Assembly (NCBI GenBank): GCA_020073085.1
Contig: JAIQFV010000010.1
Location: 62,001 to 126,000 of the forward strand
Reading direction: 5' to 3'
From: Terriglobia bacterium
GTDB taxonomy: Bacteria > Acidobacteriota > Terriglobia > JAIQFV01
DNA: 64,000 nt
Made by a program: the position numbers and the translations under genes. A model generated the notes under the pieces. The model searched no databases and was not told the origin of the DNA. It saw only the letters and a list, made by a program, of their open reading frames with translations. Shown piece by piece: positions 1 through 64,000 of this stretch. The first letter of the stretch is position 1; the number at the start of each line of letters is the position of its first letter.

Positions 1-650
1 GGTGGTCCTGGCTTTGATCGCTTCGTACGTGGTTGCTATGACCATCGTTCCCTTGTTCTGCGCCAAATTGATCGGCCCCCTTCCCCGGAGAACCGATGAG
101 ACGGGCGGCGCCGGTGAAGCTCCACCGCTGCTCGCGAAAACACCGCCACGGAAATCGTTCAGCCACCGGTTCAATCAGATTTTCAACCGCTCGCTCGACA
201 GGTATGAAAAGCTCCTCCGGAAGGCGTTGAATAAACCTGTGCCGGTCGTTGCAGCCGTGATGGGAATCTTCATTTTGAGCTTGGGGCTCTATCCATGGCT
301 GGGTGTGGCCTTCTTTCCGAGAACCGATGCCGGCCAGTTTGTCATTAACTTAAAGGCTCCCTCGGGAACGCGCATTGAGGGGACCGATCAACTCGTGAAG
401 CGGGTGGAATCCCTGGTCCGTGACGTCGTGTCACCCCGCGACCATTCAGGTGAGCCTGACTGCCGAACACGGCATTGGAAGCTACGATTACATGGACCGG
501 CTGAGGCATCGCTTGGCGCTTGAACTTCCCGACGTGAGCGCCTTTCTCCAGTCGGGGGGATTACAGGATGCCGTGCTCAACCGGGGGCTCCCCGCCCCCA
601 TCGATATACAGAACGCGGTATTGAATTATGAGCTGGGCTCATTGCCCTAA
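1..650 (+). pseudogene. Decayed RND efflux permease (AcrB/HAE1/CzcA type), internal fragment
   Basis: The left edge cuts into an RND inner-membrane permease, the proton-driven pump subunit of a tripartite efflux system. The first frame (to about 430) encodes the end of one membrane bundle, a long linker, a membrane segment and the start of the second periplasmic loop (FFPRTDAGQF, then APSGTRIEGTD). Homology then continues in another frame from about 430 with ATIQVSL, GSYDYMDRLR and LQSGGLQDAVL. At the switch about 25-30 residues normally present are missing, so this is a deletion plus frameshift. Homology stops at PIDIQ (about 615), followed by unrelated residues and a stop. The whole C-terminal transmembrane half is absent, so the gene cannot make a pump. 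Family identity is sure; the exact subfamily is not. Confidence 0.82.
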
Positions 651-928
651 CCTTGGGGCGGCCAACTTTCCACCGGGCCCAGATCACTTGAGTTGGTTTC
701 TCTGCGCTGCCCTCCTTTGGCCTGAATCAAACCTCCCTTTTCGAAGTGGATGCGCGCTCTGGTGTCAACGAATCCGTCTTTTCGAGTCCATGTCCCTTCC
801 CCGCTGAGAGCGTGCCACCCCCATTTTCTCTTTTGACGCCTTGATTCTCCCGGCCCGCTTGTGACACCCTGCGACTCCTCCCCCCCATCTTCGAGGCGAT
901 TCGCTCCCAAGCGCTCCCTTCAGAGTTT
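651..928. other. Intergenic stretch without a recognisable gene
   Basis: No convincing coding region was seen between the permease remnant and the first Pho-like box. Minus-strand open frames exist here (for example 647-910), but they show no family resemblance and no good ribosome binding site. They are probably chance frames or decayed sequence. Confidence 0.5.
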
Positions 929-967
929 TTAACACAATCATCATGTTGGTTTAATGTTCCCTTAATG
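929..967 (+). promoter_or_regulatory. Putative Pho box, array A (distal to pstS)
   Basis: Half-sites TTAAC (929), ATCAT (940), TTAAT (951) and TTAAT (962) lie exactly 11 bp apart, each followed by a short spacer. PhoB/PhoP-type regulators bind direct repeats with this 11-bp period. The array is almost the same as the one upstream of the porin at 31098-31135 (reverse strand), and weak likeness continues about 40 bp downstream. It ends about 290 bp before the pstS start, so it may serve a distal pst promoter or be left from a lost gene. Confidence 0.6.
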
Positions 968-1177
968 TGAATCTTCGATGATGTCATCCTCTTAAAAGAT
1001 TAGGAACATCTCGAGGAATGAAGGCGTGGATTCAACGGATGAACCCCGAGGAAACCGCTCATCACTGAATACTCTTTCTTGACTCGAAGGCCATGGTTCG
1101 TTGGAGCCGGGCAGCCCAAGAATGCTCATGCCAGCCTGGGTTATTTCGATCCGCGTTATGTGCCTCCTTGATGAAGC

Positions 1178-1215
1178 TTAACCGGCGTTTAACGCGGATG
1201 TAACCTGATTGTAAC
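1178..1215 (+). promoter_or_regulatory. Putative Pho box, array C (proximal to pstS)
   Basis: Four half-sites, TTAAC (1178), TTAAC (1189), GTAAC (1200) and GTAAC (1211), are spaced at exactly 11 bp. The array ends 42 bp before the pstS start, a normal place for an activator site overlapping the -35 region. The spacing matches known PhoB/PhoP operators; the half-site is closer to the Gram-positive PhoP TTAACA motif than to the enterobacterial CTGTCAT. Assignment to phosphate control is inferred from spacing and the downstream pst genes. Confidence 0.72.
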
Positions 1216-1256
1216 AAATGAAACGGTAGACTCAATTCAGCGCAAAGGGAGAAACC

Positions 1257-2291
1257 ATGAAAAACATTGTGTTAGCACTTGGTCTGATCCTCATGCTTAT
1301 GGGATTGTTGGTTGTAGGGGCGGCACCTGTCCGCGCCCAGGCTCAACTGAACGGCGCCGGGGCCACCTTTCCCTATCCCATTTACTCCAAGTGGTTCGAT
1401 GAGTACCACAAGCTGCATCCCGATATCCAGATCAACTATCAGTCCATCGGGAGTGGCGGCGGAATTCAACAACTGCTGAAGAGCACGGTGGACTTTGGCG
1501 CCAGCGATGGACCGATGACCGATGAACAGTTGGGTCAGGCCAAGATTCCGATCCTGCACTTTCCGACCGTTCTCGGCGCGGACGTGCCCACGTACAATAT
1601 CCCCGGCGTCACCGCGGAACTGAACTTCACCCCTGATGCGTTGGCGGGTATTTTCCTGGGCCGCATCACCAAGTGGAATGACCCCGCCATTACACGCGAC
1701 AACCCCAACGTGAAACTCCCGAATCAGGACATCATCGTGGTCCACCGGTCGGATGGCAGTGGAACCACTTACATCTGGACGGACTTTCTCTCCAAGGTCA
1801 GCACGGAGTGGCAGACCAAGGTGGGGAAAGGAACTTCGGTCAATTGGCCCGTGGGCCTGGGCGGAAAAGGAAATGAAGGGGTCACGGGGGTCGTGAAACA
1901 AACCACCGGGGCGATGGGTTATGTCGAACTGATTTACGCCATCCAGAACAAGCTGCCCTACGGAAAGGTGAGGAATGCGGCGGGAGTCTTTGTCAAGGCC
2001 GATCTGAATTCGGTGACCGAAGCCGCCCAGGGAGCAGCTGCCAACATGCCGGATGATTTCCGGGTTTCCATCACCAACGCCCCCGGGAAAGGCAGCTACC
2101 CCATTTCGAGCTTCACGTGGCTGCTGGTGCCCCAACAGATTGCCGCTGCCAATAAGGGGAAAGTGCTCGTCGATTTCCTGAAGTGGATGGTGGGAGATGG
2201 CCAGAAATTCACAACGGCACTGGCGTATGCCCCTCTTCCGAAGGCCGTCGTCGCCAAGGAAGAGAAAGCCATCACCAGGATTAAGTATTGA
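1257..2291 (+). CDS. pstS: Phosphate ABC transporter, periplasmic phosphate-binding protein PstS
   Basis: PstS captures phosphate in the periplasm and hands it to the PstCA channel. The 344-residue product has a signal peptide ending near VRAQA (about residue 28). The mature part begins with NGAGATFPYPIYSKW, the classic phosphate-binding entry motif. HRSDGSGTTYIWTDFL (about 163-178) and GKGNEGV (about 203-209) are further PstS signatures, and the length is normal. The start follows an AAAGGGAG Shine-Dalgarno sequence. It is the first gene of the pst operon and lies directly behind an 11-bp-spaced Pho-like box, so induction at low phosphate is expected. Confidence 0.95.
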   Translation: MKNIVLALGLILMLMGLLVVGAAPVRAQAQLNGAGATFPYPIYSKWFDEYHKLHPDIQINYQSIGSGGGIQQLLKSTVDFGASDGPMTDEQLGQAKIPILHFPTVLGADVPTYNIPGVTAELNFTPDALAGIFLGRITKWNDPAITRDNPNVKLPNQDIIVVHRSDGSGTTYIWTDFLSKVSTEWQTKVGKGTSVNWPVGLGGKGNEGVTGVVKQTTGAMGYVELIYAIQNKLPYGKVRNAAGVFVKADLNSVTEAAQGAAANMPDDFRVSITNAPGKGSYPISSFTWLLVPQQIAAANKGKVLVDFLKWMVGDGQKFTTALAYAPLPKAVVAKEEKAITRIKY

Positions 2292-2432
2292 TCCGGGAGA
2301 ACAGGTGAGAATCTCCAGGGAGTGGTTCCGGCATTATCCAATGAACTCCTGTGTGCAGGTGAATGCCCGCGGGGCTGGGTGCAAGGTTCCAGCCCCATTT
2401 TTTCAGGCGAGTTTTGGAAATCACTGACCTCC

Positions 2433-3434
2433 ATGAATGAACAGTTGGTAAGCGAGCCTCCGGAGATCGCGGCCCTCTCAGCCCCTCCATCCCTGTTTTC
2501 ACGTTCGTGGACCCAGCGCTTCCGGATGGGAGATCTGGTTGCCCGCGGGATCACTTTCCTGGCCGCCCTCTCGGTTCTCGTGATCACGGGGGCTCTGGCG
2601 TGGGAACTGTACAAGGGCTCGGTGCCGAGCCTCAATGCATTCGGCTGGAGTTTTGTTACCCAGAAGACCTGGGATCCAGTCTTCTTATCCTTCGGCTCCA
2701 TCACCTTTATGTTTGGAACCCTCGTCACTTCCGTGATTGCGCTTCTGGTGGCGGTGCCGGTCGGGATTGGGGCGGCGATTTTTCTAGCCGAACTGGCGCC
2801 CCGGGCCATTTCTTCGGCTCTGACCTTCGTGATCGAGTTATTGGCGGCAGTTCCGAGCGTCATTTACGGCCTGCTGGGAATCTTCGTCCTGGTTCCGTTC
2901 ATGCGCGAGCATGGCGGAGCTTGGTTGAAAGCAGCCCTGGGGTTCCTTCCGATTTTTTCGGGACCCAACTACGGGGTGGGTGTGCTCACGGCTGGAATCG
3001 TGTTGGCCGTGATGATCGTTCCTTTCATTATTTCGATCTCCCGGGAAGTGCTCCTGGCCGTTCCTCGCGAGCAGCGCGAGGCGTCCATGGCGTTGGGGGC
3101 GACGCACTGGGAGACCACGTGGCATGTCGCCCTGGTCTACGCGCGATCGGGGATTTTTGGATCCATTTTTCTGGCGCTGGCTCGCTCCCTCGGCGAGACG
3201 ATGGCGGTGACGATGGTAATCGGGAACACGCCACAGATCTCTGCCTCGCTCTTCGCGCCCGGGTACACCATGGCCGCGGTCATTGCCAACGAGTTCACGG
3301 AGGCGACCGGGGATCTTTATTTGAGCGCCCTGGTGGAGATCGGGCTGCTGCTCTTTGTGATGACCATGATCATCAACGCCCTGGCGCGACTGTTGCTCTG
3401 GAGCACGGTGCGCAAACAGGGAGCGGCGGCATGA
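2433..3434 (+). CDS. pstC: Phosphate ABC transporter permease PstC
   Basis: PstC is one of the two inner-membrane channel subunits of the high-affinity phosphate importer. About six hydrophobic segments are visible. The EAA-loop of ABC permeases lies near REQREASMALGATHWETTW, and SLGETMAVTMVIGNTP is a PstC hallmark. The frame stays open to 2322, but the ATG at 2433 (MNEQLVSEPP) gives a normal length of 333 residues; its Shine-Dalgarno is weak, so the start is moderately sure. It lies 141 bp after pstS. The gap to pstA holds two palindromic repeats. Confidence 0.93.
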   Translation: MNEQLVSEPPEIAALSAPPSLFSRSWTQRFRMGDLVARGITFLAALSVLVITGALAWELYKGSVPSLNAFGWSFVTQKTWDPVFLSFGSITFMFGTLVTSVIALLVAVPVGIGAAIFLAELAPRAISSALTFVIELLAAVPSVIYGLLGIFVLVPFMREHGGAWLKAALGFLPIFSGPNYGVGVLTAGIVLAVMIVPFIISISREVLLAVPREQREASMALGATHWETTWHVALVYARSGIFGSIFLALARSLGETMAVTMVIGNTPQISASLFAPGYTMAAVIANEFTEATGDLYLSALVEIGLLLFVMTMIINALARLLLWSTVRKQGAAA

Positions 3435-3452
3435 GCCGGAGCTTCGATGTGG

Positions 3453-3538
3453 AGCCGACGTCCCCGTCGGCTGCGGTCATGAATCATAGTTCGACCGGGG
3501 TCTTAATCCTGCAAGGGAGGCAGACGAGGACGTCTGCC
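3453..3538. repeat. Pair of related GC-rich palindromes in inverted orientation
   Basis: Two hairpins lie between pstC and pstA. The first (3453-3472) has arms AGCCGACG/CGTCGGCT around a 4-nt loop. The second (3519-3538) has arms GGCAGACG/CGTCTGCC around a 4-nt loop. Read on the opposite strand, the second has the same core as the first (GACGTCCYCGTC), so they are two copies of one repeat family facing each other, like a REP/BIME pair. Each could act as a processing or attenuation hairpin in the pst transcript. Confidence 0.65.
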
Positions 3539-3551
3539 CCACGAGAGTCGA

Positions 3552-4385
3552 ATGCGTAGAAAGATCACCAATTACCTGGTTTTCTCCCTGACATCGCTCT
3601 GTGCGCTGCTGGCGGTTTCCGTCCTGCTGTTTATTCTCGGTTACCTCCTTTGGCACGGGGGGAGGTCCATCAATTGGGCATTCCTGACCCAGCTTCCCAA
3701 ACCGGTGGGTGAATCCGGTGGTGGAATTTCCAACGCGATTGTCGGGTCGTGCAAGATCATCCTGATTGCCGCCCTGTTCGGAGTTCCCCTTGGATTTCTG
3801 GGAGCCCTCTACCTTGTGGAGTATGGCGGAACGAGGTTCAATTTTGGCGTCCGCTATGCCACCGACCTGCTCAACGGTGTTCCTTCGATCGTCATTGGCA
3901 TCTTTGCCTACACCCTGATCGTGCTTCGGACGAGACATTTCTCGGCCTGGGCGGGGGGATTCGCGTTGGGGATCATGATGATTCCCACGGCGCTGCGAAG
4001 CACGGAGGAATTCCTGCGCCTGGTCCCCCGGGAACTGAGAGAGGCGGCCTACGCGCTGGGGGCCCCGCAATGGAAGGTGATTGTAACGGTCGTGATCCCG
4101 GTCGCTATGCGCGGGATCCTGACGGGGATTATGTTGTCGGTGGCCCGGATCGCGGGCGAGACCGCCCCGCTGCTCTTTACCTCCTTCGGGAACCGGTTTT
4201 GGTCGCACGGCTTGAATGAGCCGACGGCCTCGTTGCCCGTGATGATCTTCACTTACGCCGTCGGGCCCTATGACGACTGGCACCAACAGGCCTGGGCCGC
4301 CGGATTGATCCTGTTGTTGGGCGTCCTGCTGACCAATATTGTGGTGCGGGTATTTTTGCGAGATTCGGGACACGCTTATTTATAG
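3552..4385 (+). CDS. pstA: Phosphate ABC transporter permease PstA
   Basis: Second channel subunit of the Pst importer, paired with PstC in the inner membrane. The 277-residue product starts with an arginine/lysine-rich tip and a strong membrane segment. It carries GVPSIVIGIFAYTL, the EAA-type loop RELREAAYALGAPQWK (about 162-177) and ARIAGETAPLLFTSFGN, all typical of PstA. Length is normal. It is separated from pstC by 117 bp holding two palindromes and is followed by pstB after 110 bp. Confidence 0.94.
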   Translation: MRRKITNYLVFSLTSLCALLAVSVLLFILGYLLWHGGRSINWAFLTQLPKPVGESGGGISNAIVGSCKIILIAALFGVPLGFLGALYLVEYGGTRFNFGVRYATDLLNGVPSIVIGIFAYTLIVLRTRHFSAWAGGFALGIMMIPTALRSTEEFLRLVPRELREAAYALGAPQWKVIVTVVIPVAMRGILTGIMLSVARIAGETAPLLFTSFGNRFWSHGLNEPTASLPVMIFTYAVGPYDDWHQQAWAAGLILLLGVLLTNIVVRVFLRDSGHAYL

Positions 4386-4495
4386 CCCGCTGCCGGGTCC
4401 CGCCGGCCAATGTGGTGGTGGCGGTATTTTACCGACCCCGGATTGTGGGACCTGGGAACGGCTGATCATTACTACCCGCGGAGAAGGATCGTTTC

Positions 4496-5431
4496 ATGAG
4501 CACTCCGGAGAATCTCGATGAACAGGAAAGCAGGATTCCTCAGATGAGGTTTGATCGGATGGAAGTCGAAGAGGAAGAGATGTCCCCATCGAATACAGAA
4601 AACGGACAGACGCCGGCCATCACCTTGCTTAGAACGGAACTTCCCCCGGGGACCTCGCCCAACCGCACCTTGCAGGCGGTGAAAGTATCCGCGGAGCACC
4701 TCAACTTCTTCTATGGACAGAAGCAGGCGCTGGAGGACATCTGCATTCAGATCCGGGAGCAGTGCGTCACTGCCTTCATTGGTCCCTCGGGCTGCGGCAA
4801 ATCGACCTTTCTGCGGACGATGAATCGGATGAACGACCTGATCCCGGGCGCAAGGGTGGACGGGACGGTGCTCATTGATGGACGGGATATTTATGCCCGC
4901 CAGGCAGACCCCATCGAGCTGCGCCGCCGCGTGGGAATGATCTTTCAAAAATCCAACCCCTTTCCCAAATCCATTTATGAGAACGTGGCCTACGGACTTC
5001 GCATCAACAGACTGGCACACTCCAAGAAGGCCCTGGACGAAGTGGTGGAACGAACCCTCCGCGGAGCGGCGTTGTGGGATGAGGTGAAAGACTCACTCCA
5101 TAAATCCGCTCTGGCTCTTTCCGGGGGACAGCAGCAGCGGCTGTGCATCGCACGCGCCCTGGCCATCGAGCCGGAGATCCTGCTGATGGACGAACCCGCC
5201 TCCGCGCTCGATCCGATCTCCACTGCCAAGATCGAAGAACTGATCTTTGAACTGAAGAAACAATACACGATCGTCATCGTCACACACAACATGCAGCAGG
5301 CTGCTCGCGTCAGTGATTTTACCGGCTTCTTTCTCATTGGAAGATTGATGGAATTCGGCGACACCCGAAGAATCTTCACGAACCCGGTCAAAAAGGAGAC
5401 AGAGGATTACATCACGGGTCGTTTCGGTTAA
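4496..5431 (+). CDS. pstB: Phosphate ABC transporter ATPase PstB with acidic N-terminal extension
   Basis: PstB is the cytoplasmic ATPase that drives PstCA. Walker A is GPSGCGKST (residues 96-104). The ABC signature is LSGGQQQR, followed by Walker [13 protein letters not shown] and the switch histidine in VTHNMQQA. At 311 residues it is about 50-60 longer than usual. The extra N-terminal part is acidic ([10 protein letters not shown]) and lies before the usual start near residue 60. The ATG at 4496 has a plausible GGAGAAGGA ribosome site, but the ATGs at residues 22 and 29 are alternatives. It lies 110 bp after pstA. Confidence 0.94.
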
Positions 5432-5473
5432 AATGAGGCCTCCGAATCATGCCGACGACCCGGAGAATGTCCG

Positions 5474-5656
5474 ATGAAACCATGGATGCGCGCTTCATTG
5501 TTTTGCTGTTTGGTGAGTTTATGTGCCTCGTTCACCCTGGGGGCGGAGGAGGGACCGGCTGTCAAGGAATTCAAGATGACGGCGAAGAAGTATGAATTCA
5601 CACCCAACGAAATCCGGGTCAAACAAGGAGACACGGTTAAAAGGAATGGGAGCTAA
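5474..5656 (+). pseudogene. Truncated secreted cupredoxin-like protein
   Basis: The 60-residue product has a clear signal peptide (to about residue 24, ending near TLGAEE). The first strands of a cytochrome c oxidase subunit II-like or plastocyanin-like cupredoxin follow: FKMTAKKYEFTPNEIRVKQGDTV. Homology stops exactly after this point, and all copper ligands (His, Cys, His, Met), which lie further on in such proteins, are missing. A heptamer repeat begins a few bases after the stop, so the 3' part was probably lost in a rearrangement there. It lies between pstB and phoU on the same strand. It cannot bind copper as encoded. Confidence 0.7.
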
Positions 5657-5663
5657 CGCGATC

Positions 5664-5691
5664 CTGACACCTAACACCTAATACCTAACAC
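5664..5691. repeat. Heptamer tandem repeat (CTRAYAC), copy 1
   Basis: Four consecutive 7-mers, CTGACAC, CTAACAC, CTAATAC and CTAACAC, fill the gap between the truncated cupredoxin gene and phoU. The same unit on the other strand (GGTGTTA/GGTAATA) occurs near 24651, 59430 and 60719. Confidence 0.8.
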
Positions 5692-5702
5692 CTGATTTCC
5701 CC

Positions 5703-6377
5703 ATGCATCGACACTTTGAAGAAGATCTTTCCGAATTGAAACAGAAGCTGCTCGCCATGGGCTCACTGGTGGAGCGGGCCTTGCACCAGGCCATCAAGGC
5801 GCTGGTGGAGCGTGATGCCCAGTTGGGACTTCAAGTCTTTGAAGGCGAAGAGGCCATCAACATGCTCCAGATTGAGATCGACGACCGGGCCATGCGTCTG
5901 CTGGCGTTGCAGCAGCCCATGGCGACGGACCTGCGCCTCATTGCCTCGGCGGTCAAGATCAACAACGACCTCGAACGCATCGGCGATCTCTGTGTCAACA
6001 TAGCGCAGCGAGTGCTTTCGCTGATCAATCAGCCGCCCATTTCCCCGATGATCGATCTGCCAAGAATGGCAGCGCTGGCCGAAAAGATGCTGCACGACGG
6101 CTTGGACGCCTTTGTCAACCGCAATGCCGACCTCGCCCGCAATGTCCTTGAAAGCGATGACAAGGTCGACCGCCTGAGGGATGATATTTTCCAGGAACTG
6201 GTTCGGTTCATGACCTCGCATCCCGATGCGGTTCAGCGCGGTATTGACCTGCTGCTGATCTCCCGGAATATCGAACGCGTCGCGGACCATGCCACCAATG
6301 TCGCGGAAGACGTGATCTACGTCGTGGCGGGCAGGGACGTCCGCCACCACATCGAAGAAACGATCCGCCCCAATTGA
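5703..6377 (+). CDS. phoU: Phosphate signalling protein PhoU
   Basis: PhoU is a cytoplasmic negative regulator that couples PstSCAB to the sensor kinase PhoR and dampens the Pho response when phosphate is plentiful. The 224-residue product has the two three-helix PhoU repeats. The first has the metal-site pattern around LRLIASAVKINNDLERIGDLCVNIAQR and the second the matching LLISRNIERVADHATNVAEDVIY. Length is normal. It lies downstream of pstB with a broken gene and a heptamer repeat between. No phoR/phoB pair is present in the window. Confidence 0.95.
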   Translation: MHRHFEEDLSELKQKLLAMGSLVERALHQAIKALVERDAQLGLQVFEGEEAINMLQIEIDDRAMRLLALQQPMATDLRLIASAVKINNDLERIGDLCVNIAQRVLSLINQPPISPMIDLPRMAALAEKMLHDGLDAFVNRNADLARNVLESDDKVDRLRDDIFQELVRFMTSHPDAVQRGIDLLLISRNIERVADHATNVAEDVIYVVAGRDVRHHIEETIRPN

Positions 6378-6550
6378 CCTTGCCCCTCGCGAAAGCAGGA
6401 GACCGGCTCCATGTTCGAGACCCACTGATCTTCTCCCCCCACAACAGCGACGCCCACCCTCCGGACGCCACACTTGGCCGCTGCGGGTCATGGCATTTAA
6501 CCGTCGATCTCCCGGCTCGAACCGATGAAAGGATCAACCGAGGTGTCCTG

Positions 6551-7690
6551 ATGCTGGAAAGAAGGATTTACGACCTGATCGAAGAAGCCTCCACGGGAGA
6601 GCACAGCGGAAGCTTTGGGGTCCATTTGCTGGACAGGCTGTATTCCACTTTCGCAGAGGACCTCGGAATCTCCTCGTGTGAACTCTGGCAACGGCTGAAG
6701 GGCGAAACTCGTCGGGTGAGCGCGCGAGGAGAAGCGCTCTCCCCGGAGTTTTCCCACGGGCTGCAGGCCCTATCGCGTCGACATAAGAAATCAAATCCAT
6801 TCTGGCACCCCGGGAACGAGATCCACCTTCCGGTCGCCGTGGTGATGTTCGGGAGAAAACAGAAGTCATTCCTGACGTTTTACTTCCGCCCGGCGGTGCT
6901 CGAGACCGACCGCGAAAGAATTGAGGAGACGATCCTCCTCATCACCCGCCTGGTCACCATGTTCGTCCAAAAGCATGAGGAGAGAAACCAGTTGCATGAG
7001 ATCCTCTCTCTTTCCAGGCATCAACAGCAACGATTGCTGTCCCAGAGTCAACCGTTTTTTGCCGGATATGAAATGCTGGCTCACTCGGACCCGTCCGAGA
7101 TTGTGGGCGGGGATTACTACAACTTGGAGCTGTTGTCGCCGGAGGTCCTGGCTGTCACCATCGCGGATGCGAAGGGGAAGGGTTTCATCGCCGCCGTCCA
7201 AATCACGGCGCTGCATCGCTGTGTGCGCCTGGTTAATCGTGAACCGCTGAAACTCACGGCAAAGATGGGGAGGTTAAATCAAGCATTTAACGACGAAGGG
7301 GACGACCGGGATCTGATCTCTGCGGTTTTGTGCGAGCTCCATCAGGATGGCCGGTTCCTGTATGTCAACGCGTCGCATCCCTATCCTTTGCTGCGGCGCG
7401 GGCATGAATTGATCGAACTGGACGAGGGCGGCCTGTTTGTCGGCCTTCAACCCGAAGCGAAATACCGTTTTGGAATGGTGGAGATGGCGCGTGGCGACCT
7501 GCTCTGCCTTTATACGGACGGGATCTCCGAATCGGAAAGCGGAGAACAGGACCACCTCCCTCAGATGAAGGACTTGCTCATTCAGGAGGGCGAACGGCCA
7601 CTGCGAGAACTGGCTGAGTCAATTTTGAGCCTCACCAGCAGTCGGGAAAACCGGGATGACCGCACCCTCTTGATGATCCGCCGACTGTAA
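6551..7690 (+). CDS. SpoIIE/RsbU-type PP2C phosphatase with N-terminal sensor region
   Basis: A 379-residue protein serine phosphatase of the kind that dephosphorylates anti-sigma-factor antagonists. The N-terminal 190 residues look like a GAF-type sensor followed by a coiled linker (QKHEERNQLHEIL). The catalytic domain shows VGGDYYN, IADAKGKGFIAAV, LYTDGISES and the terminal RDDRTLLMI, which supply the metal-binding aspartates. The frame is open from 6374, overlapping phoU, but the ATG at 6551 has a good GAGGTG ribosome site and starts the recognisable domain. It is the last gene of the pst-phoU run and ends before a strong terminator. A link to phosphate signalling is inferred from position only. 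Confidence 0.85.
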   Translation: MLERRIYDLIEEASTGEHSGSFGVHLLDRLYSTFAEDLGISSCELWQRLKGETRRVSARGEALSPEFSHGLQALSRRHKKSNPFWHPGNEIHLPVAVVMFGRKQKSFLTFYFRPAVLETDRERIEETILLITRLVTMFVQKHEERNQLHEILSLSRHQQQRLLSQSQPFFAGYEMLAHSDPSEIVGGDYYNLELLSPEVLAVTIADAKGKGFIAAVQITALHRCVRLVNREPLKLTAKMGRLNQAFNDEGDDRDLISAVLCELHQDGRFLYVNASHPYPLLRRGHELIELDEGGLFVGLQPEAKYRFGMVEMARGDLLCLYTDGISESESGEQDHLPQMKDLLIQEGERPLRELAESILSLTSSRENRDDRTLLMIRRL

Positions 7691-7731
7691 TCGAAGGTCC
7701 ACGGGGTTTTCCTTTTGGGTCCCGTGAAACG

Positions 7732-7780
7732 GACCCGGCCTGCTCCGCCTGACGCAGAGCAGGCCGGGTCATTCTTATTT
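7732..7780. terminator. Bidirectional rho-independent terminator
   Basis: A perfect 14-bp inverted repeat (GACCCGGCCTGCTC at 7732-7745, its complement at 7757-7770) with an 11-nt loop is followed by a T-rich tail. It lies between the converging phosphatase gene (+) and phosphoesterase gene (-), so it can end both transcripts. Confidence 0.85.
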
Positions 7781-7785
7781 ATGCA

Positions 7786-9333
7786 CTAGAGTTCGCGGTC
7801 AGATTTCTTGTTTGATGGCTGCCCCGTGGAGGTATCGAGGAAGAGACGATCCGAACGACCTCCTTTGAAATCAAAAAGATTCAACAACGAGCCGGCCTTT
7901 TCATCAAACGATTGACCGCCGATCCGGCCAAGCCCCCAGTTGTCTTCGATAAAACGCAGGATGGAGCTTTGATCACTCACCGAATGGTCGACAAAGTTCT
8001 CTTTGGAGAAAGGTGATATGACCAGCAAGGGCAGCCGGGGTCCGTAACCACACCGGCCCTGAAGAGACCCCGCGGCCGCCGTTCCACAGGATCCAGGTCC
8101 CGTAAGGGCATCCAGGCTGGTGCTCGACTGACTGACGATGGGCGGCATCACATGGTCATACCACCCGTCCGAGTCATCATAGGCGATAACGACTGCCGTG
8201 CTCTCCCATTCGCGCAGTGTCTGCAGGCGATTGACGGTGTCGACGAGGAAGGCTTGCTCGGCGACCGGGTCGGAGTATCCCGCATGACCATCCTGAAATG
8301 CGCGTGCCTTGAGGAAGCTGACCGCGGGAAGGTGGCCTGAATGTGCCGCACTCCAAAAGTCGATCAAATCGTATTGGTGATTCGCTTGATCCGTTTTGCC
8401 GATCATATCGACCGCGCTGGGCGACAGATGGTGTGGATTGGCCGTAGAGACATAGTATTGGAACGGTTCGTGATGGGGGATGTAGTCCTTGGTACTCAGT
8501 CCAGTGCTGCCGGTATGGGCCGTGCCACAGACCGCGGTTCCATTGACCACCGAACTCGGACGAAACCCTCCTTGGAACCAGCCCCAGGTCACGCCGGCCG
8601 TATTCAATAAATCGCCGACGTTGGTCCCAGTCATCCCCAACACTTCTCGGGTGGAGCAATCGTCGAAACGTGGCTGAGGATCGCCAATCACCGCAGACGC
8701 AATGGAGTCCTGGCCGAAGGGCGTCGTGAGATTACTAACATCCGCACCCGAAGTCTGTCCCGAAACCAGGTTCAGGGCACCCGGAGAGGAAGGGCCGAAG
8801 ACCGTTCCAAAATGGTTGTCACTCATCGCGAAATGCTGCGCATAGTTCCAGAGCGCCGTGACGGTATTTCCATCGAAGTAACCCATCACCTGGTGGGGAT
8901 TGCACCCGGGGCCACTGTTGCCCGCAAATTCCACAAACTTGTCGAGGAGCCCGGCGTGATAGGCCTTCTGCTCGTCCGTGTAGCCGTGATCCTGATCGCA
9001 AGTCGCTGCCTGGCTGCGGTCGAGCCGAAAGGGATTTGCGGAGTTCGTGTTATTGGTCAATAAGTCCGCCGGAAGCCCATCCACCGAGGGTGTTCCCGGC
9101 CGGGCCTTAAACGTCGGCTCTCCGACCGGATTCGTCGCCATGGGGTAGGTGGCAAAGTAGTGATCGAACGAAACGTTCTCCTGAAAGATGACGATGACAT
9201 GCTTAATGGGAGTCGTGGTCCGGGGCTCAGAGTCTTCGCACCGTATTGCGGACCCACCTAAAGAGATGATCGACAATGCAAGAACCAGTGATGTCTTTCC
9301 AACGAGGGACTTGAAATTCATTCTTCGAAACAT
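7786..9333 (-). CDS. Secreted PF04185 phosphoesterase (phospholipase C / acid phosphatase family)
   Basis: A 515-residue exported enzyme of the phosphoesterase family that includes non-specific phospholipase C and AcpA acid phosphatases, which release phosphate from lipids or organic esters. The N-terminus is a signal peptide (to about residue 32). The family motif HVIVIFQENVSFDHYF (about 45-60) and the later IAYDDSDGWYDHV carry the usual metal and nucleophile positions. The ATG at 9333 follows GGGAGGAAAC. About 105 bp upstream lies an array of 11-bp-spaced TTAAY half-sites like that before pstS, which suits a phosphate-scavenging enzyme. Whether it prefers phospholipids or phosphomonoesters cannot be told. 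Confidence 0.88.
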   Translation of the reverse strand: MFRRMNFKSLVGKTSLVLALSIISLGGSAIRCEDSEPRTTTPIKHVIVIFQENVSFDHYFATYPMATNPVGEPTFKARPGTPSVDGLPADLLTNNTNSANPFRLDRSQAATCDQDHGYTDEQKAYHAGLLDKFVEFAGNSGPGCNPHQVMGYFDGNTVTALWNYAQHFAMSDNHFGTVFGPSSPGALNLVSGQTSGADVSNLTTPFGQDSIASAVIGDPQPRFDDCSTREVLGMTGTNVGDLLNTAGVTWGWFQGGFRPSSVVNGTAVCGTAHTGSTGLSTKDYIPHHEPFQYYVSTANPHHLSPSAVDMIGKTDQANHQYDLIDFWSAAHSGHLPAVSFLKARAFQDGHAGYSDPVAEQAFLVDTVNRLQTLREWESTAVVIAYDDSDGWYDHVMPPIVSQSSTSLDALTGPGSCGTAAAGSLQGRCGYGPRLPLLVISPFSKENFVDHSVSDQSSILRFIEDNWGLGRIGGQSFDEKAGSLLNLFDFKGGRSDRLFLDTSTGQPSNKKSDREL

Positions 9334-9437
9334 ACGGTTTCCTCCCTTGGCTTCGATAGCCAGGATTCATCCGGCGAAGGGGATCTTCGCCGGGTCAATG
9401 GATTTGAAGGCTAACGGGCGGAGTCTAAGGGAAGAGT

Positions 9438-9475
9438 GTTTAAGGAATGTGAGGGGGGTGTTAAGTTTGTATTAA
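9438..9475 (-). promoter_or_regulatory. Putative Pho box upstream of phosphoesterase gene
   Basis: Read on the minus strand, TTAAT (from 9475), TTAAC (from 9464), CTCAC (from 9453) and a weak TAAAC (from 9442) follow each other at 11-bp steps. The array ends about 105 bp before the phosphoesterase start at 9333. Two of the four units are good matches, so it is weaker than the pstS arrays. Confidence 0.55.
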
Positions 9476-9552
9476 GCCCGACCAACTTAGGGCCCTGGAA
9501 AGTATTCCAGGAGCGGGGTAACAGGCGCGAGGATGAATTTCATTCCCTCCCG

Positions 9553-10104
9553 TTATCCGGCCATCCCTAAACGTTCACGGGTAATCTCAAAGCGGATAAC
9601 TCGTTCTTCGGACCCTTTTCCGGTAGGCACAAAACCGTTCTTCTCCAGGACCCGGATGGACAGCAAGAGCTCGGGATAGGTTTCGGCGATGACGCGGTTG
9701 ACCCGCGGATGATCGAACGCCCACTTCAGCAACCCTCTGACCGCTTCCGTCGCATACCCACGACCCTGGTATGGTTCCATCAAAGAGTAGCCCACCTCAA
9801 CCGTGCCATCCTGCGAAGGCTTACCCTTGAAGCCGCCGTTGCCGATTGCGGTTCGCTCCCTGGGGTCAGGGGTGCGAAGGACAAAGTACCAGGTGGCCCA
9901 TCCCACCCCGTCGGGATTCTCAAGCAAGTATCGCAGGGTCCAGTTCATCGATTGGGCATCGTTTAAGGGAGGCGGCCAATCCTCGGAGACGTGGACCCCC
10001 AGCCGGCGCGAAAACTCCTCTATGCCCTCCATCTCCGTACGGGCGAGTTCCGCGGTGGCGGCAATCAGATCCATCCTCTCTGTGGATATTATCTTTTCGT
10101 CCAT
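9553..10104 (-). CDS. GNAT-family N-acetyltransferase (RimJ/RimL type)
   Basis: A 183-residue acetyl-CoA-dependent acetyltransferase. The acetyl-CoA-binding A motif is SLMEPYQGRGYATEAVRGLLKWAF. The typical tail around ETYPELLLSIRVLEKNGF also fits RimJ/RimL-like enzymes that modify amino groups of proteins or small molecules. The frame extends to 10257, but the ATG at 10104 (MDEKII) has a GGAGAG site and gives normal length. The substrate is unknown. It lies alone between the phosphoesterase and a DUF5995 gene on the same strand. Confidence 0.85.
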   Translation of the reverse strand: MDEKIISTERMDLIAATAELARTEMEGIEEFSRRLGVHVSEDWPPPLNDAQSMNWTLRYLLENPDGVGWATWYFVLRTPDPRERTAIGNGGFKGKPSQDGTVEVGYSLMEPYQGRGYATEAVRGLLKWAFDHPRVNRVIAETYPELLLSIRVLEKNGFVPTGKGSEERVIRFEITRERLGMAG

Positions 10105-10284
10105 GTTTGGTCTCTCCGGTTGCCCCAAGCGACTTTCTTGGTGCGCGGGAGTTCGGAAGGGCCACGACTGTTCAGCACGACAACCATCCAGCGACCACAC
10201 GAAAAAGGATGCGCCCTCGTGTGCGATCCTGGAAGTGCTCAGTGCGCACATTTTCAATGCCCTGAGATTGATCAGTTTCCCGGG

Positions 10285-10923
10285 CTATTTGAGGATGTCG
10301 ATGATTTGGGTTACGCTGCGTCTCTCGCCAAGCCGGATGACACGGAGCACGGTGCTGATCAGAGCTCCCGGATGTCGGATGGCCTGGCCGATCAGGGCCG
10401 TCTCAGCGTCAATCAATTCGATCTGGGAGGCCTGATCCGCGTTTGTTAGGGGCGCCAGGCGAACGGCCACTTCCCAGGCATGTTCCCGGGCCTTCTCCAT
10501 GCTGAAATTAATAATCGCCTCGTCGGTCTTCCCGGCGATCTGGTCTAACAAGCGTAACGTGGGCCACACCGTTTCCAGTTCGCGTTCCACCCCGCTGACC
10601 AGGGACGCCAGGATCTGATTGATCTTCCCGAAATCGGTTTTGAGTCCCTGAATTGAATCCCCGGCACAGGTTCTCGCCGCAGCAATCCCCAAGTCGAGAT
10701 TGATGTGAGCGTTCATTCCCAGGAGCAAATGCTGGAGTACGATGGGCCACCACCCGGAGGAGGTCTCTAAGGCAATCTGCCAGGACCGGGTGGTGTGAGG
10801 CCCTTGCCGGCGCTGCTCGAGGGCCTCGAGGTAGCGGTTGGCAAATACAACATCCAGGTGCTCCATCCTCGGCCCGTCTTCAAACAGACCTTCTTCAATG
10901 CCATTCTTTACTTGAATCGTCAC
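10285..10923 (-). CDS. DUF5995 family protein, start uncertain
   Basis: Resembles the uncharacterised DUF5995 family, with FEDGPRMEHLDVVFANRYLEAL and WPIVLQHLLLGMNAHINLDLGIAA near the start. The span given starts at a GTG (10923). Conserved sequence continues in frame upstream to at least 11016 (IDEVIQRLDEI and RLGYFAALYRR), yet that stretch has no ATG, GTG or TTG before a TAG at about 11083. Either translation starts at a rare codon such as the ATT at 11016, or the 5' end is broken by a small indel. The histidines in HLLLGMNAHIN could bind metal; no activity is known. It lies downstream of pbpC on the same strand. Confidence 0.72.
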   Translation of the reverse strand: MTIQVKNGIEEGLFEDGPRMEHLDVVFANRYLEALEQRRQGPHTTRSWQIALETSSGWWPIVLQHLLLGMNAHINLDLGIAAARTCAGDSIQGLKTDFGKINQILASLVSGVERELETVWPTLRLLDQIAGKTDEAIINFSMEKAREHAWEVAVRLAPLTNADQASQIELIDAETALIGQAIRHPGALISTVLRVIRLGERRSVTQIIDILK

Positions 10924-11082
10924 CCTCCGATAAAGGGCGGCGAAATAACCGAGGCGGCTGCGCTCCTGAGATGAGAAATCGACGATCTCGTCCAGCCGCT
11001 GGATGACTTCATCAATTGAGTTTGCGAGAATATCCGTTTCTCCTGCAAAACCGTTCCCTGGCGCCTTGATAAGGGTGGAATC

Positions 11083-13344
11083 CTAGGGTACGACCGCTCC
11101 GCGGACTTCAAAATTGATGGAGTCAAGGATGTGCATCGATCCATCCACTAACGCCAGGGTGTGTTTGCCTGCCCTGGGTGTCCAAGGCAGAGCGGACCCC
11201 GCGGACCCGATTTCTTCTCCATCCAGGGACCACAGAAGGCGGTGGTCAGAGGGCCGGGATTCAAAGAGAACCTTCTGCTGTTCCCCCGGAATATCCGGAT
11301 CCAAGGCAATGATCGTGCCGCCGGCCGGATAAACGATCCGGAAATTCGCGAGCGCCGAAGCTGGCCGGATTTCGAGGGGTTCTGTCCCCTTGAGAAACCA
11401 TTCGTTGAGGCTTTCGCCGGAATCAGAGATTTCGATTCTCCTGGCGATTACCCCTGCGGGGGGCGCGGGCGGAGAACTCGGCTGATCGCGATGCAGCCAG
11501 TTCATGATTTCGACCCACACCGGAGCTGCACCGGTGATTCCGCTCACGTTCCACATGGGCTCCCCCGAAAAATTACCGGCCCAGACGCCGACGGTGTACC
11601 GGCTCGAGTACCCCACACACCAGTTGTCGCGCATGTCCTTGCTGGTCCCGGTCTTTACCGCCGTCCAGAACCGGGTGGAAAGCGGGCTCTCCAATTCGAA
11701 GGTCTCGGTCCGGCTCGCCCGGTCAGAAAGGATGTCCGCTACGAGAAAAGCGGCACCCCGAGACACAGCGCGGCGGGGAGGGGCTTCCGGGGCCTCGCCG
11801 AAAGTCAGACGAAGAGGACTCCACAGGCCGCCGTTCGCCAAGGTTCGATAGGCATTGACGAGATCCCAGAGTGAAATATCCGCGGAGCCCAAAGCCAGGG
11901 AAGGGCCATAGAAATCGGCAGGCCGAAGATCCCGAATCCCCAGGTCGCCCAGTCTCCTGACGAAGGCATCAACGCCGACTAGATTGAGGGTTTTCACGGC
12001 AGGAATGTTCAAAGAAGATGCCAGCGCGATTCGCGCCGTCACACGGCCGTGAAACCGGTTATCATAATTTTCGGGGCGGTAGATTCCGTTCACGGCAGGG
12101 AGATCGAGAGGGCTGTCGTCAATCAAAGAAGCCGGAGTCATCAGCCGCTCTTCAAACGCAAGGCTGTAGAGAAACGGTTTCAAGATGGATCCTGCCTGGC
12201 GCCGGGCGCGGGTTCCATCCACATAGCGCGCGCTTGCCAGATTTCCAACGTTTCCCACGTAAGCCAACACCTCGCCCGTCTGGTTGTCGACCACCAGAGC
12301 CGCTCCATCGTGCACGTTCTGCTCCCTCACCGAGAGGAGGTGACGCTCGAGGGTTTCAACGGCAAATCGTTGGAGGGTTCCGTCCACAGTGCATACGATC
12401 GAATGGGTGGTCTCGGAAGTTGCCTTCGTCTTCCCCGCCTCCAGCAAACGCCAGGCCACATGTGGGGCCAGTGCCATCTCCGGCTGGACAGAGTAAGGCT
12501 TTGTTAGAACCTCCCTGGTCTTCGTCTGCACATCCGCAGGATCCAAGTGCAACCCCAGGGCGTCCGAGAGTTGACAAGCGCGCGTTGCAACCTGATCCAC
12601 GGAGGCATTCGGAGCTCGAAGCAAGGCTGCCATAATGACCGCCTCAGGATTGCTCAATCCGTGAGGTTGCTTATCAAACAGGCCTCGGGAAGCGACGGCG
12701 ATGCCCTGCAACTCTCCACGAAAGCTGACCAGGTTGAGATAAGCCTCCAGGATCTGTGGCTTCGACCAATACCTCTCCAACTGGCGCGCCGCCTGGATCT
12801 GCATCAGCTTCTGCCACAAGGAACGGCGGCCTCTCTGTCGCTGCAGCTCGCGGCTCAACTTCCCGGCAAGCTGCATCGTGATCGTGCTGGCACCCCTCAG
12901 ATTCTCGGAAGAGAACCCCTTAAGCAACACCCCGCCCATCGCCCTCCAGTCCACCCCTCTGTGTTTAAAGAAATTTCTGTCTTCCGCACGGAGGACGGCG
13001 GATTGCAGGGCTGGGGAAATTCCATCCAATGGCACCCAGTCCAGCCGTCTCCGTTGATTGTCGACCCTCAATTCGTGAATGACCTCGAGGTGACGATCCA
13101 GGAGGACAGCATCGGAGCGTCGATAATCCTTGCGCACTTCCTCAAAAGGCGGCGGAATGAAAGAAGGGGAAACAACGGAAAAGAGAACAAACGCAAGCAG
13201 GCCAGCACCCACGAATAGAGCTGCCACTCCCCAAAACCACAGGACGAACCGGCTTCTTCGATGGACCCTGTCCTCGGCCCTTCGTATCGAGCTGTTTGTT
13301 TCCTGTTCTTCAGCGTTGTTCACTGACCACCTGGATTGCCGCAT
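11083..13344 (-). CDS. pbpC: Penicillin-binding protein 1C (bifunctional peptidoglycan synthase)
   Basis: A 753-residue membrane-anchored murein synthase. A membrane anchor lies at about 35-57. The GT51 glycosyltransferase has its catalytic glutamate in RAEDRNFFKHRG (Glu121) and the GASTITMQLAGKL motif. The transpeptidase has SILK (Ser386, Lys389), SLN (444-446) and KTGTSKD (564-570). The C-terminal 100 residues match the BiPBP_C domain that marks the PBP1C subclass. Its start lies 35 bp inside the preceding alpha-2-macroglobulin gene, the same pairing as yfhM-pbpC in Escherichia coli, where the two are thought to act in periplasmic defence and cell-wall repair. Confidence 0.94.
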   Translation of the reverse strand: MRQSRWSVNNAEEQETNSSIRRAEDRVHRRSRFVLWFWGVAALFVGAGLLAFVLFSVVSPSFIPPPFEEVRKDYRRSDAVLLDRHLEVIHELRVDNQRRRLDWVPLDGISPALQSAVLRAEDRNFFKHRGVDWRAMGGVLLKGFSSENLRGASTITMQLAGKLSRELQRQRGRRSLWQKLMQIQAARQLERYWSKPQILEAYLNLVSFRGELQGIAVASRGLFDKQPHGLSNPEAVIMAALLRAPNASVDQVATRACQLSDALGLHLDPADVQTKTREVLTKPYSVQPEMALAPHVAWRLLEAGKTKATSETTHSIVCTVDGTLQRFAVETLERHLLSVREQNVHDGAALVVDNQTGEVLAYVGNVGNLASARYVDGTRARRQAGSILKPFLYSLAFEERLMTPASLIDDSPLDLPAVNGIYRPENYDNRFHGRVTARIALASSLNIPAVKTLNLVGVDAFVRRLGDLGIRDLRPADFYGPSLALGSADISLWDLVNAYRTLANGGLWSPLRLTFGEAPEAPPRRAVSRGAAFLVADILSDRASRTETFELESPLSTRFWTAVKTGTSKDMRDNWCVGYSSRYTVGVWAGNFSGEPMWNVSGITGAAPVWVEIMNWLHRDQPSSPPAPPAGVIARRIEISDSGESLNEWFLKGTEPLEIRPASALANFRIVYPAGGTIIALDPDIPGEQQKVLFESRPSDHRLLWSLDGEEIGSAGSALPWTPRAGKHTLALVDGSMHILDSINFEVRGAVVP

Positions 13345-16300
13345 TGGGGTATTCTCCGAACATCTCGGGAGAATAGAGCGCTTCGACCCGCGTCGGGGGC
13401 AGATTGAAGATTCCTTCGCTGTTCAACCGCACCGTGTATTCAACCGTCCATTTGCCCTTCGGGACATAATGGTAATACGCACGGAATGCTTCCGAAGAGC
13501 GTTCTTCGAACGCCGGCCAGATCCATCCCTTGCGGGCTTCACCGCGGGTGGCGAGCATGGAGTCTCTTCCCAGTCCCGTTCCCAGGATTGCGGCCCCTGC
13601 AGGGATGGGATCGTTCACCACCACCCAGGTCATGTCGGATTGGCCTTCCAATTGGAGATGAACTCGAATCAGGTCGCCTTTACTCCAGACCCCCTTTGTT
13701 TTCTGTTCAACCGGGGTCAATGTCTTCGTGATCTTATATCCGGTGGAAAAGGGCTCCTTCAATGGTATCGCCGCAAGACTTTGAATCGTCGCCCAAGGCT
13801 TCCCCGCCGAAGCCGGGCTAAGCGTCAACTGGCTCTGTTGGGGCGGCCAGCCAAACGAAAGCGTCTGGCCCTTCGGAGAGGCGGACCAGTCGACCGCCTG
13901 GGTCAGCGACAAAAGCCGGACCGCACTCTGTCCCGAGACCGGGGTCTTCTCAAAAGCATTGGAGAACTTTTCCATGGCGAGGACGCCAAAAGCGTTTGCG
14001 ACGGTTGTATCCCAATGCCCCCGATGTTGCCGACCCAAGGCGCCACGCACCAGTCTCGGCATGTCTTCCTTCCACCGGGGAAAATCCAACAGAGAAAGAA
14101 CCAGACGAACCGCATTTGAGTCATTAGAAACCATCAACCACCACCAGCAGTCTGTCGTATCGGTCGAAAATCCCATGGTGGTTCCCTGGAAGTTGAGTCG
14201 AGACCTCAGAATCTGTTCCGCCTGGCCCAGTTTCTGCTCCCGATCACGGAGGTTCGACGATCTTCCCAGAATATTGAACCAGTCGATGACTGCCGACGTG
14301 GGCCAAAGGTTGGGCTCGACCGTAATGGAGGAAAGCAAATTGGGGTCTATTGGCCCCAGGCGCGACAAGGCCTCCACCGCGGCGATCTTTCGGATTGACA
14401 GATCGGTCGTCGGGAGCGAGGACCACCGGACAATCCGCCCCTCGACAAATCCACGAAGCCCGTTTGCCATGCGTTGCTCAACGCCCGATGGAATCTTCCA
14501 CCCCGCTTCATGGGCGATCGACAGGATGTAGGACGTCAGCACATCGCTGCCCTGTAACATGGATGGAAAATATTTCGCAAGACCGTCCCCATCAAGGTAG
14601 GATGGCATGCGCTCCATCAATCGGCCCCAGCGCTGCTCCTCTCTGAGGGCGATGGCCTTTGAGACCTCCTGTTCGAGGCAGGAATAAGGGTAATCCTTCA
14701 TGTACTCGGTTATCCCGTCCATCCCGTCCACGAGAGTCGGGCGGAGAGATACCCGGAGGCCGCCGCGTCCCGGGAGTGCGTCCTTGGGTCGATCCACCTC
14801 GACATGGACCTCTTTTTCAATCTGCAACAACGTCGCCTGGAAGATTCGAACGGGGACTGCAGGCACGACCTTCTGGACGACTGCCAGCCGGTCACTGCTT
14901 CCTTCAGAACCTCTGGCATCGATCTCATACCTGAGCGAATCAGCACCCACCGGCGCCACAAGGTTCCAGCCGATAATCCTCGACTCACCTGGCTGGAGTT
15001 GCACATTGGCAGGTTTCAGGGCCTCACGAAGCCCTTTGACCTGTCCCGACACCTGGACTTCCATCTTCTGCTCGGTCGCGTTGCGCAGGGTGAATTCTGA
15101 ACGGAACCGATCGTTTTCACGGACCACGGGGGCAATTCCGGAGAAGATCATCAAGTCCTGGGTCGATCGGATCGAAGTGAATCCCGTTCCAAAGCGTTCC
15201 AATCCCCCGGTCGCCACCGCCACGATACGAAAACTCGTCAATGAATCATTCAGCGGAATTTCCACGGACGCTTCCCCGTTTTCGTCCAGAGGCACACGCC
15301 CTTTCCACAGAAGCAATGTATCGAATAGTTCACGAGTGCTTTGCTTTCCTCCTCCGCCGCCGGTGGGCAATGCCTTCAGGCCAAAGTGCCGTTTTCCGAT
15401 GACATGAGTCTGTGCAGTCGAGGTCCGAACCCCATAGCCTCGCCGTCCCATCATGGAGTTCAGCAGCTGCCAACTCCCATTGGGCATCAATTCCAAAAGG
15501 CCTTCGTCGACGGCCGCCACCGCCACCTCGCTTCCACGCGGAGGCGCCTTTCCATCAGGGGTCTTCACCGCGATTGCAACCCTTGCTTTTTCCCGGATCT
15601 TATACACGGGTCGGTCTGTCGTGACTTTGACGTTCAGTTCGTGCGCTTTCCAACCCACATTAATTTGAGCAATACCCAGCTTGTAGGACGGGCGGCCCAG
15701 GTCGATGGTGGCGGTGGGCTGCACCCCGCTCACCCGTTCCCGCACCAGCAAGACCGAGACAAAAACATTAGGAGCGAAACTGCCTTTCACCGGGACTTCA
15801 ATGACCGGCTCACTGCCGGAGACTCTGGTGACAAAAGCCTCCACAACGCCTTCCCGTTCCACCGAAACCAGGGCAGTGGCCTCCTTAAACGGCATCCGGA
15901 CCTGGAACCTTGCGGTCTCTCCAGGCTCATAACGCTTCTTTTCCGGAAGGACATCGATGCGGTCATCATTCGTGGCAGCGAACCACCATTGGTCCTTGCC
16001 GGCGACCCAGACCTCCCGGTTCGCTGTTGATTCCCGGTTTGATGGGTCTGTTGTCGAAGCCTGAAGAATTACATTTCCGGAGATAGGCGATTTGGCCTGG
16101 CAAAACAACAAGCCCTTCGGGTTGGTCTTTCCATTACAGATAGCCTGAATCTCTTTCACCTCATAGTAATTCTCGTACGCATAAAAGCCACCCACCAGCC
16201 TTTTTCGATGTGAGTAGGTTTTCCGTTCCAGGAGATCCACCTTCACGGGAGCCTCGGCGACCGGCTTTCCATTCAAGCCAGTCACGGCGACCTGGAATCG

Positions 16301-19018
16301 CAGCAAATCCTTTGAGGACACCCATGAATCGGGTTTGATGCCCACCAACCACTGGGCCGGCCACAATGGAATCCTCGAAGACACCGTCTGGATTTCGCCA
16401 TTCGGGTCCCTGAATTCCAACTCGGTAAGTATTTCGAGCGGCTTTTCGGACTTGGGCAGACCGGTGATGGTCGTCCGGATCGAGCCGGACTTGTCAAGCG
16501 TCAGTTCGGTACTCTTTAACTCAAAAGGTTTCTTTTCTGCTGACTCTTCCCCCTCCGTCTCCTCCTCTACCTCGCCCCGAACCACGCCCTCTTTAACACG
16601 CCCATTGGCAAACACAAAATCTTCAAATCCTTCTACAGGGGGAATGAATCGTGGTTGGACATGGTGGCGGAATTTCACCGGGAGATCTCCGGCGCCCCCA
16701 CCCGCCAGGAAGCCGACCATCATATCCACATTGACCTGGGAAGGTGATACGAGGGGTCCTTCGGGAGACCGATTGACGGCTTTCATTAAAGGCACGCGAT
16801 ATTCTTCGACCCTGAATTCTCCGGAAACCGATTGCCCTCCCCATCGATATTTGCCGGATTGAATCGGCAGAATAACCATGTAATGGCCGAGCTTCGCCTC
16901 CTTTGGAATCGCCCAGGTGCTTTCAGCAATCCCGCTCGAATCCCACTGGACTGCAAGCTCGTACTTTTGATTGCTTCCGACATGTTGAATGATGATTGTC
17001 TTGGGCCGCTTCTCTTCAGGAAAGGGGGCAAACCCTGCGCTCACATGGCGGCGGAGGAAGTGTTTCATGTGGACTGTTTCACCGGCGCGTAAAAGAGTGC
17101 GATCAAATACCGTGTGGGCAGCAATCAGCCTGTCATCGTATTCCATGGGAAGCTGGAATCTCCAGGGCTCAATCCCCTCATCCCAACTACTGTGAACAAA
17201 GGCCAGGTCTTCGCCGAGTCGCGCCGTCACAAAGAGGCCGGTATCGAGAGGGTCATTGGAACAGCGCACGATTTCATTCTGATCGGGAAGTTTATCGACC
17301 CGGGCGATTCCATTGGGATCAGTCTGGCCCTCCCAGAGCACCTCGCCCTTGCAGTTCCGGATTTGGACGCTGGAGTTATTCACCGGTTTTGCCTTATCCA
17401 ACGTCGTCACCCATACCAGGGACGACTCAATTCCCCACTTCAAGTGGACCGAGAGATTTGTAACCAAAGCCGTCGTCGAGACAAACATGGGTCTCGGCTT
17501 GCCCAGTAAGGCCGCCCCGAGGAGTTCACTTTGGATCTCCACAACATAGAATCCCGGGGAGGGCAGCGGAATCCCCAAGACCTCAAAGGCCTGGGCGCCG
17601 TGAAGTTTCGGAACACTGAATGGCTTTGCTTTGCCCGCCGCTTCGGAAGTGAAAATGGACTTATCGCGATCCTCCCAGCTCCTCGATTCGCTCTTCTGAA
17701 TCCAGTACAGCATTTGAGTCGAACGGTCCGAGGGAACCCTGTAAATCATCCCCCGCATCTCCTCGGTAAGATAATCATCCTTCCGGATCACGTCCGCATG
17801 CCGGATGGTGGATTCACCCTCAGCAACCTCCATCATGCGCCCGGCGATTGCGGGTTCGACGTTACGGAGCGTGACAGGGAGCATAGGTTCGGCATTCAGC
17901 TCGATAATGCCAAAACTCGCGGCGAATTTTGCCAGGGGGGGATACTCATCCGTTCGAACCTTGAGCGGAAACCGGTCCGCATTCGAGAGCTTTCGCCCGG
18001 CGTCATCCTTGAGTTCAGGGGGGATCTCGATTTGAAACTCCGTCTTTTCGGGAAAAGGACCTTTAAAGACAACGGACTCGGCGTACTTTTCCGCCTCATT
18101 CTCATATTCCTCGCCCTGGGCGTGCCAGAGCTGACCATTCGGTCCCTTCAGAACAGTTTTCATGGCGTCGGACCATGCGACCGAGGCAGAGAAACTCACG
18201 TGCATCGCCGAGACCGGCACGCAATCTTTCTGGGGATTCTCCCGCTGACAGTGGAATGTCGCAATGAACTGCGGGCGTGTGACAAAGGGCAGAATCTGAT
18301 CACTCTCATTGGTGACACCGGTTCGCGTGGCAACGGCTTTGCCCCAAACCAGGCTGATCTTGGAGTGGTTCGGGAATCTCTGCTTCGCCTGAATCATTAA
18401 TATTGGGGGAAGCGGCACATCCTTGCGACGGTAGCGATATTGACTCTTCAGGATCTGCTGTCGCTCATTGCCGGACACAATCCGGACCCCCACCCTCTCT
18501 TCGAGGCCCTGGACGGTGAAATAAACATGGGAGAGCACGGAGGCCTCCGTGGCCTCGGCGTCCAATTCAAGAACAAAAATTTGCTCTTCGTCGAGATAAT
18601 CTGCACCTTGATAAGGGTTCGAGCGAAGAATGGATGGGCCCCCCGTAGAAAATGAAAAGACCCGTTTGCCCGTGATCGGCGATCCCGCAAGCGTCTTGAG
18701 CCCTTCTTTAAGTCTGAATTCGCACCGGATACCCGCCGCCAGGTCCCGGTCGAAGTCGAAAACCCAGTTTCTGCCGTCGGCCCATCGCGCCGTCCCCTTC
18801 TCAGGGCAGTCCATGTCGAATGGCGTCACCACGCTGCGGGGATCACCCAGCGGAGTGATGGCCTCCGAAAAACGTACCTGGACCTGACGAATATGCTTGA
18901 CTATCCCCTGGGGCGAGAACATTTCAACTTCAGCAGGCCGCTGGCCAACCATGGACTGACTTTCGAGAAGAAAGAGCGAAACCAAGGCAATTGAAGACAA
19001 TTTGATTTTCATGATCAT
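13310..19018 (-). CDS. Bacterial alpha-2-macroglobulin family protein with thioester
   Basis: A 1902-residue exported protein of the bacterial alpha-2-macroglobulin family (YfhM/ECAM-like), a protease trap in the periplasm. A signal sequence covers about residues 1-25. Macroglobulin-type repeats follow, with the MG2 region around DRTLLRAGETVHMKHFLRR. The alpha-2-macroglobulin core begins near LLLWKGRVPLDENGEASVEIPLND. The thioester motif CLEQ sits at Cys1447 (codon near 14680), so covalent capture is possible. An acidic low-complexity stretch (EVEEETEGEES) lies in the middle. No lipobox cysteine is seen at the signal peptide end, unlike ECAM, which is a lipoprotein. It overlaps pbpC by 35 bp and is surely co-transcribed with it. 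Confidence 0.92.
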   Translation of the reverse strand: MIMKIKLSSIALVSLFLLESQSMVGQRPAEVEMFSPQGIVKHIRQVQVRFSEAITPLGDPRSVVTPFDMDCPEKGTARWADGRNWVFDFDRDLAAGIRCEFRLKEGLKTLAGSPITGKRVFSFSTGGPSILRSNPYQGADYLDEEQIFVLELDAEATEASVLSHVYFTVQGLEERVGVRIVSGNERQQILKSQYRYRRKDVPLPPILMIQAKQRFPNHSKISLVWGKAVATRTGVTNESDQILPFVTRPQFIATFHCQRENPQKDCVPVSAMHVSFSASVAWSDAMKTVLKGPNGQLWHAQGEEYENEAEKYAESVVFKGPFPEKTEFQIEIPPELKDDAGRKLSNADRFPLKVRTDEYPPLAKFAASFGIIELNAEPMLPVTLRNVEPAIAGRMMEVAEGESTIRHADVIRKDDYLTEEMRGMIYRVPSDRSTQMLYWIQKSESRSWEDRDKSIFTSEAAGKAKPFSVPKLHGAQAFEVLGIPLPSPGFYVVEIQSELLGAALLGKPRPMFVSTTALVTNLSVHLKWGIESSLVWVTTLDKAKPVNNSSVQIRNCKGEVLWEGQTDPNGIARVDKLPDQNEIVRCSNDPLDTGLFVTARLGEDLAFVHSSWDEGIEPWRFQLPMEYDDRLIAAHTVFDRTLLRAGETVHMKHFLRRHVSAGFAPFPEEKRPKTIIIQHVGSNQKYELAVQWDSSGIAESTWAIPKEAKLGHYMVILPIQSGKYRWGGQSVSGEFRVEEYRVPLMKAVNRSPEGPLVSPSQVNVDMMVGFLAGGGAGDLPVKFRHHVQPRFIPPVEGFEDFVFANGRVKEGVVRGEVEEETEGEESAEKKPFELKSTELTLDKSGSIRTTITGLPKSEKPLEILTELEFRDPNGEIQTVSSRIPLWPAQWLVGIKPDSWVSSKDLLRFQVAVTGLNGKPVAEAPVKVDLLERKTYSHRKRLVGGFYAYENYYEVKEIQAICNGKTNPKGLLFCQAKSPISGNVILQASTTDPSNRESTANREVWVAGKDQWWFAATNDDRIDVLPEKKRYEPGETARFQVRMPFKEATALVSVEREGVVEAFVTRVSGSEPVIEVPVKGSFAPNVFVSVLLVRERVSGVQPTATIDLGRPSYKLGIAQINVGWKAHELNVKVTTDRPVYKIREKARVAIAVKTPDGKAPPRGSEVAVAAVDEGLLELMPNGSWQLLNSMMGRRGYGVRTSTAQTHVIGKRHFGLKALPTGGGGGKQSTRELFDTLLLWKGRVPLDENGEASVEIPLNDSLTSFRIVAVATGGLERFGTGFTSIRSTQDLMIFSGIAPVVRENDRFRSEFTLRNATEQKMEVQVSGQVKGLREALKPANVQLQPGESRIIGWNLVAPVGADSLRYEIDARGSEGSSDRLAVVQKVVPAVPVRIFQATLLQIEKEVHVEVDRPKDALPGRGGLRVSLRPTLVDGMDGITEYMKDYPYSCLEQEVSKAIALREEQRWGRLMERMPSYLDGDGLAKYFPSMLQGSDVLTSYILSIAHEAGWKIPSGVEQRMANGLRGFVEGRIVRWSSLPTTDLSIRKIAAVEALSRLGPIDPNLLSSITVEPNLWPTSAVIDWFNILGRSSNLRDREQKLGQAEQILRSRLNFQGTTMGFSTDTTDCWWWLMVSNDSNAVRLVLSLLDFPRWKEDMPRLVRGALGRQHRGHWDTTVANAFGVLAMEKFSNAFEKTPVSGQSAVRLLSLTQAVDWSASPKGQTLSFGWPPQQSQLTLSPASAGKPWATIQSLAAIPLKEPFSTGYKITKTLTPVEQKTKGVWSKGDLIRVHLQLEGQSDMTWVVVNDPIPAGAAILGTGLGRDSMLATRGEARKGWIWPAFEERSSEAFRAYYHYVPKGKWTVEYTVRLNSEGIFNLPPTRVEALYSPEMFGEYPNAAIQVVSEQR

Positions 19019-19159
19019 CCGCCGCGCGAGATTGAAGTGCGTTTGTTGATGAAATGTTGACAGGTGAATCGGCGTCTTAATGCTCCGGTCCGACTTTTAG
19101 CAGATCTCCTTGGACATCTTCCCAGTAACCCCCTCCGCGCAGGATCGAGTGAATCCCGT

Positions 19160-19900
19160 TCAAGAATAAGGGGGAGCCAGGACACCGGGCTGGATATCGG
19201 CCGCCATTACTTCATCGGAATCAGTTTCAGATAACCCTCCCTCAAGCGAGCGACATACACCTGGAGCTCGGCGAGTCGCCATCCATTCTCGGGATCGCCC
19301 TTGAACCGATCCATGCCTCGGATACTCATTCTCTTTTCCCTCATGTGTCCCATCGTCAAACAGGACCGCCCCAATAACAATCGTCGGGCGAGCGGAGGAA
19401 TCGCTGTCATGGCCCGGTTCACCCTTGAGGGCAATTGGCCTGACATGGACATTGTGGTTTAGAGTAGCCCCGGGGACCACGAGGGGTCGATCTAACCCCC
19501 CAAATCGCAACACATAAGTGCCTACCTTCTGCTCACGCAGTTTTTTAAGGGATTCGGGCGTATCCATCCCAACGGTCGACCCAAAAAGAACAGACCACTC
19601 GAGTTGGACTGCGGCTCCCTCATTCCGATCCATCAATCTAATGACAGAAACGTCTTCTGGTTGTGAGGGTGGGCGCTGCCAGTCACGAACACGACGAAAT
19701 CCGAATAGAAAAGTGCTCGAGACGCCTGGGCCTGGGGGTGAAACCGGGTAAAATGTCGGAGAGTTGCTCATCCCCCGGATTTCCAAGGCCAGCTTCTCAT
19801 TGATGGACGGTATTGGATTTTGGCCTTGGGCAGTTGCCGAAAAAACCAGAACCGCTGAGGAAAGCAGGATGATAACCGCCAAGGAGATGAGGTTCTTCAC
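19160..19900 (-). CDS. Exported protein of unknown function, probably frameshifted near the C-terminus
   Basis: No family recognised. The GTG at 19900 follows GGAGGAGCCC and starts a signal peptide (about 25 residues, ending near SATAQG); the frame itself is open to 19963. The body has few clear motifs (EIRGMSNSPTF and VVPGATLNHNVHVRPI). From about 19340 the natural-looking continuation is in a different frame, reading GMDRFKGDPENGWRLAEL, then LKLIPMK and a stop at 19207. The annotated frame instead runs into arginine/serine-rich, unnatural sequence to 19160. This suggests a single-base indel near 19330-19345, real or a sequencing error. It is followed by the alpha-2-macroglobulin gene on the same strand. 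Confidence 0.6.
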   Translation of the reverse strand: MKNLISLAVIILLSSAVLVFSATAQGQNPIPSINEKLALEIRGMSNSPTFYPVSPPGPGVSSTFLFGFRRVRDWQRPPSQPEDVSVIRLMDRNEGAAVQLEWSVLFGSTVGMDTPESLKKLREQKVGTYVLRFGGLDRPLVVPGATLNHNVHVRPIALKGEPGHDSDSSARPTIVIGAVLFDDGTHEGKENEYPRHGSVQGRSREWMATRRAPGVCRSLEGGLSETDSDEVMAADIQPGVLAPPYS

Positions 19901-20148
19901 GGGCTCCTCCGCGTTTAAACCATCTGTTTGTACTCCAACTGCTGTTTCGGATTCAAATGACACAAACCAAGGATACCATTACGGCCACAGCCATCGGACT
20001 CTCCGATGGAATTTGACTCCCGGAACATTCAAAAAAGGCCCCCCTCCCATGAAAGTCTTCTTATCGCTCCAGGATCGTGTGGGGGGAGTCTGCCACTGTT
20101 TCTCAAGTGAGGTGATTCGATGAAGCCAGTCCTTTGTGCCGATTCTAT

Positions 20149-20472
20149 TCAGACCGTGGCTCGATGAATCTGCCTCTTGAGATGATGGATCTGTCGCCGG
20201 ACATCCTTGAGTCGGGTATGGTCGTGCGCGGCCAGTGCCTCGTCGCGTTTCTTCTTGAGTTCCCGGATTTGCGCCTTCACTTCCGACTTGTTAAGACCCT
20301 TGACCTCATGGTGCGCGTGCATGTCAATGTTCAGGGCCTTGCATAGCGCGACCAGCAGATGGTCCTTGTTCAGTTGGGTGTATCCTTGAAGTGCCTCGTG
20401 CTCGATACCCGCAGCGATCTCGCGCAGTTCTACCACCGTCTTGATCTTCAGTTCTTCGTACGTGTGAGCCAT
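20149..20472 (-). CDS. Small Rho_N/SAP-like helical protein
   Basis: A 107-residue cytoplasmic protein. The N-terminal half (YEELKIKTVVELREIAAGI to about residue 46) resembles the Rho termination factor N-terminal helical domain, a nucleic-acid-binding fold. The second half is a charged coiled coil (KAQIRELKKKRDEALAAHD, then RQIHHLKRQIHRA) with many basic residues and histidines. This fits a small nucleic-acid-associated protein, but no function is known. The start has an AGGAAG site. It is a single gene with about 180 bp of quiet sequence on each side. Confidence 0.75.
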   Translation of the reverse strand: MAHTYEELKIKTVVELREIAAGIEHEALQGYTQLNKDHLLVALCKALNIDMHAHHEVKGLNKSEVKAQIRELKKKRDEALAAHDHTRLKDVRRQIHHLKRQIHRATV

Positions 20473-20654
20473 CGCAATCTTCCTCCTGATCGGACTTTCG
20501 GGCTGTAGTTACCTCAACGGATCATGTTGAAGAGAGTTTAACCGCATGGCTTTCTTAGAGCAAGTGGCTGGAATGTAGGACGCCCGCTGTACTCCCATCA
20601 TTCCTCTGGGACTCGCGGAAGGAATGGCGGGCCCAGTTCCCGCTGATCTGACTC

Positions 20655-22205
20655 TTACTGAGGCTCCTCTGAAGATTTCGACCGCGAATACAAGCGTGCT
20701 TGATAGACCGTGGGAAGAACCTCATCAGCAGTGCGGTCTCGAACGAAGCTGCGCACCAACTCGGAGCGGGAGAAGTGCCCCAGACTGAGCACACGAATCA
20801 ACTCGTTCCTTGAGAAACTCTCCCAGGTCCTGCCACGACCCCAGGGGAAACAGGTAGCCTCTACCGCGGCTGGAGTAAGCCCTTCGGTCATCCCCTCTTC
20901 GATTTGGTCCCGAAGCCAACGAAGATAGGACAGTTTTTGCTGGAGTGCCTCTTTCGGGTGCTGCCGGATCACAACGCCGGGGAGGTCGGGATAGTCAGGA
21001 CGCAACGTGTGAATATGCCCGTGGCCCTCCACCAATACTTCCACATCCAGGGCCAGCAGCCGCTCTAACGTATCGATCCACTTCCGGCTGTCCACATCGG
21101 GATTGGGCGTGGCAAAGTAAGTGCCCATGAAAGCGTCACCGGCCAACAAGAGCTTTTCCTGCCGGTCATACAACACCACTTGATCGTCGCAGTGCCCCGG
21201 CGCTTCGATGATCTCCAGATGGCCGCTGTGCGTCGCCAGTTGATCCGGCAGCAGCTCGAAGGGCTGCTGCAGGCATGCGGGCTGTCCGATGATGGCTGCC
21301 CGCACCCAGGGAAGGCGCCAGGGAGACTGCAGGAGTTCTGCCGTTGCACGCGAAACGTAAAGAGGAACAGAGGCCCGCCAGGCGACCCAATTCAAATTGC
21401 CCACGTGCTCTTCATGGTGATGCGTCGCCACGACGGCAAGGAGTGAATCCTTAGGCAGATGGCGCAGGTGCCGTGCCAGGGAACGTCGCATGCGAGGTGA
21501 ACCCGGATCGATGAGTATCCCGTCGTACAACACCGTCGTAAACAATTCGCCGAACACCAGTGGGACGACATCACACGGGAAGCCCCCCAGAAATGCGATG
21601 CTCAGTTTTCCACCCGGGAGGACGAGCCGGCGGCGAAAGGTCCGGACGAAGACGACGGCCTGCTCGACAAAGTCGCGCAGGCCCGCACCGAGGACCAAAG
21701 GGAGACGCAGCAAGAGACCGATCCAATAGCAGCTCCAGAATGCACTGAAAAAGGACTTCCGGCGGACGGTCTCCGGCCGGGCGACGCGACAGGCGCCGCC
21801 ACGACATTTGCTCAGCGCATACCGATTGCGGGCGACAAACCGGTACCCCAGGCGCCCCAGCCACCGAAATGGAGGCACCCTCCCCAGTTGTCCAATGATC
21901 CAAGTCGGGGGGAACAACCGGGCCAATTGCGCCACCCCGTCCCAACCCACATATAGCTCGCCTTCCGGGGTCAACACATGCAACTCTCGCAAACAAGCCT
22001 CTAGTTGCAAACCAGGATGCAGCTTCTTCAATCGCCGTGGCTCAATCGCAACGCACCTCACGCGATGATGCCGGTCGAGGATACGCAGCCAGGAGACGTA
22101 TGCCTGGCAGATTTCGCACTGCTCGTCATAGATGGCGGTGTAGATATCCCGGCGGTTAGACTTGCCCGAAAAGTCGAGCGTCATCTGCCGGCCGGGGCTG
22201 GGCAT
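20655..22205 (-). CDS. Fusion of DCC-type thiol-disulfide domain and metallo-beta-lactamase domain
   Basis: A 516-residue two-domain protein. Residues 20-145 match the DCC (DUF393) family; the usual DGxCxxC start is here YDEQCEIC (Cys30, Cys33), and the region ends with a CRGGAC pair (Cys134, Cys139). Residues about 195-440 are a metallo-beta-lactamase fold: the metal motif is THHHEEHVGN (262-267, Glu in place of the usual Asp), then APGHCDDQVVLYD, LLLAGDAFMG and VEGHGHIH. A hydrophobic stretch at about 155-180 joins the two. The C-terminal part is helical. The enzyme could couple a redox-active pair to a hydrolase; substrate unknown. Confidence 0.83.
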   Translation of the reverse strand: MPSPGRQMTLDFSGKSNRRDIYTAIYDEQCEICQAYVSWLRILDRHHRVRCVAIEPRRLKKLHPGLQLEACLRELHVLTPEGELYVGWDGVAQLARLFPPTWIIGQLGRVPPFRWLGRLGYRFVARNRYALSKCRGGACRVARPETVRRKSFFSAFWSCYWIGLLLRLPLVLGAGLRDFVEQAVVFVRTFRRRLVLPGGKLSIAFLGGFPCDVVPLVFGELFTTVLYDGILIDPGSPRMRRSLARHLRHLPKDSLLAVVATHHHEEHVGNLNWVAWRASVPLYVSRATAELLQSPWRLPWVRAAIIGQPACLQQPFELLPDQLATHSGHLEIIEAPGHCDDQVVLYDRQEKLLLAGDAFMGTYFATPNPDVDSRKWIDTLERLLALDVEVLVEGHGHIHTLRPDYPDLPGVVIRQHPKEALQQKLSYLRWLRDQIEEGMTEGLTPAAVEATCFPWGRGRTWESFSRNELIRVLSLGHFSRSELVRSFVRDRTADEVLPTVYQARLYSRSKSSEEPQ

Positions 22206-22244
22206 TGGGGGCGAGCCTCCTGCTGTTATCTTCTACGTCGTGGG

Positions 22245-23282
22245 TCAATTTCCGGAACAAGAACCTAAAGCCGAACTTTGCGGAGCGTCCAAGGTCTTCG
22301 CACTGAACCAGGCTGGATAGAGGGGCATGGGAGCCGTTAACTTGTCGAGGGCGGCCACATCCTCGCCGGTCAGTTTGAGATTCGACGCGCCCAGGTTGTC
22401 CTTCAGCTGATCCAGCGTGCTGGTGCCTACGATGATGCTCGAAACCACTGGTTTTGCGAGCAGCCACGAAAGGGCGATCTGGGCCACACTGGCCCGGTGT
22501 TTTTTGGAGATTTCCCGGAGTTTTTCGACCACTGTGAAACCCAGCTCCTTGTCGGTGGGAAGAAAATCGAAGCTCGCAAGGCGGTCGGAGCTGTCCTTCG
22601 GATTATCCCGGGAGTACTTGCCGCTCAGAAAGCCTCCTGCCAGCGGGCTCCAAACGGTCATGCCAAGGCCTGCAAACCGCATCAATGGGAGCATTTCATG
22701 CTCAATATCGCGCCCGACGAGCGAGTAATACATCTGACCGCTTGAAAACTCCGCCCATCCGTGCGCCCTCTGCATTTGCAGCGCCGTCGCCGCCTTCCAA
22801 GCCGGCCAATTCGAGAATCCGATATAGCGGACCTTGCCCTGGCGCACCAGATCGTTCAATGCCCCGAGGGTCTCCTCCATCGGGGTGAACGGATCTTCCT
22901 TGTGGACAATGTAGAGGTCAATGTAATCGGTCCTCAGCCGCTTCAGGCTCCGACCACAAGACGCCAGGATGTGTCCCCTCGACAGACCGGCCTGTGTGAT
23001 TGGCGTTCCCGTTCTGAATCCCACTTTGGTGGCAATGAGAACATCATGCCGGCGGTCTGCAATGAATTCGCCCAGCATGGTTTCAGATTGCCCGCCGGAA
23101 TAGGCGTCAGCGGTGTCAAAAAAGTTGATGCCGGCGTCAAACGCGGTCTCAACCATCGTCTTGGCGACTTCCCTCTCCACTTTAAAAACGGTGGGCATTG
23201 ACGGATCTTTTCCAAAGGTCATCGCTCCTAGACAGAGTCTCGATACGATCAGGCCGGTGTTACCAAGTCGTGTGTATTCCAT
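22245..23282 (-). CDS. Aldo/keto reductase
   Basis: A 345-residue NADPH-dependent oxidoreductase of the aldo/keto reductase superfamily. The tetrad is visible: Asp and Tyr in FFDTADAYSGGQSE, Lys in VLIATKVGF and His in DLYIVHKEDP. The C-terminal nucleotide-binding region is near KPVVSSIIVGTSTLDQLKDNL. The sequence resembles general-stress and YajO/YghZ-type reductases that act on carbonyl compounds. It ends 40 bp before the DCC/MBL gene on the same strand. The ATG at 23282 is preceded by a GGAGGA site. The substrate is unknown. Confidence 0.92.
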   Translation of the reverse strand: MEYTRLGNTGLIVSRLCLGAMTFGKDPSMPTVFKVEREVAKTMVETAFDAGINFFDTADAYSGGQSETMLGEFIADRRHDVLIATKVGFRTGTPITQAGLSRGHILASCGRSLKRLRTDYIDLYIVHKEDPFTPMEETLGALNDLVRQGKVRYIGFSNWPAWKAATALQMQRAHGWAEFSSGQMYYSLVGRDIEHEMLPLMRFAGLGMTVWSPLAGGFLSGKYSRDNPKDSSDRLASFDFLPTDKELGFTVVEKLREISKKHRASVAQIALSWLLAKPVVSSIIVGTSTLDQLKDNLGASNLKLTGEDVAALDKLTAPMPLYPAWFSAKTLDAPQSSALGSCSGN

Positions 23283-23773
23283 GAAGGAATCCTCCGATAG
23301 TCTTAGTGCCCCTGGTTTGAGCCCTCATCTGGTGCGAAATTGCCCATTTGCAGAACCCCTTTCGGCGCGTCAGCGACCTCATGGCCTTTGAAAGTTCGAT
23401 TCGCGGTAATGATGCCGGTTTTGAAGGGTCCTGTCCAACCTTAAAAACGATGGGAGACCAGGGTCCACAGAGGATTTTAGAGTATGGTGACAGTTGTCGT
23501 TCGATGAAGATTGACTCGCCCGAGCTTTGGTAGCCGCCCCGATCGACCAAGGTGGGTTTTTCCATGACGGTCGCCAGAGTCCGCCTTGACCCATCGGGGC
23601 AGCTACCAAACCAGTTCGCGGGAGGCATGAGACCCGTATAGATAAGAATCACAAAATCATCCAGAAAAGAGCGCACTCCGCCCCGGGAAGGGAGCCGGCC
23701 CCCTCAGAGAGACGGAGCGTGAATCTGGTTGCCAAGATCCATTTGAAACCTGAACTCCCAGCGCCAAACCTGC
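23283..23773. other. Intergenic stretch, no gene seen
   Basis: About 490 bp between two minus-strand genes. No plausible coding sequence was found. Its only clear structure is the inverted repeat at 23526-23610. Confidence 0.6.
23526..23610. repeat. 85-bp inverted-repeat element, MITE-like
   Basis: Terminal arms TTTGGTAGCCGCCCCGAT (23526-23543) and its complement (23593-23610) match at 17 of 18 positions. The interior also pairs partly (CAAGGTGG with CCGCCTTG). The CTTTGGTAGCC end recurs at the hairpin near 54103-54136. No transposase is carried. Confidence 0.7.
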
Positions 23774-24388
23774 TCATTCGGCCGTCGGCGACCAGTTCTC
23801 AAATGCCGGCTTCGGCAGGTGCCGGTCCCGGTCAAACGGAAGCGGCTCATGCTTTGGCATAGGCTCGCCGGGCCATTCCCGGGCCCAATGGAGGCGATAT
23901 TCCTCATCGGCGTAATATTTCAGATAGATGAAATTCTCCTCCTCGCTCCCACTCCCGATCGGATCCATGTGGCAGGCGAAGTCGGGATCATTGGGCAGCA
24001 ACATGGTTTCCTCACGCAACAGATCGCTCCACAGCCTCGCGTAGAGTTCCCGGTCGCTGAGGTGATCCGTGAACTCCAGGTAAGCCCCCAGCAAGGCCAG
24101 TCCGCGGATGACTTCCCACAATTTCAAAGTGACTTGCGTGGCGTTCAATTCCCCCGGCGCCGGCAACGACACGCCTCCCTTGACCAGCAAATCAAAGGGC
24201 ACCTCGAATTTCGCTTTTTCATAGGCAAGCACTTGTTCCCAGAATCTCTCCTCGATTTCCGTGGGACAATCCTCTGAAACGTTGGAAATCATTTTTCCCC
24301 CGGTGAGTTCTTCGACTTCCCGTCTCAACTTCTCGATACGCACTTCGGGATCCTCCAATTCCGGCTTGTTCGGGACGTCCTTTGACAT
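23774..24388 (-). CDS. Cytoplasmic protein of unknown function
   Basis: Not recognised. The product is 204 residues from the ATG at 24388, which has a good AAGGAG site; the ATG at 24406 is less likely. It is acidic, without signal peptide or membrane segment. The N-terminal 40 residues are a charged helix (RIEKLRREVEELTGG). The middle is mainly helical with LWEVIRGLALLGAYLEFTDHLSDRELYARLW, and the end is proline-rich with aromatic residues (YRLHWAREWPGEPMP). The composition is normal for the window, so it is probably a real gene. Confidence 0.75.
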   Translation of the reverse strand: MSKDVPNKPELEDPEVRIEKLRREVEELTGGKMISNVSEDCPTEIEERFWEQVLAYEKAKFEVPFDLLVKGGVSLPAPGELNATQVTLKLWEVIRGLALLGAYLEFTDHLSDRELYARLWSDLLREETMLLPNDPDFACHMDPIGSGSEEENFIYLKYYADEEYRLHWAREWPGEPMPKHEPLPFDRDRHLPKPAFENWSPTAE

Positions 24389-24942
24389 ATGCGCTCCTTT
24401 TTGCAACCACGACGGCGCACAAAACTTCGAAGAGATCCGTCCTCACATGATATCCGGGGAAGAGTGGACGCAAAACGGCCGCGAGCGTAGCGCATCCATA
24501 CTCCCTGAGAGACAGGAAAGTCCTCGAATGTTTGAAGAGCCATGTGGTTTTCGGGGGGATGTCTCCCACCATGGAAGACAGTGACAAGAAGTATACTCTC
24601 AGCGGAAGTTGCAAGCAAATAAAAGAGGTGTCAGGTTTCGGGTGACGGGGAGTAGGTGATAGGGAATAGGTGATCGGTGATAGGGAATAGGGAATAGATA
24701 ATAGATATTAGGGAATTGGGGGGAGGGCCGGGGCCGGAGCAGAGATGGCGGAACGGCAGGTCCTTCGGAGTCTTTATGCCTTCGGGCGCAAAGTCAGCAA
24801 ATAAAGAGAGAAACGCCAAGGGCTTGAGCACAGCCGCGAACCTTGCGACAAATACGAAATGAGAAGCAGGAGGAGTGCTGCAGCACGAGTTGAATTCTTT
24901 TCCGTCTTCCACCCAGATGAATCACGGGGGCAATGAATGGTC
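24389..24942. other. Intergenic stretch with heptamer repeat
   Basis: About 550 bp without a convincing gene. It holds the heptamer-like repeat at 24651-24717. A minus-strand open frame at 24631-24912 merely translates the repeat and looks spurious. Confidence 0.6.
24651..24717. repeat. Heptamer-type repeat (GGTGATA/GGGAATA), copy 2
   Basis: A degenerate run of 7-mers such as GGTGATA, GGGAATA and GGTGATC, broken by TAGATAATAGATATTA. It belongs to the same class as the repeats at 5664, 59430 and 60719, but is more decayed. Confidence 0.65.
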
Positions 24943-27900
24943 CTATTCCGGCATGGGGCCTGGCAAATTCGCCTTCTTCAACTGCTCGTGCAGCAGGGTC
25001 ACGTCTTTTGTCTGCAATTCCTTCCACCGGGCCAGCAATGTAGTCAGCGTCTTTTGCAGATCAGCAACGGAGGCCACGGCCTGCGTCGTCGGGGTGGCAT
25101 CCGCGCCGTCGATAATCTCAAACATGGTTCCCAGCTCCCCATTCAGACGAGTCAGGTTATCTTCTCCCTCCCCTCCCGTCCCTGGGCCGTCGAACTCTCT
25201 CGAACCTCCTTCGAGGGCCGCGGCTCTCTTGTCCAGGGCTGCAATCGCATCGGCCAATTTCTCCGTGCCAGGGTGTTCTCGCAACTCCTTCAGCTGGGCC
25301 CTTATCTTTTTCACTTCCTGGAGGGCTTTATAATCTTGCTCCATGGCTTCGGCGATCTGGGCCGCCAACTTGAACTGCTGCTCCAGTCCCGCCGCCGGGG
25401 TCGAAATGCGCGGGTCCATCTTGAGGGTGAGTGGCTGGGTGTATGTCTTTCCTCCCGCGGTTAATCTGACCGTATACGTCCCGGGCAAGGCCAGCGGGCC
25501 CCGCGGTTCGCGCGGGGTGTTCTTGTCTATTGCGGAGATTGGATACTCGTGGCGCAGTGAACTGACCGGAGGATAATGCAAATCCCAAACAAACCGGTGC
25601 ATGCCGGCCTCAGCCGAATGTATTTCGGGCATGCGGACCCAGTGGGTGGGCACGTGCAATTCCTTATCGAGTTCCTCTTTGGTCACTTCAGGTTTGTCGA
25701 CACTTGAGAAGCGTCGAACCCTCTTCCCGGCGTGATCCAGAATTTCGATGGTCACCGGCTCTGCGGCCTTTGAATTCAAATAATAATTCAGGATCGCCCC
25801 GTCCGGCGGATTCTGCCCCGCCGGCTCTTCCGGTGGAAGAGGCGTGTCCGTGTTCTGGTTCCAGCGAACACGGTAGGCGGTCCGCGGTTTGAACAGGTAA
25901 GCTGGGGAGTCCGCGATCTGCATGTTAATTTGTCGTAGAGGCGTGATGTCGTCCAGAATCCAGAACGAACGTCCATGGGTTGCCACCGCCACATCATCAT
26001 TATGGATCACAAGATCGCGAATGGAAGTCGCCGGCATATTCAGGCGCAGCGACTGCCAGTGATCGCCGTCGTCAAACGAAACATAGACTTGACGCTCGGT
26101 TCCTGCAAATAGAAGTCCTTTCCGCTCGGGATCCTCTCGAACCACGTCGACCGGATCATCCGGAAGACCATTGGTGATCTTCTGCCAGGTCTTCCCGCCG
26201 TCATGGGTACGATAGATGTAGGGATGCATGTCATCCAGACGAAAGCGGGACACGGAGGCATATGCAGTCAGAGGATTGAAGTGTCCCGCATCGATTTGGG
26301 TCACCTTGCTCCACGGTTTCAGGTCCGCCGGTGTCACGTCCTTCCAGGTCTTGCCGCTGTCGCGGGTCAGTTGAATCAATCCATCGTCGGTGCCTATCCA
26401 AATGAGGTTCACGTCCCTGGGTGAAGGTCCGATGGAATAGATCACCCCACGGTGTTCGGCCCGGGCTGCCTCCTTTTCGTAGATTCCAATACTCGGAGGA
26501 ATCCCCGGGGCCTTCCGCGTCAAATCCGGACTGATGATTTCCCACGAGTGCCCGCCATTTATGGTCTTGAAAAGCACGTTGGCAGCAAAATACAAAACGT
26601 GGGGATCGACGGGTGAGAAGAGGATGGGCGCGGTGCGGTCAAATCGATATTTCCCGTTACGGAGGGCGACCGGGCCGACATTCTGAACCTGGCCGGTCTT
26701 TTCGTCGTAGCGGGTCACCTTGCCGCCGTAAATCACACCGGGATGCAACGGGTCTGGGGCGGCGTAGCCGTACTCCTCCACGCCCACCGGATGCCAATCC
26801 CGAAAGCTGATTTCCCCGTAATCGCTGCGGCTTGCGACCCCGGCGGAACCGCTTTCCTGTTGTCCTCCGTACAGCCAGTAAGGGAAGCGATTGTCGGCGG
26901 TCACATGAAACATCTGCGCGGTGGGCTGGTTGTACCAGGAGCTCCAGGTCTCGCCGCCATTAACACTGAGCGTGGCGCCCTGGTCCGCCCCCAGAAAAAT
27001 GACCTGTGGATTTTCCGGATTAATCCAGATGCGATGATAGTCGTCGCCCCCGGGCGCGCCCTTGAAGGCGAGAAAGGTCTTTCCGCCGTCAATGGACCGA
27101 TAGGTGGAGGTGTTGGCGCAATAGACGATGTCCTTATTCTTCGGGTCGACTTTCACTTCGGCAAAATCGTCTCCCCGTCCCCAGACACGCGACTCATTGT
27201 GGACGCGCTGCCAGCTCTCGCCCGCATCCTCCGAACGGTACAGGCCGCCGACTCTCGGACTAGCTTCAACAAGCGCGTAGATCCGGTTCGGATCGCTGGG
27301 CGCAATTCCGATGCCGATGCGGCCGAGCCCCTCGGCATAGGTGGGTAGATCCTTCGTCAAAGCCCGCCAGGTCGCGCCGCCGTCGGTCGATTTGAACAGG
27401 CCGCTGTTCGGACCGTGGTAGGCATTGTTGTATTCCCAGGGTCCCTGCCGTCCCGCCCACAACACGGCATAGACCGTCTCCGGGTTCGAAGGATCGAATG
27501 CCAAATCCACCGCGCCGGAATTCTCATCCTTGTAGAGGACCTGCTGAAAACTCTCCCCTCCGTCGGTTGAACGGTAAACGCCCCGTTCCTCGTTCGGCCC
27601 GTAGGGATGTCCCAAGACTGCCACAAACAGTCGTTTCGAGTCGCGCGGGTCGACAAGGATAGCGGCGATCTGCTGGCCCTCGCGCAGTCCCAGGTGTTGC
27701 CAGGTGTTTCCCCCATCGGTCGATTTGTAGATGCCATCCCCCACTGAAAGATCCGGGCGCTGGAGGCCTTCACCACTCCCGACGTAAATGATCTTGGAAT
27801 CAGACGGCGCCACTGCGAGGGCACCGATCGACCCGGTCGCCTGATCATCGAAAATCGGCTTCCACACGTGACCATAGTCGGTGCTCTTCCAGACCCCGCC

Positions 27901-28107
27901 GTTATTGGGCGCCATATAGAAGACATTCGGTTGATCCGGAACTCCGCTCACCGCGACTGTCCTGCCGCCGCGGAACGGACCAATCATCCGCCAGCGCATT
28001 TCGGAGTAGAGATTCGGATTGAACGGTTGCGCGAACGCCACCGACAACCAGGCCAGCAACATCAATGAGGCGCTGAGGAGCAGAGAAAGACGTCGCATCA
28101 ATGGCAT
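24943..28107 (-). CDS. Large exported BNR-repeat (sortilin/VPS10-like) beta-propeller protein
   Basis: A 1054-residue exported protein. The ATG at 28107 follows GGAGGTGGAAT and opens a signal peptide ending near SVAFAQ. The body holds at least ten BNR/Asp-box repeats of the S-T-D-G-G-x-T-W type (KSTDYGHVW, KSTDGGNTW, YRSTDGGESF, FKSTDGGATW, YRSEDAGESW, YRSIDGGKTF, LTRDSGKTW, YRTHDGGKTW), which fold into two beta-propellers. The C-terminal 250 residues hold a PF-type beta domain and a coiled coil (QFKLAAQIAEAMEQDYKALQ). Databases often label these glycosyl hydrolases or sortilin-like; no catalytic residues can be assigned from sequence. A role in binding extracellular glycan or peptide is inference. 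Confidence 0.88.
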   Translation of the reverse strand: MPLMRRLSLLLSASLMLLAWLSVAFAQPFNPNLYSEMRWRMIGPFRGGRTVAVSGVPDQPNVFYMAPNNGGVWKSTDYGHVWKPIFDDQATGSIGALAVAPSDSKIIYVGSGEGLQRPDLSVGDGIYKSTDGGNTWQHLGLREGQQIAAILVDPRDSKRLFVAVLGHPYGPNEERGVYRSTDGGESFQQVLYKDENSGAVDLAFDPSNPETVYAVLWAGRQGPWEYNNAYHGPNSGLFKSTDGGATWRALTKDLPTYAEGLGRIGIGIAPSDPNRIYALVEASPRVGGLYRSEDAGESWQRVHNESRVWGRGDDFAEVKVDPKNKDIVYCANTSTYRSIDGGKTFLAFKGAPGGDDYHRIWINPENPQVIFLGADQGATLSVNGGETWSSWYNQPTAQMFHVTADNRFPYWLYGGQQESGSAGVASRSDYGEISFRDWHPVGVEEYGYAAPDPLHPGVIYGGKVTRYDEKTGQVQNVGPVALRNGKYRFDRTAPILFSPVDPHVLYFAANVLFKTINGGHSWEIISPDLTRKAPGIPPSIGIYEKEAARAEHRGVIYSIGPSPRDVNLIWIGTDDGLIQLTRDSGKTWKDVTPADLKPWSKVTQIDAGHFNPLTAYASVSRFRLDDMHPYIYRTHDGGKTWQKITNGLPDDPVDVVREDPERKGLLFAGTERQVYVSFDDGDHWQSLRLNMPATSIRDLVIHNDDVAVATHGRSFWILDDITPLRQINMQIADSPAYLFKPRTAYRVRWNQNTDTPLPPEEPAGQNPPDGAILNYYLNSKAAEPVTIEILDHAGKRVRRFSSVDKPEVTKEELDKELHVPTHWVRMPEIHSAEAGMHRFVWDLHYPPVSSLRHEYPISAIDKNTPREPRGPLALPGTYTVRLTAGGKTYTQPLTLKMDPRISTPAAGLEQQFKLAAQIAEAMEQDYKALQEVKKIRAQLKELREHPGTEKLADAIAALDKRAAALEGGSREFDGPGTGGEGEDNLTRLNGELGTMFEIIDGADATPTTQAVASVADLQKTLTTLLARWKELQTKDVTLLHEQLKKANLPGPMPE

Positions 28108-28206
28108 ATTCCACCTCGGAGGGGAGACTATTGTCCCCAACTCTTGACCTCACAGCGCGCCATTGCCTTGTCCTCCGGACGGGCTGCTCCCTGACGGCTG
28201 AGGATT

Positions 28207-28437
28207 CCCCAACTCCGTTAGGAGTGGCATCTTTGTAGCCCGAGGCCTTGTTTGCTTTTCCTAAATCAACCCCGTAGGGGTGACATCTGAGTTGCCAAAA
28301 TCAAATCGCCGGAACAATCCCGTGCGGCCCACGGCCCGAACAATAGCACACCCAGATGCCACCCCTACGGGGTTCAACTACCCAGCGACGGGGTAGGACC
28401 GACAGCTACAAAGAGGCCACTCCTAACGGAGTTGGGG
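28207..28437. repeat. 231-bp nested inverted-repeat element
   Basis: Outer arms of 33 bp (28207-28239 and 28405-28437) match at 32 of 33 positions. Inner arms of 22 bp (28268-28289 and 28353-28374) match at 21 of 22. The outer arm ends in CTTTGTAGC, and the inner arm contains the palindrome CCCCGTAGGGG. The centre, about 60 bp, is unpaired. No gene is inside. The form is that of a non-autonomous mobile element or a compound REP element. Confidence 0.8.
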
Positions 28438-29033
28438 GATGGCGCATTCCAAAGTGTACCAGCTCCCTTTGGTGTCTTGACCCTGCACCGCGGTTCCCAG
28501 GTTTTCAAACAGACGTGAGACCGGCATAAATAAACGGCTGAAAGCAACTCGTAAGAAATTCTTTCCGGTAAAGGCGCAAGAACCACTGATAAGATCCCAA
28601 AAACCAAGCTCATGCAGACCGGGACCTACCTGTAACCTTGGGAAGGGTGAAGGCATTCCCCTCCGAATTGACAGCCACTGGATGAGATCTCAAACTGTAA
28701 CGATACACAATCATCAGCCAAAAGTGAAGTGGCTCTTCTCTCCACCGAAGCCTCCGGCCAGGTTTCTCCGGTAATGCGCGCGCGGATGGTGACCATCGAC
28801 GCGAAGATCTCCCTGGTTTTTTCCGGATGTCAGGCAGGCGAGTCCGACCGTCCGATGCCGCTTTGATGAGGGTCGAGGAACAACGAGAGAAGGATTGAAC
28901 AAGCGGGGACCGCACCGATCCACTTAGCATCAATCGGTACGGTCCCCATCTCTATCAATTTCGGGGGAAAAAGAACCCGCCACGGGCGGGCTCAGCATGA
29001 AAAAGAGTGAACTCCCCTCCTGCCGCGGAGCAG
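28438..29033. other. Intergenic stretch with shared 34-bp motif
   Basis: About 600 bp before the end of the porin gene. No convincing gene was found. It contains the motif at 28697-28730. A short hairpin near 28970-28995 (gaacCCGCCacGGGCGGgct) lies just past the porin stop and may act in ending its transcript. Confidence 0.5.
28697..28730. promoter_or_regulatory. Shared two-block motif, copy 1
   Basis: Blocks GTAACGATACACAA and CAAAAGTGAAGT are separated by 8 bp. The same two blocks with the same spacing recur at 42549-42582, while the spacer differs. Conserved blocks around a variable spacer suggest a protein-binding site or a promoter. No neighbouring gene lies in a normal position for it here. 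Confidence 0.45.
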
Positions 29034-30839
29034 CTATGGGATGTAGTAACGGAAGGAAGTGAAGACCATGTTTTCGATGCCATGGGGTGACCCATTCGAT
29101 ATAACCGGCACACCGGTCACCGTGCCAGTTCCTACGCCGGACCAGGTGTTGCGTGAGATATAGGAGTACTGGGGTCCCCACTGGATCGTACCTTTCGGGC
29201 CCTTGTAGAAGCGATACCAGAACCCGATGGTTCCTTCGATGAGGTTCTTCGTATCACCGGTGCAGTTGCCGCCAAGCGAACCGGGAACAAAGCCCGTCGA
29301 GCCGCCAACACCAGTCGGAGTCGATACCGCCGCTCCCGGCAGAGGCTCGACAAGGCAAGCGAAGTTGTTAAACAGCGGCGAACCGTATCCCACCGCTTTA
29401 CCGGCGGCAGTGTAGGCGGTGCGGGCGGCATATTCTCCCCCGGCGTACATGTAGATGTCCAATTTGGGCGTGGGATGCAACTCGAGGGCGCCCAGCGACT
29501 GGAAGTTGCGGATCGGAGCAAGAGTCCCGTCGGGACGCACGGTTACATCCGGCAGTCCACTCGTACCATAGCGGCCAATCCCGTCCCCAGCCAGGAAGTG
29601 AAGACCGACTTCCACTTTCTTGTTGGCAAGCGGCACTCGAGCGTTGATGCCAACGCCTCCGCCCAGGCGGTTGTCGTTAAACGCTCCCGCCGTGGGATTC
29701 GTGGCGGACGCAAAGTTCGGATACACGCGATCCCGGAAGTTGCGGAGAACCCCGAACACCTCAAAGTGTCCCCAGCCCGGCTCGAAGGCGGCTTTCGCAA
29801 TGAAATCCGGGGCCGCGCTAAAGGCGTAGTTGGCAATGGGATTAAAAAGACCGCCACCAGTGCCGGGGGCGCCGAGAAGGAAGTTGTTATTGTTGCCGTG
29901 GACGGTGAGGGTGGTCGCCGGACTCTCGACCGAGAATCCTAGCCATACTTTGTCACCAAGGTTCTTTGTCACACGGAATCCGTACTGTCGCGCCCAACTG
30001 AAGCCAACCGTATATTGGGCGTCGATGGTCAGCGGCGCCGCCTCCGTTCGGTTGTCGAGGCCTTTCCTGGTCTCCGTCACCAGGCTCCACATCTGCCCGC
30101 CAGTGACCGTCCAGCCGCTGTTAAAATTGGCCTGCCCCCAGAATTGGCGCTGGCGGAAGGTGTAGCTGTTGCTCTGGTTGTTGTTCGAGGTGACGCCAGC
30201 GGACAGGAAGTCGGCTTCATAGTACCCGCCGATCTTCACGTTTGCCAGTTTGCCTTCCGCCAGCATGCTGATGCGGGACTGCCGCCCCGAAGCATTGAAC
30301 TCAGAAATCTGATTCGTCGGGCTCCCCTGAAACGGGACGGCATTCAAGGGAGTGTTAATGTCGGCACTCAGGGCCTTGCTTCGCCACACTGTTTCAGCCA
30401 CCATGAAGCCGCCCGGTGTCAGCGTGATCCCCTTGAAGTGGATGGCCGTCGGCGCGTCGGCCTTTTCTGCCCCGGCTTGCGGGCTTGCCGTCCCAATCGC
30501 GGGAGTCATGGCCCCTATGGATGGAAGAACTCCGGCCGCGGAATTTGGAGCGGATGGGAGCACAGGAGTAACGCTCGCCACCTGCCCGAGACTGGGCGAT
30601 GGGGACCCCTGGACCGTCTGATTCTGTCGCTGGACCATCTCATTCATCAGTTTGCGAAGTTCTTCAATTTGCTTCTGCTGGTCAGCAATTTGTTTCTTCA
30701 ATTGAGAAACATCGTTGCTTTGCCTCGAATCGTTTGCCTGCGCTGTCGCCTGCGCCTGTGAAAAGGCGAGGGATACCAAACTGAATAAGAGGATTACCCC
30801 CAAAGCTATCCGCCTACCTGGTTTTCCAGTGATCTCCAT
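29034..30839 (-). CDS. Outer-membrane porin with N-terminal coiled coil
   Basis: A 601-residue outer-membrane beta-barrel. The ATG at 30839 is chosen over 30875 because AGGAG lies 7 bp before it. A signal peptide ends near LAFSQA. A short coiled coil follows (QLKKQIADQQKQIEELRKLM), as in porins that use it as a periplasmic trimer or wall-contact stalk. After a Pro/Ala-rich linker come alternating beta strands to the end. The overall type is that of DcaP/acidobacterial porins. It has a Pho-like box about 260 bp upstream, nearly the same as the distal pstS box, so it may be a phosphate- or organophosphate-selective channel. That is inference. Confidence 0.85.
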   Translation of the reverse strand: MEITGKPGRRIALGVILLFSLVSLAFSQAQATAQANDSRQSNDVSQLKKQIADQQKQIEELRKLMNEMVQRQNQTVQGSPSPSLGQVASVTPVLPSAPNSAAGVLPSIGAMTPAIGTASPQAGAEKADAPTAIHFKGITLTPGGFMVAETVWRSKALSADINTPLNAVPFQGSPTNQISEFNASGRQSRISMLAEGKLANVKIGGYYEADFLSAGVTSNNNQSNSYTFRQRQFWGQANFNSGWTVTGGQMWSLVTETRKGLDNRTEAAPLTIDAQYTVGFSWARQYGFRVTKNLGDKVWLGFSVESPATTLTVHGNNNNFLLGAPGTGGGLFNPIANYAFSAAPDFIAKAAFEPGWGHFEVFGVLRNFRDRVYPNFASATNPTAGAFNDNRLGGGVGINARVPLANKKVEVGLHFLAGDGIGRYGTSGLPDVTVRPDGTLAPIRNFQSLGALELHPTPKLDIYMYAGGEYAARTAYTAAGKAVGYGSPLFNNFACLVEPLPGAAVSTPTGVGGSTGFVPGSLGGNCTGDTKNLIEGTIGFWYRFYKGPKGTIQWGPQYSYISRNTWSGVGTGTVTGVPVISNGSPHGIENMVFTSFRYYIP

Positions 30840-31097
30840 TTTTTGCTCCTGTATTATTGGGAATTTACCGCTCAACTGTCGTGCTCGCTTAAACCTGTTG
30901 CGTCGTCAGGTTCGTTGGAAGGGAACCCGGGAAATTCGTCGCCGGAGGAACCGATATACACAAGTGTCTGCCAATTCCGTAGCGGGTTCTGTCAACTGCG
31001 GCCCCTGTTTCTCGACTTGGAATTCGAAATTCAATGGTCGAAAATCTTCCAGGTGCCCTAAATCTGTTTCAAGAGGTCTGTATCTTCGGAAACCCAC
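30840..31097. other. Leader between porin gene and its Pho-like box
   Basis: The region between the porin start and the box at 31098 has no gene. It would form a long 5' leader of the porin transcript if transcription starts next to the box. Confidence 0.4.
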
Positions 31098-31135
31098 GTT
31101 AAGGCAACATTAAAGGAACGTGATAATTGTGTTAA
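31098..31135 (-). promoter_or_regulatory. Putative Pho box, array B (porin side)
   Basis: Read on the minus strand, TTAAC (from 31135), ATCAC (from 31124), TTAAT (from 31113) and TTAAC (from 31102) follow at exactly 11-bp steps. The whole 45-bp block is nearly the same as array A at 929-967, including the divergent second unit. It lies in the divergent region between the porin and the kinase gene, 196 bp from the latter, and could serve either. Confidence 0.65.
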
Positions 31136-31330
31136 AAATCTTGAAGCCGCCGGGTTTAGACGACTCGCGATGAAGGGGACTGACACCTTTTTCGCTATCA
31201 ATCCGATGCCCTCATAAATGCCGGTGTCTGTCTCCGCTTGATCCTTATCAGAACAATCAGCCCCATTGACTTGCAATGCGGCCGGTCGTACGATGCCCAG
31301 CAGAGCGTGAAAGGAAAGGAGTTTGTCCGC

Positions 31331-33700
31331 ATGCCCGACCGAGCCCCGGCTCAGTGCTCTTTGGCAGGCCTGAAGCTGGGTCACTACCGCATAGTCGAGA
31401 AAATCGGCGCGGGGGGCGGGGGGGAAGTCTATCGCGCTCACGATGAACACCTTGACCGCGAGGTGGCCATCAAAATTCTTCCACCGGGCACTCTGCCTGA
31501 CCAAGTCGCCCGCAAACGCTTTCGCAAGGAAGCCCTCTCACTCTCCAAGCTCGACCATCCTAATATCGCGACAATTCATGACTTCGACAGCGAGGGAACT
31601 ACCGACTTTCTGGTGATGGAGTACATCGCCGGGGAGACACTCAGCGAGAAGCTATCCGGAACACTGCCGGAAAAAGAGATCGCAGAGCTGGGTGTGCAAA
31701 TGGCCGAGGCGCTGGCGGCTGCCCACGCCGTAGGAGTGACTCACTGCGATCTGAAGCCCGACAACATTCGGCTCACGACTGAGGGCAGGCTGAAAATACT
31801 CGATTTCGGGCTGGCAAGGATGACGCGGGTGATCGCGGACACGACCACCGAGAGCACGGCCGTAACCCATGGCGTAGCCGGCACGCTGCCCTATATGGCG
31901 CCGGAACAGTTGCGGGGCGAGGACGTGGACGCCCGCACTGACATTTACGGGGCTGGGATGGTTTTGTACGAGATTGCGACAGGCAGGCGGCCTTTCCAGT
32001 CAGATGTCTCCGCTACGCTGGTGGACCAGATCCTCCACGCGCCCCCACCCCCGCCCGGCCGGTTCAGAACCGACCTTTCGACGAGGTTGGAGGAGATCAT
32101 CTTCAAGTGTCTGGAAAAGGATCCCGAGGACCGGTATGAGTCAGCCAGGCAGTTGCGCGTGGATCTCGGCCGGGTGCTATCGCCGCACGTCACCCCTGAA
32201 GCGGCTGTCCGTCCGCGGCGGCGTTCATCCCGCTGGAAATTCTACGCCGCTGCCGGCTTCCTGGTGCTGCTGGCAGCTCTGACGTGGTGGTCTCTGCCGG
32301 GGCGGAAGGCAGTCCCTGCCGCCGTACAAACCAGCGTAGCCGTCCTGCCATTCCAAAACCTAGGATCCGACAAGGAGTCCGATTATCTGCGGCTCGCCTT
32401 GCCTGACGAAGTCGCCACCCTCCTCAGCTATGCGCCCGATCTCATCATCAGACCGTTTACCGCAACGCAGATGTATGCGACTGGACCGATCGAACCACAA
32501 CGCGCTGGTCGGGAACTGCGTGTCGCTAAGATCGTTACCGGCCATTTCGCCAGAGAGGGCCCTCGAATTCGCGTCACCTTGGAAGCCATCGATGCCGGCA
32601 GCAATCGCTTGCTGTGGCATGACACGTTGACCTTCCAAAGCGATGATCACGTCAATCTGGAGGACCAGATGGTCACGCGCGTTCGACAGGGGCTCGTTCT
32701 CGCGCTCGCCCGCTCCGCCCTCTCGACCCCGCCCGCCACCCACCCCCGGAACGAGGAGGCATACGAGCTCTACCTCAGAAGCATTGCCATTCCGCACGAC
32801 GGCAACGACAACAAACAGGGGATCGCCATGCTGGAGCGGTCGATCGGACTGGACACCGCGTACGCGCCGGCATGGGCTGAAGCCGGACAGCGGTACCTCT
32901 ACGATTCCCAATACTCTGATGGTGGCCCGCCTGCGCGACGTCGCGCCCAGGTTGCCACCGAGCGGGCGCTGAGCCTTGACCCCAACTTGCTGGCTGCGGC
33001 GAGGCTGATGATCGCGCTTCGCACCGAAGCGGGCGAACTGGACGACGCCTACAACCTGGCGGAACAATTGGTCGAGAAACGCCCGGAGAGCGGCGAGGCG
33101 CACTTCGGCCTCAGCTATGTGCTTCGGTATGCAGGCCGCCTCGAGGAAGCCGGGCGGGAGTGCGACACCGCGATGCGACTTGATCCTGCCAACGCCCAGT
33201 TTCGTTCCTGCGCGATTACGTTCGAACTGTTACGGAGAGACGATCGTGCAAGAGAATGTGCGCGTTTGGATGCGGGGTCAAACTTCTCCTCGTGGCAAAC
33301 GGTTTTTGTTCTGCTCGCAGAGCGAAAGATCCAGGAAGCGATGCCGATTCTCACCGGACTGCGGAACAATTATGTGCAAGCCGGACTGATTCTGGCCTAT
33401 CTGCACCACGATAGCCCCGAGCAAATCAGGAGGTTGTCGGAGCGATCCGAGCAGATCAACGTAAATCTGGCCGATCCCGAGCAGGCGTACGTGGACGCCA
33501 GAGTCCAATCCTTCTGTCAACAGCCCGGGGCGGCACTGCGGCAACTCCGTCGCGCCGTGGAAAAGAATTACTGTAGTTATCCGGGGTTGGAGACGGACCC
33601 GCTTCTCGAGAACGTGCGGAAGACCCCGGAATTTCAGGAAGTGCGCCAGTCCGCAGCTGCCTGCTCGAAGAAATTCGCTGCCGCACACGGACTGCAGTGA
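31331..33700 (+). CDS. Membrane Ser/Thr protein kinase with TolB-like and TPR domains
   Basis: A 789-residue bacterial Hanks-type kinase. The glycine loop is GAGGGGEV (26-33), the ATP lysine Lys48, the catalytic loop HCDLKPDN (138-145, with Cys instead of the usual Arg before Asp140), DFG at 158-160 and APE at 190-192. A membrane segment lies at 303-321. The outer part starts with a TolB/FlgO-like module (SVAVLPFQNLGSDKESDYL) and ends in TPR repeats to about residue 740. The ATG at 31331 has AAAGGAG nine bases before it. It is divergent from the porin. Such fusions are abundant in Acidobacteriota; the signal is unknown. Confidence 0.92.
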   Translation: MPDRAPAQCSLAGLKLGHYRIVEKIGAGGGGEVYRAHDEHLDREVAIKILPPGTLPDQVARKRFRKEALSLSKLDHPNIATIHDFDSEGTTDFLVMEYIAGETLSEKLSGTLPEKEIAELGVQMAEALAAAHAVGVTHCDLKPDNIRLTTEGRLKILDFGLARMTRVIADTTTESTAVTHGVAGTLPYMAPEQLRGEDVDARTDIYGAGMVLYEIATGRRPFQSDVSATLVDQILHAPPPPPGRFRTDLSTRLEEIIFKCLEKDPEDRYESARQLRVDLGRVLSPHVTPEAAVRPRRRSSRWKFYAAAGFLVLLAALTWWSLPGRKAVPAAVQTSVAVLPFQNLGSDKESDYLRLALPDEVATLLSYAPDLIIRPFTATQMYATGPIEPQRAGRELRVAKIVTGHFAREGPRIRVTLEAIDAGSNRLLWHDTLTFQSDDHVNLEDQMVTRVRQGLVLALARSALSTPPATHPRNEEAYELYLRSIAIPHDGNDNKQGIAMLERSIGLDTAYAPAWAEAGQRYLYDSQYSDGGPPARRRAQVATERALSLDPNLLAAARLMIALRTEAGELDDAYNLAEQLVEKRPESGEAHFGLSYVLRYAGRLEEAGRECDTAMRLDPANAQFRSCAITFELLRRDDRARECARLDAGSNFSSWQTVFVLLAERKIQEAMPILTGLRNNYVQAGLILAYLHHDSPEQIRRLSERSEQINVNLADPEQAYVDARVQSFCQQPGAALRQLRRAVEKNYCSYPGLETDPLLENVRKTPEFQEVRQSAAACSKKFAAAHGLQ

Positions 33701-33928
33701 ATGGCATTTCCATTTTGGAACAAACTGGGACTCTTTGAAGCGTGGGAAGGCTCGGTTCAAGAGGTGGAACCCACCCCGGGCGATCTCTTGGCGCTGTATA
33801 CGGATGGTGTGACGGAAGCAGGGCGCGCTAGTCTAGAGGGTCAGATTCTCATTTCGGATGGGGAGACCGAAGAGAGGGTCAACCATCACCCTCCGCCGAC
33901 TCCAGGCTGTCGATGTATGCGCCCCTGA
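33701..33928 (+). pseudogene. Remnant of a SpoIIE-type PP2C phosphatase
   Basis: The frame begins at the base after the kinase stop. GLFEAWEGSVQEVE and PGDLLALYTDGVTEA (to about 33825) match the C-terminal part of RsbU/SpoIIE phosphatases, including the metal aspartate in YTDGVTEA. The N-terminal two thirds of the domain and the final DDxT motif are missing, and the rest of the frame is unrelated. It is therefore a leftover of a phosphatase gene, perhaps once paired with the kinase. Confidence 0.65.
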
Positions 33929-34199
33929 CATGAAGCACATGAACTGTTTTCCCCTGGATGATAAACAGCACGCGATACGGGCCAACGACCATTTGCCGGA
34001 TTTCTTCGCGAAACTCCTCGCTTTCCGGGGCCAGTGGGAAGCTCGTGGGAACCGTGGCGAGTTGCTTCAGAGTCGCGTCGCGTAAAGCACGAGCCCACGG
34101 CTGAGCTTGCCTCTTCCCCCACACCCGGAGCCCCCAGGCATAGGAGTCCTCGACATCGGCTTGTGCCGGCTCTTCAATGATGACGCGGTATCTTCTCAT
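33879..34199 (-). CDS. ParE/RelE-family toxin
   Basis: A 106-residue basic protein of the ParE/RelE superfamily. It starts with the typical first strand YRVIIEEPAQADVEDSYAW, has an Arg-rich helix in the middle and ends with RQMVVGPYRVLFIIQGKTVHVLHVRGAY, the usual last strands. RelE members cut ribosome-bound mRNA and ParE members poison gyrase; this one cannot be assigned to either. It overlaps the antitoxin gene by 4 bp (ATGA), so the two are translated together. It also runs into the downstream phosphatase remnant on the other strand. Confidence 0.88.
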   Translation of the reverse strand: MRRYRVIIEEPAQADVEDSYAWGLRVWGKRQAQPWARALRDATLKQLATVPTSFPLAPESEEFREEIRQMVVGPYRVLFIIQGKTVHVLHVRGAYIDSLESAEGDG

Positions 34200-34489
34200 C
34201 GGTCCTCGATAAGGTTGTTCCGGGCAAAGAACTCCGCAAAGAACTTACGGGCTGGAGTGCCGCGCTTGGTCGTCAGGCTTTCCAGGCCGCGCCGGATGCC
34301 TTCCAGGGCTTCCATGCGCTCTTTGGCTTCCAGAAGCCGCTGGTAGCTCTCGGTGTCTTGCACCACCAGCGCGGCTCTCCCGTTGACCGTCAGCACCATC
34401 GGCTCTTTAGTCTTTTTCATCTGGCGCATGAGCTTGGCCGTATCTCGCTTGAAGGTGCTCAAGCTCTGAATGTCGCGTGTCAGTTTCAT
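34196..34489 (-). CDS. Phd/YefM-family antitoxin
   Basis: A 97-residue antitoxin partner of the ParE-like toxin. The N-terminal part (LSTFKRDTAKLMRQMKKTKEPMVLTVNGRAALVVQD) matches the Phd/YefM DNA-binding fold. The C-terminal tail (EALEGIRRGLESL and following) would wrap the toxin. It is upstream of the toxin, the usual order, and overlaps it by 4 bp. A perfect 9-bp inverted repeat lies 15 bp before its start and is the likely operator for self-repression. Confidence 0.9.
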   Translation of the reverse strand: MKLTRDIQSLSTFKRDTAKLMRQMKKTKEPMVLTVNGRAALVVQDTESYQRLLEAKERMEALEGIRRGLESLTTKRGTPARKFFAEFFARNNLIEDR

Positions 34490-34503
34490 CAGCCGACTCC
34501 TTC

Positions 34504-34530
34504 TTGCTAAATTAATACTTTATTTAGCAA
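34504..34530. promoter_or_regulatory. Palindromic operator of the toxin-antitoxin operon
   Basis: Perfect inverted repeat TTGCTAAAT (34504-34512) and ATTTAGCAA (34522-34530) with a 9-bp AT-rich centre that could hold the -10 element. It lies just before the antitoxin start. Phd/YefM antitoxins bind such palindromes as dimers to repress their own operon. Confidence 0.75.
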
Positions 34531-34667
34531 CTCCAAGCATAGCGCATCGGTGTGGTGCCGTCAATCCTGGAAGAACGGCGGCTCGTACTCCGACCCCCAA
34601 CATGTTTCCGTTACGGATCGAGTGGGGGGGGGTGTTGGTATCACATCACGGCGAGAGGGAACGAACG

Positions 34668-34846
34668 TGACCCGATTTTCCGGGACGACAAAGATCGACA
34701 TGAGTTTGAAAGAGCTCGGACGTGAGGCAGGAGGCGCGGATTATGGAGCCGTGAGTGAGGCCCTCCAACGTTTTAGAAAACGCGTCGTCACGGATCAGGC
34801 CATCGCTGACATTGTGGAGCGGACGTGCCGTTCATTGAAAATTTAG
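34668..34846 (+). pseudogene. Probable C-terminal remnant of a transposase or HTH protein
   Basis: The frame ending at 34846 reads SLKELGREAGGADYGAVSEALQRF, then KRVVTDQAIADIVERTCRSLKI. This resembles the helix-turn-helix tail found at the end of some Y1/REP-associated transposases (a DnaA-like last domain). No catalytic HUH motif or tyrosine is present, and upstream sequence is unrelated. It is best taken as a decayed piece. The identity is tentative. Confidence 0.4.
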
Positions 34847-35018
34847 ACCCCCGTGCCGTACTCAACGGTGTGAATTCGCCGCCTGGCTGACCACACGCCA
34901 CCCCTCCCACAATGCAGGCAATGGGGTGAGGGGCTGCGCTGTGGATCCGACGTCACGGGAGCGGATGCCGCGAAGTGATCTCCTTCTTCCAGGGATTATC
35001 GAAATCATTCCGCATCGT

Positions 35019-36488
35019 TCATGGGCTCACCCCGGCCTTGAAGACCTTGACATCAAAATCATTCCCCGATTCTTTCAATGTAGCGCACAGGATGTGCTGG
35101 CCGTCGGTCCGGATATTGACGAGGCCATACACCAAGCCGGCGGCCACCGGGGTATTTTTCAGGTCGCGCTCCTTCGATTCCTTTTCACTCAGCTTCAGGA
35201 TGGTATCTTCTGGTTTGACCTTCTGCGGGGAGGGGGGAGTTCCACCCGGCGATGCATCCAGGTTCACTTCCACGGATTTGGCAAATGCCAAATTCACCGA
35301 TCGCGCCAGTTCCGTCGAATAAACCAGAGGCGGCAATAGTTTTCCATCCGCCCCCTTGGACTCCCGGCCATAATGTGCGGAGGCACCCAGGATCACCGGA
35401 CGGGGATGGGAAAAGGTCTCGTTATCGCCGGACGATATCACTGTGGCGCGGGCTTTCATGGCTTTCACAAAATCCCAGTCCACCTCCTCCGAGCCATGAT
35501 GGCACCCCTTGGCGACATCCACGGTGAATTCTTCTTCTGGATAATAGCTCAACAGCAGCCTCTGTGAGACTTCGTTCAAATCGCCGGTCAGCAGGATGCG
35601 GGCCTGGCCGAAATCAAGCCGGAGGACAATGGAGTGACCATTCCTAGTCACTGATTCGTCTCCCAACCAGCGCAGGCCGGGTTTGCCCCCGATGATTTGC
35701 TCCAGGACAGGACCCAGAATTCGGATGTTTACCTCGTTTCTGTCGGCGGGGGTATAACCTGGCAAATAACCATCCAGGCCGGACAGGCGGCGGACCGTTC
35801 CGGGAACTTTCGACACCCAGCCGGCATATTCGGCGAATTCTTTTGCTAGTTGTCGCGGCGGATTGCTGAAAGAATTCTTGTCCTCCAGAAGTTCTGTGAT
35901 GAAGCTCCCGGCAGGTTTAATCCCGTGATTGCCTTTGGGGAAGGGAGCCACTTCACCGGATACCCTCTCACCCAACTCCGGTTTCTCCTTAAATCGCCCC
36001 ATGCCGCAATGGTAAAAATTCTCTACCTCCACCACAAAAGGATCCTTGCCGATCAACTTTCCGCTGAAGACATCAATCATGCCACCGAAGTGATCAGCAT
36101 CAGGATGCGTCACGATGACATTGGCCAGGGACACTTTCGACAATCCCAGGGCTGTCAGGAATTTCCATCGAAGGAAATTTGCAGTCCCTTTATAGGTCAT
36201 TTGATTCAAGTGGGCCGCCCCCGCGTCCACCAAGTGCCATTTGCCCTCGGGGGTTTTGATCAGAATGCCATCACCTTGTCCGACATCAATTACATAGACT
36301 TCAAGCAGGCTGCGGTCGGTAAGGTCTGCGGCCGCAATAGAACCCTCTTCACCCCAGACCTTGACCTGGATCGGATCTCCACTTTGGTCCAGCACTTCCA
36401 CCGCCTCTCCCCACAGCAAGGTTCGGCTCGAATTCCCCGTCTTGGCCTTGAATTTAGCGGTAAATGGTTTGATAAATTTAAACGTCAT
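35019..36488 (-). CDS. ComEC-like metallo-beta-lactamase fold hydrolase, leaderless
   Basis: A 489-residue protein without signal peptide or membrane segment. Residues 1-60 look like an SH3-type beta domain. From residue 63 comes the ComEC/Rec2-like metallo-hydrolase fold: EVYVIDVGQGDGILIKT, VDAGA, the metal motif THPDADHFGG (His128, Asp130, Asp132, His133), LLTGDLNEVSQ and GCHHGSEE. In ComEC these domains degrade one DNA strand during uptake; free-standing forms are mostly uncharacterised. It is third in a run with a leaderless papain-like peptidase and a membrane protein (gaps 150 and 164 bp). Confidence 0.85.
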   Translation of the reverse strand: MTFKFIKPFTAKFKAKTGNSSRTLLWGEAVEVLDQSGDPIQVKVWGEEGSIAAADLTDRSLLEVYVIDVGQGDGILIKTPEGKWHLVDAGAAHLNQMTYKGTANFLRWKFLTALGLSKVSLANVIVTHPDADHFGGMIDVFSGKLIGKDPFVVEVENFYHCGMGRFKEKPELGERVSGEVAPFPKGNHGIKPAGSFITELLEDKNSFSNPPRQLAKEFAEYAGWVSKVPGTVRRLSGLDGYLPGYTPADRNEVNIRILGPVLEQIIGGKPGLRWLGDESVTRNGHSIVLRLDFGQARILLTGDLNEVSQRLLLSYYPEEEFTVDVAKGCHHGSEEVDWDFVKAMKARATVISSGDNETFSHPRPVILGASAHYGRESKGADGKLLPPLVYSTELARSVNLAFAKSVEVNLDASPGGTPPSPQKVKPEDTILKLSEKESKERDLKNTPVAAGLVYGLVNIRTDGQHILCATLKESGNDFDVKVFKAGVSP

Positions 36489-36638
36489 GACTGGTCTCCA
36501 ATCAAGATTGTTAGAGTGTGCTTCCTGGTTCAGACACTTGTGTCACACCCATCGAAGAACAAGATATGGACGGTTGCGCTGATAGGCGGACTGACCCGGA
36601 CGGGCCAGCCGCCCGACTTTGTTCTTACCAAACCCGCG

Positions 36639-37430
36639 TCAGACGCTCACCCCATATGCTTCGGTAAACGCCGCCGTAGCGTATGCCACGGACGCGTAGC
36701 CAAACCCTTTGTCGCCCCAGGCCGTGCCCCAGCTGCTGCGAACGATGAACCGATCGGGGGTGTATCCCACGAGCGCGACGGCATGACCTCCACGGGTGGT
36801 GTTGGGCTGATAGACATCCATCTTTCCGCTGGCGGAAGTGGCGTTGTCCCAGGTCGCATCAACCTCCAGCCGGGTCAGGATCGGCCCGTGGCTGGCCAGC
36901 CACATCCGCCAGTCCGCCGCGTTGGACCCCAGGTTGAAGTAACTGGCAATTTTCCGCTGAGCGGCGAGCGCATAAAAGGTCTGGGCTCCCCCAGGATACA
37001 GTTTGCCGGAGGCGAACGGGAGAACCGAATCGAGTACCGTCCCGAACTTTCGCGCGATGTCCAGCGCGGCCTTCAGCCAGGTCCCTTCGTCTTCGATAAA
37101 CGTTGTAGGTTCTGTAGTGTACTGGTCGGTTTCTTTCGAGGCCATCCAGAGGAATCTCGGCGAGAGGAGTTTGTCGGGAGCGAGACGGTTCGCCTTCACC
37201 AAATGCCAGCGAATCACGCCATCGGCAGAAGCCCAGCCAACACAAGAACCGGTGGCACGTTGATCGTTGATCTTCCACCAGGGCGCACGAAGGTCTTTGG
37301 ACGGAGGCAGCGTCACTGCCGCCCGCAACACACCCGCCGCGCTGGCATGGTCGATGCGCCAATCTCGTTCAGTTTGCTTGGATGGAATGCAATTAAGGAT
37401 ACGTTTCATCGATGTGCTTCGTTTTGGCAT
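36639..37430 (-). CDS. Papain-like (C1 family) cysteine peptidase, active-site Asn replaced by Ser
   Basis: A 263-residue C1-type peptidase. The oxyanion Gln57 and nucleophile Cys63 lie in NDQRATGSCVGWASA, and the general base His216 in GGHAVALVGY. The usual RNSWG reads RSSWGTAWGDKG here, so Ser232 takes the place of the asparagine that orients the histidine. AAC to AGC is a one-base change. Activity may be reduced, or the change may be a sequencing error. The ATG at 37430 follows GGAGG, and there is no signal peptide, so it is cytoplasmic or exported in an unusual way. It lies between a membrane protein gene and a ComEC-like hydrolase gene on the same strand. Confidence 0.85.
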   Translation of the reverse strand: MPKRSTSMKRILNCIPSKQTERDWRIDHASAAGVLRAAVTLPPSKDLRAPWWKINDQRATGSCVGWASADGVIRWHLVKANRLAPDKLLSPRFLWMASKETDQYTTEPTTFIEDEGTWLKAALDIARKFGTVLDSVLPFASGKLYPGGAQTFYALAAQRKIASYFNLGSNAADWRMWLASHGPILTRLEVDATWDNATSASGKMDVYQPNTTRGGHAVALVGYTPDRFIVRSSWGTAWGDKGFGYASVAYATAAFTEAYGVSV

Positions 37431-37594
37431 AATGCCTCCTCTGTTTTGGAACTGCAGCCGTTGCGTGCGTGTAAGCCGCATGAGCGGGCAGGTCATGACA
37501 AGTTTATGAATTTCCCGCCTCCAGGCCCGCGTCGAAGACGATGACCGAATCCCCGCACTCGTGGGACCAGCAAGGGGCTATTGCAACGCTTTCT

Positions 37595-39100
37595 CTAAGC
37601 CTTCCCTTCTCCGCCAATGAACCCGAGCTTTTTCGCGACGAAGTCGAGCGCCTGAAGCCCCAGGTAACCTCCAAGAAGTGACATAAACAACACACTCACC
37701 AGGTTATGCGCGATCCGGGACTCGGTCCGGGGAAGGCCGACGAAAACATACAGCCACGCCAGCACGGCGCCCCCCACGACACCCAGGAAGAGGCGCCACG
37801 GCAGCGACCCTTGGAATGCCTTGAACGCACAAATTCCGCCGACGATACCCCCGCCCACGCACAACAGGATCACCGTTAGGCCAGTGACTTCCATCTTGAT
37901 CACTACTGATTTATACCCTGGAGTCGAGACACTCAGTTCGGTCGGGCCGAGTGATGTCGGAATGACTACCGCCCGGGCAGAGAAGCCGCCGGGCGGGATA
38001 TCGACCTGCAAGGGTCGCAGCCACACTGTCGGTCGGAGAGGAGTGAAGGTGACGGTGCGGGCGACCGAGGTCTGGATGGCGTTGTCGCTCGGATCAAAAA
38101 GCTCGACCATAACCAATCCTTTGTCCACCAGCGAAAGCTGCTCGGGTCCGTGCACTTTGATGCCGTAGATCGGCGGCCCGAACTTCACGGTATATTGGCT
38201 GGGTCCCTCGACCTGATATGCCGGAGATGAAGAAACGAGCGCGACGTGGGACTCCACAGGCCAATGAGAACGTAGGGTGGCCTCGGCGAAATTCTCTCCT
38301 TCCTTGATTTCGAGCGGCTGCGGCTCCAGCTCCCCATTGCTCCACGTCATCCACACCCGGATTTTCCTGGTTGCCGGGCTTCCATCCGGATTCATGTAGA
38401 AGACGAGTATCCTCGCCGCGTCAAGACCATCCGCGAGAAATTCATGACCGCCCCCGGAGAGTTGGAGGAGGAGCCTTGGCGCATTGGGGTCCAACTCCGC
38501 CGGCGGACCCATATTGGGTTCCTGCGCGTCCGGAGCAGGAGGCCAGCCCACCTCGACCAGGCGAAACGCCGCCGGACGTCTCTCTGCCCCAAGCCCCTCG
38601 TTGCCGCCGTGGAGGAATGCGCTTGGCCGGACGGCTCGGGGCCTCACGGGCCTTGGCCGGGCGACGGCGCGGCCCACCAGCACCACATAGGTCCCCTCGC
38701 GAAGTTGATTCTCCGCATGGCGTGCGCTGATCCGGATCAGGCCTTCTTCCGTGGCGGAGAATTGGTAACGCTGAACTCTTTCACCCGCCTGAAAATAAAC
38801 TGTTTCAGTTTTCTTCTTGCCGGACGGGCTGATGGTTTCGACGACGACGAGGGTTTTCGACGGTGCGGCCACGGACCGGTCATAGGCGTCGCGGAGCGAA
38901 ACTTCCAGCACCACGGAGTCCCCCACCCGGTACGCCTTGGCAAGCGGTTTAACGTCCAGCTTCATAGGACCCTGAGCAACACGTTCCGCCTCCTTGGCCA
39001 TCCGAACCTGGGCAAAGGGGCCGAGTTTCACGGACCAGAGAACCCCCAGCAGAATGGCAACCGTCATCGATAAAACTGGGAGCATTCGTTTGGACCACAT
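37595..39100 (-). CDS. Membrane-anchored protein of unknown function with beta-rich outer part
   Basis: Not recognised. The ATG at 39100 follows GGAGGAGGGA and gives 501 residues. A membrane anchor lies at about 7-24. The following 380 residues are beta-rich, resembling Ig/macroglobulin-type strands (YRVGDSVVLEVSLRDAYDRS, then EEGLIRISARHAENQLREGTYVV and YGIKVHGPEQLSLVDKGLVMVELFD), with a Pro/Arg-rich linker. Near the C-terminus are two or three membrane segments (about 412-432, 445-463), then a short charged tail. It is the first gene of a three-gene minus-strand set with a C1 peptidase and a ComEC-like hydrolase. Confidence 0.75.
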   Translation of the reverse strand: MWSKRMLPVLSMTVAILLGVLWSVKLGPFAQVRMAKEAERVAQGPMKLDVKPLAKAYRVGDSVVLEVSLRDAYDRSVAAPSKTLVVVETISPSGKKKTETVYFQAGERVQRYQFSATEEGLIRISARHAENQLREGTYVVLVGRAVARPRPVRPRAVRPSAFLHGGNEGLGAERRPAAFRLVEVGWPPAPDAQEPNMGPPAELDPNAPRLLLQLSGGGHEFLADGLDAARILVFYMNPDGSPATRKIRVWMTWSNGELEPQPLEIKEGENFAEATLRSHWPVESHVALVSSSPAYQVEGPSQYTVKFGPPIYGIKVHGPEQLSLVDKGLVMVELFDPSDNAIQTSVARTVTFTPLRPTVWLRPLQVDIPPGGFSARAVVIPTSLGPTELSVSTPGYKSVVIKMEVTGLTVILLCVGGGIVGGICAFKAFQGSLPWRLFLGVVGGAVLAWLYVFVGLPRTESRIAHNLVSVLFMSLLGGYLGLQALDFVAKKLGFIGGEGKA

Positions 39101-39702
39101 AACATTCCCTCCTCCTTTTCCTGGTGGTGTTGCCTCCATGCGCTCTGCGCCTGGACAAAGAATACATCCTGATAATTTTCTGTCTGTCCAAAATGGGACA
39201 CGGTCACGCCGCCACAGGGAGCGGCCTTACCGAACCACTCGAAAGCGATGCCCTCCCGGATGAGGTGGTCATTGAGGAGGACATCGAAGGGTGAGCCGCG
39301 CATGGCCGTCTGCCGCCCTAATCAATGAAACCTGCTTCTCTGAACTTGTTCTTCCTGGAGTAAATCCCAGGATGAAACGATCGAGCCAGAACAGCCGTTT
39401 GGTGGGGACGCGGCTGCTTGTGATTCTTGTTTTCCTTTTGACATCGCTGGGGCCGCTGGACTATGCTTGAGGCTCAAAGTCATTGCTGCGGTCTTACCCT
39501 CGTTCTCAATCTCGCAGGATCCTCATGTACCCGTCCGTTTTGGTGAGAAGGGAGGATTCGCCGTCCCGCTCGATCAGGGACGACACTTATTTCCTAATTT
39601 AAGGCTCAACCCGAGGACGACCGTTCTGTTCCTCTTCATCCTGCATACCCTGTCCTCCAACATTCATAGACAAGCAGCTTTATCATAAGAGAGGAATCCA
39701 TC
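39101..39702. other. Intergenic stretch with a possible short ORF
   Basis: About 600 bp between divergent genes. It must hold the promoters of the minus-strand three-gene set and of the esterase. The only candidate gene is the small ORF at 39372-39470. Confidence 0.45.
39372..39470 (+). CDS. Possible 32-residue signal-peptide-like small ORF
   Basis: ATG at 39372 after a GGAG site 8-11 bases upstream, stop at 39470. The product has a basic start (MKRSSQNSRL), a hydrophobic core (LLVILVFLLTSL) and ends shortly after. It is either a small membrane protein or the leftover signal peptide of a lost secreted protein. No homologue is known to me, so it may also be chance. Confidence 0.3.
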   Translation: MKRSSQNSRLVGTRLLVILVFLLTSLGPLDYA

Positions 39703-40692
39703 ATGAACCCCCTAAGCCATGCCATTGAACCCACGACCCGCCTCTTTCTCGACTCCCTCAATGCCAAGGGTGGCCCGCAGTTATACGAACTGTCGGTGGA
39801 AGAGGCCCGCAAAGTTCTGGCGACTGCGCAAGCCATTCCAGTCACAAAACTCGCAGCGGATATCGAAGACCGAACCATCCCTTTTGAGCCCATGGGACAA
39901 ATTTCCATCCGAATTATCCGTCCCAGGGGGAGCACGGGGGTTCTGCCCGTGGTGATGTATTTTCACGGGGGCGGGTGGGTGCTCGGGGACGTGGGCACGC
40001 ATGACCGCCTGGTCCGTGAGATCGCGATTGGAGCCCGAGCGGCCGTGGTGTTTGTTGACTACACTCGCTCCCCCGAAGCCAAGTATCCCGTCGCTATCGA
40101 GCAGGCGTTCGCGGCAACGAAGTATATTGCTGAAAACGGGAGAACTCTCCACCTCGACACGTCAAGGATTGCTGTGGCCGGCGATAGCGTGGGCGGAAAC
40201 ATGGCGGCCGCTGTGACTCTGCTCGCCAAAGAGCGGGGTGGCCCCAATATCATCTTCCAGGTCCTCTTCTATCCAGTGACGGACGCCAGTTTCGATACCC
40301 CGTCCTACCAGCAGTTTGCCACAGGTCACTTTCTGACCCGCGAGGCCATGAGATGGTTTTGGGATCATTACTTGCCTGACGAAGGAGCTCGAAAGCAGGC
40401 AACCGCTTCCCCGTTGCGCGCTTCTGTCAACCATCTCCGATGGCTTCCCACGGCGCTGATTGTCACCGGCGAATTCGATGTGCTCCGCGATGAGGGCGAG
40501 GCGTATGCGCATAAATTGACTGAAGCCGACGTTCACGTCACCGCGGTTCGCCAACTGGGCACAATTCACGATTTCGTGATGCTCAACGCCCTCGTGGGCA
40601 CTCCAGCGACCCGGAGCGCCATCACCCTGGCAAACGAGTACCTCCAAATGGCTTTCACCAGGACGCAAAAGTACGCTCGGGCAGCCGGCTAG
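39703..40692 (+). CDS. Alpha/beta hydrolase, hormone-sensitive-lipase type esterase
   Basis: A 329-residue carboxylesterase. The HGGGW motif (oxyanion hole, about residue 89), GDSVGGN nucleophile elbow, the acid in GEFDVLRDEGEAY and the histidine in TIHDFVMLN give the complete catalytic triad of the HSL family. No signal peptide. Such enzymes hydrolyse short-chain esters. A clear rho-independent terminator follows 56 bp after its stop, so it is a single-gene unit. The following NmrA-like gene is on the same strand but beyond the terminator. Confidence 0.93.
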   Translation: MNPLSHAIEPTTRLFLDSLNAKGGPQLYELSVEEARKVLATAQAIPVTKLAADIEDRTIPFEPMGQISIRIIRPRGSTGVLPVVMYFHGGGWVLGDVGTHDRLVREIAIGARAAVVFVDYTRSPEAKYPVAIEQAFAATKYIAENGRTLHLDTSRIAVAGDSVGGNMAAAVTLLAKERGGPNIIFQVLFYPVTDASFDTPSYQQFATGHFLTREAMRWFWDHYLPDEGARKQATASPLRASVNHLRWLPTALIVTGEFDVLRDEGEAYAHKLTEADVHVTAVRQLGTIHDFVMLNALVGTPATRSAITLANEYLQMAFTRTQKYARAAG

Positions 40693-40747
40693 GATTGGAA
40701 AAAATTTTCTTTCAGACGGGGGAACACTTCCGAAGTCCCTGGAACAT

Positions 40748-40774
40748 GGCCTGGGCACGCCAAGGCCCTTTTTT
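40748..40774 (+). terminator. Rho-independent terminator
   Basis: Stem GGCCTGG/CCA-GGCC (40748-40767) with a 5-nt loop and one bulged base, followed by a run of six T (40769-40774). It ends the esterase transcript before the NmrA-like gene. Confidence 0.75.
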
Positions 40775-40830
40775 AATAAATTCCAGGGAAGACCTGGAAC
40801 TCTTCAAAAGACAAAAGGAAGGAGACTACC

Positions 40831-41733
40831 ATGTACGTTATCATTGGAGCTACCGGGAATACCGGAAAGGCCGTAGCAAAAAATCTGATTGCCAAAGGGC
40901 AAAAGGTCCGGGTGATTGGCCGGAATGCCGAACGCCTGCGGGCGCTGACCGCCCAGGGTGCCGAGCCATTTGTTTGTGACGTTGCCGATGCGGGGGCGCT
41001 GACCACGGCCTTTACGAACGCGCGAGCGGTTTACGCGATGATTCCACCCGACATGGCCAGCCCGGACTTCCGTGCCCAACAGGATCGGATCATAGGTGCG
41101 CTGGCTGCTGCGCTGGAGAGGGCGGGGGTGAAACATGCGGTGTCGCTCAGCAGCATCGGGGCGGACAAAGCGGAAAAAACAGGCCCCGTCGTTGGCCTGC
41201 ATTACCTGGAACATCAGCTGAATCGAATTGCCGGACTGAATGTCCTGCACCTGCGGGCGGGTTACTTCATGGAGAATACCCTTCCGCAGATTGGAATTAT
41301 ACAATCGATGGGGATCACCGCCGGACCGCTGCGCCCTGACCTGATGGTCCCCATGATTGCAACCCGTGACATCGGGGCCTTTGCGGCCGAGGCGCTCCTC
41401 AAGCTCGACTTCACATCTCACCAGACCCGCGAGCTTTTGGGACAGCGGGATCTCACCATGAACGAGGTCACCGCGATTATCGGAAAGGCCATCAAGAGAC
41501 CCAATCTTTCCTATAATCATTTGCCCGACGAACAACTTCGGCCCGCCTTGACCCAGATGGGGATGTCGCTCAACGTGACAAATCTCCTGCTCGAGATGGC
41601 TGCTTCCTTGAACTCGGGTTACATGGTCGCGCTGGAAAAACGGTCGGCCCGGAACACAACCCCGACTTCGTTCGAGACTTTTGTATTGGAGGAATTCGTC
41701 CCCCTCTTTCAGGGCAAAGCGGCAACGGCGTGA
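40831..41733 (+). CDS. NmrA-like NAD(P)-binding protein (atypical short-chain reductase)
   Basis: A 300-residue Rossmann protein. The nucleotide motif is IGATGNTGKAVAKNL at the N-terminus. HAVSLSSIGADK and LRAGYFMENTLPQI are typical of NmrA/YtfG-like atypical SDR proteins, which sense or reduce with NAD(P)H. The active-site YxxxK is not conserved, so it could be a redox sensor or a quinone reductase. Strong AAGGAGG ribosome site, ATG at 40831. It converges with the BstA-like gene across a 76-bp inverted repeat. Confidence 0.9.
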   Translation: MYVIIGATGNTGKAVAKNLIAKGQKVRVIGRNAERLRALTAQGAEPFVCDVADAGALTTAFTNARAVYAMIPPDMASPDFRAQQDRIIGALAAALERAGVKHAVSLSSIGADKAEKTGPVVGLHYLEHQLNRIAGLNVLHLRAGYFMENTLPQIGIIQSMGITAGPLRPDLMVPMIATRDIGAFAAEALLKLDFTSHQTRELLGQRDLTMNEVTAIIGKAIKRPNLSYNHLPDEQLRPALTQMGMSLNVTNLLLEMAASLNSGYMVALEKRSARNTTPTSFETFVLEEFVPLFQGKAATA

Positions 41734-41756
41734 ATCACCCCTGAGATCGTCCTGCG

Positions 41757-41832
41757 TCGGGTCCGCGAGAAAGCAGAGACACAAGGGAGGCGGAGAAGCC
41801 ACTCCCTCATCGCAGCTTTCACGCGGACCCGA
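41757..41832. repeat. 76-bp imperfect palindrome between convergent genes
   Basis: Arms TCGGGTCCGCGAGAAAGC (41757-41774) and its complement (41815-41832) match at 17 of 18 positions. Inside, GGGAG (41785) pairs with CTCCC (41802). It may act as a bidirectional terminator, or be a small dispersed element. It has no T-run. Confidence 0.7.
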
Positions 41833-41899
41833 ACGGGGCAACGCTGTCCTCGTGAAGAGCCCGGAGAATGGCCGGTCAAAATTCCGGCGCTGCCCTTTT

Positions 41900-42424
41900 C
41901 TAACGCCATCCCATTCGTTCACGCAGGGAGTTGATTTGTGCCACGTGATGGCGGCCGTGCCAGGCATAGAGGCACAGGTTCTTCTCCAAGGTCATCACGC
42001 CCAGCTCCGGATGCTGAAAGGTGCGTGCGAAGTCACCCGGGGCGAGCGATCTCAAAAACTGCACCCAGCGGCTGTGCAATGCCTCCAGCAGGGAGAGCGA
42101 AGTGGCCACGGGAGCGGTGCGTGCATCCGCCAACTGGGCCCACCGATCCTCGTGATAAGGTTTAATGGTCGGCCTTTCTTCGGTCATGGCCAGCTTGAAC
42201 CGGATGTAGCTATTAAGATGACTGTCCGGCAAATGATGCACCACCTGCCGCACCGTCCAGCCCCCCTCTCGATACGGTGTCTCCAACTGCTCGGGAGACA
42301 TGCCGTCCACAGCCGCCCGAAGCTTTGCCGGGGCTTCCGAGATCTGATCGATATAGAGCTGCCGTTTCTCCGCCGTGATGCTCTCGTCCATCGTGAAAGG
42401 TCCTATCGGATATCGCAAATCCAT
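41900..42424 (-). CDS. DinB/YfiT-family protein (BstA-like, metal-dependent transferase)
   Basis: A 174-residue four-helix metal protein of the DinB superfamily. The sequence matches the YfiT/BstA branch: VRQVVHHLPDSHLNSYIRFKLA and the last helix WHGRHHVAQINSLRERMGW supply the three metal histidines, and YREGGWTVRQ is a family mark. Members have been called putative metal-dependent hydrolases and include bacillithiol S-transferases. A good AAGGAGGAA site precedes the ATG at 42424. No thiol-synthesis gene lies near it, so the substrate is unclear. Confidence 0.9.
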   Translation of the reverse strand: MDLRYPIGPFTMDESITAEKRQLYIDQISEAPAKLRAAVDGMSPEQLETPYREGGWTVRQVVHHLPDSHLNSYIRFKLAMTEERPTIKPYHEDRWAQLADARTAPVATSLSLLEALHSRWVQFLRSLAPGDFARTFQHPELGVMTLEKNLCLYAWHGRHHVAQINSLRERMGWR

Positions 42425-42548
42425 CGCATTCCTCCTTGTTCGGATTCTTTATACCATCCTGATACTGTTGTCGTGGATGCCTCCCCCTGACTACCGCCAA
42501 GTGCCCCGTTTCTTTTCGACACAAAAAATCGCTCGGAATCTTCAAAGA

Positions 42549-42582
42549 GTAACGATACACAACCGATGTTCAAAAGTGAAGT
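42549..42582. promoter_or_regulatory. Shared two-block motif, copy 2
   Basis: Blocks GTAACGATACACAA and CAAAAGTGAAGT with an 8-bp spacer, the same arrangement as at 28697-28730. It lies in the divergent gap between the BstA-like gene (-) and the ECF sigma gene (+), 125 and 127 bp from their starts, so it can control either. Confidence 0.45.
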
Positions 42583-42709
42583 CTCCGGGAGTCTTCAAAA
42601 AATTATCGATTCCCTTTTCAGGTGATGACCGGGCGCGCACCCGACCCCGCCTCCAAGAAAAATGAAACCGAGGCAAGTTCCCACTAGTAAGGATTAACAG
42701 GGGGAGGCA

Positions 42710-43228
42710 ATGGAACTGTTGGAGCGATTCACCCGAGGGGACCTGGATGCATTTGAGATGTTGTTTCGGCAGTTCCAGGGCGAGGTCTACCGTTGGATCG
42801 CCCGCATTCTCCGGGACCCGCGCACGGCGGAGGATGTCACCTTGGAGACGTTTTGGCGGATATACCGGGCCCGCAGCCGTTTCGATCCCAAACGCAGCTT
42901 CGGGGCGTGGGCCCGCCGGATCGCGACGAATGCAGCGCTCGACCATTTGAAGACCGCCCGGCGGGAAGTCCCCCTCCCGCAGCAACTGCCGGAAAGGCCG
43001 ACACCGGATGGCATCGCCCGACAGGATGTGTGTGACGCCGTTCATCGGGCCTTCTTCCGGCTCCCCGCCAAGCTTCGGGCGGTGGCAACGCTGGCACTCG
43101 TAGAGGAATTGCCCCTTTCAGAAATAGGAGGGGCGCTGGGAATTTCCGTGGCGGCGGTCAAGTCGCGCCAATTCCGGGCCGTCCGCCTCTTAAGAAAGGA
43201 ACTTTTACGTCTGGGTGTTGAGCCATGA
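42710..43228 (+). CDS. ECF-type RNA polymerase sigma factor
   Basis: A 172-residue group 4 sigma factor. Region 2 reads YRWIARILRDPRTAEDVTLETFWRIY and then RSFGAWARRIATNAALDHLK. Region 4 is the HTH LPLSEIGGALGISVAAVKSRQFRAVRLLRKEL. Length is normal. It overlaps the next gene by 4 bp (ATGA). That gene encodes a small one-pass membrane protein, which takes the position of an anti-sigma factor. The -10/-35 sites it reads cannot be told from this window. Confidence 0.93.
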   Translation: MELLERFTRGDLDAFEMLFRQFQGEVYRWIARILRDPRTAEDVTLETFWRIYRARSRFDPKRSFGAWARRIATNAALDHLKTARREVPLPQQLPERPTPDGIARQDVCDAVHRAFFRLPAKLRAVATLALVEELPLSEIGGALGISVAAVKSRQFRAVRLLRKELLRLGVEP

Positions 43229-43446
43229 GCGAACAGAGCGACGAAAGGCTTCGAAGAATTCTTCAAAAAGCAGTTCCGCCCCTCGAGCGGGCGGAACTGG
43301 AACGGGATCTGTGGCCAGAGATGCTCCAAAAACTGGACGAGCGCCCTCTCCGAGCCTCGCGGCTGGACTGGGTCCTGGCGGCCCTCGTGATCGCCTGGCT
43401 TCTCCTCTTTCCGGGAGCGATTACCGTGGTCCTTTATCAGTTGTGA
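43225..43446 (+). CDS. Small one-pass membrane protein, possible anti-sigma factor
   Basis: A 73-residue protein, overlapping the sigma gene by 4 bp. The first 45 residues are charged and helical (DERLRRILQKAVPPLERAELERDLWPEML); a membrane segment follows at about 50-70. There is no HxxxCxxC zinc motif, so if it is an anti-sigma factor it is of a non-zinc kind. The assignment rests on position, overlap and topology only. Confidence 0.75.
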   Translation: MSEQSDERLRRILQKAVPPLERAELERDLWPEMLQKLDERPLRASRLDWVLAALVIAWLLLFPGAITVVLYQL

Positions 43447-43460
43447 CCGAGGAGGTTGTT

Positions 43461-43874
43461 ATGAATACTCATCCCTATCTTCGAGCTTACATGGCGGGGA
43501 TCGTCGTCCCGACGGTGTTTCTGCTGGTGATCTTTAGCTTTTTCTGCGTGGCTCGATTCGTCTACGATATTCCCGTCCCCATCGAACGAATCATCGTCTT
43601 CCCGATGGCCCTGGTTCCCAATCTTTGGGGTCTTTGGAACATGCTCTATCTTTCGCTCCATTCGCATCGCCGTCTTCCCCTGGGCATCCACGGCGCGATT
43701 ATTCCCTTGTGGGCAGTGCCGATCGGGCTGGCCTTCGCCCGGGGCCTGGACTTCGCAATCCCACACTTTTTTCCGACCATGCTGGCGATCACCTTGCCGG
43801 GTTTGCTGGTCATTTATTACCTTGTATGGAAATACTTTGTCGGTTTCTTCAATGAACTTCTGGGAATCGCCTGA
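43461..43874 (+). CDS. Four-pass membrane protein of unknown function
   Basis: A 137-residue protein with about four membrane segments (near 10-30, 45-65, 75-95, 108-130) and histidines in LSLHSHRRLPLGIHG. No family recognised. The frame is open further upstream, but the ATG at 43461 has a strong GAGGAGG site. It lies 14 bp after the small membrane protein gene and completes a three-gene operon with the ECF sigma factor. Confidence 0.78.
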   Translation: MNTHPYLRAYMAGIVVPTVFLLVIFSFFCVARFVYDIPVPIERIIVFPMALVPNLWGLWNMLYLSLHSHRRLPLGIHGAIIPLWAVPIGLAFARGLDFAIPHFFPTMLAITLPGLLVIYYLVWKYFVGFFNELLGIA

Positions 43875-43922
43875 TTAATACCAACGTCATTGAAAATGGC
43901 TCCAGATCGTGCACCATTCAAC

Positions 43923-43950
43923 GTAGGGGCGCATAGCTATGCGCCCCTAC
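43923..43950. repeat. Perfect 28-bp palindrome
   Basis: GTAGGGGCGCATAG is followed directly by its exact complement with no loop. It has no T-run, so it is more likely a dispersed repeat or binding site than a terminator. GTAGGGG also occurs in the inner arm of the element at 28207. Confidence 0.8.
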
Positions 43951-44043
43951 CGCAAGGCGCGTCCGTCTCTCAGGTCCCGCAGTCAAGCCTGGTCGAACGG
44001 ATCCGCCGGATGAGATTCCAGCGGTGTGACTCGGGCTTCCGTC

Positions 44044-44319
44044 CTAGAACGCCGTCCGCTGGATATTAGCTTTGACCGCTTCATCAATGCGCGCGATGGA
44101 CTCCGTCAAGTGGGCACGGGTTTCCACTGACATTTTCTTCGCCAGGGCCGCCTGTAACTGCCCGCGCAGGGAGACCAGGCTCTGGCGGGACATGGTGCGG
44201 GCGTCTTCCGGGGCCGCCGCATCGCGAACCAACATCCCGATCAGTTTTCGCAGGTGCTCACGCTGAAGCGAACGTCGGTAGCTATTTTGGAAGCCATCTT
44301 GCGACGTGAAAAAATGCAC
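44044..44319 (-). CDS. Small helical protein, perhaps the C-terminal piece of a larger metalloprotease
   Basis: 91 residues, helical and charged: YRRSLQREHLRKLIGMLV, then DARTMSRQSLVSLRGQLQAALAK and RAHLTESIARIDEA. This resembles the last domain of some large zinc-dependent metalloproteases (DUF5117/DUF4953 type), but no HExxH or upstream part is found on either side. It could be a decayed gene or a short real protein. No good ribosome site is seen before 44319. Confidence 0.45.
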   Translation of the reverse strand: MHFFTSQDGFQNSYRRSLQREHLRKLIGMLVRDAAAPEDARTMSRQSLVSLRGQLQAALAKKMSVETRAHLTESIARIDEAVKANIQRTAF

Positions 44320-44722
44320 AAAACTAGAGATCCATTGACTTCATTTCTCTCATTAGTAAAATAACCTGGTCAAGACTCATCCCTTTTAGGTGATCCCTCC
44401 TGTTGAGGGGTTCTTTGTCTTCAATTGAAGCTACGAAGAGCGTCCATGGTGGAAGTGGTTCGCTTCTCTCTATCTACCCTCATGGTCTCTCTCAATCGGG
44501 ATGAGGTTCCTCTTGCGCCTTCACAAATCATCGCGATGCCGATGGACAGTACAGAAAACCCTCCCCTCACTGCCACCCCGGGGGGGGACCTTGTGATCTG
44601 CATGTCTGGCCTGGAGGATACGATGCAGACAGGGGGAGAGGGCTCGCCGTCAAGGGCTCTGCGCCGGCCTCGCGAAGGTTGATCCAGGGTTCTTCATCAC
44701 TCAAAAACCAAGGAGGTTAGAC
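44320..44722. other. Intergenic stretch, no gene seen
   Basis: About 400 bp. An open frame at 44425-44682 on + has unnatural composition and no ribosome site. The last 20 bases hold the AAGGAGG site of the following gene. Confidence 0.5.
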
Positions 44723-45472
44723 ATGGCTAACATCAAAGTTGCGGTTATCAACGCGAGCACAGTATTGACAGACAACCAGATCAATTCCGCCCTCCCGGCG
44801 CTTCAAACTCAGGTGCACCGGGATCTGGCTCCGGCCTGGGGGATTGATGCGGATCTCACCTTCGTGCCTCAAAATGCACAGCCCCCTTCGGGCTCCTGGT
44901 GGCTGACCATCCTGGACAACTCCGACCAAGCCGGCGCCCTGGGCTATCACGATCTCACCCCGGAAGGGCTGCCGCTGGGTAAGGTCTTCGCTGGAAGCGA
45001 CCTGCAAGCGGGGTACCAGTGGACGGTCACGACCAGTCACGAACTGCTGGAGATGTTGATCGATCCGGACGTCAATCTGACGGTCTTTACTCAGCCCAAT
45101 GCCCATTCAGGGACCCTGTTTGCGTACGAAGTTTGCGATGCCTGTGAAGCCGACGAATTGGGGTACAAAATTGACAATACGTTGGTCTCCGATTTCGTCT
45201 TTCCGGCCTGGTTTGAATCCTTCCGGGCGAAGGGGAGCACGCAGTTTGATTACGGCAACCACATCAAAGCGCCGTTTGAGTTGCTAGCGGGAGGATACAT
45301 CGGCGTCTATGACGTCACCAAGGGGACCGGTTGGCATCAGATCACGGCGGAGGGGATGCCCCTTACCTTTGAAATGCGGCCGCGCCTCGGAAGCCGGCGC
45401 GAGCGCCGCCGAACGCCACGCGAACAATGGCTGAAGAGTGCCGTCAGAAGAGCCAAAGCCATAGGTGCATAG
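44723..45472 (+). CDS. Leaderless protein of unknown function with HELLE motif
   Basis: A 249-residue protein with no signal peptide. The centre has TTSHELLEMLIDPDVN (about residue 110), where HELLE could be a metal site like those of metallopeptidases, followed by a Cys pair in YEVCDACEAD and by GGYIGVYDVTKGTGWHQI. The tail is rich in arginine (RLGSRRERRRTPREQWLK). I know of similar hypothetical proteins but no tested function. AAGGAGG precedes the ATG. A long stem-loop terminator follows. Confidence 0.8.
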   Translation: MANIKVAVINASTVLTDNQINSALPALQTQVHRDLAPAWGIDADLTFVPQNAQPPSGSWWLTILDNSDQAGALGYHDLTPEGLPLGKVFAGSDLQAGYQWTVTTSHELLEMLIDPDVNLTVFTQPNAHSGTLFAYEVCDACEADELGYKIDNTLVSDFVFPAWFESFRAKGSTQFDYGNHIKAPFELLAGGYIGVYDVTKGTGWHQITAEGMPLTFEMRPRLGSRRERRRTPREQWLKSAVRRAKAIGA

Positions 45473-45525
45473 AATGTCCTTTTGGTTTGGGGCACGGGAT
45501 TATTTCCCCAAGCCTGGATGGCAAA

Positions 45526-45617
45526 GGCCAGACCTTTCGGGATGCCAGGTAGCGCTGCATGGGTCCAGGACGGGACAGAGCAGCCCGCGGACTCCCGGAG
45601 ATCTGGCCTGATTTTTT
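45526..45617 (+). terminator. Long stem-loop with T-run, probable terminator
   Basis: GGCCAGACCTTTCGGGA (45526-45542) pairs, with few mismatches, with TCCCGGAGATCTGGCC (45593-45608). A run of six T (45612-45617) follows. It ends the transcript of the HELLE-motif gene. The inner 50 bases may fold further. Confidence 0.65.
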
Positions 45618-45811
45618 GGCATAGACCTCAATCTGTTTCTGCCATGGAGAGTCTCATCCCATCGCCACGCCCTCTCTACCGATTGATCTCTTTTCATCTT
45701 GCCCCACGCGTTAAAACGTCCTAATATATTGCCATCCTAAGTCAGCTCGTCATATTTATTCGCATTCTTTCAGTCTACGGTTCGACCCAAAACAGCAACC
45801 AGGAGGTCTGA

Positions 45812-47065
45812 ATGCTCAGAACCCGTCGAGTGGGGCGAGGTTTGTCGATAGTCGTTTGTGCAGTGCTCACCGTTTCTTTCTTCACAGCTTGCAGTCGGAC
45901 CAAGACCGGCTCCAGCGACTCCATCGTGGTCGGAGTCGTCCTGCCGATCACCGGCCGCGAAGGCAAGCCGGGACAGTACCAGCGGGAAGGGATTGAACTC
46001 GCGATCAAGCAGATCAACCAGAACGGCGGCATTCTGGTGAAGGATCTTGATAAGAAGCTGCCGATCAAAGAGGTGTTCTACGACGACAGTTCCGATCAGG
46101 CGAAATCGGCGGCCTTTGCAGAACGGGCCATGAGTTCCGACAACGTGGTCGCCGTGGTGGGGGCCTACTCCACGGCGCTGGGAGAGGCTGAATCCGTGAT
46201 GCCGGACCGGTACCAGGTTCCGTGGATTACGACCGGCGCCGCCGCGAGCACCATCTTCAACCATGGGTACCAGTATGCCTTCGGCACCCTCAGCCCGACC
46301 AATCTTCTCGGCTCCACCACAGCCGAGTACCTGGGCACCCTGGTGGACCAGGGAAAATTGAGCAAGGGGCTGAAGCTCGCCCTGGCGCTGGAAAACACCG
46401 ACCATGGGGTCGATTATGGCAACGGGATCAAGGAGTGGATCCAACAACACCCCGGATACTTTGTTGTCGTCTTCAGTGAGAGTTTTGATCTCGGCTCTCC
46501 CGATTTTTCCGGCCTGCTTCAGAAAGTGAAGAGTGCCAACGCCGACATCTTTCTAGCCGATGCCCATCTTCAGGATTACATCACGATGCACCGACAGTAC
46601 CTGCAAAGCGGCATGCGTCATCAGATGATCAGCTATGGCGCCCGCGGGCCGGAGTCGGACGCGCGCAAGGCGTTGGGGGATGGAGTCGATTATATCTTCG
46701 CGGGCATCTGGTGGTCCCGGAACCTCCCCTATCCCCAGGTCAAGAAGTTTAACGAGGATTACAAGGCCTTCACCGGCCACGAACCCGACTCCTGGTATCC
46801 GGCCACTGCCTATGACGCCATGCGCGCCCTGGCCAAGGCGATAGAGAACGCCGGGACCCTGAACAAAACTGCGATCCGGGACGCCTTAAGGAAAGTCCAG
46901 CTCAACGATTCGCTGCTGCCGGGCCAGGTGCTGAAGTTCCAGGCGAATGGCCAGATCAACACCCCCTTTGTTATTGTGCAGAACAAGCCGGGTGGAAAAG
47001 TGGACATTGTATTTCCCAAAGACGCGGCGACGGGCGATTCGATTGCGCCGACTCCGAGGCATTAG
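45812..47065 (+). CDS. ABC transporter substrate-binding lipoprotein (branched-chain amino acid/amide type)
   Basis: A 417-residue periplasmic binding protein of the Leu/Ile/Val family. A lipoprotein signal ends with FFTAC (Cys at about residue 28), so the protein is anchored by lipid. The mature part starts IVVGVVLPITGREGKPGQYQREGIELAIKQIN, the first lobe of type I binding proteins; PDSWYPATAYDAMRALAKAIE is also typical. It begins the liv-type operon. The ligand could be amino acids, urea or short amides and cannot be told. Confidence 0.93.
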   Translation: MLRTRRVGRGLSIVVCAVLTVSFFTACSRTKTGSSDSIVVGVVLPITGREGKPGQYQREGIELAIKQINQNGGILVKDLDKKLPIKEVFYDDSSDQAKSAAFAERAMSSDNVVAVVGAYSTALGEAESVMPDRYQVPWITTGAAASTIFNHGYQYAFGTLSPTNLLGSTTAEYLGTLVDQGKLSKGLKLALALENTDHGVDYGNGIKEWIQQHPGYFVVVFSESFDLGSPDFSGLLQKVKSANADIFLADAHLQDYITMHRQYLQSGMRHQMISYGARGPESDARKALGDGVDYIFAGIWWSRNLPYPQVKKFNEDYKAFTGHEPDSWYPATAYDAMRALAKAIENAGTLNKTAIRDALRKVQLNDSLLPGQVLKFQANGQINTPFVIVQNKPGGKVDIVFPKDAATGDSIAPTPRH

Positions 47066-47080
47066 TCAACCAGACTCCCG

Positions 47081-47974
47081 ATGACCCTGATTGAATTCGT
47101 GAACCTGCTGGTTTCCGCCCTGCTGCTGGCGGGAATCTATGCGGTGATGTCGGTCGGCATGACGGTGATTTATGGGGTCATGAAGATCGTCAACCTCGCC
47201 CACGCCGGATTTATGATGCTGGGCGCCTATCTCGCTCTTGAGCTATTCGAGCGATTTCGCATCGACCCCATTCTTGCCGCCATGCTGGTCTTCCCGGTGA
47301 TGTTTGTGGTCGGCAGGGCTCTCTACGGGCTGCTGGTTCGGAGGCTGCCGACCTCGGACCAGCCGACCCTCGCCTCCCTGCTGCTGATGTTCGGCTTGTG
47401 GCTTGTGTTGCAGAATATTGGATACTTCATCTGGGGGAATACGGACCGCTCTATTTACACCCCGCACACCCTTTCGATACTTCGGATCGGAGGGGTGACC
47501 ATTTCGACCGTCCGCCTGGTCGTGTTTGGTGCCGCGGTGGCGTGTATGGTCGCCCTGCAGTTCATCCTGAACCACACCTGGTTCGGGAGGTCGGTGCGGG
47601 CCCTCATTCAGAACCGCTACGCGGGACAGATTGTGGGGGTGGACGACCAAAAGACCGCGAGCATTACCTTTGGCCTTGGAATCGGCTTTGCCGGCCTGGC
47701 TGGCGCGCTCCTGGCCAGTCTCTATTCATTCAATCCTGATTTCGGCCGCCCTTTCCTGATTCGCGCTTTTGTCATCATCGTTTTGGGCGGGCTGGAATCC
47801 ATCTCGGGCGTGGCCATCGGGGCCTTCGTGCTGGCTTTTGTGGAGACTTTTGGCATCCTCTTTGTTCCCGCGGGATACCAGCTCGCCATCTCCTACGGCC
47901 TCCTGGTCGTGGTACTTATCTTCCTGCCGGGTGGCATGGCTGCGCTTACGGCGAAAGCGCGTCGGCTCGCATGA
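47081..47974 (+). CDS. livH: Branched-chain amino acid-type ABC permease LivH
   Basis: A 297-residue inner-membrane permease with about eight membrane segments. It starts LLVSALLLAGIYAVMSVGMTVIYGVMKIVNLAHAGFMMLGAY, the LivH/UrtB signature. The cytoplasmic loop NRYAGQIVGVDDQKTASITFGLGIGFAGLAGAL fits the ATPase-contact region. It lies 15 bp after the binding-protein gene and overlaps livM by 4 bp. Confidence 0.94.
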   Translation: MTLIEFVNLLVSALLLAGIYAVMSVGMTVIYGVMKIVNLAHAGFMMLGAYLALELFERFRIDPILAAMLVFPVMFVVGRALYGLLVRRLPTSDQPTLASLLLMFGLWLVLQNIGYFIWGNTDRSIYTPHTLSILRIGGVTISTVRLVVFGAAVACMVALQFILNHTWFGRSVRALIQNRYAGQIVGVDDQKTASITFGLGIGFAGLAGALLASLYSFNPDFGRPFLIRAFVIIVLGGLESISGVAIGAFVLAFVETFGILFVPAGYQLAISYGLLVVVLIFLPGGMAALTAKARRLA

Positions 47975-48942
47975 GTGCATCCCCGGCACCCCTGTCCAGC
48001 CGGCGGCCCGTCCGGTGGCAAACCTTCGCCCTGCCGTGGACGCTTCTGGCGGGCCTGGCGATCATGCCCCTGTTCCTTTCCAGCCCGAATTTCATCCGGC
48101 TGCTGTTTCTGACTTTCCTCTGGGTAACAACCAGCATCGCCTGGAATTTGCTGGGAGGATTTGCAGGACAGATTTCGTTTGGATTTGCGGTTTTTTACGG
48201 AATCGGAGCGTACACGACTGCCCTTGTGATGAACGCCGGGGTGAATCCGTTTCTCGCGTTCCTGGCTTCCTCGATAACCGCAGCGACCGCTTCGTTGATC
48301 GTTGGGCTACCTACCTTCCGTCTCCGAGGACCCTACTTTGCCATTGCCACCATCGGGATCAGCGAAGCCGTCCGGGTGGTGATGACGAATCTGAGCTTCA
48401 CGGGGGGGGCGAGCGGGTACCGCATTGTGGAGCACCGCGCCTTCCGGCAACTGGATCACTATTACACCGCCTTGGTGCTGACCTCCATCGCCGTGGCGTT
48501 CTCAATTTTTATTTCGCGCACCCGGTTCGGCCTGGGGCTGAACGCCATCCGTCAGGATGAGGACGCGGCGGCGGGACTGGGGGTGAACCCGTACGCCTAC
48601 AAGCTGGGAGCGCATGCGCTGGCGGCGGCGCTGACCGGCATGGTCGGCGGGGCGTTTGCACGCTATGCCGCTTTCATCCATCCACAGGGCGTATTTGGAT
48701 TTCAGACGAGCGTGCACATCCTTCTCATGCCGGTCATCGGCGGCATCGCAACCGTCTGGGGCCCCGTCCTGGGTGGAATTGTGTTTGGGATCGTGGAAGA
48801 GCAAATCATCGCGTCCTTCCCTGAGATCCATCTTTTTATTTATGGCGCGTTACTGATTCTGATCATTCTTGTTGAGCCCGGAGGAATTTTAGGCGCCTTT
48901 CGCAAGTTGCTCAGGAGATTCCATGGCCGACGCAATGAATAA
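47971..48942 (+). CDS. livM: Branched-chain amino acid-type ABC permease LivM
   Basis: A 323-residue second permease. WNLLGGFAGQISFGFAVFYGIGAYTTAL and the loop IRQDEDAAAGLGVNPYAYKLGAHALAAAL are LivM/UrtC marks. It overlaps livH by 4 bp and livG by 20 bp, so translation is tightly coupled. Confidence 0.94.
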   Translation: MSASPAPLSSRRPVRWQTFALPWTLLAGLAIMPLFLSSPNFIRLLFLTFLWVTTSIAWNLLGGFAGQISFGFAVFYGIGAYTTALVMNAGVNPFLAFLASSITAATASLIVGLPTFRLRGPYFAIATIGISEAVRVVMTNLSFTGGASGYRIVEHRAFRQLDHYYTALVLTSIAVAFSIFISRTRFGLGLNAIRQDEDAAAGLGVNPYAYKLGAHALAAALTGMVGGAFARYAAFIHPQGVFGFQTSVHILLMPVIGGIATVWGPVLGGIVFGIVEEQIIASFPEIHLFIYGALLILIILVEPGGILGAFRKLLRRFHGRRNE

Positions 48943-49687
48943 AACTCCCATCCTGGAAGTGGAGAAGCTGACGAAATACTTTGGGGGCCTCGCCGCGGTC
49001 AAGGACGTAAGCTTCGAAGTTCGAGAAGGCCAGATCTTCGGCTTTATTGGACCGAATGGCGCGGGGAAGACGACTTTGTTCAGCATCATTGCCGGCGCCA
49101 TGAAGCCCAGCTCAGGGAAGGTTCTCAGCCGCGGCCGGGACGTCACGGCCTTGAAGCCGTTCCATCTGGTCAAGGCCGGCATCGCCCGCACCCACCAGAT
49201 CGTGCGGCCCTTTCGCGAGATGACCGTGCTTGAAAATGTGAAACTCGCCTCGCATTTCGGGAGAAAGAACGTGACCAGCGATGCCGCGGCTGAAAAACAC
49301 GCCATGGAAACACTCGCCTGGTTCGGCCTTGAACAGTTCGCCCAAAAACCGGCGGCCATTTTGTCCGTCGGGCTTCAGAAGAAGCTCGAAATCGCGCGTG
49401 CCATGGCCACTGAGCCTGACCTGTTGTTGTGTGATGAGATTTGCGGTGGACTGACGCATGTCGAGACGGCTGCCATGCTCGATTGGCTGAGGCGAATCCG
49501 GGACAGAGGCACTACTGTTATGTACGTGGAACATGACGTCAAAGCGATCACGGCGGTGTGCGACCGGATTCTGGTTCTGAACTATGGCAGAAAGCTCTCG
49601 GAAGGCGCGCCGGACCACATCCAGCAGGATCCCGCCGTCATTGAAGCTTATCTGGGACATCCGCCCGGCAAAAGGAAGGAAGAGTGA
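48923..49687 (+). CDS. livG: Branched-chain amino acid-type ABC ATPase LivG
   Basis: A 254-residue ATPase. Walker A is GPNGAGKTT. The signature LSVGLQKKLEIARAMATEP (SVGLQ in place of the common SGGQ) precedes Walker B LLLCDEICGGLTHVE, where the usual DEPxAG is altered to DEICGG. The switch histidine is in YVEHDVKAI. The short C-terminal tail GHPPGKRKEE is LivG-like. It overlaps livM by 20 bp and livF by 4 bp. Confidence 0.93.
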   Translation: MADAMNKTPILEVEKLTKYFGGLAAVKDVSFEVREGQIFGFIGPNGAGKTTLFSIIAGAMKPSSGKVLSRGRDVTALKPFHLVKAGIARTHQIVRPFREMTVLENVKLASHFGRKNVTSDAAAEKHAMETLAWFGLEQFAQKPAAILSVGLQKKLEIARAMATEPDLLLCDEICGGLTHVETAAMLDWLRRIRDRGTTVMYVEHDVKAITAVCDRILVLNYGRKLSEGAPDHIQQDPAVIEAYLGHPPGKRKEE

Positions 49688-50418
49688 GTAGCATCCCCGT
49701 GTCGTCAGTTCTACTCAGCGTTCAGAACCTCGAGGTTTCCTATGGATCCGTCCAGGTCTTGTGGGGAGTCTCCCTGTCGATCTCCAAAGGATGCGTGGTT
49801 TCCATCATCGGTTCCAATGGCGCCGGGAAAAGCACCACACTCAATGCCATTCTGGGCGTGCGAAAAGTCAACCGCGGACAAATTGTATTCAAACAGGAAG
49901 ACATCGTCCGTCAACCGCCCCACGAGCGCGTCAAGCGGCACATCACCCTGGTTCCCGAGGGTCGCCAGCTCTGGTCCAAAATGACCGTGGAAGACAATCT
50001 TCTGATGGGCGCCTTCCCTTCCACTCTCCGGAAGGCTGCCAGCGCCAATCTCTCGCGGGTGTATGATATCTTTCCTCGACTTAAAGAACGCCGCACACAG
50101 ATGGCCGGAACGCTCTCGGGTGGAGAGCAGCAGATGTGCGCCATTGGGCGAGGCCTGATGGCTGAACCGGAATTGTTGATGCTTGATGAACCTTCACTGG
50201 GACTCGCACCCAAAATCGTCGACGAGATCTTCGAGTTTGTTCGTAACATCAGCAGGCAAGGGGTCACCATCCTGATGGTGGCCCAGAACGTCAATTATGC
50301 GCTGCGCATCTCTCAGTACGCGTACCTCATGGAGACGGGGCGAATCACGCTGGAAGGTCCGAGTGAGACCCTGCTCGCCAACGACTATGTCCAGGAAGCG
50401 TATTTGGGGAGTACATGA
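49684..50418 (+). CDS. livF: Branched-chain amino acid-type ABC ATPase LivF
   Basis: A 244-residue second ATPase with a GTG start overlapping livG by 4 bp. Walker A is GSNGAGKST, signature LSGGEQQMCAIGRGL, Walker B LLMLDEPSLGLAP, and the end EAYLGST is typical of LivF. In this copy the switch position reads AQNVNYALRIS, as usual for LivF, where Gln-Asn replace the histidine. It overlaps a methyltransferase gene by 4 bp. Confidence 0.94.
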   Translation: MSSIPVSSVLLSVQNLEVSYGSVQVLWGVSLSISKGCVVSIIGSNGAGKSTTLNAILGVRKVNRGQIVFKQEDIVRQPPHERVKRHITLVPEGRQLWSKMTVEDNLLMGAFPSTLRKAASANLSRVYDIFPRLKERRTQMAGTLSGGEQQMCAIGRGLMAEPELLMLDEPSLGLAPKIVDEIFEFVRNISRQGVTILMVAQNVNYALRISQYAYLMETGRITLEGPSETLLANDYVQEAYLGST

Positions 50419-51206
50419 CCGACTCTTCAACTCACAAGCAAAGAATTCAGGAAGAATTTACCAAGCAGGCCCGGGCGTATGCCTCCAGCGCCGACATCCA
50501 TGACCCGGCAAGGCTGCTGCGCCTTGTGAGTGCTGTTGATCCGAGCCCGAATTCCCGTGTGCTTGAAATCGCGACCGGTCCTGGATACGTCGCATTGAGT
50601 TTTGCAGCGCATTGCCGCGAAGTCGTCGGTGTCGATATCACGGCCGCGCCGTTGGCGATCGCAGAAGAAACTCGCCTGGCCCGGGGCCTCAATAACGTCT
50701 CATTCAGGCTCGCTGATGCAGACCATCTCCCGTTCTCGGACGGTGAATTCGACGTCGTCGTTTGCCGGCTGGCTTTTCATCATTTTGAGGCGCCGGAGAC
50801 CGCCTTGCAGAACATGACTCGTCTCTGCCGTGTGGATGGAACCGTAGCCGTCGAAGACCTGGCCGTCAGTGAACATCCCCAAAGAGCGGAATATCAGAAC
50901 CGGTTTGAACGGTTGCGTGATCCATCTCACGTCAAGGCAAGGACCATGAGCGAGCTGCTTTCAATGTTTACCGCCAACGATTTGGAGGTGACAAAGGTAT
51001 ACACGGACCAACTCACCCCCTCCGTCGAACGGTGGCTGGCGAATTCGCGGACTCCGCCTAAAGAAGCAGCCGAGGTCAGAAGAATGATCGAAGAGGACCT
51101 GGCCCGGGATCTGAGCGGAACGCGGCCGTTTCGAACGAACGGTGAACTCTTCTTTAACCAGAAAACCGTTGCGATTATCGGCCGCAAGATGAGACGTGCC
51201 CCGTGA
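50415..51206 (+). CDS. Class I SAM-dependent methyltransferase (UbiE-like)
   Basis: A 263-residue methyltransferase. Motif I is VLEIATGPGYVAL, then VVGVDIT (motif post I), ADADHLPFSDGEFDVVVCRLAFHHF (motifs II-III) and RVDGTVAVEDLAV. This is the UbiE/COQ5-like branch that methylates small molecules. Its start overlaps livF by 4 bp, so it is the last gene of the uptake operon, which suggests that it acts on, or downstream of, the imported compound. That link is inference. Confidence 0.9.
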   Translation: MTDSSTHKQRIQEEFTKQARAYASSADIHDPARLLRLVSAVDPSPNSRVLEIATGPGYVALSFAAHCREVVGVDITAAPLAIAEETRLARGLNNVSFRLADADHLPFSDGEFDVVVCRLAFHHFEAPETALQNMTRLCRVDGTVAVEDLAVSEHPQRAEYQNRFERLRDPSHVKARTMSELLSMFTANDLEVTKVYTDQLTPSVERWLANSRTPPKEAAEVRRMIEEDLARDLSGTRPFRTNGELFFNQKTVAIIGRKMRRAP

Positions 51207-51344
51207 CGACACGGAACCCCGGGTCCAAGGGGCATGAAGTCGGTCTGTTTCTCCCCTCCCGCTGGATTGACAGATGCGTGATCTCGCCTTAAGCAAAATC
51301 GGCCCTTGGGCCACAGAATCTCTATTTAGAGTGGAGGATGTCCT

Positions 51345-52505
51345 ATGGTGACTCGAAAGAATCAAAGTGCATTGACCTCGTCGGAACGTGCGGAATACAT
51401 CAACGCGCTCAAGACGCTCAAGAAAACACCCAGCCAATTCAACCCGCCCACCGCGAGTCGTTATGATGATTTCGTCTATGTTCACATGCAGGCCATGCTG
51501 ATCATGAAGATCATCGATCCTACCAAGCCAGTGCGCAATGGAAACCTGAAGGTGACCAGTGACATGCGCATGCCGATGTGGGCACACCGTTGTCCGGCGT
51601 TCTTTCCCTGGCATCGGGAGCTGCTCCATCAACTGGAGTTGGAATTGCAAAAGGCCGCTCAGAATCCCAACCTGGCGATTCCCTACTGGGACTGGTCAGT
51701 CGATCAAGGCAAGAACGCTGCCCCTTGGACCGATGATTTCATGGGGGGTGATGGAGCCGATGGCCCGGTAACCACAGGGCCGTTCGCGGGCAAGACAAAC
51801 TGGGAGCTGTCGATCAGTGAGGATGGTGTCGATCATCTTGTCAGAGGGTTCGGACGCGATTCGATGGCCACCACGCTCCCCACGCCCAAGGAGGTGAGTC
51901 AGGCCCTCAACATCACCGTCTACGATAAGTCGCCCTGGAGTGACCGCAAGTCTCTCGCCAGTTTCCGGAACCAGACTGAAGGCTGGCATGTTCCTCCCGG
52001 GAGTTCGCGAGCGACCGGGATGCACAATCTTGTCCATGTATGGGTGGGCGGAACCCAGGGGACGATGCTTGCCAGCACCTCTCCGAATGACCCCGTGTTC
52101 TTTCTCCATCACTGCAACGTCGATCGACTGTGGGCACAGTGGCAGGCTCAACACTCCCAAGTCGCGCCTTATCTTCCCAAAGCAGCTCTTTCCAGCGATC
52201 CCGGTCAAGCCTGGAATGAGCCCATGATCTTTTACGACCAGACGCTTTCTTCGACTCCCCCGTGGCCGGGACCGGCAGTCACTCCGCATGAGGTCGCCGA
52301 CCATCACCAGTTGGGCTATCGGTATGACTCCGAGACCACCAGCGTGCGGGCGGAAGGGGTGACAACGGAGGAGAGAGAAAATCCTGAGACCGATCCGCTG
52401 AAACAGCAACCGTTGAAGATTTCGCCGCGCGATCACTTCCGCCGACGACTTGAGGAGCTCACGACCGGGAAAGAACCAAAGAGCAAAGGTGCCGGGCACG
52501 AATGA
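51345..52505 (+). CDS. Tyrosinase (type 3 copper protein), leaderless
   Basis: A 386-residue di-copper oxidase that hydroxylates or oxidises phenols. Copper A ligands fit His47, His81 and His90 (VYVHMQ; MWAHRCPAFFPWHREL). Copper B fits His227 and His231 (GMHNLVHVWVGG) with His in FFLHHCNVDRLW (255-256). PYWDW is the usual support motif. There is no signal peptide and no caddie protein gene beside it. The C-terminal 60 residues are a charged tail. GTGGAGGATG precedes the start. Confidence 0.93.
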   Translation: MVTRKNQSALTSSERAEYINALKTLKKTPSQFNPPTASRYDDFVYVHMQAMLIMKIIDPTKPVRNGNLKVTSDMRMPMWAHRCPAFFPWHRELLHQLELELQKAAQNPNLAIPYWDWSVDQGKNAAPWTDDFMGGDGADGPVTTGPFAGKTNWELSISEDGVDHLVRGFGRDSMATTLPTPKEVSQALNITVYDKSPWSDRKSLASFRNQTEGWHVPPGSSRATGMHNLVHVWVGGTQGTMLASTSPNDPVFFLHHCNVDRLWAQWQAQHSQVAPYLPKAALSSDPGQAWNEPMIFYDQTLSSTPPWPGPAVTPHEVADHHQLGYRYDSETTSVRAEGVTTEERENPETDPLKQQPLKISPRDHFRRRLEELTTGKEPKSKGAGHE

Positions 52506-52620
52506 CGGGCCGGGAGGGCGCATCCATCAAGCCGACCGCAGCGGGAACGGGCGCGAGGGGATAAGGCCGGGTGAAGTCTCCCCGTCCGAACGGGGGGCTG
52601 AACCTTGAAGACTCCCGAAT

Positions 52621-52654
52621 TCCCGGTGAGTCAGATATCTATTTCTCACCGGGA
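52621..52654 (-). terminator. Hairpin overlapping the end of the monooxygenase-like gene
   Basis: Arms TCCCGGTGAG (52621-52630) and CTCACCGGGA (52645-52654) are perfect 10-bp complements with a 14-nt loop holding the stop codon of the minus-strand gene. There is no T-run, so the terminator role is only possible. Confidence 0.45.
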
Positions 52655-53976
52655 TGGCGGATGAAGTAATGCCATTTGTCGAGGGATGCCGGCACGGCAA
52701 TATCAAAGAAGCCCACCATCATCTCTTCATAGGTTTGATCCCCCCATCGGACGGAGCTTTCGGGATCGGGGTTGTGCGGATTGTGGCGCGAGTTGTCGTA
52801 CCAGGCGACGGCTTGAAGCTCCGTGCCCGCCTTGAGGAAACGCGGCGCCGCCAACCGGTAGCTCAACTGCCAATAGAAATCGTAGTCGACCCGCAGCAGC
52901 GTCTCGATAACAGTTCCGTCGGGGTGAATGAGGTTGTATTCGAACCGTTTTCCGCGAAGATGCATGTGCGGGAAAAAGCTGAGCAGCGTGGCGTCGTTGG
53001 GGAGGGTGCCGTGCGCTTCCACCCGAAAGTTGTCCACACCCGGCGGAATCACGAAATTGCTGTTGGTTAACTGCAACGTGATCACGCGTTGTTTGGGCTG
53101 TTCCCTGGCAAAGACAATCCCGACTGAAGTCTGGTCATGTCCCGCGTGACCGTTCGTCGTGTAGTGCATCTGGAACACGAGGTCTGAACCGGCTGGAATG
53201 AATTTGGCCATGCCGTCAGGCCAGAGATCAGGCGAACTGCCGGGCGCATACACCAGCAACATATCGCTGGTGGTCGAGTGGGCGTCGTGCCGGAGTTTCT
53301 CGTCGCCCAGGCTCGAGGCCGTGAACGGCACGCCGACCGGCGCTTGCCTCAGCCACGGCGACTCGGGAGCCCGGATGTAAACCACCGCATGATGGACATG
53401 CTCGCGGGCGGAAGGCCGGACCTCTGACTTCTGTACCCACTGGTCTTCTTTGAATCCGGTGGGAACAATTTCATAGGTGTACTCAACGTCTCCGTGAGCG
53501 GGGAGAGCGACCGGCCTGGGCATTTCAATCACGAGATCCGGTTGAGGGATGTTCCATCCCACGGTCCAATGAGGCGGAGCCGGTGCGTCGTGCACGTCCC
53601 CGGCGGGAGTGTGGGCGGATGCCCAGGATGAAAGCGTTTCGATCTCCTGCGGAGTGAGCGAGGGGTCGTTTGAGAAATGCCCAAAGCGCGGGTCGGCAAA
53701 CCAGGGAGGCATTTTCTTCTGCTGCACGGCATCCCGGATGAGGCCCGCCCAGCGGTGAGTTTGGTCGTATGTAACCAGGGGGAAAGGCGCGATTTCGCCA
53801 GGGCGGTGGCAGGCCTGACAGTGCTGCTGAAGGATGGGGAGGACGTCTTTATAGAAGGTTGGCACAGGGGCCTTGTCCGGGGTGATTTCTGTGCCCCCAC
53901 CGGAAAACCTCACCGCGGACACGCTGAGCAAAGCGAGAATGACTCCACCCTTCCAGGAGTTCGCACCGAGATTCAT
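52639..53976 (-). CDS. Haem c-containing copper type II monooxygenase-like protein
   Basis: A 445-residue exported protein. A hydrophobic signal region covers about residues 8-25. A haem c site CQACH (53-57) lies in YKDVLPILQQHCQACHRPGE, typical of DUF1588/PSD-like cytochrome c domains. The rest resembles copper type II, ascorbate-dependent monooxygenases: REHVHHAVVYI, QMHYTTNGHAGHDQ and FFPHMHLRGKRFEYNL supply possible copper ligands. The substrate is unknown; the start has a poor ribosome site. It converges with the tyrosinase gene, so two copper proteins lie end to end. Confidence 0.85.
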   Translation of the reverse strand: MNLGANSWKGGVILALLSVSAVRFSGGGTEITPDKAPVPTFYKDVLPILQQHCQACHRPGEIAPFPLVTYDQTHRWAGLIRDAVQQKKMPPWFADPRFGHFSNDPSLTPQEIETLSSWASAHTPAGDVHDAPAPPHWTVGWNIPQPDLVIEMPRPVALPAHGDVEYTYEIVPTGFKEDQWVQKSEVRPSAREHVHHAVVYIRAPESPWLRQAPVGVPFTASSLGDEKLRHDAHSTTSDMLLVYAPGSSPDLWPDGMAKFIPAGSDLVFQMHYTTNGHAGHDQTSVGIVFAREQPKQRVITLQLTNSNFVIPPGVDNFRVEAHGTLPNDATLLSFFPHMHLRGKRFEYNLIHPDGTVIETLLRVDYDFYWQLSYRLAAPRFLKAGTELQAVAWYDNSRHNPHNPDPESSVRWGDQTYEEMMVGFFDIAVPASLDKWHYFIRHPGEK

Positions 53977-54102
53977 CCAAACAGGATATCACGAACGTCG
54001 ACTGCGGCAATCGCCCGAACTTTCCCTTGTTTGATACTTGGTTAGCCCGCGGCCCGCCGTGGCGGGCTCGCCGGGCCTGCCAAGGCCAACTCACCCAAAG
54101 GC

Positions 54103-54126
54103 CCCCGCCACAAAAACGTGGCGGGG
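54103..54126. repeat. GC-rich hairpin between genes, CTTTGGTAGCC family
   Basis: CCCCGCCAC and GTGGCGGGG are perfect arms around AAAAAC. On the minus strand the element starts CTTTGGTAGCCCCGCCAC (to 54136), sharing the CTTTGGTAGCC end of the element at 23526-23610. The part further left (54047-54070) is also palindrome-rich. Confidence 0.65.
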
Positions 54127-54149
54127 CTACCAAAGCGTGCCGTTCACCA

Positions 54150-55541
54150 TTAATACAATGATGGTCTGAGAGTGCCGCCGAGGACGCTGGAGTTGATATA
54201 AGCGGTGGTGTGGTTTCCTTCGACCCCTCCCCACGCAAACAGGATCGAGGCGGCCGGAAAGCCTCCGGCCCGAATCGTGAATCCCACGGCGTAGCTGTGA
54301 CGCAGGTGGTTGAATCCCAGGTCCCCGCGGGTCAGCGCCACCCGGCCTGAATCGGCCTGGGCCATGACACCGAAAGGTCCCCAGAGGGAATGCTCGATGC
54401 TGGCGCGAAGTAACATCAGATTGGGCGCGCGGTACCGATAGTCGGCATAGCTCGGCAGGAGGTTGTCCCCATTGATATCGCTTCCACCGAGCGTCGGCTG
54501 GAAGTAGAACGGCTCGACATGTCCCGCGGGAATCATCGACTCCGTCAGAAGCACACGCAACCCGATCGTCCCCTCCCGGTTTCTGGAAAAGCGCGGCTTG
54601 GTCATCGACTCGGGGCTTTCATCCGGTCCCGCCACATCTTTCGACGAGCCTGCCCGCGTGGTCCTGTAGAGTGGAAATTCGTGACCGAAATCGAGCGTGT
54701 ATCGCCGGAAGGAGTAATGGGAATCTCCCGCTGCGGCGAACTGCTGGAACGTGCCCGAGTATTTCAGTCTGACGTGATTGTCGATCAGGCTGCGACTGAA
54801 CCGGATTCCCTCTCCGAATTGGGCGAACGCGGGTTGACGCGCCAGTCCCGGCGCGGTGGCCTCCGTGTAGATCTGCTCGATGGAGGGACTCGTATCTCCA
54901 TGGCGGTCCCGGAGATCGACCCAGCGGCCGTTGATTTCTCCAAAGAGGGCAAGTCCTGAAGTGCCAAAGATGGGAATAATTGCGTTTCCACCTGTGATCG
55001 TTTCCTGCATTCCATAAAACGCGAGGTTCGAACTCGAGGTGGTGGGTCCCTGGCCGAAGTAGGACAGCTTGTTCAGCCGGATGGTCTGCGCATAAAGATT
55101 GAATTCGGGCCGCGGGGGAATCTTCATGATGTGGGGTGGCGCGCCGGGGGATGGACTCGGACTTGTGCTGACCTTGACCGGCTGGTTCGGATTGGGGCCC
55201 AGGACGGCCTTCATGTAAGCCCCTGCTCTCCAGGACCCGCTACTGGTGAGCACGGCGTCCATATTGATGTCGAGCCTCCAACGCTCGGTGGGCTCTCTTT
55301 GAAAAACAAAGGCAGGGCCGCCCCCCATGCCATTCTGGGGCGCAATGCTCCCGCCGGTGATATGGAAAGGATGGTCCGTGAACAGGGCCGAAAGGCAACC
55401 CCCCAATGCCTTGATGTCGAACTTGGAACAGGCGGCGGCAAAGCGTTCCTTCTCCGTACGGAATTCAGCGTGAATTTCACTCTCCTGCGCCCAAACGGGC
55501 ACGCTCGACAGGAGCCAGAGCAATGCAACGATCTTTCGCAT
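54150..55541 (-). CDS. Outer-membrane beta-barrel protein of unknown function
   Basis: A 463-residue exported protein with a signal peptide ending near VWAQES. Then come about 45 residues with a Cys pair (FAAACSKFDIKALGGC), followed by alternating amphipathic strands to the end (RRYTLDFGHEFPLYR, then GYSYAVGF-like strands). A proline/serine linker (STSPSPSPGAPP) lies near residue 130. No family recognised with certainty; it looks like a 16- to 18-strand barrel. It lies 14 bp after the phosphoesterase gene on the same strand, so the two form an operon. Confidence 0.75.
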   Translation of the reverse strand: MRKIVALLWLLSSVPVWAQESEIHAEFRTEKERFAAACSKFDIKALGGCLSALFTDHPFHITGGSIAPQNGMGGGPAFVFQREPTERWRLDINMDAVLTSSGSWRAGAYMKAVLGPNPNQPVKVSTSPSPSPGAPPHIMKIPPRPEFNLYAQTIRLNKLSYFGQGPTTSSSNLAFYGMQETITGGNAIIPIFGTSGLALFGEINGRWVDLRDRHGDTSPSIEQIYTEATAPGLARQPAFAQFGEGIRFSRSLIDNHVRLKYSGTFQQFAAAGDSHYSFRRYTLDFGHEFPLYRTTRAGSSKDVAGPDESPESMTKPRFSRNREGTIGLRVLLTESMIPAGHVEPFYFQPTLGGSDINGDNLLPSYADYRYRAPNLMLLRASIEHSLWGPFGVMAQADSGRVALTRGDLGFNHLRHSYAVGFTIRAGGFPAASILFAWGGVEGNHTTAYINSSVLGGTLRPSLY

Positions 55542-55555
55542 GGATGAACCCTCCC

Positions 55556-57001
55556 CTATTTCGGCCGATCTTTTGCACCTTTTCGCAACGTGGTCATGAC
55601 CCGCTGGATGTAAGCGCTCGCAGCCGCTTCAGTATGAATCTTCCGAATGTCGAGGTGCGTCTGCTCGTCCTCAGGAAGCTGTTTCTCGATGTCCTGGACG
55701 GCGGCCAGATGGTCCCGCAGCAGGTCCGAGAGGGGTCGCCGTGGCTGGCGCGCGCTGGCAGGCGCTTGATCGATGGAAACGACGCCGGCCCCCGGCGCCA
55801 TGGCGCGCATGGCGAAGCTCCCACCCCCGGTTTGAAATGTTATCCGGTCGGTGCGTGGTGAGGGCAGCGTCAGGAAGTCCAGGAATGTGTCTGCGTTGAT
55901 CTCGCGCGGCGAACGGGCGCTATAGCTCCCGATGAACTGTTTGGTCACCGTCGCCGGAATGGAGGCGTGATCAAATAATCGATCCGTCACCACCGTGGCC
56001 TCAGGGATCCAGGGGGAGATCAAGACTGCAGGCACCCGAATCCCGAGCCGATCAAACTTGAATCCGGTCCCCTGATCGTGGAACTCATCAGGGGGGCAGG
56101 CCGGAGGCTGAACGTGGTCGAAGATGCCGCCATGCTCGTCATAGAGGACGAGCAGCATCGTGCTTTCCCACAGGGCCTGGTTGCTCGTAATGCAGGAGTA
56201 CACGGCCGCAATAAATTGTTCGCCGGCCAGGACATTGTGATCCGGGTGCTGGTCCTGGGCGATCATCTCACCGTTGCCGACATCGTGGTCTGTATAGTTG
56301 GGCTCGATGAAACTGTAGTCCGGCAAATTGCCGGAGGTACAGTCCGCCTGAAACTGATCAAAGGTGCCGAAGAGCTGGGGCTGGTTCTTCAGAAGGAAGG
56401 TCAAGGTGATGGTTCCGCTCGGCTCGTCGTAATAGTAAACCTTTGCCGTCCGGCCGGCCTTGATCATGCGTTCATAAATGGTGGGATACTTCGATCCGAT
56501 GTACAGCAGATCATTGTCGAGCTTCCCAAACGAGGTCCCAAAATGGGCGAAGGCACGGTTCGGGATGGTCGGGCCCGGAATGGAGGAATGCCAGCGGTTG
56601 AAGACGGCATATTTCCTTGCCAGCGTCGTGATCACGGGGACTTTTTCGGGGGCAAAGCCATACATGATCTTCTGGGAATGGGCCACGTCATGGCGTTTCT
56701 CAAAGTAGGCCTGAATAAAACCTTGCATCGTCGGGCCCGAGAGCGTGCCCTCATGGTTGCCGAAGATCTGGACGTTGACATCCTCAAAATGGTGGCCGGG
56801 GTCGGGCTCCAATTGGCCCTGGTACGCAGCCAGCGGCCGGACCGGGACCGCTGTGCCGGTCGTATCGGGGTTGGTTTCGCTCCCGGTGACCCCGTCAATC
56901 CTCGGATCCTGGGCCTTCAGGAACCCGAGGAGGTGATCGAACGATCGGTTTTCCATCATGAGAACGACAATGTGCTTTAACTGCTGGAGTCCGTCCGCCA
57001 T
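55556..57001 (-). CDS. PF04185 phosphoesterase (phospholipase C-like), leaderless
   Basis: A 481-residue enzyme of the phospholipase C/acid phosphatase family. IKHIVVLMMENRSFDHLLGFLK at the N-terminus and LLVLYDEHGGIFDHVQPP are the two main motifs; EPNYTDHDVGNG lies between. It lacks the signal peptide found on the other family member in this window (7786-9333), and its sequence is quite different. AAGGAG precedes the ATG. It is transcribed before the outer-membrane protein gene. No Pho-like box was seen upstream. Confidence 0.9.
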   Translation of the reverse strand: MADGLQQLKHIVVLMMENRSFDHLLGFLKAQDPRIDGVTGSETNPDTTGTAVPVRPLAAYQGQLEPDPGHHFEDVNVQIFGNHEGTLSGPTMQGFIQAYFEKRHDVAHSQKIMYGFAPEKVPVITTLARKYAVFNRWHSSIPGPTIPNRAFAHFGTSFGKLDNDLLYIGSKYPTIYERMIKAGRTAKVYYYDEPSGTITLTFLLKNQPQLFGTFDQFQADCTSGNLPDYSFIEPNYTDHDVGNGEMIAQDQHPDHNVLAGEQFIAAVYSCITSNQALWESTMLLVLYDEHGGIFDHVQPPACPPDEFHDQGTGFKFDRLGIRVPAVLISPWIPEATVVTDRLFDHASIPATVTKQFIGSYSARSPREINADTFLDFLTLPSPRTDRITFQTGGGSFAMRAMAPGAGVVSIDQAPASARQPRRPLSDLLRDHLAAVQDIEKQLPEDEQTHLDIRKIHTEAAASAYIQRVMTTLRKGAKDRPK

Positions 57002-57495
57002 ATGCTCTCCTTATTGCGCCTTAAACCCTGGCGGTCCGCGACGTGAAGCGCAGCGCCTTCCCGGCCTCATCCCCTGGCACAGAATGGACGCTACCCCTGT
57101 GGACAGCCCTGGTCATCGGTCAATTGAGACTCAGCCTGAAACGAAAAGAACCTTCCCCCGAATCCAGGCGACACTCCGCCCCAGGGGATGTTGAGATTGT
57201 GGTGTCCGCATTGTAGTAAGCCGGGAAGGTTCCAAAGGAACCCTGTCCCAGCAGACCAAAGCCTCCGAGGCTAGTCGGAAACGAAATTGATTTCAGCCCC
57301 TGTCGGCAATCCATCTCGTTTCAATCAAACCGGAGGTCCTCTGAACAGAAGAGGCCCCTGCGGGAGAATGAGTATTGAGGCGCTCATTCTAATGGCAGAA
57401 GGGATGAAGTCAACGATTTTCTCGATGTTGTACTATTTTTCACATCGAATTTACCGCCCCATCTCAACGGGGAGGCTGGGATCAAGAGGATGAAT
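57002..57495. other. Intergenic stretch, no sure gene
   Basis: About 490 bp. A minus-strand frame at 57120-57314 contains LGGFGLLGQGSFGTF, which faintly recalls retropepsin-like aspartyl proteases, but it is short and broken. No other structure was seen. Confidence 0.4.
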
Positions 57496-58440
57496 CTAGC
57501 CTCGAATGACTTCATCGAGCTGGTGTCCCTCGATATCCGTGTTGACCTGCATCCACAGCGGCAAGTGGTCCGATAGCTGATAGGTGAAATCCCGTAAGGA
57601 CATGCCGGGAAACAGGGGGGTGTGATCGCCCGCATGGAAATCCAGAACGCCGCCCTGATTAGTGAAGTTTTCCGGATAGATGGGAAGATGGAAAATCTGG
57701 TCGTACCGCTTATCCTTGGCGAGGTTGGTGCCGAAACTCAGTTGCCGAAGCGCCTGCGGGATGACCAGTCCCCGGCTGGTGATGGCCTTGAACAGTTCGT
57801 CATCGCGGCCCGCGATATTGAAGTCGCCCATGATAATCAGATCCTTGTCCTCGTGGGTCTTCTCCTTTCGTTTTTCGTCGACCCAGTCGGCCAACAATTG
57901 AAGCTCGCCCTTCCGGCTGGTCTCGCTGTCCCCCCAGCGGATATGGGCGCTCAGGACGACGAAATCGAAATTTCCGGACCGGAAGGAAGCCATATAGGGA
58001 CTCCGCCAAAACGAGAGCTCGGAGAGGTATTCATTGCCCACCTTCTTGCGGGGAGGATTCGCTTCCGCCGCAAATCCGCCGAACGTGAGGGAACGCTTGT
58101 CATACAGGAAAGCAATCCGTTCCCGGTTCCCGCCGCTGTCCGGAATCATGTCGGAGTAGATGGCCCGCCAGTATGGGCCGAGGATCGGCAGGACCCGCCC
58201 GAGGTCGCTCAGATCGTCGCGCAACTCCACAACGCCGATCAGATCGAACTGCCCCAAGATCTCGGCGATGTAATGGATTGCGGCATCGCTTCGCTTCACT
58301 TTGCCGAATTCCCGGATGTTCCAGGTGGCAATGTTGATCGTCTCATCGAGTTTCGACGGGGGGATTTGAGCCTTCTTGATGCGGGTTTGCAACTCGATCA
58401 GGCCTTGCGCGATTTCCTTCGACAATTCACCGTGAAACAT
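57496..58440 (-). CDS. Endonuclease/exonuclease/phosphatase family protein, leaderless
   Basis: A 314-residue metal-dependent phosphodiesterase or nuclease of the DNase I-like fold. Motifs in order: ATWNIREFG (metal Asn), VVELRDDLSDL (Glu), VVLSAHIRWG, IIMGDFNI (Asp, Asn) and YQLSDHLPLWMQV (SDH). The frame extends to a TTG at 58497, but the ATG at 58440 starts at a more natural place. No signal peptide. It may cut DNA, RNA, or phospholipid head groups. It lies downstream of a beta-barrel gene on the same strand. Confidence 0.88.
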   Translation of the reverse strand: MFHGELSKEIAQGLIELQTRIKKAQIPPSKLDETINIATWNIREFGKVKRSDAAIHYIAEILGQFDLIGVVELRDDLSDLGRVLPILGPYWRAIYSDMIPDSGGNRERIAFLYDKRSLTFGGFAAEANPPRKKVGNEYLSELSFWRSPYMASFRSGNFDFVVLSAHIRWGDSETSRKGELQLLADWVDEKRKEKTHEDKDLIIMGDFNIAGRDDELFKAITSRGLVIPQALRQLSFGTNLAKDKRYDQIFHLPIYPENFTNQGGVLDFHAGDHTPLFPGMSLRDFTYQLSDHLPLWMQVNTDIEGHQLDEVIRG

Positions 58441-58500
58441 GGGATTTCGCCTTTCGCTGAATGAGGGTGATGGCTGTATCGGACCGGGGCTCTCCAAGCT

Positions 58501-59364
58501 TCAATGTCTCGATAATGGGAACTTTTTGAAATGGTAACCCAGTATAAGCTTTGCAATGAGATGGTCGGTACTGCGGGTCATCCCCACCCCCAGCCCGAAG
58601 TTTACTTCCCAATTGGGAGAAAGGTTCAGATCCACGGCAGGAAAGATCTGTTGTTCCTGGTCGCTCAGGGGATCGAATTTTGAGATGGGTCCCAACGCTC
58701 CGTAATACTCCAGGCCCACACTTGCCTTTGGGATGACCATGTAACTCACCTTGAAGTTTGGTGAGAAGGCGAACCCCTTGTTCTTGTTTTCACCGGCCAG
58801 CGAGCGGTCCATTGTCGGATTGAACGCGAGGTACCATTTCCCGGCCTGCTTGTCGATAATGGGGCGAATCTCGATGGTCCAGGTATCGGGAGAGAATTGA
58901 CGGCGCTGGTAGCCGACTTCCATGGAGAGACTCAGTCCAACCGGCCAGTGGCGTTCCTCCGGTACCCGGACGCGGGGACGGAGATGTGTCCCAACCCAGT
59001 CCCATCCTTCTCCCGACCGCACAGAGGTGAAGTTGTAGTAGCCAAGCTCAAACCAGTCGGTTATCCCGTGCGTGATTTCCAGGGTCTCATGAAACGAGTG
59101 GTCGGTTGGAAACAGACCATCGACCATGGTCTTGCTCCCCGAGATGGTGAAGTTGCTGTGCAGCTCCACCATGGTCTGCCGCGGAGCCACTGTGTCGGCG
59201 CCATAAACCTGAATCTCATAGTTGTCCTGAGCGGGTGAGAGCGCCGGTGGAAACAAAATGAAAACACAACTCAGGAGAAAATGACTTAACCAGAAAGGAA
59301 GTCGCCGGAGCGGCCGTGATTCCAATTGGCATGCGCCAATGGAACTGGAGGGGTGTTCGATCAT
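58501..59364 (-). CDS. Predicted outer-membrane beta-barrel protein
   Basis: A 287-residue exported protein. The N-terminal 45 residues contain a signal sequence (LPFWLSHFLLSCVFILFPPALSPAQ). The rest is made of amphipathic strands (TMVELHSNFTISGS, ITDWFELGYYNFTSV, VGLSLSMEVGYQRR, WEVNFGLGVGMTRSTDHLIAKLILGYHF). It resembles small acidobacterial and proteobacterial barrel proteins of unknown role. It is followed 60 bp later by the endonuclease/phosphatase gene on the same strand. Confidence 0.75.
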   Translation of the reverse strand: MIEHPSSSIGACQLESRPLRRLPFWLSHFLLSCVFILFPPALSPAQDNYEIQVYGADTVAPRQTMVELHSNFTISGSKTMVDGLFPTDHSFHETLEITHGITDWFELGYYNFTSVRSGEGWDWVGTHLRPRVRVPEERHWPVGLSLSMEVGYQRRQFSPDTWTIEIRPIIDKQAGKWYLAFNPTMDRSLAGENKNKGFAFSPNFKVSYMVIPKASVGLEYYGALGPISKFDPLSDQEQQIFPAVDLNLSPNWEVNFGLGVGMTRSTDHLIAKLILGYHFKKFPLSRH

Positions 59365-59832
59365 GTTTGAAGTTCTCGCTGAATGGCGGAGTGTACCCTA
59401 GTTCAAAAGGGGAGGCAACGAGGAAGGCAGGTGATAGGTAATAGGTAATAGGTAATAGGTAATAGGTTTTAGGGACTGAAGAGGTCGGCCGATCAATGCT
59501 GTGACTCTTGAGGAGTTGTGCTGGATGAATTGAGAATGATCTGAGATCCAAACCGGATTTTTGCCGGGAATGATATACTGAAGTTTGACCTTATTGGAGT
59601 CAGAGCTTCGGCCCGTCTCATGTCGCGGACGTCGGAGGCTTGGGGCGAGGGAAACATCCCTTCGCCAGTGGCAGACTCGAGATCATACGCAGGCCCTTCC
59701 GCCTGCCGATGGAAAGGGACTGCGTCGCATGATCACTCTGAAGAGCAATGGCTACTGGAATGAACTTAGAGCACTCCATGCGACGAGTTGTGCCACCTGA
59801 CGCCACAATACATCGATCGGGGGGAGACCATA
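59365..59832. other. Intergenic stretch with heptamer repeat
   Basis: About 470 bp between divergent genes, with the heptamer repeat at 59430-59471 and no convincing gene. A plus-strand frame at 59585-59800 has no family likeness. Confidence 0.5.
59430..59471. repeat. Heptamer tandem repeat (GGTAATA), copy 3
   Basis: Six 7-mers in tandem: GGTGATA, four GGTAATA and GGTTTTA. This is the cleanest of the four heptamer loci in the window. Confidence 0.85.
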
Positions 59833-60699
59833 ATGTTCCGCAGGGCACATTGGCATTGGATATGGATCGGATGGGGGATGCTGGCGCTCGCTGGAGCGGT
59901 TCCGGGTCATAGCGGGGTACCGCCAGCGGCCGCTACAAATTCAGCTTATGAAGTTTATGCCATCCGCTATGGAATAATTCCGGACTTCCCTGTCTCAGAG
60001 CTCGTCGCCGGTGCGAATCCATCGCGCAGGATGAATATCGACATGATGATATGGTTGCTCAAAGGACCGGGTAGAAGAAACGTCCTCGTGGACAGCGGCT
60101 TTTATCGGGCAAAATTCTTCAAGCATTGGAACCTCAAAGATTACATCAAGCCTTCTGAGGTGATCGGCAAGGTAGGTCTCAAGCCGGAGGAGATTACGGA
60201 CCTTGTGATCACCCATATGCATTGGGACCATGCGGATGGAGTGGATCTTTTCCCCAAGGCGCATGTGTGGATTCAAAAAGAGGAGTTTAATCACTACAGC
60301 GACCCGGCCAATCAGGTGAATGGGGTCGACCCGGAGGACATGGCGGTGCTTTCGAAGCTTGACCGAGAGGGGCGGCTGACTTTGGTCGATGGGGACGCCC
60401 AGTCACTAATCCCTGGCCTCACCTTCTACACCGGCGGGCGTCATACTTACGCTTCACAATACGTCGGGGTGCATACCCGCGCTGGAACAGTGGTCATCGC
60501 CTCAGACAATGTTTACCTCTATGAGAATCTCGACAAGCACGCGCCGATAGGAGCGACCTTTGATGCCGCTTCCAACTTGAAAGCGCAGGATCGCATGAGA
60601 ACCCTGGCGAGCCAGTCCCGGCTGATCGTTCCCGGTCATGATCCCGCTGTGTTTGAACGATTTCCAAGGCCAGGCCGCGGGGTGGCCAGGATTGATTGA
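59833..60699 (+). CDS. Exported AHL-lactonase-like metallo-beta-lactamase fold hydrolase
   Basis: A 288-residue hydrolase of the N-acyl-homoserine lactonase (AiiA/AttM) branch. The metal motif is THMHWDHADG (His128, His130, Asp132, His133); TFYTGGRHTYASQYV and VIASDNVYLYENL complete the site with His and Asp, and the last histidine lies in VPGHDPAV. The ATG at 59833 follows GGGGGAG. A signal peptide (about 1-26) is present, unlike in AiiA, so it acts outside the cytoplasm. Quorum quenching is possible but substrate is not shown. Confidence 0.9.
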   Translation: MFRRAHWHWIWIGWGMLALAGAVPGHSGVPPAAATNSAYEVYAIRYGIIPDFPVSELVAGANPSRRMNIDMMIWLLKGPGRRNVLVDSGFYRAKFFKHWNLKDYIKPSEVIGKVGLKPEEITDLVITHMHWDHADGVDLFPKAHVWIQKEEFNHYSDPANQVNGVDPEDMAVLSKLDREGRLTLVDGDAQSLIPGLTFYTGGRHTYASQYVGVHTRAGTVVIASDNVYLYENLDKHAPIGATFDAASNLKAQDRMRTLASQSRLIVPGHDPAVFERFPRPGRGVARID

Positions 60700-60718
60700 A
60701 AGCAGGGTGGGGAGAGAG

Positions 60719-60761
60719 GTTATAGAAAATAGGTGGTAGGGGTTAGGTGTCGGGGGTCAGG
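60719..60761. repeat. Heptamer-type repeat (GGTTATA/GGTGTCG), copy 4
   Basis: A degenerate run of GGT-based 7-mers (GGTTATA, GGTGGTA, GGTTAGG, GGTGTCG, GGGGTCA) between two plus-strand genes. Confidence 0.55.
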
Positions 60762-60873
60762 AAAAACACGAAGGGTTCCTCGAGGAAGGGCTGTACCAAT
60801 TTATCGCTCGATTCGCCTTTGAGCGGGTGTCCGACACACTGGATTGAAAATTCTCGTTTCCTTGGAGTCTGTC

Positions 60874-61650
60874 ATGGCCGAGGGCATTCAGTTACATCAT
60901 ATCGGGTTTGGGCGCGACGAACTGGGGACCAATCCTCCGACCCTGGCCCTTCTTTCAGGAGAGCCGGAGCGGGCCAGGTTGATAGCAGAGACTGGACTCC
61001 GTGAAGTCCGGATGCTCTCCGAGTACCGCGGCCTGAACAGCTATGTAGGCCTCCTGCCCAACGGACGTCCGCTGCTTTCGGCCACTAGTGGTATGGGCGC
61101 TCCCTCGGTCAGTATCGTTGTGAACGAACTGGTCCAGGTGGGCATTCGATATATCATCCGGATCGGAACCTGCGGGTCCATCCAACCTCATGTGATGCCG
61201 GGTAGTCTGGTGATTCTGCGTGCAGCGCTGTGCCGTCAAGGCGCGGCGAACGACATTGCACCTCCGGAATTTCCGGCTGCCTCGGACCCCTTTCTCACCG
61301 TGGCCCTGGCCGAACAGGCCCGGGCGCTGGGGATGGAGTATCACCTGGGGATCACGGCCTCCGTCGATACCTTTTACGAAGGACAGGAGCGCTACGACTC
61401 GGCCAATCCGCATCTGCTGCGTCAATTGCGCGGCGTCACGGACGAGTACCGGCGCTTGAACGTGCTCTGCTATGAAATGGAGACTGGAATGTTGTTCAAA
61501 ATGGGAGGCGTCTATGGGTTTGCCGCCGCCAGTGTCTGCGCGGTCATTGCACAACGCACCCAGAGCGAGCACATGATTGTGGAACAGAAACAAGTCGCCG
61601 TAAACAATGCGATCGCGGTTGCCTTGCACGCCGCGGAACAATTTGCGTAG
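60874..61650 (+). CDS. Nucleoside phosphorylase (uridine phosphorylase-like)
   Basis: A 258-residue NP-I family enzyme that splits nucleosides with phosphate. LLSGEPERARLIAETGL, TSGMGAPSVSIVVNEL, IRIGTCGSIQPHVMPGSLVI and NVLCYEMETGMLFKMG are family motifs; the glutamate pair in YEMETG binds ribose. The sequence is closest to uridine phosphorylases. The frame begins at a TTG (60844), but the ATG at 60874 has a TTGGAG site and starts at the usual place. It lies 175 bp after the lactonase-like gene. Confidence 0.92.
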   Translation: MAEGIQLHHIGFGRDELGTNPPTLALLSGEPERARLIAETGLREVRMLSEYRGLNSYVGLLPNGRPLLSATSGMGAPSVSIVVNELVQVGIRYIIRIGTCGSIQPHVMPGSLVILRAALCRQGAANDIAPPEFPAASDPFLTVALAEQARALGMEYHLGITASVDTFYEGQERYDSANPHLLRQLRGVTDEYRRLNVLCYEMETGMLFKMGGVYGFAAASVCAVIAQRTQSEHMIVEQKQVAVNNAIAVALHAAEQFA

Positions 61651-61822
61651 GAAATCACTGACACAGGGGAATCCGCAGTCAAAAGCTCTGCCCCTGAAGT
61701 TCCGCGTCGCTCCGAGTGCAACTCCGGGTCTCTTCGAGGCTCAGGGGGCCCTCCTGGTTCAGGGCGGTTCCTTCTTCAGATTAAGTCCGGGAACAGTGCT
61801 CAAGAACTCGATTGATCGAGAA

Positions 61823-63229
61823 TCATCCGAACCCCGGATTGCCCGGCGCGGACGTGCTGGAGCTCATCCTCCCCCGGATATTCGATTTGATCAAAGGTGT
61901 TTTGCCATGGGGAGTGCCTGCAATGTTTGAAACGCGCTTCACCCGGATCGGCGGCACGATGGCGCCCATCGCAGAGATCGCGCGTTGAATCGACCTGACC
62001 AAACTCTCGTCCGAAAAATCATCGGGCACGCGGCGGACGAGAATATCCAACCCATCTTCTTCCTGGATGATCTGCCACCCATTGATGGGCAGCGTATCCA
62101 TGATCTGATGAAAGACGCTGGGTTGCAGGGTCACTTGCCCGCAGTCCGCGGAGGGAAGGTACAGAATTTCCCGTGTGCGACCTTGAATTCCCTCGGCGAG
62201 AACGAACGGGCGCCCGCAGCCGCAGGGTTTCGTTGCGGTCCGGACAAGGTCACCCAAGTCATAACGAATGATGGGCTGCGTGTATTTTGAGAGGGCCGTA
62301 ATCAGAATCCGGCCGCCCGGTTGGCCAGCGGGAGCGGGCTGGTCATGTTCATCCACGATCTCCACGATCTGCAAATCCTCATAGAAGTGCAACCCGCAAT
62401 GACGGTCGCACTCGGAGGCAATCATCCCCGCCTCGACACACGCATATCGATCAAAGAGTCGCCCCTTCCACGCCGACTCAATGCATTCCCGCCACGCTTT
62501 GGACATGGTCTCCGAGCCCGTCGCAATGACGCGGGGAGAAATTGCCAATCGACCCGCCAACTGTTCCTCGGCCAACAAGGAGGCAATGCCGGCGTATGCC
62601 TGCAGGATTTCCGGTTGCCATCCATTGAGGCGTTCGACGAGGCTGCTCAGCGGATCCGCGGCCGACATTCGAAGGGTCGGAAACCACCAGAAGTGGACCG
62701 TCCTGGTCAATCGAGCCGTCATGTTCATGGGGACACTTGAGACAATGGCGGCGGCACGGATGCGATGAAAGGGGCGAACTCTTACTCCCCCCCAATCATA
62801 GGAACGTGTCCCGGAAGCCAGGACTGCTGCCCATTCGTTGTTGTTGAACATGCTGATCGCGGGAATGCCCGTCGAGGCCGATGTGGGGGCGACCCAATAG
62901 CGGCCCTGGTATCGCTCTTCCTGGAGAACCCGCTTCAGATGTGCGCGAATCTCGTCGAGATGAATTCTCCGGTCCGTCACCAGTTCATCAAAATGCTCCA
63001 TCATCAGAGACTTGGTCAAGATGGGGAGATCACGCAGTGGCGCCCGGTACAGACCCTGGTGAAATTTCTGATAGAACGGAGATCGGGCATAGACGAACTC
63101 ACGCAGCCGGTTCAGCGCCTGAGCCTGGTAGGATTCCAATTGTTCGCGATTCCAGCGTTCATGCCGTTTCAAACTCCGACGCCAATTCAACAGGGATAGA
63201 ACCAAGCCTGTCTTGATCATCGAGTCCAT
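61823..63229 (-). CDS. PaaK/CapK-like adenylate-forming enzyme
   Basis: A 468-residue enzyme of the phenylacetate-CoA ligase-like branch of the ANL superfamily, which activates carboxylates with ATP. The substrate-free N-terminal part ERWNREQLESYQAQALNRLREFVYARSPFYQ is typical. The ATP motif is TSASTGIPAISMFN, with YACVEAG (A5-like) and RYDLGDLVR in the middle. Such proteins include CapK-like members in capsule or polysaccharide clusters. Substrate unknown. It converges with the phosphorylase gene. Confidence 0.88.
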   Translation of the reverse strand: MDSMIKTGLVLSLLNWRRSLKRHERWNREQLESYQAQALNRLREFVYARSPFYQKFHQGLYRAPLRDLPILTKSLMMEHFDELVTDRRIHLDEIRAHLKRVLQEERYQGRYWVAPTSASTGIPAISMFNNNEWAAVLASGTRSYDWGGVRVRPFHRIRAAAIVSSVPMNMTARLTRTVHFWWFPTLRMSAADPLSSLVERLNGWQPEILQAYAGIASLLAEEQLAGRLAISPRVIATGSETMSKAWRECIESAWKGRLFDRYACVEAGMIASECDRHCGLHFYEDLQIVEIVDEHDQPAPAGQPGGRILITALSKYTQPIIRYDLGDLVRTATKPCGCGRPFVLAEGIQGRTREILYLPSADCGQVTLQPSVFHQIMDTLPINGWQIIQEEDGLDILVRRVPDDFSDESLVRSIQRAISAMGAIVPPIRVKRVSNIAGTPHGKTPLIKSNIRGRMSSSTSAPGNPGFG

Positions 63230-63349
63230 TCGACGCTCAGTCCCCCTCCGTCTTATGCCAGGGATAATCCATCACCTCAAACAGCCCGCCAGGACGACTC
63301 AAGGAGTATAGCCGACAACCACGAGGTCGCCGCTCAACGGATTGTTCTT

Positions 63350-63378
63350 GAAAGAAAAGGCCGGGGATGACCCCGGCC
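63350..63378 (-). terminator. Rho-independent terminator
   Basis: On the minus strand, GGCCGGGG/CCCCGGCC (63359-63378) with a 4-nt loop is followed by TTTTCTTTC. It lies 80 bp past the stop of the prolyl oligopeptidase gene and ends that transcript. Confidence 0.8.
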
Positions 63379-63456
63379 ACGAAAATGCAAATCCAATCAA
63401 AAGGACCTCCTCTTCCTTGTCTACCGGACGGGTAAAGTCAGGTCCATGGTTTAACC

Positions 63457-64000
63457 TCAATACTTTGGAGTAATCCCGAGGTTATAAAAAATAAAGGAAT
63501 CGATATCGGCAGTCTGCTCGATTGCCTTGGTTGTATTACTGGCGCCATGCCCCGATTTGGTCTCGATCCGGATCAGGATCGGCTCGTCGCCTGCATTCTT
63601 TTCCTGGAGGGTAGCGGCATATTTGAACGAGTGCGCCGGAACCACCCGGTCGTCGTGGTCGGCGGTGGTGATGAGGGTGGCCGGGTACTTGCCCCCTTCC
63701 CGGATATTGTGCAGCGGCGAGTAGCGATAGAGGGCCTTGAATTGATCTTCATTGTCACTCGACCCGTAATCTGAAATCCAGTTCCAGCCGATCGTGAACT
63801 TATGGAAGCGAAGCATGTCCATGACGCCGACCTCTGGAATGGCCACCTTGAACAAATCCGGCCGCTGATTCATCACTGCGCCGACCAGCAGCCCGCCGTT
63901 GGATCCTCCCAGAATCGCCAGGTGATCCGGGGAGGTGATCTTGTCCTGAATCAAGAATTCAGCGGCTGCGATGAAGTCATCAAAAACGTTTTGTTTCTTG
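63457..64000 (-). CDS. Prolyl oligopeptidase family serine peptidase, C-terminal part (cut by window edge)
   Basis: The open frame continues to the right edge, so the N-terminal propeller lies outside the window. The visible part is the alpha/beta-hydrolase catalytic domain of an S9A prolyl oligopeptidase: nucleophile in GGSNGGLL, the acid in [16 protein letters not shown] and the histidine in [16 protein letters not shown]. The end ([13 protein letters not shown]) is typical. It cuts peptides after proline. Whether a signal peptide is present cannot be seen. Confidence 0.93.

Follow-up and report, generated by a model that had tools for sequence, protein, structure and literature searches.

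Gene organization of the locus

The window, i.e., the whole 64,000-nucleotide stretch of DNA analyzed here, carries a phosphate transport operon composed of pstS (1257-2291, + strand) followed by pstC, pstA, pstB, and phoU (2322-6377, +). Further along lie a phosphoesterase family gene (PF04185; 7786-9333, -), hereafter the 7786 phosphoesterase, and a porin gene (29034-30839, -; ATG at 30839) whose 601-amino-acid product combines, according to gene reading and a structure model, a coiled coil and a 16-strand barrel. A protein kinase gene with TPR (31238-33700, +) is divergent from the porin gene, a neighborhood that was not seen in most relatives. Directly 3' of phoU and overlapping its end, a SpoIIE-type phosphatase gene (6374-7690) could possibly provide an extra output of phosphate sensing.

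Several repeated segments surround the porin gene. The interval between the kinase gene and the porin box described below holds a REP-like element (31166-31244; GACTGACACC ... GGTGTCTGTC), copies of which, with 84 to 89% identity, are paired ~200 bp apart in G001, a genome of the same genus. A long imperfect inverted repeat (28200-28480; CCCCAACTCCGTTAGGAGTGG ... CCACTCCTAACGGAGTTGGGG, with CCCCTACGGGG inside) is found 3' of the porin gene and has related copies in G001:C12, while the nearby 28600-28780 segment is 81% identical to G001:C67:51678-51857.

Pho-type boxes and the copied promoter

Direct reading of the window revealed two PhoB-type boxes, each made of four units of 11 bp, roughly (C/T)TTAA(C/T)(A/G)N4, namely, the distal pstS box, or box A (928-971, +; TTTAACACAATCATCATGTTGGTTTAATGTTCCCTTAATGTGAA), which a genome-wide pattern also retrieved, and the porin box (31136-31093, -; TTTAACACAATTATCACGTTCCTTTAATGTTGCCTTAACGTGGG), which scored 9.5 with a motif trained on the relatives, the window being excluded. 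Two further boxes precede pstS (proximal box, or box B; 1177-1220, +), with a score of 11.1 for the porin-trained motif without the window, and the 7786 phosphoesterase gene (9433-9476, -), where the box came from a pattern search. A TAGACT -10 element stands 9 to 10 bp 3' of both box B (at 1227-1232) and the phosphoesterase box (at 9427-9422), and a TAGnnT -10 is conserved at the same spacing in related porin promoters; the window porin has at this spacing a weak -10-like GAAGAT (31082-31087, -) that may be its equivalent. PhoB-activated promoters are built in this way, with a box and a -10 but no -35.

The count of boxes in the genome was drawn from pattern searches. Within the window, a 3-unit pattern matched only at box A and the porin box (0.05 match expected); the genome-wide pattern likewise returned no others, its reversed-pattern control matching 0 times forward and once in reverse, and when a second pattern search of the 5.79-Mb genome is included, all matches still lay in the pst and porin boxes. 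A looser pattern added the 9433-9476 box together with three scattered matches, the reversed control giving at least as many. The only credible boxes in the 5.8-Mb genome are those of pst (two), the porin, and the 7786 phosphoesterase, all of them inside 31 kb. Four full-length OmpR/PhoB-type regulators are encoded in this genome, the best reaching 271 bits, below the 296.2-bit PhoB cut-off. The gene of this PhoB-like regulator (G000:C10:23911-24591) lies 38 kb from pst, next to a kinase gene whose product has a PhoR-like phosphorylation region. The 19 kb surrounding the regulator gene contained no box with a score of at least 12.

As judged from their sequences, the porin box and box A are copies of one promoter of ~135 bp, covering 31045-31178 (-) and 883-1017 (+). 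The two boxes, whose near-identity had been pointed out in the earlier note, share 38 of 44 bases (6 mismatches) over the span from TTTTTAACAC to GTG. Identity reaches 89% in the unit 7-mers and 69% in the N4 spacers, the latter comparing with a mean of 26% and a maximum of 56% among the other Pho-type boxes. The gapped alignment of 883-1017 with 31178-31045 gave a local score of 104 versus a shuffle maximum of 48, and the box-anchored flanks alone scored 48, the maxima being 39 for 400 shuffles and 30 for 102 pairs with other boxes. It is conceivable that a strict binding site by itself produced the likeness without any duplication, both boxes looking functional for one regulator and site selection possibly being enough to keep the 7-mers alike, but the spacers and the flanks on both sides agree far more than in other box pairs, which makes this reading very improbable and argues for a copied promoter, more than a shared binding site. 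The duplication proposed in the earlier note is therefore upheld and extends into both flanks, whereas the second unit that it had called odd (TCATG/TCACG) is ordinary, TTCAC or TTCAT being the usual inner unit of the box in relatives.

Box and pstS link in related porin loci

A collection scan yielded 80 related porin loci, nearly all Acidobacteriota by label, and 75 were scored for the box. The motif was learnt from the porin upstream regions and applied in a five-fold held-out test with a score of >8 as a pass; it was used instead of a hand-made unit matrix, which penalized ATTCAC and gave low scores to many relatives. Its consensus in the relatives is ATTCACcgaATATTCAcCgaacttTCACCaatTtTTAACA. 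An own box was present in 44 of the 75 held-out porins, versus 2 of 1,500 shuffled upstream regions. Twelve further porins lie directly behind pstS, and there the box preceded pstS in 12/12 cases and the porin in 0/12 (Fisher P of 5e-6 for this association). The link to pst through a Pho box, either own or ahead of an adjacent pstS, is kept in 56/75 loci, which strongly supports, on comparative grounds, the proposal of the earlier note that the porin is induced by phosphate starvation. The same proposal gains from the behavior of the porin-trained motif on the 718 other open reading frame upstream regions of these loci, since it singled out pstS promoters: 12 to 13 passed, including 11 of pstS and one of a tandem porin. 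On the protein tree, the own-box and behind-pstS states interchange at least six times, and the link is therefore not a single inherited arrangement.

Neither state was found in 19 of the 75 loci, among them four Edaphobacter loci (the Edaphobacter branch); in one of these, L147, pstSCA lies 2 to 5 kb upstream. The check for the box in close relatives that the earlier note had proposed found it in most relatives, the nearest (L075) scoring 12.8, and not in some, e.g., L076, L081, and the Edaphobacter branch. It also occurs in cultured Acidipila rosea DSM 103428 and strain ZG23-2. In two genomes (G003 and G049), the porin gene immediately 5' of pstS encodes a more distant member of the family. 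One contig labelled Betaproteobacteria (L149) carries a boxed porin of the window family positioned within the acidobacterial tree, which could reflect either a transfer or a mislabelled bin.

The porin and its predicted fold

The AlphaFold2 monomer model (mffc88939e5e0; 68 aligned sequences; strand count read from the listing) predicts an N-terminal coiled coil (residues 39 to 78) and a 16-strand barrel, with pLDDT mostly >90. The nearest solved structure is DcaP (6eus), with a Z score of 36.5 and an rmsd of 2.2 over 342/346 residues, the next best having a Z score of 24.7. The window porin (P0001) had no Pfam match to PF07396 (Porin_O_P), and the same search of its own genome gave none, while two control genomes did match; PF19577 (DcaP) did not match P0001 at E values up to 10, and the corresponding genome search gave no decisive answer, its controls being silent. 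Across the Porin_O_P, DcaP, and NCBIfam families, no barrel match was obtained for the window porin, only coiled-coil matches, and a PDB sequence search with the family profile retrieved mainly coiled coils and no porin barrel. The pI of the barrel is 9.3 in the window porin, with a family median of 8.6. Conserved acidic residues are almost as numerous in the family as conserved arginines, and the sequence does not, therefore, prove a preference for phosphate.

Discussion

Because the box is shared with pst, the link is kept in relatives, and the motif picks pstS promoters, we consider that the porin gene very probably belongs to the Pho regulon, under PhoB control and with induction at low phosphate. 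Computation gave the boxes, their duplication, the predicted fold, and the link to pstS across the family; PhoB binding, induction, and the cargo are what we infer here. We propose a model in which, at low phosphate, the PhoR-like kinase would phosphorylate the PhoB-like regulator, which would then bind the four 11-bp units replacing the -35 and recruit RNA polymerase to the -10 located ~9 to 10 bp downstream. This would result in the joint switch-on of pstSCAB-phoU, the 7786 phosphoesterase gene, and the porin gene. The porin, probably trimeric by analogy with DcaP, would give phosphate and small phosphate esters passage through the outer membrane for capture by PstS.

Control by another regulator of the OmpR/PhoB family, answering another signal, could account for the box, pst and the porin then sharing it for some other reason. 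The genome does encode four such regulators, 0/4 of them above the PhoB cut-off, but the near exclusivity of the motif for pstS among the tested open reading frames of the relatives, together with the box marking the phosphoesterase here, makes this explanation improbable. Even less credible, and hardly worth retaining, is that the kinase gene at 31238, divergent from the porin gene, is the target of the box: the box does sit between the two genes, but it is oriented towards the porin, and box and porin stay together in relatives devoid of the kinase.

A PhoB-controlled porin might nevertheless be a general anion or dicarboxylate channel with a role in starvation other than phosphate entry, e.g., the uptake or release of organic acids. 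The fold is nearest to DcaP by a wide margin, and the window porin lies outside the Porin_O_P family. DcaP of Acinetobacter baumannii is described as forming trimers of a 16-strand barrel, with a coiled coil in the periplasm and an affinity for anionic compounds, and its family takes up di- and tricarboxylates, DcaP3 of A. baumannii being required for growth on these (PMC12338516). As DcaP relatives carry carboxylates, the cargo may thus be anions in general. Against this, the pstS-porin or porin-pstS order found in many relatives points to phosphate, and a purely general anion channel appears rather unlikely. On account of this gene order, we favor, with some reserve, phosphate or its esters as the principal cargo; the DcaP-like preference for anionic compounds, taken by analogy, fits phosphate without proving it. 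A strict, OprP-like selectivity for phosphate is doubtful. The phosphate-selective channel suggested in the earlier note receives partial support: the predicted fold is nearest to the anion channel DcaP, but the porin lies outside the OprP/OprO sequence family, and the DcaP family takes up carboxylates. The best reading is that of a PhoB-controlled outer membrane partner of Pst.

OprP and OprO of Pseudomonas aeruginosa are phosphate and polyphosphate porins under phosphate starvation control, and PhoE of Escherichia coli is an anion-preferring porin under PhoB control. Like OprP and OprO, the window porin is a predicted 16-strand outer membrane barrel with a phosphate starvation-type box; unlike them, it has no PF07396 match, and OprP reached a TMt of 0.53 in the fold search versus 0.83 for DcaP. 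With DcaP it shares the predicted barrel fold and the N-terminal coiled coil; it differs by the lack of a PF19577 match (18% identity) and, DcaP being linked to carboxylic acids, by the Pho-type box and the pstS neighbors of its family. The likeness to PhoE (1pho) is limited to the general porin fold, with a Z score of 24.1 that is level with ordinary porins. The boxes of E. coli PhoB and Bacillus PhoP consist of 11-bp direct repeats arranged head to tail, and the Bacillus unit is TTAACA-like. The acidobacterial box shares this arrangement and a unit of the Bacillus kind, and is distinguished from them by its consensus, its four units, and the TAGnnT that follows. In the literature searched, which covered few subscription journals, we found no paper defining an acidobacterial box consensus, no description of the phosphate regulon or of an outer membrane phosphate route in Acidobacteriota, and no previous report of the box or of the porin family from that phylum; as evidence of novelty, this is weak.

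Many of the soils in which Acidobacteriota abound are phosphate-poor. Our analysis supplies a box consensus that can be tested and, with members in cultured strains, a candidate family of porins. We lean towards the view that, in Terriglobia, a dedicated and as yet unnamed family of porins with a DcaP-like fold partners Pst at the outer membrane. Its gene would repeatedly have left or joined the pst operon, with Pho control retained at stand-alone sites as well, and unrelated porins would fill the slot in sister species. If so, regulation would have remained constant despite changes in gene position and, among sister species, in the very family of the porin.

The pst slot of related genomes bears on this history. 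G001 and G002, the latter a genome of the same family, share the arrangement box, porin, box, pstSCAB. The porin in this slot is a Porin_5 protein in G001, where the window porin was not found at an E value of 0.001, and in G002 its similarity to the window porin family is confined to the coiled-coil part. In the window, the 205 bp between boxes A and B hold no porin, and the slot is reduced to the box. A search for a deleted-porin remnant at 961-1180, against both the porin region and G001, gave only chance-level matches and so leaves a move of the porin away from the pst operon as no more than a possibility. One simple history would have the pst-slot porin lost or relocated and the promoter copied to the porin gene at 29 to 31 kb, in whichever order. 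Upstream of pst, the genome under study has efflux-type genes (adaptor and RND-like open reading frames; G000:C10 58549-62900), where G001:C81 has its Porin_5 porin. Finally, a weaker box-like stretch is conserved in both genomes of the genus, at position 2008 of L059 and position 6780 of L060 (CTTAACCGAAGCTATAAGTACTTGTCATCAAAGTTTAACA in L060).
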